From Candidatus Zipacnadia bacterium (lineage in GTDB: Bacteria > Armatimonadota > Zipacnadia > Zipacnadales > UBA11051): a stretch of DNA of 38,160 nt. Of the stretch, positions 1 through 38,160 are shown piece after piece. The translations under genes were made by a program, and so were the position numbers. Under the pieces are notes generated by a model. That model was not told the origin of the DNA. It saw nothing but the letters and a program-made list of their open reading frames with translations, and made no database searches. Numbering within the stretch: position 1 is the stretch's first letter; the number at the start of each line of letters is the position of its first letter. Location of the stretch: positions 1 through 38,160 of the forward strand of contig JALGTY010000010.1 of NCBI GenBank assembly GCA_029821145.1, in the 5' to 3' direction.

Positions 1-70
1 AGGGAAGGGGGAATCAAAGATGAATAGGACTGGGAAGCTCGAAGTACGGGATGAATGAGAGGCATTCCCG

Positions 71-148
71 TTGTAGGGGCGCATGGCATGCGCACTGTTG
101 GTGCAGCTTGGTCAACGACTTGAGGGCGCACGCCGTGCGCCCCTACAT
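71..148. repeat. Dispersed palindromic repeat, TGTAGGGGCG family, copy 1
   Basis: Outer arms ttgtaggggcgc / gcgcccctaca. Each arm holds its own mini-palindrome: gcgcatg-g-catgcgc and gggcgcacg-c-cgtgcgccc. A related copy lies at 16717-16788. Confidence 0.8.
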
Positions 149-188
149 GTCGGAGATTCTATGAAGCGTCAAGAGCCTGGCCTGCTGA

Positions 189-272
189 GAAATTAGGGAC
201 AGTCACCTGTTCCAGAGGAATAGGAGTGGGACTTAGAGAAGTGGCAATGAATAGGTGACTGTCCCCAGTTTC
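189..272 (-). repeat. REP/MITE-like inverted-repeat element, copy 1
   Basis: Imperfect terminal arms gaaattagggacagtcacctgttc / gaataggtgactgtccccagtttc. Its core is the reverse complement of the core of the element at 4464-4550. Confidence 0.85.
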
Positions 273-279
273 CCAGATA

Positions 280-308
280 TTGATTGCAGGGCGGGGTTTG
301 TGTACAAT
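280..308 (+). promoter_or_regulatory. Putative sigma70-type promoter for the TPR gene
   Basis: TTGATT (280-285), 17-nt spacer, TACAAT (303-308), about 95 bp upstream of the ATG at 405. Confidence 0.45.
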
Positions 309-404
309 GTTTGTGGATTGGCGAAGTAATTGCAGGGGTACAATGAAATCAATAGGTCTGGTGTGGGGTCACGTATCTCATCTTCCTGTCAGGAGGAGAG
401 CAAC

Positions 405-3086
405 ATGCGACGCTGCCTGCTGGTTGTATTTGTGTTAGGAGCAATTACGGGCCTGTATGTCGTCAGTAACAGCCAGGAAGTAATAGACATCGGTAAGTCG
501 CTGCGGCCCGGGTTTTCGGAGATAGCACTGCTTCCAACCCGTCTGACGTACTACAACATGCACGAAGATGCCGCGATCGCCAGCTACACCTGCTGCAAAC
601 CGTGGCAGGAGGAGGAGATACGGCTGGCAGCAGCAGCCAACGCCGCGTACATGGAGAACTACTACGACACCGACTTTGCCGATGACACGCTGCTGCACAA
701 CGCCTATATCAATAGCGTGCGTCGTAACTTCCGGCATCAGGTGGGGAGCCTGGAGTGGCTTGTTGACGAGTACCCGGATAGCGAGTTAGCCGATGATGCA
801 CTATACGCTCTGGCGAGGTGTTATATCTTCGACAAGGACCACGAGGCGGCGATTGAGACGCTGGATGTCCTGGTGGACGAATGGCCTGATAGCGTGTGGG
901 CCGATGATGCGCTGATGTACCTGGCGCGGGAGCTGCGGGCGATTGATGAGCACGACGCCGCTCTGGATGTTCTGGACGAACTGGCCGAGAACTACCCTTC
1001 CAGCGACCATTGTCCGGGCGCGCTACATGCGCTGGCTGAGCGGGCGATGGAGGACGAAGACTACGAAGAAGCCATGCGGATCTCGGATCACATCCTCGAC
1101 TACTATAACTGCTCGGATTATGCAGATGACGCGCAGTTCCGGATCGCCGATGCCATGCGGCATCTGGGGGAGTGGGAGGAGGCCCTGGACGCGTACGTTG
1201 ACCTGATCGAGCGGCTGCCGGGCAGCCGGCTGAGCAACCGGGCGATGCGGGAGGCCAACTCGATAGCCCGGCAGGCGCGACGCGCCGGCTTCGATACCGA
1301 AGCGCTGTACGACACGGCGGAATTCAACCCGGGGCGCGAGGCGCAGGAGCTCTATGATCTGGCCCGACATTGGCAGAACTACCGCGAATACGCCCAGGCC
1401 ATTGACGCCTACTATGAATTTGTGGAGACGTACCCCGGCCACGACAACTTCGATGATGCGCTCTACAACATCGGCTTCTGCTACCAGCAAACCAATATGC
1501 TTTTCCAGGACATCAACAAGTCCAAGGGCCCGGAGGACATTTTCAAATTCGCCGAGGAATACCAGGACGCGACCGGAGCCTATGGGAGCTTGCCCACGGC
1601 GGGCGAACTGTCGGCGGTCAGAGACGCCACCTCCGCCTTCGCTGTGGTCGTCAACAACCTCGTCGGTAGCCCCATGCGGGATGACGCCCTCTACGAGATC
1701 GCCAAGTCGTTTGAAGATTCAGAGCGGATTGACGACATGGTGTTCACATACCAGGAATTGGTGATTCACTTCCCCGTGAGCGAGCACCACTTCGAGGCGC
1801 TGTACGAAGTCATGAAGTTCTACGCCAATGAGAAGAATTGGGAGGATGCGCAGGAGATGTACCCGGACCTGGCGGAGGCGTATCCGGTGATATTCCCGGC
1901 GTACCTAGCTAACAACCGCCTCGATTTCTATACCGTTATGGGTGCGTATTTCCGGCACGTGGATTTTGCATGGTTCGAGGCTCACCACCACCACATACCG
2001 TATCATTTCACCACGGCGGACCTGGAGTTTGACGCGGATTTCTATGAGGCGGCCCTGGCGCTGTCTGCCGGCGACTACGGTGACGCTATTAAGCTGCTGG
2101 GGAGGCTTGCCGGGATGCCGACAAATGACCTGTGCGTGCCGGCCAAATGGCTGCTGGCTCGGGCCAATGAGCTGGCCGGTAAGCGCAAGGCCGCTGCCGG
2201 CTGGTACAATAATATCATCAAACACCACGCTCGGAGTGGCCTGGCCGACGATGCCGAGCTGGCGCTTGATAATCTGCGAAAAGAAGACAGCGGGCTGAGT
2301 GGGTACCGGCAGCGGGTAGCCGACAAAGTGGGCTTCTCCATTGACAATTTCGACTGGTATCTTGGGGACCATGTCGTGGTGTTTGCCCCGTTTACCGTTT
2401 CGGCTAAGATGCGGCAATACAATATGCCGAATATCTGGGAAAACGCTCAGATGATCGTGTGCGACTGGGCCGGCGTGGAGGGGAGTGAGCGGGCGTTGAT
2501 ATACGTGGACCCGGCCAACAGACAGCAAGCAGGCGAGCCGATTCGGCTGCCGGCGTCGCAAATCAAGGACCCGCCGCGCTGGTCGCTGGGTCTGAAACAG
2601 GTGGCGACCGGTATGATCTGGGACGCCGCCGATGGCAAGATCAGCCGCAAGGACGCCTGGATTACCGATGGACTGGCTCGTTTCGTCGCCGCGAGTCTGC
2701 AGTATGACCTGGTCACCGAAACGCGCGATGCGATCGGCTCGGCCGCGGCGGTGAAGCTGCCGCAGGAAGAGGTGCTGAGAACCAGGGAGCGTGCGCTGGA
2801 CAGTCTGGCGGAGTATGTGCGCGCCAAGAGCGGGCCCAGCAAGCTCAACGCGAATGTCCTGTGCGGAATGTTGTTCCATTTGCTGGACGTTCAAGGCCAC
2901 AGCCAGTATCGCCTGATCGATCGCGAGCCCTACCGCGAGCTGTTCGCCAGCTTGCGCCGACAACCGGGCTCCGGCGTCGAGGCGCTGACCGGGGCGCTAA
3001 ATGACAGCTTTGACGGGGCTGTCAGCGAGCAGCTGAAGCAGTGGGGCCTGCCTGTGCAGGAACGGGTAGCGAAAGAAGTCAAGTGA
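405..3086 (+). CDS. Secreted or membrane-anchored TPR-repeat protein with a C-terminal domain vaguely resembling peptidase-MA/M60 gluzincins but lacking HExxH
   Basis: ATG at 405 preceded by AGGAGGAGAG (the ORF track start at 330 is probably too early). N-terminal hydrophobic segment MRRCLLVVFVLGAITGLYVV. Repeated YPDSxxADDALYxLAxxY motifs typical of BamD/YbgF-like TPRs. Confidence 0.85.
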   Translation: MRRCLLVVFVLGAITGLYVVSNSQEVIDIGKSLRPGFSEIALLPTRLTYYNMHEDAAIASYTCCKPWQEEEIRLAAAANAAYMENYYDTDFADDTLLHNAYINSVRRNFRHQVGSLEWLVDEYPDSELADDALYALARCYIFDKDHEAAIETLDVLVDEWPDSVWADDALMYLARELRAIDEHDAALDVLDELAENYPSSDHCPGALHALAERAMEDEDYEEAMRISDHILDYYNCSDYADDAQFRIADAMRHLGEWEEALDAYVDLIERLPGSRLSNRAMREANSIARQARRAGFDTEALYDTAEFNPGREAQELYDLARHWQNYREYAQAIDAYYEFVETYPGHDNFDDALYNIGFCYQQTNMLFQDINKSKGPEDIFKFAEEYQDATGAYGSLPTAGELSAVRDATSAFAVVVNNLVGSPMRDDALYEIAKSFEDSERIDDMVFTYQELVIHFPVSEHHFEALYEVMKFYANEKNWEDAQEMYPDLAEAYPVIFPAYLANNRLDFYTVMGAYFRHVDFAWFEAHHHHIPYHFTTADLEFDADFYEAALALSAGDYGDAIKLLGRLAGMPTNDLCVPAKWLLARANELAGKRKAAAGWYNNIIKHHARSGLADDAELALDNLRKEDSGLSGYRQRVADKVGFSIDNFDWYLGDHVVVFAPFTVSAKMRQYNMPNIWENAQMIVCDWAGVEGSERALIYVDPANRQQAGEPIRLPASQIKDPPRWSLGLKQVATGMIWDAADGKISRKDAWITDGLARFVAASLQYDLVTETRDAIGSAAAVKLPQEEVLRTRERALDSLAEYVRAKSGPSKLNANVLCGMLFHLLDVQGHSQYRLIDREPYRELFASLRRQPGSGVEALTGALNDSFDGAVSEQLKQWGLPVQERVAKEVK

Positions 3087-3187
3087 CGGTTGTAGAAATC
3101 GGAATAATCGCCGCTAACCGGGCGTCTTATAGATTGACGGAGCCGCTCGGTTTCGCATGTGCAATAGCCGCAAGGGACTGATGCTGA

Positions 3188-4348
3188 GTGGACGAGAAGA
3201 TGACGCGTCGCGAGTTTCTTGAGAAGTGTGCCAGCGCCGGCCTGGCGTTGGGCGTTGCGCCACTGTTCGGTAGCGTGCGAACCGTCGAGAATGTGCTCGG
3301 AAGTATGGTGGGGGCTACGGGCCTGTCCAATACCGAGGCGTGGTACTATGAGGCAGCGGGTGGCGGCAAGGTAAAGTGCACGCTGTGTCCTAACTACTGT
3401 GTTCTGCAAAAAGGGGAGAGGGGTGATTGCCGGGTACGGGAGAACGTCGGCGGCAAGCTTTACACCCGGGTCTATGGCTACACGGCGCGCGTCAGAGGCG
3501 ACGCGATGGAAAAGGGGCCATTTTTCCACTACCTGCCCGGCACCAGTTCGGTGGCCCTCGGCACGGTGGGCTGCAACCTGAGCTGCCTGTACTGCCAGAA
3601 CTGGCAGTTTGCTCAGATCAGGCCTGAGGACCTGAATCCGCCGGCGCAGTACCTGCCCCCGGCCAGCCTGGTGTCGCAGGCCAAGAAATATGGCCGGCCG
3701 ACCATCACCTTCACCTACAGCGAGCCCATCATCGCCATTGAATATGTGGTGGAGACCGCGCGACTGGCCCACCAGAACGGCCTCAAGGTTCTGGTCAAGA
3801 CCGGCGCTTACGTGAACCCCGAACCGATGAAGATCCTGTGCAAGGCCGTGGACGCGGTCAATATTGATTTCAAGGCCTACAGCAGCAGCTTTTATCAGAA
3901 TGTCTGCGGCGGGACGCTGAATCCGGTCCTCGACGCGATCAAGACCGCTCGCAAATACGCCCCCTGGCTGGAACTTACGTACATGGTAGTACCAGGCAAG
4001 AATGACAGCGTCAGCCAGTTCAGACAGGGCTGTCAGTGGATTAAGCAGAACATCGGCAGGGATGTGCCGCTGCACGTATCGCGTTTTTTCCCGGCCTACC
4101 GGCTCCGCAATCTGGAGGCCACACCGATTGACAAACTGCGGGAACTGCGCAAGGCCGCATACAACGAAGGGCTGCAGTACGTCTATTTGGGCAATCTGCA
4201 GGGCGACCCCGGCGAGTCGACGTATTGTCCGAAGTGCGGTATAAAGATGATCAAGCGCATTGGCTACCACGTTCAGTTGTTGGGCATAAACCCCAATACC
4301 GGCAAGTGTACCTGTTGTGGGATAAAGATCCCAGGTAAGTGGGCATAG
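3188..4348 (+). CDS. amrS: AmmeMemoRadiSam-system-type radical SAM protein (AmrS-like) with Tat-like leader
   Basis: MTRREFLEKCASAGLALGVAPLF leader; KCTLCPNYCVLQKGERGDCRVREN; radical SAM CNLSCLYCQNW; FTYSEPIIAIEYV. GTG start at 3188, with an alternative ATG at 3200. Confidence 0.88.
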   Translation: MDEKMTRREFLEKCASAGLALGVAPLFGSVRTVENVLGSMVGATGLSNTEAWYYEAAGGGKVKCTLCPNYCVLQKGERGDCRVRENVGGKLYTRVYGYTARVRGDAMEKGPFFHYLPGTSSVALGTVGCNLSCLYCQNWQFAQIRPEDLNPPAQYLPPASLVSQAKKYGRPTITFTYSEPIIAIEYVVETARLAHQNGLKVLVKTGAYVNPEPMKILCKAVDAVNIDFKAYSSSFYQNVCGGTLNPVLDAIKTARKYAPWLELTYMVVPGKNDSVSQFRQGCQWIKQNIGRDVPLHVSRFFPAYRLRNLEATPIDKLRELRKAAYNEGLQYVYLGNLQGDPGESTYCPKCGIKMIKRIGYHVQLLGINPNTGKCTCCGIKIPGKWA

Positions 4349-4377
4349 TTCTCCCACTTCGTTCGTAGCACGATCTC

Positions 4378-4410
4378 GGCCGCAGCCACGGAGGCTGTGG
4401 CCGTTGCGTT
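4378..4410 (+). terminator. Possible Rho-independent terminator after the amrS-like gene
   Basis: Stem ggccgcagcc / ggctgtggcc with a 5-nt loop, followed by gttgcgtttt. The T-tract is weak. Confidence 0.45.
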
Positions 4411-4438
4411 TTGCGGTGTGCCCTCAGCGAGGTACAAT
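4411..4438 (+). promoter_or_regulatory. Possible promoter for the GHL10-like gene
   Basis: TTGCGG (4411-4416), 16-nt spacer, TACAAT (4433-4438). The REP element lies between this promoter and the gene. Confidence 0.3.
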
Positions 4439-4463
4439 ATCCCGACGCGGCGAATATCTTATT

Positions 4464-4550
4464 GAAATTGGGGACAGTCACCTATTTCTTACGATTTCTG
4501 TAAGTTCCACTCCTACTCCTGTGGAGAAATAGGTGACTGTCCCCAATTTC
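4464..4550 (+). repeat. REP/MITE-like inverted-repeat element, copy 2 (87 bp)
   Basis: Perfect 26-bp arms gaaattggggacagtcacctatttct / agaaataggtgactgtccccaatttc around a 35-nt core. Copy 1 is at 189-272 in the opposite orientation. Confidence 0.9.
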
Positions 4551-4573
4551 AGCAGAATCCGGGAGGGATAGAT

Positions 4574-6451
4574 ATGCGGAAGATTCAGGTTCGTTGGGCT
4601 GCACTTGTTGGCGTCCTGTGCTGGCTGTTGGTGGCTGGCGTCCACCTGGCTGTGGCGGACAACGTTGGCGTTGCCGGCACGGAGGAAGACGTTGCGGCTT
4701 ACACGCAGGCTCTGACAAAGCTCGGGTTCGAAACGCAAGTGGTGTCCGCAGAATCGCTGGCAGATGTCGAACAGCTTGCGCCGCTGACGCATCTGGTGGT
4801 GGCCAACGCAGACGAATTGTCAGTAGCTCAGCAACATGCCATCCGTGATTATGTGGAGCAAGGCGGTTTGCTGGTCGGGACGGAGCTGACAAGCAAGAGT
4901 CTGCCCGTTGTCTTAGGCGTAGAGTATCGTGCGTCTCGGCAGTACTTGCGTGCGTTCTACGCGCCGAAGACGCGATCCAGACGAATACCTATTTCGCTCG
5001 GTTTCCCTCAGGGCGAGTGGATTGAGCCCAGGGTGAATCAGGACGCCTACGATTGTCGGGTGTGCATAGGCGTTCGGGCCATCAACGGAGTGGCGCTGGC
5101 ATGGGTTGATCTGTGGGAGCGGTATGCGTACAATTTCGATCTCAAGACAGCGCCTTACCCGACCTACAGTATTGGAACGTATGATTTCATCGTTGTGAAT
5201 CGCTACGGCGAGGGCGCTACAATATTTGTGGCCGCTCCACTGGCCAAAGTTTACCTGTCGCACGGTGAGCCGCACTACGCGGAGATTCTAGAAGCTGTGT
5301 TATCCCCCCAGACGAAGCAGAAGCTCTTGGGGGTAAACGACCACACCTTCAAGGCAGTGCGGAACTTCGTCGTCAAGCGTGAGGAGTTGGGCGCGGACAC
5401 GTGGAAACGGCTGCCGAAAGCGCATTTCGAGTGGAAGGCCATCCAACTCTCTTCCCACGTGGGAAGCGAAGAGGAGATAGAGGAGACAGTCACAAACATT
5501 CACCGGATGGGCTTCAACGTTATCCTTTTTACAGGGGCGATTCATGGGGGATATGTGGCCTGGGACAGCGACAAGTTCGAGAAAGATCCAGCTCTGAAAG
5601 ACATAGATGCACTGGCGGTGTTGGCCCAGAAGGCTCACGCCAGAGGCATCAAAGTTTACGCGGGAGGGGGGCTGTGGGCTGGGGCGCTCACTCTGGATGG
5701 CAAGGGAAACGCCACGGATGGCCCGGAATTCTTCCGACAGCATCCGGAATATGCCTGCGTAACCCCTGAGCAGCATAAGGCTGGACTGACCTGGCAACAG
5801 CTCGAAGGTCGCGTGTGGCTCTGCCCGGATCGGCCTGAGGTCAGGCGGTACTTCATAGACGCGTATGTCGAGGCAATCGAGAAGTACAACCTCGATGGCG
5901 CTTGGCTTGACATGATTCGCTATCCGACGGTGAATACAAGTTGCGAATGTGACTATTCCAGGCAACAGCGTGCCGTTTTCGCCAAAGAACACCCCGAGTA
6001 CAAGAGCGAAGAGGAGATTGTCTATCGCCACTGCGAGCACAGCATAGTGGGTTTCGTGGAGGAACTCCGGAAAGCCATCAAGGCCGTGAGTCCTGAGGCG
6101 GAATTGGCCGCATACACCTGGCCGTCTTATGCCAACAAGTACCCGTTGGACTGGCATACTCGCCGCTGTTCGCATCGACACGCGCCCCAGTGGACACTGG
6201 AAAGGCTAGTCAAGGGCGCGGCGTACCTGGTTTCACCCGGCTACGCCAAGAAATTCCACGAATACACGGAAGGTGCGCCCATGATTGACGTGGGGTGGAA
6301 GGATGCAGATGAAACGCGGAATGAGATTCGCCTGGTGGGGGCCAGCGGGGCGAAAGGGATTTTCATCTACATGTACCATTATTTCGCGATCTATCCCGAA
6401 GAGAAGATGCAGGCGACGGCGGAAGAGCTGGGCGGACAGTGGGAGCAATAG
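4574..6451 (+). CDS. Secreted glycoside-hydrolase-like (GHL10-type TIM barrel) protein with an N-terminal GATase/ThuA-like domain
   Basis: Signal peptide; HLVVANADELSVAQQHAIRDYVEQGGLLVGTE (GATase-like); IHRMGFNVILFTGAIHGGYVAW...ARGIKVYAGGG...YNLDGAWLDMIRYPT typical of GHL10. RBS gggagg upstream. Confidence 0.8.
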   Translation: MRKIQVRWAALVGVLCWLLVAGVHLAVADNVGVAGTEEDVAAYTQALTKLGFETQVVSAESLADVEQLAPLTHLVVANADELSVAQQHAIRDYVEQGGLLVGTELTSKSLPVVLGVEYRASRQYLRAFYAPKTRSRRIPISLGFPQGEWIEPRVNQDAYDCRVCIGVRAINGVALAWVDLWERYAYNFDLKTAPYPTYSIGTYDFIVVNRYGEGATIFVAAPLAKVYLSHGEPHYAEILEAVLSPQTKQKLLGVNDHTFKAVRNFVVKREELGADTWKRLPKAHFEWKAIQLSSHVGSEEEIEETVTNIHRMGFNVILFTGAIHGGYVAWDSDKFEKDPALKDIDALAVLAQKAHARGIKVYAGGGLWAGALTLDGKGNATDGPEFFRQHPEYACVTPEQHKAGLTWQQLEGRVWLCPDRPEVRRYFIDAYVEAIEKYNLDGAWLDMIRYPTVNTSCECDYSRQQRAVFAKEHPEYKSEEEIVYRHCEHSIVGFVEELRKAIKAVSPEAELAAYTWPSYANKYPLDWHTRRCSHRHAPQWTLERLVKGAAYLVSPGYAKKFHEYTEGAPMIDVGWKDADETRNEIRLVGASGAKGIFIYMYHYFAIYPEEKMQATAEELGGQWEQ

Positions 6452-6554
6452 GCCTAGAGGGTGGTGCTGGCGACGGTGCACTCAACGGGACCGGGCAAGT
6501 TGAAAGGCAACAGAGTCGGGCTGGAAGCTGAGAACGCAATTTATCGGATTCTCA

Positions 6555-6585
6555 CCTGAGCTTTGCAGATGTCACAAAGCTCAGG
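6555..6585. repeat. Palindromic intergenic repeat 'GAGCTTTG', copy 1 (between convergent genes)
   Basis: cctgagctttg - cagatgtca - caaagctcagg, perfect 11-bp stem, embedded in a longer block shared with 8588-8636 (attctcacc[ct]gag...ggccg..c.acgcg). Confidence 0.8.
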
Positions 6586-6626
6586 CCGACCCACGCGATG
6601 GTCATTTCCGGTAATCACGCGGGCTA

Positions 6627-8309
6627 TCAGACCGGGGTGGCGCGGGCGTAGGACCTCTCTGCCTTCGTCAATCGCACCTTGAGAGCCTGCTCGACCTTGG
6701 GTGAGGCTTCCGGAATCTCGATGGAATAGCCATTGACCGCCGCCACCAGACCCATTGCGGGTACTGAGATAACGTCATCAGGATAGATCGTGAGCACCTG
6801 CCCGACCTCATGAGGCAGGTGTTGTTTCCGGAACTGGCGGTCCGATCCGCCGCTAATCTCGTAGCGTTCAGGGTGGATGTTCTCAGTGCTGCGGACATAG
6901 AGCTTTGCTCCCGCCGCCTCTTCGAGTTGCTCGACATACTCGGCGTGCGGGCCGATCAACGTCAGCACCACCGCCGGGTCTGCCCATATCAGATAGGCCT
7001 CGTGGTCGTTGTCGGGTCTGGCAGCGCGGAGTTCATCCTGGATGCGCGTCGCCACGGTTTCAGCCGACAGAATACGTCCCCTGCCTTCACAGCACGGACA
7101 AGCGACCTGCATCTGGCGAGCCAGGCTGGGGCCGGTGCGCTTGCGGGTCATCTCCACCAGGCCAAGCCGTGTGATGTGCAGGATTCGTGTCTTCATGCGG
7201 TCATCACTGAATGCTTCACGGAGAACCTTGGAGACCCTGCGGCGATGGCGACTGTTGTCCATGTCAATGAAATCAATGACAATGATGCCGCCGATGTCAC
7301 GGAGGCGGAGTTGCTGAGCGATTTCATCAGCGGCCTCGAGGTTGGTACGTAGCACGGTGTCCTCAAGACTCTTGGCCGCGACAAACTTGCCAGTGTTGAC
7401 ATCTATTGTGGTCAGTGCTTCAGTCTGCTCGATAACGATGTGGCCACCATGAGGCAGCCATACCTTCGGGCGGAGCGCCCGCTCGATTTCCTGGTGGATA
7501 CCGTAGTGCACTGTAATCGGCTCATCGCCCCGGTAGAGTTCCACCTTGTTGCGCAAACGCGGAGCCACGTTGTCACAGAGGTTCAGTATTCTGTCATAGG
7601 CCACCTTATCGTTGACTACAAAAGAGTTGATGTCGGCGTCAAAGACGTCGCGGAACACGCCATAGACGAGGCTGGTATCCTCGTAGATCAACGCCGGGGC
7701 CTTGGTGTGCTTCTGCTTGTTCTGGATCGAGCGCCAGATCTTCATCAGAAACTTGATGTCATCCTCGAACTCGGTGAGGCTGGCGCCCTCGGTACGAGTG
7801 CGGACGATAACGCTGAAGCCTTTGGGCTTAACCTTTTGGGCCAGTTCGCGGAGGCGGTGCCGCTCCCGGTCATCCTCGATCTTCCTTGATACACCGGCTT
7901 TGTCCCTGCCGTCGGCCACGAGTACGAGGTAGCGGCTGGGGAGGGATATGCGCCGGGTGGCGCGCGCGCCCTTGAGCTCCATCGGGCCCTTGGTGACCTG
8001 TACCATGATCTCCTGGCCCTTCTTGACTACTTCGCCGATCGGGGGAAAAGAGCCCATCTTGTGACGCATCTGCCGGCGGGTAGGCTCTTCGGTGAGGGCG
8101 TCTGAGACGTGGAGAAAGACGTTTCTGTCTATGCCGACGTCAACAAAGGCAGCATCCAGGCCGCGGACAACATTCTCCACGCGTCCCATATAGACGTTGC
8201 CTACGACTTCCTGTTCTCTTTCGACCTTGTACTCGGCCAGCCGGCCATCTTCGACGATGGCCACCCGCGTCTCGCGCGGGTTGACATCTACAATAATATC
8301 CGTTTTCAT
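6627..8309 (-). CDS. rng: Ribonuclease G/E family protein
   Basis: MKTDIIVDVNPRETRVAIVEDGRLAEYKVE...VGNVYMGRVENVVRGLDAAFVDVG S1-like start; LTTIDVNTGKFV; IGGIIVIDFIDM; CPCCEGRGR zinc-link motif. Confidence 0.95.
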   Translation of the reverse strand: MKTDIIVDVNPRETRVAIVEDGRLAEYKVEREQEVVGNVYMGRVENVVRGLDAAFVDVGIDRNVFLHVSDALTEEPTRRQMRHKMGSFPPIGEVVKKGQEIMVQVTKGPMELKGARATRRISLPSRYLVLVADGRDKAGVSRKIEDDRERHRLRELAQKVKPKGFSVIVRTRTEGASLTEFEDDIKFLMKIWRSIQNKQKHTKAPALIYEDTSLVYGVFRDVFDADINSFVVNDKVAYDRILNLCDNVAPRLRNKVELYRGDEPITVHYGIHQEIERALRPKVWLPHGGHIVIEQTEALTTIDVNTGKFVAAKSLEDTVLRTNLEAADEIAQQLRLRDIGGIIVIDFIDMDNSRHRRRVSKVLREAFSDDRMKTRILHITRLGLVEMTRKRTGPSLARQMQVACPCCEGRGRILSAETVATRIQDELRAARPDNDHEAYLIWADPAVVLTLIGPHAEYVEQLEEAAGAKLYVRSTENIHPERYEISGGSDRQFRKQHLPHEVGQVLTIYPDDVISVPAMGLVAAVNGYSIEIPEASPKVEQALKVRLTKAERSYARATPV

Positions 8310-8490
8310 GTATCGCCAACCTCTTCGACCGCTGCCAACGATTCTGAAGCGACAGTCTGCCGGATCTCTCCCCAGACTGCCTGCACAAGTGGCAGCAAAA
8401 TGTGTTGTCTATGGTATTGGCCGTACTCTGCGCGCGCGGCGCTGGATACGGCATGAATTAACGGCATTCGCGGGCTGCCCCGCCGAACAA

Positions 8491-8550
8491 CAGCCCTCAC
8501 CCCCGGCCCCTCTCCCAATGGGAGAGGGGAGCAAGGCAACGGCAGCGGGC
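8491..8550. repeat. Intergenic palindrome CCTCTCCC-nnn-GGGAGAGG with flank gcaaggcaacggc, copy 1
   Basis: cagccctcaccc..cccctctcccaatgggagaggggagcaaggcaacggc. Nearly the same block occurs at 14257-14314. Confidence 0.8.
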
Positions 8551-8593
8551 TGCCTTGGACCCTTCGACAAGCTCAGGGCAGGCCGCATTCTCA

Positions 8594-8624
8594 CCCGAGC
8601 TTTGGAAACGGCCCAAAGCTCGGG
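8594..8624. repeat. Palindromic intergenic repeat 'GAGCTTTG', copy 2
   Basis: cccgagctttgg - aaacggc - ccaaagctcggg, perfect 12-bp stem. Related to 6555-6585 with a compensatory T:A to C:G pair. Confidence 0.8.
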
Positions 8625-8629
8625 CCGCG

Positions 8630-9313
8630 CTACGCGTCCTCAGGCGGCATTTGAAAATGCAAACCAGTGCGCACCAAGCGACGCCAGCCGCCTCCTGTGA
8701 TGCCCATAATATCGGCGAGCGCTGCGAGTAGCTCGGTGGGCTTGACCAGCGTCTCTTCAGTAATTCCCAAACACATGTTCACAGTATCGCCGGCAACGCC
8801 CAGCGCGTAAACATGCGGCCTTATGTTAATCGAGCGGGTTGTGCTCTTGGTCTGGCGCTGCAGGATGACCTGTTCAACGTCCATGAACTTCGCAATTGCC
8901 CTCTCCAATACCGCCGGCTCCGCTTCGTCTATGAAATCCGGGACCACCTCGTAAGTGGCGGCCTGCAGCTTCGGCCACGCCAAGCGCCTGGTGCCCCGCC
9001 GCACCTGGATTTCACTAACGTGAAATCTCTCAAGCTCCCCCGCCAATGCCGCGTATATCTGCTTGGCGTCTGCCGGCTCGGCAAGTTCGATTCCGCAGAG
9101 CTCCGCAGTGCCCTCGGCGCCGACCGGCAATGGTGGCGGGAAGCTGATGTGAGCCCTCGGCGTAAAGCCCTCACTGTATTGTACAGGTATTTGCGCTCTG
9201 CGTACAGCCCGATCGAACGCCCTTGCAATATCCAGGTGCGCAAGATAGCGCAGAGGTCCACTCTTTTCGTAAGTTATCAGGGCGTAGTAGCGCTCAGGCT
9301 GGCTCATGTGCAT
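8630..9313 (-). CDS. TIGR03936-type radical-SAM-associated protein (DUF2344)
   Basis: RYYALITYEKSGPLRYLAHLDIARAFDRAVRRAQIPVQYSEGFTPRAHISFPPPLPVGAEG. ORF track extends to 9415, but the start at 9313 fits a short overlap with the upstream gene. Confidence 0.85.
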   Translation of the reverse strand: MHMSQPERYYALITYEKSGPLRYLAHLDIARAFDRAVRRAQIPVQYSEGFTPRAHISFPPPLPVGAEGTAELCGIELAEPADAKQIYAALAGELERFHVSEIQVRRGTRRLAWPKLQAATYEVVPDFIDEAEPAVLERAIAKFMDVEQVILQRQTKSTTRSINIRPHVYALGVAGDTVNMCLGITEETLVKPTELLAALADIMGITGGGWRRLVRTGLHFQMPPEDA

Positions 9314-11150
9314 CCCCGTCGCTGTAGCAACTGGCGACCAGACGCTGAATTCCGCAGTCATAACATTGAGCGTCCCGACAGTCGTCGGTAGTAGTACCTG
9401 CCTGCGACTTTTCAAGCTCAGAAAGCAAATACTCTTTAGTCACCCCGACATCAATATGATCCCACGGCAAGGCGGCATCTACCGGTATCGGCGTCGAGGC
9501 TGCTGTCTGTATGTCAATATCATGCTCAGTCGCCGCCTGGCACCAGCGGTGGTAGTCGAAATGCTCGGTCCAGGCGTCCAGCATAGCCCCTGAGCGGAAT
9601 GCGCTCTCGATTACATCCGCTGCAGTGCGATCTCCCCGCGACAGGAAGGCCTCGACAATCGCAGCAGGTGCGTCATGGCAGCTTAGCTTAACCTGTTTGT
9701 GGCGGTCCAGACGCTCCCTCAGCAGCCGGCGCTTGTGGTCGAACTGGTCGAGGCTGTCCTGAGCCGCCCACTGAAACGGGGTGTGCGGCTTCGGGATGAA
9801 AAGCGCCACGCTGACATTCAATCGTAAGCGGCCGCTTCGTTTGCCCAGACATTCACGCCCCAAGTCGAGCATCTGTTGAACCGTCTGGGCGATGGCCAGC
9901 ACATCCTCGTCGGTCTCGCCAGGCAGCCCGATCATGAAATAGAGTTTGATTTTGTGCCAGCCGGCTTGCAGCGCCGCCGCCGCAGCCTCGGTGAGATTCG
10001 CTTCGGTCACATTCTTGTTGATACGATCGCGCAGGCTCTGAGAGCCGGCTTCGGGAGCGAAAGTCAGACCGCTCTTCTTGACCCGCTGCACGCGCCTGGC
10101 AAGTTCTACCCCGAAAGCATCAACTCGTATCGAGGGCAATCCAATGGATACGCGCCGGTCGCTCAGGTCCTGGTGCAGCAGCTCCAGCAGCTCTTCGATG
10201 CGCGTGTAGTCGGTGCAGCTCAGCGATGACAGCGAGATCTGGTCATAGCCGGTCGCAGCAATGATCTCGTTGGCTAGCCTGCGTAGAGTTTCCACCGAGC
10301 GCTCCCTGGTCGGGCGGTAGATAATCCCCGCCTGGCAGAAGCGGCATCCGCGGGTGCAGCCACGGCTTATCTCTATCTGCGCCCGATCATGCACGGACTC
10401 GCGGTACGGAACCAGCGGCCGGGCAGGGAAGGGCGCGGCGTCGAGGTTCTCGACTATGCGCCTGCGTACCACCGGCTTATCGGGCGAGGGCGGCTGCGGC
10501 ACGATGAATCTACCCACCTGCTCAACCGGCCATAGCGACGGCACATAGACGCCCTCTATGCGGCTCAGTTCGCCGAGGAAGCGGCTGCGGATTTCAGGAT
10601 CTGCAAACGGCGGAGAGAAGCCGGCCAGCAAGTCCATGATCTCGTGGAGGACTTCCTCACCCTCGCCGATGAGCAAAGCCTCGAAAAACGGCGCCATCGG
10701 TTCCGGATTGACCGCACAAGGCCCGCCGGCTATGACAATCGGCTCGGTGGGAGCGCGGTCAGCCGCCCGTAACGTAATGCCCCCCAGGTCCAGCAGCGAA
10801 AGCACACTGGCATAGTTGAGTTCGTGCTGCAGAGTGATGCCGAGGATATGGAAATCCCTCAGCGGGGTATCAGTCTCCAGTGAGGCGAGAGGGATATTCC
10901 CGCGCCGCAGCAACTCAGTAGCGTCGGACCAGGGATGATAGGCGCGCTCGCAGTAGGTGTCGGGCCTGCTGTTGAGTACGTGGTACAGGATGTGCGAGCC
11001 GACGTGGGAGGTGCCTACTTCATATACGTCGGGGTAACACAGCGCAAAACGCAGCGTCACAGTTTGCGGGTCTTTTTCGACTATGTTGTGTTCGCAGCCC
11101 AAGTATCGCGCCGGTCCGATAACTTCGTCAAGTAAGTCGTCTTTAATCAT
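9294..11150 (-). CDS. TIGR03960-type B12-binding-domain radical SAM protein
   Basis: VTLRFALCYPDVYEVGTSHVGSHILYHVLN; IEISRGCTRGCRFCQAGIIYRPTRERS; typical gene order with DUF2344 and RNase G. Confidence 0.92.
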   Translation of the reverse strand: MIKDDLLDEVIGPARYLGCEHNIVEKDPQTVTLRFALCYPDVYEVGTSHVGSHILYHVLNSRPDTYCERAYHPWSDATELLRRGNIPLASLETDTPLRDFHILGITLQHELNYASVLSLLDLGGITLRAADRAPTEPIVIAGGPCAVNPEPMAPFFEALLIGEGEEVLHEIMDLLAGFSPPFADPEIRSRFLGELSRIEGVYVPSLWPVEQVGRFIVPQPPSPDKPVVRRRIVENLDAAPFPARPLVPYRESVHDRAQIEISRGCTRGCRFCQAGIIYRPTRERSVETLRRLANEIIAATGYDQISLSSLSCTDYTRIEELLELLHQDLSDRRVSIGLPSIRVDAFGVELARRVQRVKKSGLTFAPEAGSQSLRDRINKNVTEANLTEAAAAALQAGWHKIKLYFMIGLPGETDEDVLAIAQTVQQMLDLGRECLGKRSGRLRLNVSVALFIPKPHTPFQWAAQDSLDQFDHKRRLLRERLDRHKQVKLSCHDAPAAIVEAFLSRGDRTAADVIESAFRSGAMLDAWTEHFDYHRWCQAATEHDIDIQTAASTPIPVDAALPWDHIDVGVTKEYLLSELEKSQAGTTTDDCRDAQCYDCGIQRLVASCYSDGDAHEPA

Positions 11151-11268
11151 ATATCAATGCTACAGAAGCGTTTGTTGTTAGCTGTCTAATGGTACATCTT
11201 GAGCGTTGCATTGTCAAATTGAGCCGGCAGGGATTACATTTCGGCTGGGCGCTGAAAAACAGTACGAG

Positions 11269-12123
11269 CTAGCCCTTGGCGGGACCGGAGGCGGCATAGA
11301 TGTACTGCGGATGGCCGGGGTGTCTGTTGTCGCCCCTGAACATACGGATGAGATGCCGCTGCTTTTCGAAGCCATACTTGCGGAGGAGCTCAGCGGTGTG
11401 CGGGTTGGGCAGCAGCATGTCATTATAGATGTATTGATCTCCAGCAGCGGTGAGTAGCGCCCGGAATACTGTCTCGACCGACTGCGGCTGCAAGCCCACC
11501 AGCGGGCCAATCTGCGCGGCGTGGTACCCGGGCCGCAGGATGCCGTAGGCGACTATCCGGCCGCCGTCACGGATACACAGAGGCGTATTCGGCTCTTCAT
11601 TGATCAGCATGCCCAGGAGCTTTGAGCGATCAGCACCAAACATTGGCCGGTCAAAGTCGCACAGCGTCGGCAACAGGTCGGGGGTGATCGGCTCCACACC
11701 GGGCACCCTCAGCGGCTTCGTGCCCCGGCCGAGCCATCGCTCCATAATGTATTCATCTGCAAAGCCGAGAGTGTCGTAGAGCTTCTTGCCCATCGGGGTG
11801 GCGTCGAGCTTGACGGTTGCCACGCGCTCTTCGAGGTAGTCAATAGCGGTATAAAGCAGCGCGGTTCCGATGCCCCTGCGGCGGTACTGTGGATGCACAA
11901 GTACCATCGCCACCCAGCCGAACTTGTCCTCGTAGGTCGTGGTGGTGGCCGTGCCGACATCAACCCCGTCGCAGGTCGCGACAAAGCAACCATCCGGCCC
12001 CAGCGCAAGGAGGCGCTGCCAGTCGGGCGGTAACTGATTCCAACCGGCGGTGTTCTTCAGCTCCATGCCGAGGCTGATGTCGTCAGGTGTCATGGCGCGA
12101 ACTTGGACATTGCTCTGGGTCAT
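11269..12123 (-). CDS. GNAT family N-acetyltransferase (probable double-GNAT)
   Basis: VRAMTPDDISLGMELKNTAGWNQLPPDWQRLL...GWVAMVLVHPQYRRRGIGTALLYTAIDYL acetyl-CoA-binding motif, with a second C-terminal GNAT-like half. Confidence 0.88.
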   Translation of the reverse strand: MTQSNVQVRAMTPDDISLGMELKNTAGWNQLPPDWQRLLALGPDGCFVATCDGVDVGTATTTTYEDKFGWVAMVLVHPQYRRRGIGTALLYTAIDYLEERVATVKLDATPMGKKLYDTLGFADEYIMERWLGRGTKPLRVPGVEPITPDLLPTLCDFDRPMFGADRSKLLGMLINEEPNTPLCIRDGGRIVAYGILRPGYHAAQIGPLVGLQPQSVETVFRALLTAAGDQYIYNDMLLPNPHTAELLRKYGFEKQRHLIRMFRGDNRHPGHPQYIYAASGPAKG

Positions 12124-12138
12124 TGGGAACTGTGCTCC

Positions 12139-14145
12139 CTAGCCGAACCATACCCCGTAGCGGCGATACATTTCGTTGATGAGACTTATGGAGCCCCAGA
12201 CTACGCCTGCGGTGAAGTAGTGGCCGATCACCAATCCGAGGAAGAATGGGATTAGCTGGCGATATAAGCGCATGCCGCCGACGCGCAATACAACACTCTT
12301 GATAATCCATACCAGGAAGAATGGTCCCCAAATGGGGCTACCGTAGGAGGTGACCATAACATATCCCAGCGGATGCAGTGGGAAGCGCAGGAACATGGTG
12401 CGCAGCAGTACCAGGAGGGCCGTGACCACAAAGCCGACCCCGCCGGCGGTGGCACGGCGCACGTCCGCAGCGGCATGGGCGTTTACCCACGAGGAGAGAG
12501 ATTGCCAGGCGCGGGCGGCGGCGATCACGCGTGAGCCGCCCTGGGTAGTCCCGCCCTCGAGGATGTTGGCCCCGTACGAGTAGTAGGCCTGAATGTGCAG
12601 GTAGTAGGCACCGACGAGGCCGAGCACCAGTGCCGCAATCATCCACAGAATCATCGTCCGCTGGCGGATACCTCCCTCATCGGCGATCTTGAAGCCCTCG
12701 ACCTGATAGCCGGCCATGGTCGGGAAGTACCCGCGTGCCAGCCAGTAGAACATGGTGAAGACAGTCAGGTTCTTGAAGCCTGTACCACGCTGGTAGGGCG
12801 CGGAGCCGACGCTGTAGATCATCATGTCCCACTGCTCCATGATCGGGAAGAGCCAGACCATCGGAGAGCCGGCCTCGGCACGCATGCGGGCATAGGTAAC
12901 GGCAAACAGCAGTATGATCGCGAAGTAGATACCGGCCATCCAGACCCACATTCCGGCCTGCACGGCGATGATCATCATTACCGCAAAGCCGATGATGGCG
13001 GCCCAGACGGTGGTTTTGTAAGAGAACGGCTCCTGGCTGTCATCTATTGACGGATCGCCGGTGAAGGCCTTGCGGAACATCAGGGCGAGATGCTCGCGGC
13101 CCATCCAGAACAGGAAGATGCCCAGGGCCAGGTAGCCGCCGAAAGCCTGTTCGCGCTCGAACGGCATGCCGGAGATTTCATAGCCGCCGACGATCGCGAA
13201 GAAGTTGGAGAAGCGCTGTAGCAGGTAGAAGACCCATACGGAAAGTAGCACTTCAGTAGAGACCAGGTAGCCGATGCCGAAGTTCTCGGGGCGCCATGCG
13301 ATGCCCATTGGGCGCAAGGCGGACCAGGGGCGCTCGGTGAGCACGGCGCCGAGGTCGTAGTACTTGCCCAGAGCCGGGACGGCTGGATTCCAGGCCTGCA
13401 GCATGTTCATGAGATTGTACACTGCCGCCAGCGCAAAGGCTGTCCACATCAGTGGATTGCGCAGGAAGCGGCCAATCGTGCCCCCGACGCCGTAATCAGA
13501 CATGTCCATAACCAACCGCACGATGGGGAAGGTGAGGTGTTCCTTCTCAATCCACTGCCGCCGGAACATCAACATCAAGGCGTACATGGCCACGAAATTG
13601 GCGAGTGTGAACAGCGTCCAGACGACCAGGGGGAGAATCCAGGGCCCCCAAGGTATTGCGCCGTCCTCGGTTGCCTCGTACATGCCTCGGATGGCGGCGG
13701 GGTCCTTCGGTGCCAGCCAGGAGGGTATTTCGTCTTGCAACTGCGCGTAGTTGTTCTCCGGACTGGCAAAGTAAAACGGCACCGTCAATTGCGGCAGCAT
13801 TTGCCGCACCACACCCACTGAAGACATCGAAACAGCGATGCACAAGAATGCATAGACCAGCAGGGATTGGTGGCGGGGAAAATGCAACAGGCGCGGCAGG
13901 CGGGATAACAGCGGGCCGACGACCGATAGGAGCAAGATAGCGGCAATGGCGGGGATTACCGGCACGCTTTCGCCGACCTGTACGCCCAGAGCGATAATGC
14001 CGGCCTGCCTCATCCAAAGCAGGCTGATGACTAGCAGTACGATTGATACGATGAATGCTCTGAGCGACAGGCCGTGCGACTGCTGTTCGGCAGTGTCCTC
14101 GCTCAGGTCGGCAAAAGACGATGTCCCGTGGACTTCATGTGCCAT
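12139..14145 (-). CDS. Polytopic membrane protein, DUF6785/DUF6784-like (OPT-transporter-like)
   Basis: About a dozen hydrophobic segments; PRHQSLLVYAFLCIAVSMSSVGVVRQMLPQLTVPFYFASPENNYAQL and HLTFPIVRLVMDM motifs that I associate with this family. Confidence 0.7.
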   Translation of the reverse strand: MAHEVHGTSSFADLSEDTAEQQSHGLSLRAFIVSIVLLVISLLWMRQAGIIALGVQVGESVPVIPAIAAILLLSVVGPLLSRLPRLLHFPRHQSLLVYAFLCIAVSMSSVGVVRQMLPQLTVPFYFASPENNYAQLQDEIPSWLAPKDPAAIRGMYEATEDGAIPWGPWILPLVVWTLFTLANFVAMYALMLMFRRQWIEKEHLTFPIVRLVMDMSDYGVGGTIGRFLRNPLMWTAFALAAVYNLMNMLQAWNPAVPALGKYYDLGAVLTERPWSALRPMGIAWRPENFGIGYLVSTEVLLSVWVFYLLQRFSNFFAIVGGYEISGMPFEREQAFGGYLALGIFLFWMGREHLALMFRKAFTGDPSIDDSQEPFSYKTTVWAAIIGFAVMMIIAVQAGMWVWMAGIYFAIILLFAVTYARMRAEAGSPMVWLFPIMEQWDMMIYSVGSAPYQRGTGFKNLTVFTMFYWLARGYFPTMAGYQVEGFKIADEGGIRQRTMILWMIAALVLGLVGAYYLHIQAYYSYGANILEGGTTQGGSRVIAAARAWQSLSSWVNAHAAADVRRATAGGVGFVVTALLVLLRTMFLRFPLHPLGYVMVTSYGSPIWGPFFLVWIIKSVVLRVGGMRLYRQLIPFFLGLVIGHYFTAGVVWGSISLINEMYRRYGVWFG

Positions 14146-14256
14146 ACTTGTCAGCTCTCAGTGTGATCTCACGTACCCCTATCTACAGTCTATTCGCTGT
14201 TTGACCGCGAGGGACCTCTCTTGCACGATGGCTTGATAGTGTGGATGACGGCAACG

Positions 14257-14314
14257 GCAGCCCTCACCGCTTTGGTTCCCCTCTCCCGGAGGGAGAGGGG
14301 AGCAAGGCAACGGC
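14257..14314. repeat. Intergenic palindrome CCTCTCCC-nnn-GGGAGAGG, copy 2
   Basis: cagccctcaccgctttggttcccctctcccggagggagaggggagcaaggcaacggc. Matches 8491-8550. Confidence 0.8.
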
Positions 14315-14541
14315 GTTGGGCAGGATGTCCGACCTACGGAATTCTTTGGGAAGGCCGAGCCAGGCGACTGCCCAAGGCATTGCCAGGCTGGAAAGCCGCA
14401 CCCACTCCGCGGGAGTGGGTACCCGACGCGATGATGCTGGGAAGCCCGAGCCACGGGGTGAGAAAGTGCGCGGGCCGGTCTCCTTGCGGAATCTTTGATT
14501 CCGCAACTCGGCACGGCCCCTCCAACGGCTACGACAACGCC

Positions 14542-14563
14542 GACAGGCGAGACGCCTGTCGTA
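14542..14563. repeat. Small palindrome GACAGGCG-AGA-CGCCTGTCGTA, copy 1
   Basis: gacaggcgagacgcctgtcgta. Identical copy at 16674-16695. Confidence 0.8.
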
Positions 14564-14713
14564 CCAAACGGCGGGTGAGACGCCCGGCCTACGCCGCTTC
14601 GGCAAGCTCCCTTCGCCCCTTCGACAGGCTCAGGACTTTCAGCAGGCTCAGGGCGCGCGCGGCATGGCTTTGAGCAAGGCTTCCGCTTTCGCTAAAGCTA
14701 GGGCGGACGAGAT

Positions 14714-14758
14714 GACGGACACGGAGGACACGGACGACACGGACGACACGGAGGACAG
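14714..14758. repeat. 9-bp tandem repeat (GGACGACAC / GGAGGACAC units, about 5 copies)
   Basis: gacggacac ggaggacac ggacgacac ggacgacac ggaggacag, immediately downstream of the AsdA-like gene. Confidence 0.85.
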
Positions 14759-14770
14759 GAACGTGAGTAG

Positions 14771-16402
14771 TCACGAGGATTGCTCGCAGTGAGGGCACGG
14801 GTTGGAGAAAGTGAAGTCGCCAATAGCTTCAACGATATTGCGGCCCACCTGGTGGTAGGCGAACTTGCCCAGAGAGGTGAGACAGACGCGAACGGATTTC
14901 GGCTCGCCACCGAAGGCAGGACCGGGCATGATGATGGTGCCTCGGCTGTGGGCCAAGTGCTGCAGAAAGCGCCAGAGGTCCACTTTGGCGAAGGCCTCGG
15001 CACACGCCGGGTCCTGAGCAGCGGCGAGTTCGTCAAGCGAGATTAGGGCGCAGTAGTTGCTACAGCACATCTGTTGCCGCGCGCCCAACTCCAGACCCAG
15101 CCCATCATACAGCATAGCCATGCGTTCGAGGAGTTCATTGCGTATCCAGCCGAAGTAGTCTTGGGCCCCGTGTGGCGCTACAAGGGGAAACAGCGCGCAG
15201 AGGGTAAACAATACCTGGCTGGGCGTCGCGAGGCCGGCCATGTGGAAGAACGATACGCTGGCGCTGTCCATGATCAAGCGGTCGTAGAAGGTCGGCCGGT
15301 CTTGCGGCTGGCGGGAGGCGTATCTGGCGTCAACTTCGCGGGCCAGGTCCGGTGGCATGCGTTGCAGCAGGCGGTCCAACGCCGAGTCGGGATGTATCCA
15401 GGCTGCGCCGATGCGACAGCCGGCCAGGCCGAAATCCTTGGAGGGCGCATAGAACGGTACCACGTTTCTGGGCATCCTGACCAGCGCATTGTCGAAGGGG
15501 CCCTCCACGAAATTAGCATACACATAATCGCAGAGTATGACCAGTTCCGGCCGTCGGCTGACGAGTTGCTCCAGGTAATCAAGCAGCTCGGAGTCGAGGG
15601 TGGTATCAACCGGATTGCCGGGTGATACGATCACCAGAAACTTGACGGCCGGATCATCGAGCTGTGGCAGGTCAGCTTCCTCAACGGCCCAGCCACGCTT
15701 GCGGCTGCGGCGTACCGGCACGATTTCACACCCGTACTGCCGAGCAAAGAGGTCCTTCATCGGCTCGTACCAGGGCGACAGCATGGCGACCCGGTCTTTC
15801 GGGTTCAGGAGGCGGTTGTGGCTGATGGTACTTACGACCTGGCCGAAGGCGCCGGTAGCGCCGGTGCCGAGATAGACGCTGAAATCCTCGCTCGCCAGCT
15901 CCTCGCCCAGCATGTACGCCAGGTAGCGGTTTGCCGCCGGCGTGACAAGATCGAGAGTGGGAGGCGATGGATAGAAGACGCCGCCAACTGCGGCTGCGAA
16001 CGCGCCAATGACATCACTGAGCCAGGCTTCGGGCAGGAGTTCATCTACCAAGTACTGCCAGACGCTGCGGAGGTACTTCACACCGATGGACCAACTTTCA
16101 CGCTGTTCGCCAGGCGCTTCAGCGAAGCGTTGAAAGTGGGTGACATGATTCATGTTGGCCCCAGGTACGAACAGGCGCACCGTTGGCTGGTCGCTGGGAC
16201 CGCCGTAGCAGTAGTCGGCGTACATGCCCAGCACGTGCCAGGCACACTGCACTGTGCGTTGCTGCCAGTTGGGGCCACCGCGCGAGGCGTCGAGCAGTTC
16301 GGCGTCCGGCCCCAGTACATTGCGTGCGTGTGTGACCAGCATATTCTTTGCGGAGAACGGTGATATTTCGAGCGGATCAAATTCCATGTCTCGGGCTTCC
16401 AT
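14771..16402 (-). CDS. asdA: AsdA-like PLP enzyme (aspartate aminotransferase / L-aspartate 4-decarboxylase family)
   Basis: About 540 aa; LLDASRGGPNW (cf. LNAGRGNPN); VIVSPGNPVDTTLDSE; PELVILCDYVYANFV; PLP-lysine region APSKDFGLAGCRIGA; RPTFYDRLIMDSASVSFFHMAGLATPSQV, the AsdA-type C-terminal region. Confidence 0.7.
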   Translation of the reverse strand: MEARDMEFDPLEISPFSAKNMLVTHARNVLGPDAELLDASRGGPNWQQRTVQCAWHVLGMYADYCYGGPSDQPTVRLFVPGANMNHVTHFQRFAEAPGEQRESWSIGVKYLRSVWQYLVDELLPEAWLSDVIGAFAAAVGGVFYPSPPTLDLVTPAANRYLAYMLGEELASEDFSVYLGTGATGAFGQVVSTISHNRLLNPKDRVAMLSPWYEPMKDLFARQYGCEIVPVRRSRKRGWAVEEADLPQLDDPAVKFLVIVSPGNPVDTTLDSELLDYLEQLVSRRPELVILCDYVYANFVEGPFDNALVRMPRNVVPFYAPSKDFGLAGCRIGAAWIHPDSALDRLLQRMPPDLAREVDARYASRQPQDRPTFYDRLIMDSASVSFFHMAGLATPSQVLFTLCALFPLVAPHGAQDYFGWIRNELLERMAMLYDGLGLELGARQQMCCSNYCALISLDELAAAQDPACAEAFAKVDLWRFLQHLAHSRGTIIMPGPAFGGEPKSVRVCLTSLGKFAYHQVGRNIVEAIGDFTFSNPCPHCEQSS

Positions 16403-16673
16403 CCCAGAGCTGATTTGCTTGTAGAAGGGCCACTGGCCCGCATTGTCGGCGAAGTGATCGAAAAAAACCCTCGGGCCGAGCCAGGCGCTTGTGAATGGTT
16501 AGCGCTGCCGGGCAATACAGCGCGATTACTTGCGAAGATGCGCCTCAGTTGCGATATATTAGCAAAGCCGCGCCGATAACACAATGCAGTGCTCGGTTAT
16601 GATGATGAGTTATCGTAACTACTCACGTTGGGCTTGGAATCATATTTGACTCTGCCGACGCCGAGGACAGACC

Positions 16674-16695
16674 GACAGGCGAGACGCCTGTCGTA
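16674..16695. repeat. Small palindrome GACAGGCG-AGA-CGCCTGTCGTA, copy 2
   Basis: Identical to 14542-14563. Confidence 0.8.
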
Positions 16696-16716
16696 CTGGT
16701 ACGAAACAAATGCGGT

Positions 16717-16788
16717 GTTGTAGGGGCGCAATTCATTGCGCCCAATCAGCAGGGGTTTTGAGGGCGTGATAAATCACGCCCCTACAAC
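16717..16788. repeat. Dispersed palindromic repeat, TGTAGGGGCG family, copy 2
   Basis: gttgtaggggcgcaattcattgcgccc ... gagggcgtgataaatcacgcccctacaac. Outer arms pair, and each arm contains a perfect 9-bp mini-palindrome. Confidence 0.85.
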
Positions 16789-17022
16789 GGCATTCGCGTC
16801 TGTCGCCATTGCCGTTTGGAGGGAGTGTCCCACGCCCAACCGCCCACACAGATAGCGAGAAGCTGAGCAGTTACAAGTTATCGAAATCCGTAGGAGGTGA
16901 AAGAGCAACAGGCAAGGAATAGCTATTATGGCCAACGATTCGGATGCTGTCTATTGTAATGGCGCAGAGGTAGCCGGCAGTCTCCAGCTTGATAGTGGGC
17001 CAAATAAGGGAGCCGATGCCTT

Positions 17023-17757
17023 GTGCGCTATGGCGTGATATCAGATATCCACGGCAATCTGGTCGCTTTTGAAAGGGTGCTTGATGCTCTCAGTGAGCGC
17101 GACATAGGGGGCTACCTTTGCCTTGGTGACATAGTCGGGTACGGCGCTCGCCCGAACGAATGTTGCGAGCTAGTCAGAGAGCTCGACTGCGTGTCGGTGG
17201 TGGGTAATCATGATCTGGCGGCGTGCCAGCCGGGCAAGGAACGCTGGTTCACCCCGGCCGCGCGAGCCTGCATACTGTGGACGCGCGAGGTCTTGACCGA
17301 CGACAACAGAGAGTTTCTGGCCACCCTGCAGGCGACTGCGACCGTGGGAGGCGTTGAGCTGTGTCATGGCTCGCTGGCCGACCCGGAGGCCTATGTGACG
17401 ATGCCGGATGAGACTTTGTCATCGTTTGCGCTGATGGAGCAGCAGGTCTGTTTCTTCGGCCATACCCACTACGCGGAATGGTACGTGCAGAGCGAAGCTG
17501 GCAAGTTGCCGGTACAGTTGGGTGCGGCGGCGGGCGGAACGCTTGAGATCGTACGAGGGCACAGGTACATGGTAAACCCGGGGGCTGTCGGCCAGCCGCG
17601 CGATCGCAACAGCCAGGCCAGCTTTGCGATCTACGACGCAGACAACGGGAGCGTAGAGATAGTGCGCGCTGGATACGATGTAGCTACGACGCAGCAGCAG
17701 ATAATCGAGGCCGGACTACCCGAAAACATGGCGGCTCGGCTGCTGATGGGCGTTTAG
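17023..17757 (+). CDS. Metallophosphoesterase (YfcE/Ap4A-phosphatase-like)
   Basis: GTG start; RYGVISDIHGNLVAFERVLDAL; YLCLGDIVGYGARPNEC; VVGNHDLA; CHGSLAD; FFGHTHYAEW; MVNPGAVGQPRDRN. Confidence 0.93.
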   Translation: MRYGVISDIHGNLVAFERVLDALSERDIGGYLCLGDIVGYGARPNECCELVRELDCVSVVGNHDLAACQPGKERWFTPAARACILWTREVLTDDNREFLATLQATATVGGVELCHGSLADPEAYVTMPDETLSSFALMEQQVCFFGHTHYAEWYVQSEAGKLPVQLGAAAGGTLEIVRGHRYMVNPGAVGQPRDRNSQASFAIYDADNGSVEIVRAGYDVATTQQQIIEAGLPENMAARLLMGV

Positions 17758-17856
17758 TGTTGACAGATTGCATAACGTGTGCGCGCGGTGGGAATACTAA
17801 TAGTGTCGGTGTGGCAATGCCAGTGGCCAGTTCCATGATGGCTGGGAGGTGGCTGT

Positions 17857-18105
17857 ATGCCGCTTGAGGACAAGCAAGCACGACGCCTCGTGGAAAGGGA
17901 GATCGCTAAGCACAGTATTGATTACGCGTTGCTCACAGTTGCAGTAATCAACCACGTCGCGTACCTGGGCGGCACGGTGGCGCCACTGCGCGGTATGATG
18001 GGGCGGGACGTGGACATCAGACGCGAGATGGACCTGATCTGCGAGGCGATTAAAAGCATCAAGGGCGTCAACGACGTGGTTAACGACGCACGGATCATAG
18101 GCTAG
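17857..18105 (+). CDS. Small BON-domain-like protein
   Basis: 82 aa; VAYLGGTVAPLRG...MDLICEAIKSIKGVNDVVNDARI resembles the BON pattern; RBS-like ggctgggaggtgg upstream. Confidence 0.55.
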   Translation: MPLEDKQARRLVEREIAKHSIDYALLTVAVINHVAYLGGTVAPLRGMMGRDVDIRREMDLICEAIKSIKGVNDVVNDARIIG

Positions 18106-19838
18106 CTGCCCGGTGCACGATTGAGCCTGGCAGGGGCGACGTGGAGGGTCTTCTGATTGGTGTAGTGGACGTAGCCGGGTGGTGTGCCTTTGAGTCGCCG
18201 GACGTACTTGGCCAGAGCATAGTCAACTGCGACAGCCGAATCCAACCTGCGCTTGGATAACGAGGCCGCGTGCTGCGCCGCTGCCAGCAACACCTCCTCA
18301 GGCACTTGTTCAGGTTGATTGTGGGTCCTAATCAATACGTGCCCGCCGGGCGTTTTCCTGGTATGCAGCCAGATGTCCTCAGCGCGCGCCAGGTGGAGCA
18401 GCTTGTCATTCTGCAGCCCCGATTTACCCCACAGTATCGTGTATCCCATTAGTGTGGCGGAGTGAACCTCGATCTGCGTCGGCGTTGGAGCACGTCTTGT
18501 CCGCTGCTTCTTCAGATACCCCTGCTGGGCCATCTCGTGCTCCAGCGCTTCGAGCTCGCCGATATCGGCGGCCTGTTGAATCTGGTCCAGGAGGCCGTCG
18601 AGGTAGTGCCTCTCCCGTCGCGCGGCACGCAAGAACGACCCGATGCGGCCCTGTAAAGAGGCCAGCTTCTTGTATCTGGCAAAATACTTCTGCGCATTGG
18701 CCTGCGGTGTCATCTCCGGATCGAGGGTGATGTTCACAGTGCTGCCGGGCTCGTATGGATCGGGAAGAGATGCCTCAGTTGCGCCTGCGGGAATCTGGTG
18801 CAGTGATGCAAGAATGGTCTCTCCAAGCTTCCTGACCGTGTCGGCGTCCTTGGCCTGCTGCTGCGCCTCTCTTCGTTCGGCGATGCGTTTGTGCACTCTG
18901 TCCATGGGCCGCTGTGCGGCCTGCAACAGCCGCTTTCTCTGGTCTTCCAATCCGGCGCTGGTCATCTGGTCAGAGACGATGGCGGCCACCGCGGCGTTTA
19001 TGTCGGAGACGGGTTCAGCGCGGCAATCCGCACACGATTGCAGCTTGACCGGATAAGCGAAATTGCCATCAGGGCAGGCATAAGTCCACGCCTGCCTGGC
19101 ACTGTCGGAGGCCTCCAGCAGCTCAGCCAGCGCCGCGTGAAGTCGCTGAAAATCGGCGGACTGCAACTGGTTGACTTGCTTAGTCGCAGGTATGTCGGCG
19201 CGGGCCAGCGCCTCGTCACGGAACACATCGCTGGCGCCCTGGAGAGTCGCCCGGAACCAGGCGCTAACAGTGGCTTGCGGGTGGGTGACTGTAGCGAGAA
19301 GTTGTTCGGCTGTAAGATCGCCCGGGTGATGCTTGTCAAAGTCCGGTGGGGGGACATAGTCCAGCCCGGGCAATATCTGGCGATAGCGGTTGAGGTTTGC
19401 GGGTATGTGCTTGGCCGTCTCGAGGATTGCATTGTCCTCATCCAAGACGATAAGATTGCTGTGGCGGCCCATGATCTCGAGGATGACATAGCAGCGCGCC
19501 TGCGGGCCCAGACCACGGGCGTTAGCGAATTCCAGACGAACGACTCTATCGAATTCGCGCTGTGCGACATCCACCAGCACGGCCGATCGCAGCCAGCGCT
19601 GCAGCACTGCACCGACAGGATAGTTGACCGCAGGGCCGGGCTCCCAGCCATCGTCGAGATGGATGCGGCCGAATTGCGGGCAGCACGACAGAACCAACTG
19701 GCCCGGAGGGGTGTCGGCGGACAATTCCACAATCGCCTGCATGCGCGAGGTCTGAAATACGCGCAGCACGCGGGCCCCAGATGCGCTGTCGCGCAAGTGG
19801 TTGACCACGGCTCGCAACATGAGGCTGTCGAAAAGCAT
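18102..19838 (-). CDS. rqcH: NFACT family protein, RqcH homolog
   Basis: MLFDSLMLRAVVNHLRDSASGARVLRVFQ; GLGPQARCYVILEIMGRHSNLIVLDE; YTILWGKSGLQNDKLLHLARAEDIWLHTRKTPGGHVLIR (NFACT-R); VAVDYALAKYVRRLKGTPPGYVHYTNQKTLHV. Confidence 0.93.
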   Translation of the reverse strand: MLFDSLMLRAVVNHLRDSASGARVLRVFQTSRMQAIVELSADTPPGQLVLSCCPQFGRIHLDDGWEPGPAVNYPVGAVLQRWLRSAVLVDVAQREFDRVVRLEFANARGLGPQARCYVILEIMGRHSNLIVLDEDNAILETAKHIPANLNRYRQILPGLDYVPPPDFDKHHPGDLTAEQLLATVTHPQATVSAWFRATLQGASDVFRDEALARADIPATKQVNQLQSADFQRLHAALAELLEASDSARQAWTYACPDGNFAYPVKLQSCADCRAEPVSDINAAVAAIVSDQMTSAGLEDQRKRLLQAAQRPMDRVHKRIAERREAQQQAKDADTVRKLGETILASLHQIPAGATEASLPDPYEPGSTVNITLDPEMTPQANAQKYFARYKKLASLQGRIGSFLRAARRERHYLDGLLDQIQQAADIGELEALEHEMAQQGYLKKQRTRRAPTPTQIEVHSATLMGYTILWGKSGLQNDKLLHLARAEDIWLHTRKTPGGHVLIRTHNQPEQVPEEVLLAAAQHAASLSKRRLDSAVAVDYALAKYVRRLKGTPPGYVHYTNQKTLHVAPARLNRAPGS

Positions 19839-19839
19839 G

Positions 19840-20250
19840 TTATGCGTCCTGGTAGTCATCTCTGGGTATCAGGGACTTGGCCTCGGCGGAGGCCACAAGC
19901 GTGCCGTCAGGCAGCAGCAGTTCAGCCGCGGTCTCAAAGAGCCGATGCTTGGCGGTAGTTACCCAGGCCCGGGCGGCAAGCTGCTGATGCAGAGGAGCTG
20001 GCTGATGGTAGCGCACACAAAGCTGGGCGGTGGCAGCATTGATGCCCTGCTCCCACAACAGCCGGGTCATGACCTCGTCGAGGAGCGTCGCGACGATGCC
20101 ACCGTGAACGATCTCGGCCCAGCCCTGGTAATAGCGTGACGGCTGCCAGGTTACGGAGTAGTGTGTGCCATCGAACTCGAAGTCTTTCAATTGCAGGCCG
20201 CGGGGGTTGCTCTGCCCGCAGGCAAAACACCAGTCATCATCTTTCAGCAT
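19840..20250 (-). CDS. PaaI-type hotdog thioesterase family protein
   Basis: CFACGQSNPRGLQL; YQGWAEIVHGGIVATLLDEVM; VRYHQPAPLHQQLAARAWV. The start at 20250 (MLKDDDW) is preferred over the track start at 20337. Confidence 0.85.
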   Translation of the reverse strand: MLKDDDWCFACGQSNPRGLQLKDFEFDGTHYSVTWQPSRYYQGWAEIVHGGIVATLLDEVMTRLLWEQGINAATAQLCVRYHQPAPLHQQLAARAWVTTAKHRLFETAAELLLPDGTLVASAEAKSLIPRDDYQDA

Positions 20251-20298
20251 GGGGACGCCTCGATTCATTGCATCAGTTACTAAGCATATTGCAGGATG

Positions 20299-20338
20299 CA
20301 AAAAATTGCAGCCACCTAGGTCCACTTGTGGCTGCAAT
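20299..20338 (-). terminator. Rho-independent terminator downstream of ssb
   Basis: On the minus strand: attgcagccac - loop - gtggctgcaat followed directly by TTTTTT. Perfect 11-bp stem, 37 bp after the ssb stop codon. Confidence 0.85.
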
Positions 20339-20374
20339 ATCGTCGTGTGACATATTGTTGTGAGCGGCTACGTC

Positions 20375-20854
20375 TCAGAATGAGGCCCCGAAGGCCTGTC
20401 CGTCCGCGTCGTCCTCTTCGTCAATATCTCCGAGCATGTCGCTGGCCAGATCAACCAGGGACATCACAAGCGCCTGGTCCCATTGATCTGCCTTGATGGC
20501 CTCCGTGTCAACACGGTCTGAGAACTTGGCGTAGTCCAGGCGGGCGATGTACTTGGCCTTGACGATGGTGAGGTGTTCGCGGCCGCTCCTGGTGCTGTAG
20601 CTTTCCTTGTTGAGGGTTCCGACGATGATGAGCGTATCGCCTGCTTTGATGTTCTCTATTGCCCATTCACCGATGTCCTCCCAAGCATCAACCAAGAACA
20701 GGTCAGATACGGACTCGCCCGTTGCCCGGTAGAAGGGGCGATTGACCTCAAAGCTGAACTCGGCCTTGACCTGGCCGGAGGTCTTGTGTCTGAGCACCGG
20801 GTCACGTGTTGCAAAACCACTGAGTACGACGAGATTGAGATGTGCGTCTGACAA
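20375..20854 (-). CDS. ssb: Single-stranded DNA-binding protein (SSB/OB-fold)
   Basis: LNLVVLSGFATRDPVLRHKTSGQVKAEFSFEVNRPF...DLFLVDAWEDIGEWAIENIKAGDTLIIVGTLNKESY; acidic tail. A TTG start at 20854 has good spacing from AGGAGG; the track start is GTG at 20863. Confidence 0.85.
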   Translation of the reverse strand: MSDAHLNLVVLSGFATRDPVLRHKTSGQVKAEFSFEVNRPFYRATGESVSDLFLVDAWEDIGEWAIENIKAGDTLIIVGTLNKESYSTRSGREHLTIVKAKYIARLDYAKFSDRVDTEAIKADQWDQALVMSLVDLASDMLGDIDEEDDADGQAFGASF

Positions 20855-20953
20855 ATCGGCCACCTCCTCGATTCCTACCTGTCCAGTTCAACCTCTGGCC
20901 GACGGCGCCATTGAGGCACTACTAGAAGCGGTAGTTGAACAACGACAGCTTGA

Positions 20954-20981
20954 ATTATATCACGTATCCGTGCAAAGTCAA
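20954..20981 (-). promoter_or_regulatory. Sigma70-type promoter for ssb
   Basis: Minus strand TTGACT - 16 nt - TATAAT, about 100 nt upstream of the ssb start. Confidence 0.65.
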
Positions 20982-21246
20982 GTTATTCTGCATCGTACCC
21001 GGCACGGCCAAACAACCAGCGATGCAGCACGGGTGTTGTCGTCTCCGCAGCACTGTGGCGCACGCTGCCACTGCAAGCGTTCTGACTACATGATACCAAA
21101 CAGAAGAGGATGATCGGGCGCGCTCGCGAAGCTTAAGTATGATGCCGAGGATACTGCAGGTTTGCCAGCCACTGTTAGTCAAGTCGTCTTGCGGTTAGCT
21201 TGCTCATACGCTTGGTCCATCGAGCTAATTCAGAGGAGGGTGATAA

Positions 21247-21756
21247 ATGACGAGACAGGTCAGCCCGTCAGAAGCCATGCAACAGAAGTTCCCTGAGTGG
21301 ATAGTGATGGTAGTCTCGCGCGACGCCAATGGGCAGGCGAATGTCATGCCTGCGGGGTGGGGCATGATTTGCTCAGGCAGCCCCCTGTATGTGGCGACGG
21401 CAATCGGCTACACCCGATATACCTACAAGTGCATACACGAAACCGGTGAGTTCGTGTTCTCCTGGGCAGGAGCGGGTCAGGAGGAGTTGGTGACCCAGAC
21501 CGGCACCAGCAGCGGGAGCGACATCAGCAAATTTGATGAATTCAACATCGCCTGGTCGGAGCCGGCAGCAATCAATGTACCCCTGCTGGACGGCGCGGCC
21601 GCCAGCCTGGAATGTAAGCTGGTTCACGAGTACGATGCAGGTGACCATGCCATATTCGTCGGCGAGGTCGTGGCAGCTCACGTCCCCGACGAGCCGATTC
21701 GCAATATAGTGAATTTTCGTGGACATTACGCCGTGGCACAACCCGCGCAGGAATAG
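21247..21756 (+). CDS. Flavin reductase-like FMN-binding split-barrel protein
   Basis: MVVSRDANGQANVMPAGWGMICSGSPLYVATAIGYTRYTYKCIHETGEFVFSW...; RBS gaggagggtgat upstream. Confidence 0.85.
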   Translation: MTRQVSPSEAMQQKFPEWIVMVVSRDANGQANVMPAGWGMICSGSPLYVATAIGYTRYTYKCIHETGEFVFSWAGAGQEELVTQTGTSSGSDISKFDEFNIAWSEPAAINVPLLDGAAASLECKLVHEYDAGDHAIFVGEVVAAHVPDEPIRNIVNFRGHYAVAQPAQE

Positions 21757-21827
21757 AGCTGCGCCGGGCTGGACAAATCAACGTCGCGTGGGTCGCCGTT
21801 TCAGTGCGGTGCGTGCAATACGCGGCG

Positions 21828-24800
21828 CTAATCCAATACGCGCAGGTAGTGGGTGGCGGTGCGGCCTGAGGCCAGCTCCGTCACCCGGATCGTCCATATC
21901 CCCGGCGTGTCGTTGGGAGCGATGTCGAGGTCAATTTGTAGCTGCCCGTCTTTGGCACCATAGTAGCCGCTGAATTCGGCCGGCTGGCCCTCAGAATCCA
22001 CTATTTCGACCTGTATCGGAACGATTGCATCAATGGGCCGGCCGGCATCGTCCACAACGGCTATCTGCAAGGGCAGAGCGTCCGGGCGTCTGATGGCGGT
22101 GCGCACTTTGATTTCGACCTGCGCGATGGCCCGGTCGGTAATCATGAATACGCGGCCCTGGCAGGGGTCCAAATGGACCGGGATTTTGATGCGCTTCGAG
22201 CTCTTCTCTACATTCACTTCGCGATGGGCGACGAGGTCATAGACAAAGCCGCCATCGCGGTTGACCACGAGCTTGGCATCCGAGGGCAGACCGTTCTCCA
22301 TAACTAAGCCGTGGTGGCCGACGTAGTTGCCGTACTCGCGCAGGTCGTTGATGGCGAAAACGTAATCGGTGGTGCCGTACTGGCGACAGCGGGTAATGAC
22401 GTTAGGATTGGATGAGTCTCGATAGCGGCGGTAGTGTGGGTCCAGCTCTTCGCGCAGTGCCGAGGCTTTGTGCAGCATGATGCCCCTGGCTTTGTCAGCC
22501 TGCTTGGGCCGGACATGGCTTTTCAGCAGGATGTCGGGCTTGATGGCGGGGGTCAGGTTCTCGTCCCCGATGATGATTCCGCCTCTTTGTTGGAATGCCT
22601 CGATTCTCTCAGCCATGGACGCGGTGATGACATCGCAGTCAACCATGACCAGGACCTTGAACTGGTCGAGGCCGTCGCGGGCGATGGTTTCGTCATAAAT
22701 GACCTGAGGCTGGAGTTGCGCATAGTGGAGGATGAGATAGGCGTCGCCGGCCCAGCCGCCGTTCCAGCCATAGGTGCCGCGCCGGTTGAACATCTGCGAG
22801 GCGAAGCTCCCCAGGAAGGCGACCTCGGCTTTGCGGTCAGGGACCTGCATCAGCGCCGGACCAAGCGGCTCGAGGACGGTATTGACCAAGCGGCGCAGCT
22901 CGTCCTTCGTGACCGGGTTGGTGTAGCGGTAGCCCCTGTGGGTGCCTGTGTAAACCAATGACTGCCAACCGTGGTACATGATTCCCTGGATTGGTCGGGC
23001 CATCTTGGTCCAGAAGGCCTCGCGCAGGTGCATCGGGGCGATGGTGATGAAGGCTGCGTCCGGTATCTCCTTTTCCCAGCGAGCGCGGTACTTAGACTTC
23101 TCAGCCTCGCCTGTGGCGGTGGGGCCGTGGTCATGGTCATCGAAGAAGGCGTCAGGGACCTGAGCCTCGGTGCCGGGCATCGGTGCGGTCTGGCCCCGAT
23201 ACCAGATGATTTGGGTCATTTTCATGACCTGCTGGTCGGTCTCGGCCCCGGCCGCCATGGCAAAGAGCTCGTCGGTGCACATCCCGATGCGGATCGGATC
23301 GGGATATGAATATGTCCAATGCGAAAGATAGTCCACCTCACCGCCACTGCCCCAGGCGCTGGCGACGCGGCAGGCAGGATCGTGGAAGGTCCAGAAGCGG
23401 TCGTGCGTGGCGGATTTGAGGCCGCGGTGCACGGCGGTGTGGAGTGCGTTCCAGCCGTCGCCCTGTTTCCAGAACCATTTGTAATAGACATACAAGGGAT
23501 AGTCATCGGGTATGACGCGGTCGGCGGGGAATTCCTTGAGGCCGCTGTAGAGCACACCGTTCTTTATGCCGACCTCTTCGGGGATGTCAAATCCGGCGAA
23601 GTCTCTGAAGGCGGCCTTGTCCATGTCTGAGAAAGAAGTCTGTGAGGCGCCGCGGACCTCTGTATGGATCATTGCCCCCGCAAAGGCGGGGAACTCACCA
23701 TAGGTCTGAGCCGCCGAGGCGCCGACGTTGTAGCAGAACTGCTGAATTTCAGGATACAATCCATTGACATCTTCAAGATGCTTGCCGTCACGGCCAACGC
23801 GCTGGAACTGCTCCTTGCTCTTGGCCCAGCGGCCGGGTGATAGACCGATCATAACACGCAGATCGCTGGCCAGAGCCGCATCGAGCATCGCCTTGGTGGC
23901 AGCTACACGGGCATCGCTCTGAGCCTGGGTTGGTTCGCCAGCGTCCCATACCTTCGCGAAATCAAGCCCGGCACCCAGGCAATGGGTGAAGCCGAGGTGC
24001 TTGAGCCGGTCCATCTCCTTGATGACATTGTCAACGCCGCCGACGCCCCACATGACCACCGGCATGCGATGGGGTAGAGGGCGGGGGACGATAGTGATCG
24101 GGAATTGCTCCTCGCTGGTATAGGGATTGTCGCCGGGTATCTCCATGCGCGCATGGACCTGGTATTCGGCGGGCCGCAGGGACATATCAAGCGGGTATTG
24201 GACGATGTGGGTGGCTCCGGGCTCAAGGTCCGGCAGCTCTACTCGGGTTGCTTGCGCCTCGGCGACGGCAAAGCGGCAGACTGCGCCGCTGAGGGTGTCA
24301 CGCAGCATGTTGGTGACAGCGAATTGCAGCGGCGGGGCATCTTCCATGCGGATGTACGTTGTGCGGTCGGACTTGAAAGCAAACACAGCAGGCCGAAATT
24401 CAAGCACCCCGTTGGATATGCGCACCTGATCCAGAAAGCCCGGGAATCCGTGGTAGAGGCTGCCGACGCGGTCGCCGATGGTGAGGTTGTGTCTGCCAGG
24501 CGCGATCGAGGCGCGCTCCGGGTGGCTCGTGCCGCCCAACGCAACCCCGTCGCGGTAGAATCTGCCGTTGCCCTCAGCATCATAAGTGAAAGCAACGTGG
24601 TACCAGCGTCCTATCTCATATTCTGCGGAAGTTGATGTGTATGACGCGGAGTCGTCGCCGTAGCCAAGGACGGCCCTCAGTCTTCGCTTACCAGCATTGT
24701 CGGCGCTGCCCAGGATAATCTGGTAGTCAGTGTGAGCCACGTACCTCTTGTCAATGAGGAAAGCGTCCGGATAGTCTTCCAGCTCCGGCTTGGCCTTGAT

Positions 24801-25154
24801 CCACATTTCGATGGTGAAAGCGCCCTTGGGCGTGAGTGCGGGGTTGCTCTGCACCTCGATGCCATGCTTAACATCCTCGTCTGGCCAACCTCGGAAGGAC
24901 TCCAGGCACCCCCCAAAGCGGCCATCAGCGTTGAACTGCGCACCCTTCAGTTGCAGATCGAAACCCTTGTCGCCGGCGTCGGTGGCTTCCGCGCCCTCGT
25001 CGAAGTTCCACAGCGCGATTACATGCTGACCGGTGGCGTCATCGGCCTGATAGGCGGCCTGCCACGGCTCGGCGAGTTTCACCGGCGCCACCTGTGCCAT
25101 TCCAAAACTATACATTAGCATTACCCCCAGAATTGCAGTGGCCGTTATTCGCAT
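21828..25154 (-). CDS. Secreted LamG-domain protein with GH42/beta-galactosidase-like TIM-barrel and GATase-like regions
   Basis: Signal peptide MRITATAILGVMLMYSFGMAQ (start 25154, not the track's 25307); ALWNFDEGAEATDAGDKGFDLQLKGA...FTIEMWIKAKP...GRWYHVAFTYDAEGNGRFYRDG LamG pattern; FKVLVMVDCDVITASMAERIEAFQQRGGIIIGDE GATase-like. Confidence 0.78.
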   Translation of the reverse strand: MRITATAILGVMLMYSFGMAQVAPVKLAEPWQAAYQADDATGQHVIALWNFDEGAEATDAGDKGFDLQLKGAQFNADGRFGGCLESFRGWPDEDVKHGIEVQSNPALTPKGAFTIEMWIKAKPELEDYPDAFLIDKRYVAHTDYQIILGSADNAGKRRLRAVLGYGDDSASYTSTSAEYEIGRWYHVAFTYDAEGNGRFYRDGVALGGTSHPERASIAPGRHNLTIGDRVGSLYHGFPGFLDQVRISNGVLEFRPAVFAFKSDRTTYIRMEDAPPLQFAVTNMLRDTLSGAVCRFAVAEAQATRVELPDLEPGATHIVQYPLDMSLRPAEYQVHARMEIPGDNPYTSEEQFPITIVPRPLPHRMPVVMWGVGGVDNVIKEMDRLKHLGFTHCLGAGLDFAKVWDAGEPTQAQSDARVAATKAMLDAALASDLRVMIGLSPGRWAKSKEQFQRVGRDGKHLEDVNGLYPEIQQFCYNVGASAAQTYGEFPAFAGAMIHTEVRGASQTSFSDMDKAAFRDFAGFDIPEEVGIKNGVLYSGLKEFPADRVIPDDYPLYVYYKWFWKQGDGWNALHTAVHRGLKSATHDRFWTFHDPACRVASAWGSGGEVDYLSHWTYSYPDPIRIGMCTDELFAMAAGAETDQQVMKMTQIIWYRGQTAPMPGTEAQVPDAFFDDHDHGPTATGEAEKSKYRARWEKEIPDAAFITIAPMHLREAFWTKMARPIQGIMYHGWQSLVYTGTHRGYRYTNPVTKDELRRLVNTVLEPLGPALMQVPDRKAEVAFLGSFASQMFNRRGTYGWNGGWAGDAYLILHYAQLQPQVIYDETIARDGLDQFKVLVMVDCDVITASMAERIEAFQQRGGIIIGDENLTPAIKPDILLKSHVRPKQADKARGIMLHKASALREELDPHYRRYRDSSNPNVITRCRQYGTTDYVFAINDLREYGNYVGHHGLVMENGLPSDAKLVVNRDGGFVYDLVAHREVNVEKSSKRIKIPVHLDPCQGRVFMITDRAIAQVEIKVRTAIRRPDALPLQIAVVDDAGRPIDAIVPIQVEIVDSEGQPAEFSGYYGAKDGQLQIDLDIAPNDTPGIWTIRVTELASGRTATHYLRVLD

Positions 25155-25204
25155 CGGAAACCACTCTCCAGTTATCAAGTGTGATATGCCAGCAATCGGG
25201 CAGT

Positions 25205-26132
25205 CTAGTCGGCGGGGCCGGTTGCAAAGATAGTTATCGGCTGCCATATTCCGCCGGCCATCGCGGTGTTCATCGCGCACACCGTTATCTGATTGTCCTG
25301 GCCCCACTTCAGCAGGCCGGTCACGTCCAGGCGGAACGGCTTGTCCCAGCCACTGGGGCCGATGTCATGCTCGCCGGCATACTCGCCATTGACCCAGACC
25401 CACGCGCACTCGTCCACGCCGCCAAAACGTATCAGGGCATTGGTCCCGCCAGGATTGTCGGGCAGCGTGATCGTGCGGCGATACCACGCCGTGCCGATGT
25501 AATCGTAGCCGAAGTGACCCCAAGCCTTCTCGATGCCGATGTCATCCCAGCCGCTGTCGTCGAGGTCGAGCTTGAACCAGCCGGCGTCCTTGCCGACGCG
25601 GTTGGGGTCGAGCTTGAACTTCCAGCCGTCGCGCGGCACCATCATTTCAGCGACCACAGCCAGGTACTGATCCGTCGCGCTGACCGCCGCCTGCTGCACC
25701 GCCGCGTCCTCGTCCTTGACGGCAGCGGTGAGTAGATCCAGAACTGCGGGCGACCGCGGTCGAATAGCAGCGAGGGCATATACCGCACCCTGCCGCACAA
25801 GCGGATGCTCGTCATCGAGCGCCTCCGCCAGAGGCACTACCGCGTGCGGGCCGTAACCGCCAAGAACTAACGCCGCGTTCCGTCGCACCATGAAATCAGG
25901 GCTCTTGAGGGCGGTAGTCAGGGCGGGTAGTACACCATTTTCAAAGCGCCCGAGACACAGCACTGGCCTGAGGGCCGCGGGCGGCGGTCTCGATCAAGGC
26001 CATTCTACGGGCGGCGGGATTGGGGGACCGCAAGTCGGACTGTGCGGCGAACGTGCCCGTCACCAGCAGGAGGCAGATGACCAACGCGAAGAGGCGCACC
26101 CAAGGGCATAGTGAGACAACCGGCTTGTTCAT
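25205..26132 (-). pseudogene. Apparently frameshifted secreted HEAT-repeat + GH2-lectin (jelly-roll) protein
   Basis: One frame (26132 to stop 25941): MNKPVVSLCPWVRLFALVICLLLVTGTFAAQSDLRSPNPAARRMALIETAARGPQA. The other frame (from about 25963): VLCLGRFENGVLPALTTALKSPDFMVRRNAALVLGGYG...AWYRRTITLPDNPGG...CAWVWVNGEYAGEHDIG. Together they read as one protein: signal peptide, HEAT repeats, GH2 sugar-binding domain. Confidence 0.65.
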
Positions 26133-27141
26133 TGTGGCTACCTTGATCGGAACTGGCCGACTTGGCCACGTGCTCGCGCAAGGCATGGGTGAGCTCGTGC
26201 AGTTCGAAGACATAACCGAACATGGTGCTGGTTTTCCAAAGCGCATACTCTAGATTCAACTCGCCGACCGCGGATTCCTTGTTCTCTATCGCCACGCAGC
26301 CGCCGCGCACCGCCGAGCACATGTAGCCCTTGCGGCTCATGTCAGCCATGCCGCAAGGCGAGAACCACAAGCACCAGTTCAGCGCCCAGCCGGTGTAGAT
26401 GATGTGATCTATGCCGCGATTCTTTAGCAGGCGGTGCAATTGCCACGGGTGCAGTGCGATGATGTCGTCGCCCTGCGGGATGAGTTCTTCGGGCAGTGTG
26501 AATTTGTGGGGCGGGACATTGGGCGGGTTCTGACGCGGCAGGTCGAATACGTCTCTGGTGTGCTGGGCCTTCCACGGCGGCTTTCCCTCGATGAGATCCT
26601 GGTCAGGCGGCGGGGGATCGCCGGCTTCCTTGACGCACCTGTCCCAGATGGGAGCATCTGTATCGAATCTCTTGCCCATGCCGACGTGTGCGACCAGCAT
26701 GCCGGCATTACGGGCGGCCTGAATGAGTCTGGGCATGCGGAAGGTTACCACGTCCATGGTACGAGGCACCCATTCGACGGTGCCCAAGTAGGCGGGGTTC
26801 TGGCAGTCAGGGCCGAATTCGCTATCAGGTGTCAGGCCGCGGTCGGGGAAGTGCATCAAGGCCAGGCAGCAGCGTGAGAGGTCCAGTTGGCGGACCTCGG
26901 AGTCCCAGCCATTGAAGCCGAGGGCGGCCGCATCCCATTTGGAGAAGTCGGCGGGGTAGTGGCGATACATGTGCCACGGCAAGCTGATCGTTGTCGTGTT
27001 GGCCTCTTTGGGCTTCTGAGTGTCAGCCGTCTGTGGCTTGGCTGCCCTGCTTGGTCCCCCGCCCCTGTAGGTGGCGCCGACGGTGGCAAACAGCAAAGCA
27101 AAGCAGAGCGCGAAAAGAAGTTTTGTAAGTCCCTTAGACAT
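26005..27141 (-). CDS. Isochorismatase-fold (cysteine hydrolase-like) protein, secreted paralog 1
   Basis: Start at 27141 MSKGLTKLLFALCFALLFATVG (signal peptide); GIDHIIYTGWALNWCLWFSPCGM matches the isochorismatase nucleophile region. The last ~50 aa run out of frame over the next gene's signal peptide. Confidence 0.78.
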   Translation of the reverse strand: MSKGLTKLLFALCFALLFATVGATYRGGGPSRAAKPQTADTQKPKEANTTTISLPWHMYRHYPADFSKWDAAALGFNGWDSEVRQLDLSRCCLALMHFPDRGLTPDSEFGPDCQNPAYLGTVEWVPRTMDVVTFRMPRLIQAARNAGMLVAHVGMGKRFDTDAPIWDRCVKEAGDPPPPDQDLIEGKPPWKAQHTRDVFDLPRQNPPNVPPHKFTLPEELIPQGDDIIALHPWQLHRLLKNRGIDHIIYTGWALNWCLWFSPCGMADMSRKGYMCSAVRGGCVAIENKESAVGELNLEYALWKTSTMFGYVFELHELTHALREHVAKSASSDQGSHNEQAGCLTMPLGAPLRVGHLPPAGDGHVRRTVRLAVPQSRRP

Positions 27142-27178
27142 TGGTAGCTCTCCGATCGTTTCGTACGGCTGCTGACAT

Positions 27179-28066
27179 TCACGCATCTGTGTCTTGGACG
27201 GCGTATTGGCGTAGGGCATGGGTGAACTCGTGCAAGTCGAAGATGTAGCCGAACATGGTGCTGGTCTTCCATAGGGCGTATTCCAGATTCAACTCGCCGA
27301 CCGCCGATTCCCGGTTCTCTATCGCAACGCAGCCACCGCGCACCGCCGAGCACATGTAGCCCTTGCGGCTCATGTCAGACATGCCGCAGGGGGAGAACCA
27401 CAAGCACCAGTTCAGCGCCCAGCCGCAGTAGATGATGTGATCTATGCCTCGATTGTTCAGCAGGCGGTGCAATTGCCAGGGGTGCTGTGCGACGATGTCA
27501 TCGCCCTGTGGCAGGAAGATATCTGGGAGGGAGAATTCGTGTGGCGGGACCTTCTTAGGCCCCTTGCGCGGCAGATCGAATACATCGCGCTGATGTTTGG
27601 CTTTCCACTTCGGGGCTCTGTCGGCCAACACGTCTTCGTCGGGTGGGGGCGGGTCACCGGCCTCGTGAGAACACTTTTCCCAGATTGCACCTTGGGTATA
27701 TGGCGGGCCGCTGACGCCCACCTGCGCGACCTGCAGACCGGCATCGCGGGCCGCTTGTATCAGGCGTGGCATGCGAGAAGTCACTACGTCCATCAAACGA
27801 GGCACCCACTCGATAGTGCCGAGAGCGTTCGGATTCGGGCAATCCGGCCCCCACTCCTTATCAGGGGTGAGGCCGGCATCGGTGAAGTGCATCAGCGCCA
27901 GACAGGTGCGGGCGAGGTCCAAGTCGCGCACCTTCGAATCCCATCCCTTGAAGCCGGCGGCAGCAGCATCCCAGAGCGAGAAATCCGCCGGGTAATGGCG
28001 GTACATATGCCAGGGAACCTGAATAGTCATCTTCTTTGCCGGTTTGGTCTTTTTCTTTCGGGTCAT
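27179..28066 (-). CDS. Isochorismatase-fold protein, cytoplasmic-looking paralog 2
   Basis: MTRKKKTKPAKKMTIQVPWHMYRHYPADFSLWDAA...; same motifs as paralog 1 without a signal peptide. The start at 28066 is preferred over the track's 28303. Confidence 0.8.
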   Translation of the reverse strand: MTRKKKTKPAKKMTIQVPWHMYRHYPADFSLWDAAAAGFKGWDSKVRDLDLARTCLALMHFTDAGLTPDKEWGPDCPNPNALGTIEWVPRLMDVVTSRMPRLIQAARDAGLQVAQVGVSGPPYTQGAIWEKCSHEAGDPPPPDEDVLADRAPKWKAKHQRDVFDLPRKGPKKVPPHEFSLPDIFLPQGDDIVAQHPWQLHRLLNNRGIDHIIYCGWALNWCLWFSPCGMSDMSRKGYMCSAVRGGCVAIENRESAVGELNLEYALWKTSTMFGYIFDLHEFTHALRQYAVQDTDA

Positions 28067-28226
28067 ATCGCGATCACTCCAGGGTCGTCGAAAGGTTCGA
28101 TACGTTCGCAAGCTGGTTTGTCTGATAAGAAGATTAGCACTCTGCCAGCAAACACACAAGGCCGTGTTGCGCAGGTTGCCCCGGCGGTCGTGGAGAATGA
28201 GTATGGGACCAGGAGGGAGGCACCGG

Positions 28227-29351
28227 ATGCCAGAGACCGAATCTGACAAGATCTTCCCGACCGATGTGCTGTCGAAGAGAGAGCGGGTGGAGAGGACACT
28301 CAACCTCGAGCCGGTGGACCGCGTGGCGATTCATGAGCAGCTTAGCTGGAACCCCGGCGTTATCTCGATGTACACAGGTAGAGAAATCGAAGGGTTCAAC
28401 TACACGTACAAGGACATCTGCGAAGTCATCAGGCAAACCCTCGACACTTGCTTTCAAGCCCACGACCCACTCGGAACTGACTTGATAACAGACGAAGACG
28501 GCTTCGAGATACAGAACGATAACTGGAACTGGTGGATAGCGAAGCGGCCGTTTGATGATGTTGCGGGTGCCCGCGAGTATCTGCTTCGCAAGACCGACCA
28601 GATGCAGAACGCTGAAATTGACGATGAGCAGGTGCGCGAAGAATTCTATCAGCGGCAGAACGAACTGAAAAGGCTCGTCGGCGGGACGGTAATTATCCCC
28701 GGGGCCCGGTTCGGCCTGGAAGAATGCTGGTGGGCGCTGGGGCTGACGCTTTTTTCCTACCTGTATGCAGACGATCCCGGTGTCGTCTCCGCATACATCG
28801 AGACCTATGCGAGAAGTGAAATCCGCCGGATCCATGCCATCGCCGACCGCGACTTTTCGCCTGTGGCCTGCATCTTCGCCGACTGGGGCACCAAGCAGGG
28901 CCCGATGTTCAGCCCCGAGTTTCTGCACAAAGAACACTTCCCCTACCTACGGCAGGTGATCGAAACCTGGCACAGCCACGGCATCAAAGTACTGTATCAC
29001 AATGATGGCAACTGGAAGAAACTCATCCCGGATCTTGTGGACTGCGAAGTGGACGGGTTCAGTTGTACGGAGCCATCGGTCGGCATGGATATCGTTGAGC
29101 TGAAGAACGCCTGGCCGGGGCATGCCTGGATGCGCGGGATAGACGGCGTTGACCTGATGGAACGCGGCACGCCTGAGCAAGTGCGCCGAGAAGTGCACAG
29201 GCAAATCGAGGAAACCAACGCTCTGCAGACCGGAGGGCTGTTGATTGGCACTGCCAGCGAAATCAACCCGCCAATTAGGCCCGAGAACTTCCGCGCCATG
29301 ATCGAGGCAGTGGGGGAACTGCGGAACCCGGACTTCGCCTCTGACAAGTGA
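28227..29351 (+). CDS. Uroporphyrinogen-decarboxylase-like (URO-D superfamily) protein 1
   Basis: LSKRERVERTLNLEPVDRVAIHEQLSW; KVLYHNDGNWKKLIPDLVDCEVDGFSCTEP; NPPIRPENFRAMIEAV. ATG at 28227 with RBS aggagggag (track start 28044). Confidence 0.82.
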   Translation: MPETESDKIFPTDVLSKRERVERTLNLEPVDRVAIHEQLSWNPGVISMYTGREIEGFNYTYKDICEVIRQTLDTCFQAHDPLGTDLITDEDGFEIQNDNWNWWIAKRPFDDVAGAREYLLRKTDQMQNAEIDDEQVREEFYQRQNELKRLVGGTVIIPGARFGLEECWWALGLTLFSYLYADDPGVVSAYIETYARSEIRRIHAIADRDFSPVACIFADWGTKQGPMFSPEFLHKEHFPYLRQVIETWHSHGIKVLYHNDGNWKKLIPDLVDCEVDGFSCTEPSVGMDIVELKNAWPGHAWMRGIDGVDLMERGTPEQVRREVHRQIEETNALQTGGLLIGTASEINPPIRPENFRAMIEAVGELRNPDFASDK

Positions 29352-29484
29352 GGGGCGGTGAGCCGATGAGAGGCTGGCCGGCAGCGGGTGCAGGGCCGAT
29401 GAAGGTTGAGCGACAAGGCTGTAGAAGTACACGGAGTAAGTCATGGGCTCTTCACACGAAGTTGCTCTCCGGAGGGGCAAAGGG

Positions 29485-30270
29485 ATGGCCAATAATAGCG
29501 TGAAATTCTCAGTGTTTACCAAGCCGTGGAAGATGGAGTTGAATGAGTTGGGGAAGTTCGTCAGCGGGCTGGGATTCGATGGAATCGAGTTGCCCGTGCG
29601 GGATGAATATCAAGTGCCGCCGGACAAAGTGGAACAACTGCCGGCGGCGGCGAAGGTGTTGGCTGACTACGGCGTCGAAATTTGCAGCATCGCCGGGCCC
29701 ACCGATGAAAGGACCATCGCAGCGTGCGCTGAGGCAGGGGTGCCGACCATTCGGGTCTGTGTATCGGTCGGTGAGGACGGATACCTGGCGACGGAAGCGC
29801 GGGTGCAGAAGGAATACGACGAACTGGTGCCGATGCTGGACAGTTACGGCGTGCGGATCGGCGTGCAGAACCACTGCAACAACTGTGTCGCCAATGCGGT
29901 GGGCACACTGCGGCTGATCGAGAAGTACGATCCGAAGCATGTCGGCGCTGTGTGGGACCCGGCTCACTGCGCGCTGGACGGAGAGATCCCCGAGATTGCA
30001 GTGGATGTGCTTTGGTCGCACCTGTGCATGGTGAATCTGAAGAACGGCATCTGGCAGCGCACCAACGGGCCGGAGGCGGAAGTTGCTGAATGGCAATCGT
30101 ACTGGACCAGTGGGCGACAAGGGCTGGCGTCGTGGCCTCGGGTGGCGGAACTGCTTATGCAACGCGGCTGGCAGGGCGTTGTGTGCCTGTGTGCCGAGTA
30201 TAGTGACCATGACGAGGTTGAACGGCTGATCGCTGAAGATATGGCTTTCGCGAGGCCGCTGTTTGAATGA
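29485..30270 (+). CDS. Sugar phosphate isomerase/epimerase (xylose-isomerase-like TIM barrel)
   Basis: ELGKFVSGLGFDGIELPVRDEYQVPPDKVEQLPAAAKVLADYGVEICSIAGP...VGAVWDPAHCALDGE. Start MANNSVKF at 29485 with RBS-like ggagggg. Confidence 0.88.
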   Translation: MANNSVKFSVFTKPWKMELNELGKFVSGLGFDGIELPVRDEYQVPPDKVEQLPAAAKVLADYGVEICSIAGPTDERTIAACAEAGVPTIRVCVSVGEDGYLATEARVQKEYDELVPMLDSYGVRIGVQNHCNNCVANAVGTLRLIEKYDPKHVGAVWDPAHCALDGEIPEIAVDVLWSHLCMVNLKNGIWQRTNGPEAEVAEWQSYWTSGRQGLASWPRVAELLMQRGWQGVVCLCAEYSDHDEVERLIAEDMAFARPLFE

Positions 30271-30282
30271 GGAGGAGGATTG

Positions 30283-31251
30283 ATGAGCCTGACCGACAAA
30301 GTATGCGTAGCCATGATTGGGGCCGGTGGTATGGCCAACAGTGTGCACTACCCATCGCTGGCATCGTTCGATGATGTGGAAATTGCAGCGATTTGCGACC
30401 TGAGCGAAGAGCGCCTCAACGAAACGGCCGACAAATACGAGGTGCAGGCCCGCTACGCGGATTACCAGAAAATGATCGAAGAGGTAGCGCCCGACGCGGT
30501 CTATGCCATAGGCCAGCCGCATTTCATGTACGACGTGTGGGTGTGGTGCCTGCAGCAGGGGCAGAATCTCTATATCGAAAAGCCGATGGGGCTTTCCATC
30601 CATCAGGCTCGCAATCTTGCCTGGCTGGCGGAGCAGAACGATTGTATCACGCAGGTGAGCTTCCAGCGGCGCTGCAACCCGCTGCTGGTCAAGCTGCACC
30701 AGGAATGCCTCAAGCGAGGGCCGATGCTGCACGCGGTGTGCCAGTTCTACAAATGCGCCACCACACCGATGCTGGGGGCGCGCGATCACATGATGGATGA
30801 TGGTGTCCATGCCATTGATACGCTGCGGTGGATGTGTGGTGGGGAAGTCCTGCGCATCCAGAGCGTAACGCGACAGATAGATGTGCCCGACATTAACTTC
30901 ATCATGGCCATGCTGGATTTCGACAACGGCGCTACCGGCATAATGATGACAAGCTGGGCAAGCGGGCGGCGCGTTTTTCGGGTGGAGATGCATGCGCCCG
31001 GTATCTGCGCAGAGGGCAATCCGGAGACTAACGGATATGTTTATGCCGATGGCGACACCGAGGGCGTCGAATATGACGCGAAAGAGGTTGCAGGAAGCGA
31101 CCAGGCGTACGTTTACGGAGGCTTTCAAGCGAAGAGCCGGGATTTCATAGATGCCGTAAAGAAGGGCCGACAGCCGCAATCCAGCTTCTCCGACGCCATC
31201 AATACTATGGAAGTGGCGGAAAGAATCCTGGCGCAGGCGCTGCTGGGTTAG
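30283..31251 (+). CDS. Gfo/Idh/MocA family oxidoreductase 1
   Basis: VCVAMIGAGGMANSVHYPSLASFDDVEIAAICDLSEERLNETADKY; NLYIEKPMGLSIHQARNL; VSFQRRCNPLL. Confidence 0.93.
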   Translation: MSLTDKVCVAMIGAGGMANSVHYPSLASFDDVEIAAICDLSEERLNETADKYEVQARYADYQKMIEEVAPDAVYAIGQPHFMYDVWVWCLQQGQNLYIEKPMGLSIHQARNLAWLAEQNDCITQVSFQRRCNPLLVKLHQECLKRGPMLHAVCQFYKCATTPMLGARDHMMDDGVHAIDTLRWMCGGEVLRIQSVTRQIDVPDINFIMAMLDFDNGATGIMMTSWASGRRVFRVEMHAPGICAEGNPETNGYVYADGDTEGVEYDAKEVAGSDQAYVYGGFQAKSRDFIDAVKKGRQPQSSFSDAINTMEVAERILAQALLG

Positions 31252-31313
31252 ACCGCCCCAGACATTGGAGAATGTGAACGGACGCCTAACACTATCGAAG
31301 TGAGGTAATCGAG

Positions 31314-32384
31314 ATGGCAAAGTATCGGTCGTTGCTGCTGGGCTGCGGGCCCAGAGCCAGAGAGCACGTGGATGTATATCGAGAAATCCCCAATATGGAG
31401 ATGGTGGCCTGCTGTGACCTGATCGAGGACCGGCGGGAGGAATTCAGGAGTACGTTTGGGATTCCTGAGGCTTACGATGACTATGAGAAAGCACTGGCCG
31501 AGGTGCAGCCGGACGTCGTGCACGCAGTGACTCAACCGGCGCGACGGGTCTGGGAGGCCGAATGTGCCGCTGCTGCCGGTGTCAAGGCGGTGATATTGGA
31601 AAAGCCGATGGCCGTTATGCCCTCGGAAATAGTCGCTCTGGACGAAATCCAGCAGCGCACCGGGATGGAGATGATCGTCAACTGCCAGCGGCGCTACTTC
31701 CCGCAGTTTCGCGATGGTGTTATCCGCGACATCGTGGCAGAAAAGATCGGAGATTTGTACTTCGTCCGCGCCAGTGCCAAGGGCAACTCGATGTCCATGG
31801 GGCCGCACATGATGGACCTGCTGATGCTGTTTCTGGATGAAGCGCAGCCGGAGTCGGTATGGGCGATGGGCTATGATATCGTGGAGGAGGGCTATCAGGC
31901 GTACCACCGCTCGCCGGAGCGGCTGCTGGCTGAATACTGGTTCCCCAATGATGTGCGTGTCATCTTCGACTGTGACGCGGATTGCCTGGGCACGCCCGGG
32001 GAGGAATCGTTCTGGATGCATCTGCATTTCGACTTCCTGGGTAGCAACGGTCGCCTGTATCTAACCCAGAACAAAGGCTACTGGTATCAGAGCGAGGGGA
32101 TGGCTGAGCCGGAGCATGGTGAGAGCAGTTGGGATAGCCAGGGCTTGGCCGGACAGCGGGACTTCACGGCGGCGGTGGCGGAGGCCCTCGACGGTGGCAA
32201 GCCGCACCTGAACCGGTTTGAGGTCGGCAAGGCGGCCTTCAATGCACTCATCGGTGCGCAGCAGTCCATTTACGAAGGGCGCAGAATTGATTTTCCGCAT
32301 ACCTTCACCGATGAACAATGGACGGAGTTGCGGGAAGAGCTGAAGGCGGATCAGGCGCGCGGCACAAGGCTGCACAGAAGCTGA
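31314..32384 (+). CDS. Gfo/Idh/MocA family oxidoreductase 2
   Basis: KYRSLLLGCGPRAREHVDVYREIPNMEMVACCDLIEDRREEFRSTFGI; VILEKPMAVMPSEIVALDE; VNCQRRYFPQF. Confidence 0.92.
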   Translation: MAKYRSLLLGCGPRAREHVDVYREIPNMEMVACCDLIEDRREEFRSTFGIPEAYDDYEKALAEVQPDVVHAVTQPARRVWEAECAAAAGVKAVILEKPMAVMPSEIVALDEIQQRTGMEMIVNCQRRYFPQFRDGVIRDIVAEKIGDLYFVRASAKGNSMSMGPHMMDLLMLFLDEAQPESVWAMGYDIVEEGYQAYHRSPERLLAEYWFPNDVRVIFDCDADCLGTPGEESFWMHLHFDFLGSNGRLYLTQNKGYWYQSEGMAEPEHGESSWDSQGLAGQRDFTAAVAEALDGGKPHLNRFEVGKAAFNALIGAQQSIYEGRRIDFPHTFTDEQWTELREELKADQARGTRLHRS

Positions 32385-32415
32385 AAGCGATGGTGGTTGT
32401 GCAGGAGGTAGCCGC

Positions 32416-33402
32416 ATGAGCGTTGATGACACCAACCTGATGAGAGCCCTGCGCGGCGAGTCGACGAAGCGCGTTCCGTTCTGGGAAGTCTGGTTTGCCA
32501 TGGGGGGGTTGGCTGAATATGTGCTCGGGGAGCCGATAGCCGACCTGGCTGATGAGATCGCCTTTGCTCGCTGCATGGGCTGGGAAGAGCTTCGGATTCC
32601 GGTCCCCGCGCGTCGTCTCGGCTCGACCACGGCCATTGCGTCGGACGGCAGCTCCCACTATGTCCAGGGCGGGCGCGTGAACCTCGATGACCTATACGCC
32701 CAGCCAGACCCCGACTGGAGCGCAGCGGCTGAAGCGGCTCAGGAGCGCATACATGTAGCCCGCGAGGAGGGTATGGTGACCATCGCCTATCTGCCCTGGG
32801 CCTTCCATGCGGTGTGTACCGCTCTGGGGCTGGGGAACTTCGGCCTACTGGCCTACGATGATCCGGAATACATTGGTGCCATGTTCGACTGGGTAGAGGA
32901 GGGCACGCGGCAGGCGATTGCTGAGGTGGTAATTCCGCTGGGCATTGACGTGGTGCTGATAGACGGGGATTGCGCCTTCAAGAGCGGGCTGATGACTAAC
33001 CCGCGCATGTTTCGGGATCTGGTCTTTGAGCGCACTCGCGATACGGTAGCCGCACTACGCCAGGCGGGGATCATCTACACGCTACACAGTGACGGCAAGG
33101 CGGATGATCTGCTGCCGCTGCTGATCGAACTTGGCTTCAGCGCGTTCCACGGAGTAGAGGCGGCAGCAAATGATCTGGGCGACATCAAACGCCGCTTCGG
33201 CCGCGACATTACGCTGATGGGCAACATGGACGTAGTCTTCTTGACCCACGCCACTGTCGCTGAGGTGCGCGCTGCTACCGAGCGGATGCTTACTACCGGT
33301 ATGGAGGGCGGGCGCTACGTGGCCGCCTGCAATACCAGCCCGCTGGACTACATACCCTATGAGAACTACCTGGCCATGGTGGACGTGATCCAGAATTTGT
33401 GA
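32416..33402 (+). CDS. URO-D superfamily protein 2
   Basis: LMRALRGESTKRVPFWEVWF; YTLHSDGKADDLLPLLIELGFSAFHGVE; YVAACNTSPLDYIPYENYLAM. Confidence 0.88.
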   Translation: MSVDDTNLMRALRGESTKRVPFWEVWFAMGGLAEYVLGEPIADLADEIAFARCMGWEELRIPVPARRLGSTTAIASDGSSHYVQGGRVNLDDLYAQPDPDWSAAAEAAQERIHVAREEGMVTIAYLPWAFHAVCTALGLGNFGLLAYDDPEYIGAMFDWVEEGTRQAIAEVVIPLGIDVVLIDGDCAFKSGLMTNPRMFRDLVFERTRDTVAALRQAGIIYTLHSDGKADDLLPLLIELGFSAFHGVEAAANDLGDIKRRFGRDITLMGNMDVVFLTHATVAEVRAATERMLTTGMEGGRYVAACNTSPLDYIPYENYLAMVDVIQNL

Positions 33403-33426
33403 GGATAGGAATTAGTGAGGTCTAGA

Positions 33427-34623
33427 ATGGCTGAATTGGCGCTCAAAGGCGGGCAGGCTCTGAGGACACGGCCTTTCCCCAAATGGCCGGTTGTGACCGA
33501 AGACGAGGTCAATGCGGTCATGGAAGTGGTCGAAAGCGGGAAATGGGGCCACGTCTTCACCGAGCGAACAGAGCGATTCTGTGACAGATATGCCGAATAT
33601 CACGGTGTTGATTACGCCATTCCGGTGAGCAATGGCTCTACGGCTCTGGAAGTCGCCCTGAGAAATGCGGGCATAGGCCCTGGCGATGAGGTCATCACCC
33701 CGCCGAGTACCTGGGTGGCGACCAATCTGGCGCCGCTGATAGTCGGAGCCGATGTGGTATTTGCTGACGTGCTGCCGGATACATACTGCATAGACCCCGA
33801 CAAGATCGAGGAGGCCATCACCGCTTGCACCAGGGCTGTAATCCCCGTCCACATAGGCGGATATCTTTGTGAGATGGACCGCATCATGGAGATTGCCAGG
33901 GAACATGACCTGGTGGTGATCGAGGATTGCGCGCAGGCGCATGGGTCGCGATACAAGGGGCAGGTGGTAGGGAGCATCGGGCACTTCGGCTGCTTCAGCT
34001 TTGAGAAATCGAAGCTGATTACTGCAGGCGAAGGCGGCATGGTGACGACGAATGCAGAGAGCCTGGGCGATCTTGCGTTTGGCATCCTGGGCGTGGAAGG
34101 GCGTCAAGGACAAAGACTGGCGGACGGGCGAATTAACATAGGCTGGAACTACCGGATGACGGAATTCCAGATCGCCGTCCTTCTGGCCCAGCTCGATAGA
34201 TTCGACGAGCAACGCGAAAAGAGAATCGAAAACGCCGAATACCTGAAGCCAGGGCTCGCCGCAATAGACGGTATAGAGCCGCTGCGCCAGAGCCCGGAGC
34301 AGAACTACTACTCCTACATCTTCAAGTATGATGCCACACGTTTCAAGGACGTGCCCAAGCAGAGATTCATGGAGGCGCTGGAGGCAGAAGGTATTCCGCT
34401 GTTCTCTTCGCCGTCCCACCAACACCCGGCGTACCGCTCGCCGAAGTTTCGCTGGCCCGGCAAGAGTTATAGTGACGTATTCTGTCCGGTGGCCGAAAAA
34501 GCGTTCGAACAAGAAGCGATAGGCTTTCAAGGGACGTGGATACTGCTGGGCGAAAAAGAGGATATGGACGACATAGTCAACGCCATACTTAAGATAAGAG
34601 AGAATATCGAGGAGCTCGTGTAA
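33427..34623 (+). CDS. DegT/DnrJ/EryC1/StrS aminotransferase (AHBA-synthase / scyllo-inosose-aminotransferase-like)
   Basis: LKGGQALRTRPFPKWPVVTEDEVNAVMEVVESGKW; VSNGSTALEVALRNAGIGPGDEVITPPSTWVAT; IEDCAQAHGSRYKG; PLP-lysine region FSFEKSKLITAGEGGMVTTN. Confidence 0.92.
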   Translation: MAELALKGGQALRTRPFPKWPVVTEDEVNAVMEVVESGKWGHVFTERTERFCDRYAEYHGVDYAIPVSNGSTALEVALRNAGIGPGDEVITPPSTWVATNLAPLIVGADVVFADVLPDTYCIDPDKIEEAITACTRAVIPVHIGGYLCEMDRIMEIAREHDLVVIEDCAQAHGSRYKGQVVGSIGHFGCFSFEKSKLITAGEGGMVTTNAESLGDLAFGILGVEGRQGQRLADGRINIGWNYRMTEFQIAVLLAQLDRFDEQREKRIENAEYLKPGLAAIDGIEPLRQSPEQNYYSYIFKYDATRFKDVPKQRFMEALEAEGIPLFSSPSHQHPAYRSPKFRWPGKSYSDVFCPVAEKAFEQEAIGFQGTWILLGEKEDMDDIVNAILKIRENIEELV

Positions 34624-34651
34624 CGTGTCGCTATGAAAAGGTGAAACATAA

Positions 34652-35962
34652 GTGCTCAATATTCCCGACTACTGGCAGTGGTTTCAACAAGCCCGGTTCG
34701 GACAGTTCATCCACTGGGGGCCGTATTCGGCTTACGGCCGGGGAGAACAGGTGCTGTTCCGCGAGCACCTCGACCAGCAGGAATATGCGGAAAACGCGTG
34801 CAAGTGGAATCCCCAGAGATTTGACGCGCATGAGTGGGCTGAAATAAGCAGACGCGCGGGAATGAAATATGGCGTTCTGACCACGCGCCACCACGACGGC
34901 TTCTGCCTGTGGGATTCGGAGTTGACCGATTATACCAGCGCGGCGCAGGCGGCCGGGCGCGATTTCGTGGGCGAATACGTCGAGGCATTCCGCGAAGCCG
35001 GGCTGCGCGTGGGACTGTACTACTCGCTCGCCGACTGGCGCATACCCGCCTACTGGGAAGGGCCGGAACACGACCCGAAGGGGTGGGACGAGTTTCAAAC
35101 CTACGTGCATAGCCAGGTGCGCGAGCTACTGACCAACTACGGCGAGATAGATGTGATGTGGTTTGACGGCGCGTGGCCACATTCGGCGGATAGGTGGAAA
35201 AGCCACGAGCTGGTCGAGATGATCCGCTCGCTGCAGCCGGCGATACTCATCAACAATCGGCTCGGACAGCCAGCAGGCGACACATCGTTTTCAGATGAAC
35301 TGGGCGATTTCGGCACTCCCGAACACCAGATCGTTTCTGAGGCTGGGCGGATGTGGGAATCGTGCCAGGTGAGTGCGTGGCGGCTATGGGGCTATGCGAC
35401 AGGGGAGCGCTGGCGGCCGGCTGCTCTGTTGCTTGACATGCTGGTCGAGGCGGCAAGCAAAGGCGGCAACCTGCTGCTCAACGTCGGCCCAACCGCCGAC
35501 GGCGAGCACCCAGCCGAGTACGCCGAGCAGATGAAAGAGATTGGCCAATGGATGGATGTGCACGGGGAGGCGATCTACGGCTCTGAGGCGGGCGATGTGT
35601 GCGAGTTCATCACCTACGGCCGGCAGACCCGGAAGGGTAATAACCTGTACCTGGTCATACGCTTCTGGGACGGCCGGGGAGAGGTAAACCTCGGCGGGTT
35701 GGCGACTAAGGTGAACCGCGCCGTGCTTCTCACCACCGGCGAAGAGCTGCCCTTCGCGCAGACCGAGGACCACGTGCTGATAGGCGGCCTGCCTGCCGAG
35801 CCGCCAACGAAGCTTTTCCCGGTCATAAGACTGGAATGTGACGGGCCTCCGCAAGCCAGGGACTGGGCTGTTGACCGGCTGTGGGAAGGCAACCCGCGAC
35901 GGATGATGCCATGGGCTGCCGCGCGCGGCACGTCAGTGTTCGCTGACGGCAAGCCGAGATAA
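34652..35962 (+). CDS. Alpha-L-fucosidase-like glycoside hydrolase (GH29)
   Basis: WFQQARFGQFIHWGPYSAYG; AGMKYGVLTTRHHDGFCLWDSELTDYTS; EIDVMWFDGAWP; LLLNVGPTADGEHP. Confidence 0.92.
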   Translation: MLNIPDYWQWFQQARFGQFIHWGPYSAYGRGEQVLFREHLDQQEYAENACKWNPQRFDAHEWAEISRRAGMKYGVLTTRHHDGFCLWDSELTDYTSAAQAAGRDFVGEYVEAFREAGLRVGLYYSLADWRIPAYWEGPEHDPKGWDEFQTYVHSQVRELLTNYGEIDVMWFDGAWPHSADRWKSHELVEMIRSLQPAILINNRLGQPAGDTSFSDELGDFGTPEHQIVSEAGRMWESCQVSAWRLWGYATGERWRPAALLLDMLVEAASKGGNLLLNVGPTADGEHPAEYAEQMKEIGQWMDVHGEAIYGSEAGDVCEFITYGRQTRKGNNLYLVIRFWDGRGEVNLGGLATKVNRAVLLTTGEELPFAQTEDHVLIGGLPAEPPTKLFPVIRLECDGPPQARDWAVDRLWEGNPRRMMPWAAARGTSVFADGKPR

Positions 35963-36024
35963 GCGATAAGACTGGCCTAGTCTTGCGCCGGCCTCGGGAT
36001 TCTGCATTGAGTTACTCAGCCGCG

Positions 36025-38160
36025 TCAGCCGGTCACATCCGGCGGAATGGTCAGGTCGTCTCTGTCCAGCAATGTTTCCCCGTCGAGCTCCACCTTCAGG
36101 TGCGGCGATTCGCCGGCATCGCCTGCCAAGTTCAGCATGACCTGGTGGGCTTTGTCATTGGCATTGCACGAGAATACAACTAGCCGGTTGCTAACGATAG
36201 TGGAGACATCCTCTGCGTGAGTCTCGCCCAACTCCAAGAGCGTGACCAGCACAACCTCATCCGTGGGCGGGATATTGGCCTGGATGTAGGGGTTGTACTT
36301 CTCGGCTCCGGGGTAGGTAACATATTCCACAGGCACCCTCGCCGGGTGCAGGAAGCGGATGCGCATTTGCTTGTCAGCCTTGACGATCTCGACATCGCCT
36401 GGCGTAGCCGGCTCTCCAACCAGCATCTCCTTGCCAGCCCGCGTCACCTGCGCCATGCCTCCCCATGAGTGCGGATGCACCAGCCACTGGAAGCTCCGCG
36501 CCTGGCCTGCCGCCTTCAGGTCATCAACCATCAGGAGCAGGTCCGGCTTGAGATAGATGAGGTGGCGATGAGCGCGGCTGAGCAGTGAACTGCTGTAGGC
36601 GGCAGTCGCGTCGCCCATCGCATAGTCAACGTGGCGAGTCGTCGCGAAGTAGGGAATATCGCCCCGCTTGTGGGTCTGCATCTTGCCGTCAACGAGTATG
36701 CAGTTGTGGCCAACTGCGCCGCGCGCAAACTCCCGCAGAGCTCCGCCCAGCGACGAAGCATAGCCGCAATCCATCGCCACCGCCGTGGCGCTCCGGTAGA
36801 TCAGGAAGTTATTCTGATCCATGTGGGCATGGCCCTGACCGGAGGAGCTACACTGCAGCGCGATGAATGTGCCATCCTGCTCCCAGCCCGAACGCAGCGA
36901 TGCCCATCCCACGCGCGGGAAGATATCCCCCGGCCGTTGTGGGTCGCGCTCGATTACCGGCGTCTGCGGATCGAAGGCAATGAACTTGTAGTGATCCCAT
37001 CTCACGTAGCCGACCGTCTTCGTCTCCCTCAGATACCAGCCGGCATTGCCGTCGTGGGTGTATGCCCCCAGCAGCGTCAGCGGGAAATGCCATACCACGT
37101 ACTGGGCCGAACCGCCGGCGTCTGCAAACCATGCCTGGGTATGCCAATCGTTGGCCAGAAACGCTATCCCGAAGCGGGCCATCACCGGCAGGAATGGGTG
37201 GCCGAGATGGTCCACGCCGAAGTTGCGCTTGAGAGAGTCGGCAAGGAAAATGAGCAGTCCGTAGGCCCAGGAATCATAGCCTTGGCCCTCCGTCCGGTGA
37301 CTGTTAGCGCGCTTGTCCCAGTAATCGAGCACGCAATCCTCGGCCAGCCGCACGCACGTTGCCGCACCCGCTGTCTCACCAAGCGTAGCCACTGCGCACA
37401 GCCCCAGCGCCGTCGTCCACAGCGCGTAGCCGTTACTGTTGCCAATGCCCGGGGACAACGCCTCATGCAGCGGAACCAGCACATTCCTCTGGAGCGCCTC
37501 AGCCACAAACGCCCGCTCATCCTCGCTCAGCAGGTCGTAGCACAGGTCATAGGCGAAGCAGGCCGCTATCGAGATGTTGCCGATCTCCAGGCTCGGCCGG
37601 TTGTTGACCGGGTCGTACCATTGCGGCCACTCGCATATCGCCAGCAGCAGCTCTTTCGCGCGGTTGCCATAGCCCGCGTTTCCAGTCGCCGCATAGACCA
37701 ACGACAGGCTCTTGAGGCGCTCGGAGAGTGCTCCGGCAAGAGGGTTCCAGCTCAGACCGCCACCCTCTTGCGGCATCTCCTGCGGCGGCCACGGCAGCGA
37801 GCTCTTGCCGAACTTGATTTCCGTCTCTTGCAGGTACTTGTCGGCGCGTGCGCGGATGACTGCAAGCAGTGATGCCGGCGACGCCCCATAGACACCCTCC
37901 GTAGTGTCAGCCGCTCGTGCCGGCAGCTTAGCCGCAATTTCCGGACTCACGATAGCCCGCGGATGACCGCTGATCTGCCCCGCCAGCGGCTTCTCACCCG
38001 CAAATATCTCCGCCGTCGTCATCGCGCGCCTCAAGACCAGGTCATCCAGTTGCAGAGCTCCGCTCGGAAGCATCCCCGACAGGGCAACCGTCGCCTTCAC
38101 CGCAGCTTCGGGAGCCACAGTCTGAGTTGATATCTGCGCCCACTCCTCACCCTTCGGCGC
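36025..38160 (-). CDS. Heparinase II/III-like protein with N-terminal carbohydrate-binding-like region (5' end off the window)
   Basis: Stop at 36025. Open to the right edge (track Met at 38118 is probably internal). LMDQNNFLIYRSATAVAMDCGYASSLGG..., GQGHAHMDQNNF and alpha/alpha-toroid-like ERLKSLSLVYAATGNAGYGNRAKELLLAICEWPQW. Confidence 0.82.
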   Translation of the reverse strand, partial: APKGEEWAQISTQTVAPEAAVKATVALSGMLPSGALQLDDLVLRRAMTTAEIFAGEKPLAGQISGHPRAIVSPEIAAKLPARAADTTEGVYGASPASLLAVIRARADKYLQETEIKFGKSSLPWPPQEMPQEGGGLSWNPLAGALSERLKSLSLVYAATGNAGYGNRAKELLLAICEWPQWYDPVNNRPSLEIGNISIAACFAYDLCYDLLSEDERAFVAEALQRNVLVPLHEALSPGIGNSNGYALWTTALGLCAVATLGETAGAATCVRLAEDCVLDYWDKRANSHRTEGQGYDSWAYGLLIFLADSLKRNFGVDHLGHPFLPVMARFGIAFLANDWHTQAWFADAGGSAQYVVWHFPLTLLGAYTHDGNAGWYLRETKTVGYVRWDHYKFIAFDPQTPVIERDPQRPGDIFPRVGWASLRSGWEQDGTFIALQCSSSGQGHAHMDQNNFLIYRSATAVAMDCGYASSLGGALREFARGAVGHNCILVDGKMQTHKRGDIPYFATTRHVDYAMGDATAAYSSSLLSRAHRHLIYLKPDLLLMVDDLKAAGQARSFQWLVHPHSWGGMAQVTRAGKEMLVGEPATPGDVEIVKADKQMRIRFLHPARVPVEYVTYPGAEKYNPYIQANIPPTDEVVLVTLLELGETHAEDVSTIVSNRLVVFSCNANDKAHQVMLNLAGDAGESPHLKVELDGETLLDRDDLTIPPDVTG

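Follow-up and report, generated by a model that had tools for sequence, protein, structure and literature searches.

The Asp-Lys-Cys triad is regarded as the hallmark of a large superfamily of hydrolases. In its canonical members (PncA, RutB, BiuH, TrtA, and YecD), the Asp stands at the end of strand 1 and the Lys in the loop preceding the nucleophile strand. In RutB, the ureidoacrylate amidohydrolase of E. coli, the triad is Asp24, Lys133, and Cys166. In isochorismatases, which have the same fold, the Asp is retained and a vinyl ether is hydrolysed with no need of the Cys, and in nicotinamidases the end of strand 2 bears metal ligands. The triad consists of Asp24-Lys129-Cys162 in TrtA (PMC7948467) and of Asp36-Lys142-Cys175 in BiuH, in which replacement of Asp36 by Ala, Asn, Gln, or Glu was not tolerated (His was not among the residues tried) and Lys142 could be exchanged for Arg alone, at an about 25-fold slower rate (PMC5806882). 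Thus, neither helper of the Cys is dispensable in BiuH, and the exchange described below cannot work without other rearrangement. The oxyanion hole of BiuH is formed by main-chain nitrogens, the substrate-binding Gln215 comes from the adjacent monomer across the dimer interface, and Thr179, at Cys+4, belongs to a set of nine active-site residues conserved in the canonical family (PMC5806882).

The window, that is, the whole stretch of 38,160 nucleotides analysed here, forms a single contig of the draft genome G000 (4.3 Mb). An earlier note, made from the letters alone, had described a tandem pair of isochorismatase-fold paralogs in it, at positions 26005-28066. Both open reading frames were found on the minus strand, and their products are 74% identical. 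P0002 (27182-28066; 27179..28066 as a feature) comprises 295 residues without a signal peptide. P0001 lies just downstream (26008-27141; 26005..27141 as a feature); a start at 27141 provides it with the N-terminal signal peptide MSKGLTKLLFALCFALLFATVGA, and a longer frame begins at 27219. The lower boundary of the pair has to be corrected. The stop codon of P0001 and ~30 bases (26117-26146, minus strand) are absent from the window and present in the orthologue of the sister genome G002, which has no tail. Without its stop, the P0001 frame continues into the next gene, and the stretch from 26005 to about 26146 is a read-through tail. Since a short deletion took out the natural stop, the true C-terminus is near 26146. 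Nei-Gojobori dN/dS values of 0.13 and 0.14 against the sister-genome orthologues, and of 0.18 between the two paralogues, reveal purifying selection, which argues against decay of the pair. This selection and the 119 homologues described below exclude a degenerate frame with a chance resemblance, and recent decay of one gene is excluded because the residue change is clade-wide.

The AF2 model of P0002 (pLDDT 89.6, pTM 0.89) has a Rossmann-like fold matching solved members of the isochorismatase-like fold. A Foldseek search with the model returned RutB first (E 3e-9, probability 1.00, TM ~0.5 by query and 0.65 by target). In the PDB, a profile of 49 homologues matched biuret hydrolase (E 1e-11) and RutB (6e-11). 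The fold-level placement is therefore secure, and we conclude that the nearest relatives of P0001 and P0002 among the isochorismatase-fold cysteine hydrolases are found in the RutB group. Established family models hardly recognise them. Pfam PF00857 (Isochorismatase) matched around the nucleophile only, with 21.7 and 20.8 bits, under the curated cut-off of 27, and the RutB (TIGR03614) and BiuH (NF050097) equivalogs, for which the cut-offs are 378 and 370 bits, scored <21. With nothing above an NCBIfam cut-off, the subfamily has no describing model in Pfam or NCBIfam. Annotation that relies on the motifs of the fold (DxQ, K, C) will overlook or mislabel such proteins: no match to a Pfam isochorismatase model was obtained in the G000 genome at E 0.001, despite three encoded members. 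The third of these (L006; G000:C271:8431-9141) is remote, with 25% identity, and falls into the LHCW His-type group.

The active-site columns were read against RutB and 18 canonical sequences of the same phylum (19 canonical sequences in all). Both proteins retain the nucleophile region (GWALNWCLWFSPCGM) with an intact G-x-A-x-N-x-C loop, and the predicted nucleophile, Cys221 of P0002 (27404..27406; all features in this paragraph are on the minus strand) and Cys257 of P0001 (26371..26373), aligns with the RutB nucleophile. In place of the DxQ motif, both read LALMHF(P/T)D, which puts His60 of P0002 (27887..27889) and its counterpart His97 of P0001 (26851..26853) on the position of the catalytic Asp. 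The segment DDI(I/V)A(L/Q)HPWQL, noted before for its missing Lys, reflects a larger change: the RutB stretch KPRYSGFFNT (K-x-x-Y-S-x-F-..-T) is deleted as a block and not merely mutated, DDIVAQHPW of P0002 abuts QLHRLL, and the junction of the deletion lies at residues 192-199 (VAQHPWQL; 27470..27493). Ser225 of P0002 (27392..27394) occupies Cys+4. At position 115, P0001 has a His (His152; 26686..26688), which is replaced by Gln in P0002. The PPPPD...RDVFDLPR insertion and the WHMYRHYPADF N-terminus, which had likewise been pointed out, are present in both proteins, but PPPPD and WHMYRHYPADF do not extend to the family at large; an alignment of homologues recovered a relaxed form of WHMYRHYPADF in 14/14 close members and in no other member of the clade.

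Judged by two named relatives in the group (L002 and L003), the phylum is Armatimonadota. Of 291 genomes searched in it, 88 had matches, and 119 distinct clade members, all from this phylum, were aligned with the 19 canonical sequences. Although the members are highly diverged (about 25-35% identity), each of the 119 lacks the Lys loop and keeps the Cys of the superfamily loop G-x-x-x-[DN]-x-C. His115 is conserved in 115/119, compared with one of the 19 canonical sequences. Column 60 divides the clade into 83 His-type and 35 Asp-type proteins, one sequence being incomplete there, and column 225 (Cys+4) follows this division: all 19 canonical sequences have Thr or Ser, the Asp-type proteins have Arg (29) or Lys (6) without exception, and 82/83 His-type proteins have Ser (64) or Ala (18), the remaining one having Glu. 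Given that Cys+4 is a recognised active-site position, a cation appears to have been relocated in the Asp-type branch and the ionic pair to have been replaced by His in the His-type branch. In a tree from which columns 60 and 186-199 had been left out, the clade was set apart from the canonical members (SH-aLRT 99), the deep branching order being unsure because of long branches. The quick tree requires two changes to His, whereas a single His clade had the higher likelihood and was not rejected (AU p 0.855); polyphyletic convergence of His is not required, as the single clade fits no worse. With only one or two independent events, the contrast of Asp with Arg/Lys and His with Ser/Ala is a structural rather than a statistical argument. 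Our literature search found no paper describing a Lys-less clade. As to a mobile origin, the matches among plasmid records all came from E. coli and Klebsiella (e.g., RutB, 25% identity), none of them a close homologue, and viral contigs yielded a single weak match (33%); plasmid and phage sources were both dismissed.

Conservation and fold support the earlier suggestion that the chemistry of these proteins may differ from the canonical one. With moderate confidence, and on the basis of sequence comparisons, we propose that P0001 and P0002 are active isochorismatase-fold Cys-His hydrolases serving polysaccharide catabolism, whose triad would have been rebuilt in two steps. In the first step, the Lys-bearing loop was presumably lost, and the Asp-type branch apparently moved the cation to Cys+4. 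In the second, the His-type branch, to which both window proteins belong, would have exchanged Asp for His, with Ser or Ala at Cys+4, so that a neutral His replaces the ion pair. His60 may then act as general base and acid for Cys221, as in Cys-His hydrolases. Because the GxAxNxC oxyanion loop is kept, a covalent acyl-enzyme is expected.

The two proteins could instead be pseudo-enzymes that retain the fold to bind a ligand or a partner, which we consider unlikely but worth weighing: two of the three canonical catalytic residues are gone, losses of this kind inactivate BiuH (PMC5806882), and P0002 has lost His115 as well. However, invariance of Cys221 across such diverged members, together with His60 in 83/83 and the strong selection on the window pair, speaks for a working site, and proteins that only bind would have no need to retain the nucleophile.

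Conventional chemistry might also persist with substitute residues. Lys267 (close group), Arg267 (middle group), or Arg243 would then stand in for Lys, either within one subunit or across to its neighbour, and Glu250 or an Asp for the catalytic Asp. Some residues have a fitting distribution. In the close group of 14 members, and only there, Asp28, Asp143, Asp190, Asp231, and Lys267 are invariant; the next, middle group of His-types has Arg in place of Lys267 in 43/44, which gives Lys/Arg267 in 57/58 of the close and middle members. Among all His-types, Glu250 occurs in 83/83 and Arg243 in 79/83, and Gln198 is nearly invariant. Moreover, the Gln contributed by the adjacent BiuH monomer sits in roughly the 267 stretch (PMC5806882), and a cation from the partner subunit may thus be possible. 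Nevertheless, the third His-type group carries Tyr/Phe267 and yet has His60, and Arg243 and Glu250 do not track the exchange of Asp for His, as most Asp-type members retain them. The altered triad would be contradicted by a canonical Asp and Lys contributed by another part of the protein; a check by conservation found no Asp or Lys column shared by all 83 His-type proteins. We regard substitution of this kind as rather improbable. A metallohydrolase-like or redox site, with a metal ion coordinated by His60, His115, and Cys221, is very unlikely: the clade as a whole has gained His115 on strand 2, but this residue is missing from P0002, from the P0002 orthologue, and from one paralogue in G006, and the ligand positions of nicotinamidases are not conserved in the clade.

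The distribution of His115 also bears on the second copies. The tandem pair was found in G000 and G002, one close member each was seen in G003 and G004 of the same genus, and G006 possesses a separate second copy of its own. P0002 is the additional copy, which the window genome shares with one sister genome, and it has neither the signal peptide nor His115. Within the close group, His115 is absent only from P0002, its orthologue, and the second copy of G006, an indication that the role of second copies has shifted.

A role in polysaccharide catabolism is suggested by the gene neighbourhood. Downstream of P0001, the minus strand of the window encodes a HEAT-repeat/GH2 sugar-binding (GH2-N) protein (25208..26132) and, as the last gene of the putative operon, a large exported LamG (concanavalin-like)/MG2 protein (21828..25307). 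The order of hydrolase gene(s), HEAT/GH2-N gene, and large LamG gene is common to G000, G002, and G004. The HEAT/GH2-N gene is frameshifted here and intact in relatives: its two frames (25941-26132 and 25205-25963) both match the intact orthologue L026 10948-11928, with ~20 residues missing, and either a mutation or faulty assembly could explain the split. Further neighbours across the loci comprise GH20, sulfatase, Gfo/Idh/MocA, AP_endonuc_2, GH2 sugar-binding, and LamG domains. On the plus strand of the window, a divergent cluster (28257-32384) encodes a URO-D-like protein, AP_endonuc_2, and two Gfo/Idh/MocA oxidoreductases.

A heparinase II/III-type gene (36028..38160, minus strand) lies 7.7 kb from the pair and runs off the window. 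The genomes of this genus contain an unusually large set of such genes (G000 53, G002 60, G003 70, G004 30). At nine loci from six family-level groups, a heparinase II/III-type lyase gene is the immediate co-directional neighbour; from gene density, 0.22 adjacencies would be expected, against the nine observed, over the 24 genomes whose lyase genes were counted, although this comparison overstates the case because the genomes were partly picked after such neighbours had been seen. In G144, the sole heparinase II/III-type gene lies 16 bp upstream of the His-type gene, and in G135, one of two directly adjoins it. The commonest lyase partner is nearest by sequence to PL17 alginate lyases (E 6e-5). 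Most loci have no heparinase neighbour; genus f13 has a histidine kinase there. Genes were called as simple longest ORFs, which missed the His-type gene in 11/55 loci. We conclude that the heparinase association is real in a subset of loci and absent in others. The literature search found no paper joining isochorismatase, heparinase, and polysaccharide.

Under the Cys-His hydrolase reading, the proteins would probably hydrolyse an amide, carbamoyl, or ester group carried by a sugar or a breakdown product, and P0001, given its signal peptide, is probably exported. A hint of amide chemistry near some members comes from L163 3163-3984 and L184 5751-9635: an M55 D-aminopeptidase and a dimethylformamidase-beta-like protein are found among the neighbours, and a sulfatase lies on the opposite flank. 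That the His-type clade carries out a reaction new to the fold, for example on the unsaturated (vinyl-ether) uronate ends that the heparinase II/III-type lyases encoded next to it produce, His60 donating the proton where isochorismatases use Asp, is conceivable but highly improbable.

A clade in which one helper is lost and the other partly replaced, with a matching difference at Cys+4, is a natural experiment in triad rebuilding. Compared with RutB (PDB 8bkd/8bln), the window proteins have the fold, the GxAxNxC loop, and the C-terminal helix segment in common, but they combine His and Cys with a missing loop where RutB has Asp, Lys, Cys, and KPRYSGFFNT; in addition, they have a longer N-terminus and a mid-protein insertion. 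With BiuH and TrtA (PDB 5bk6, 6xix, 6xjm), of which 6xjm was the best PDB profile match (E 1e-11), they share the Cys nucleophile and the oxyanion-loop Gly, whereas the two helpers essential in BiuH, Asp36 and Lys142, are both absent. PhzD/EntB-type isochorismatases have the fold alone in common with them (Foldseek 1nf9, E 9e-6), and in contrast to these enzymes, the clade has an invariant Cys and a variable Asp. A further comparison is with the Asp-type Lys-less homologues (e.g., L113, L062, and L116), which belong to the same clade, share the deleted Lys loop and the conserved His115 and Cys221, and differ in having Asp60 with Arg/Lys at Cys+4 instead of His60 with Ser/Ala.
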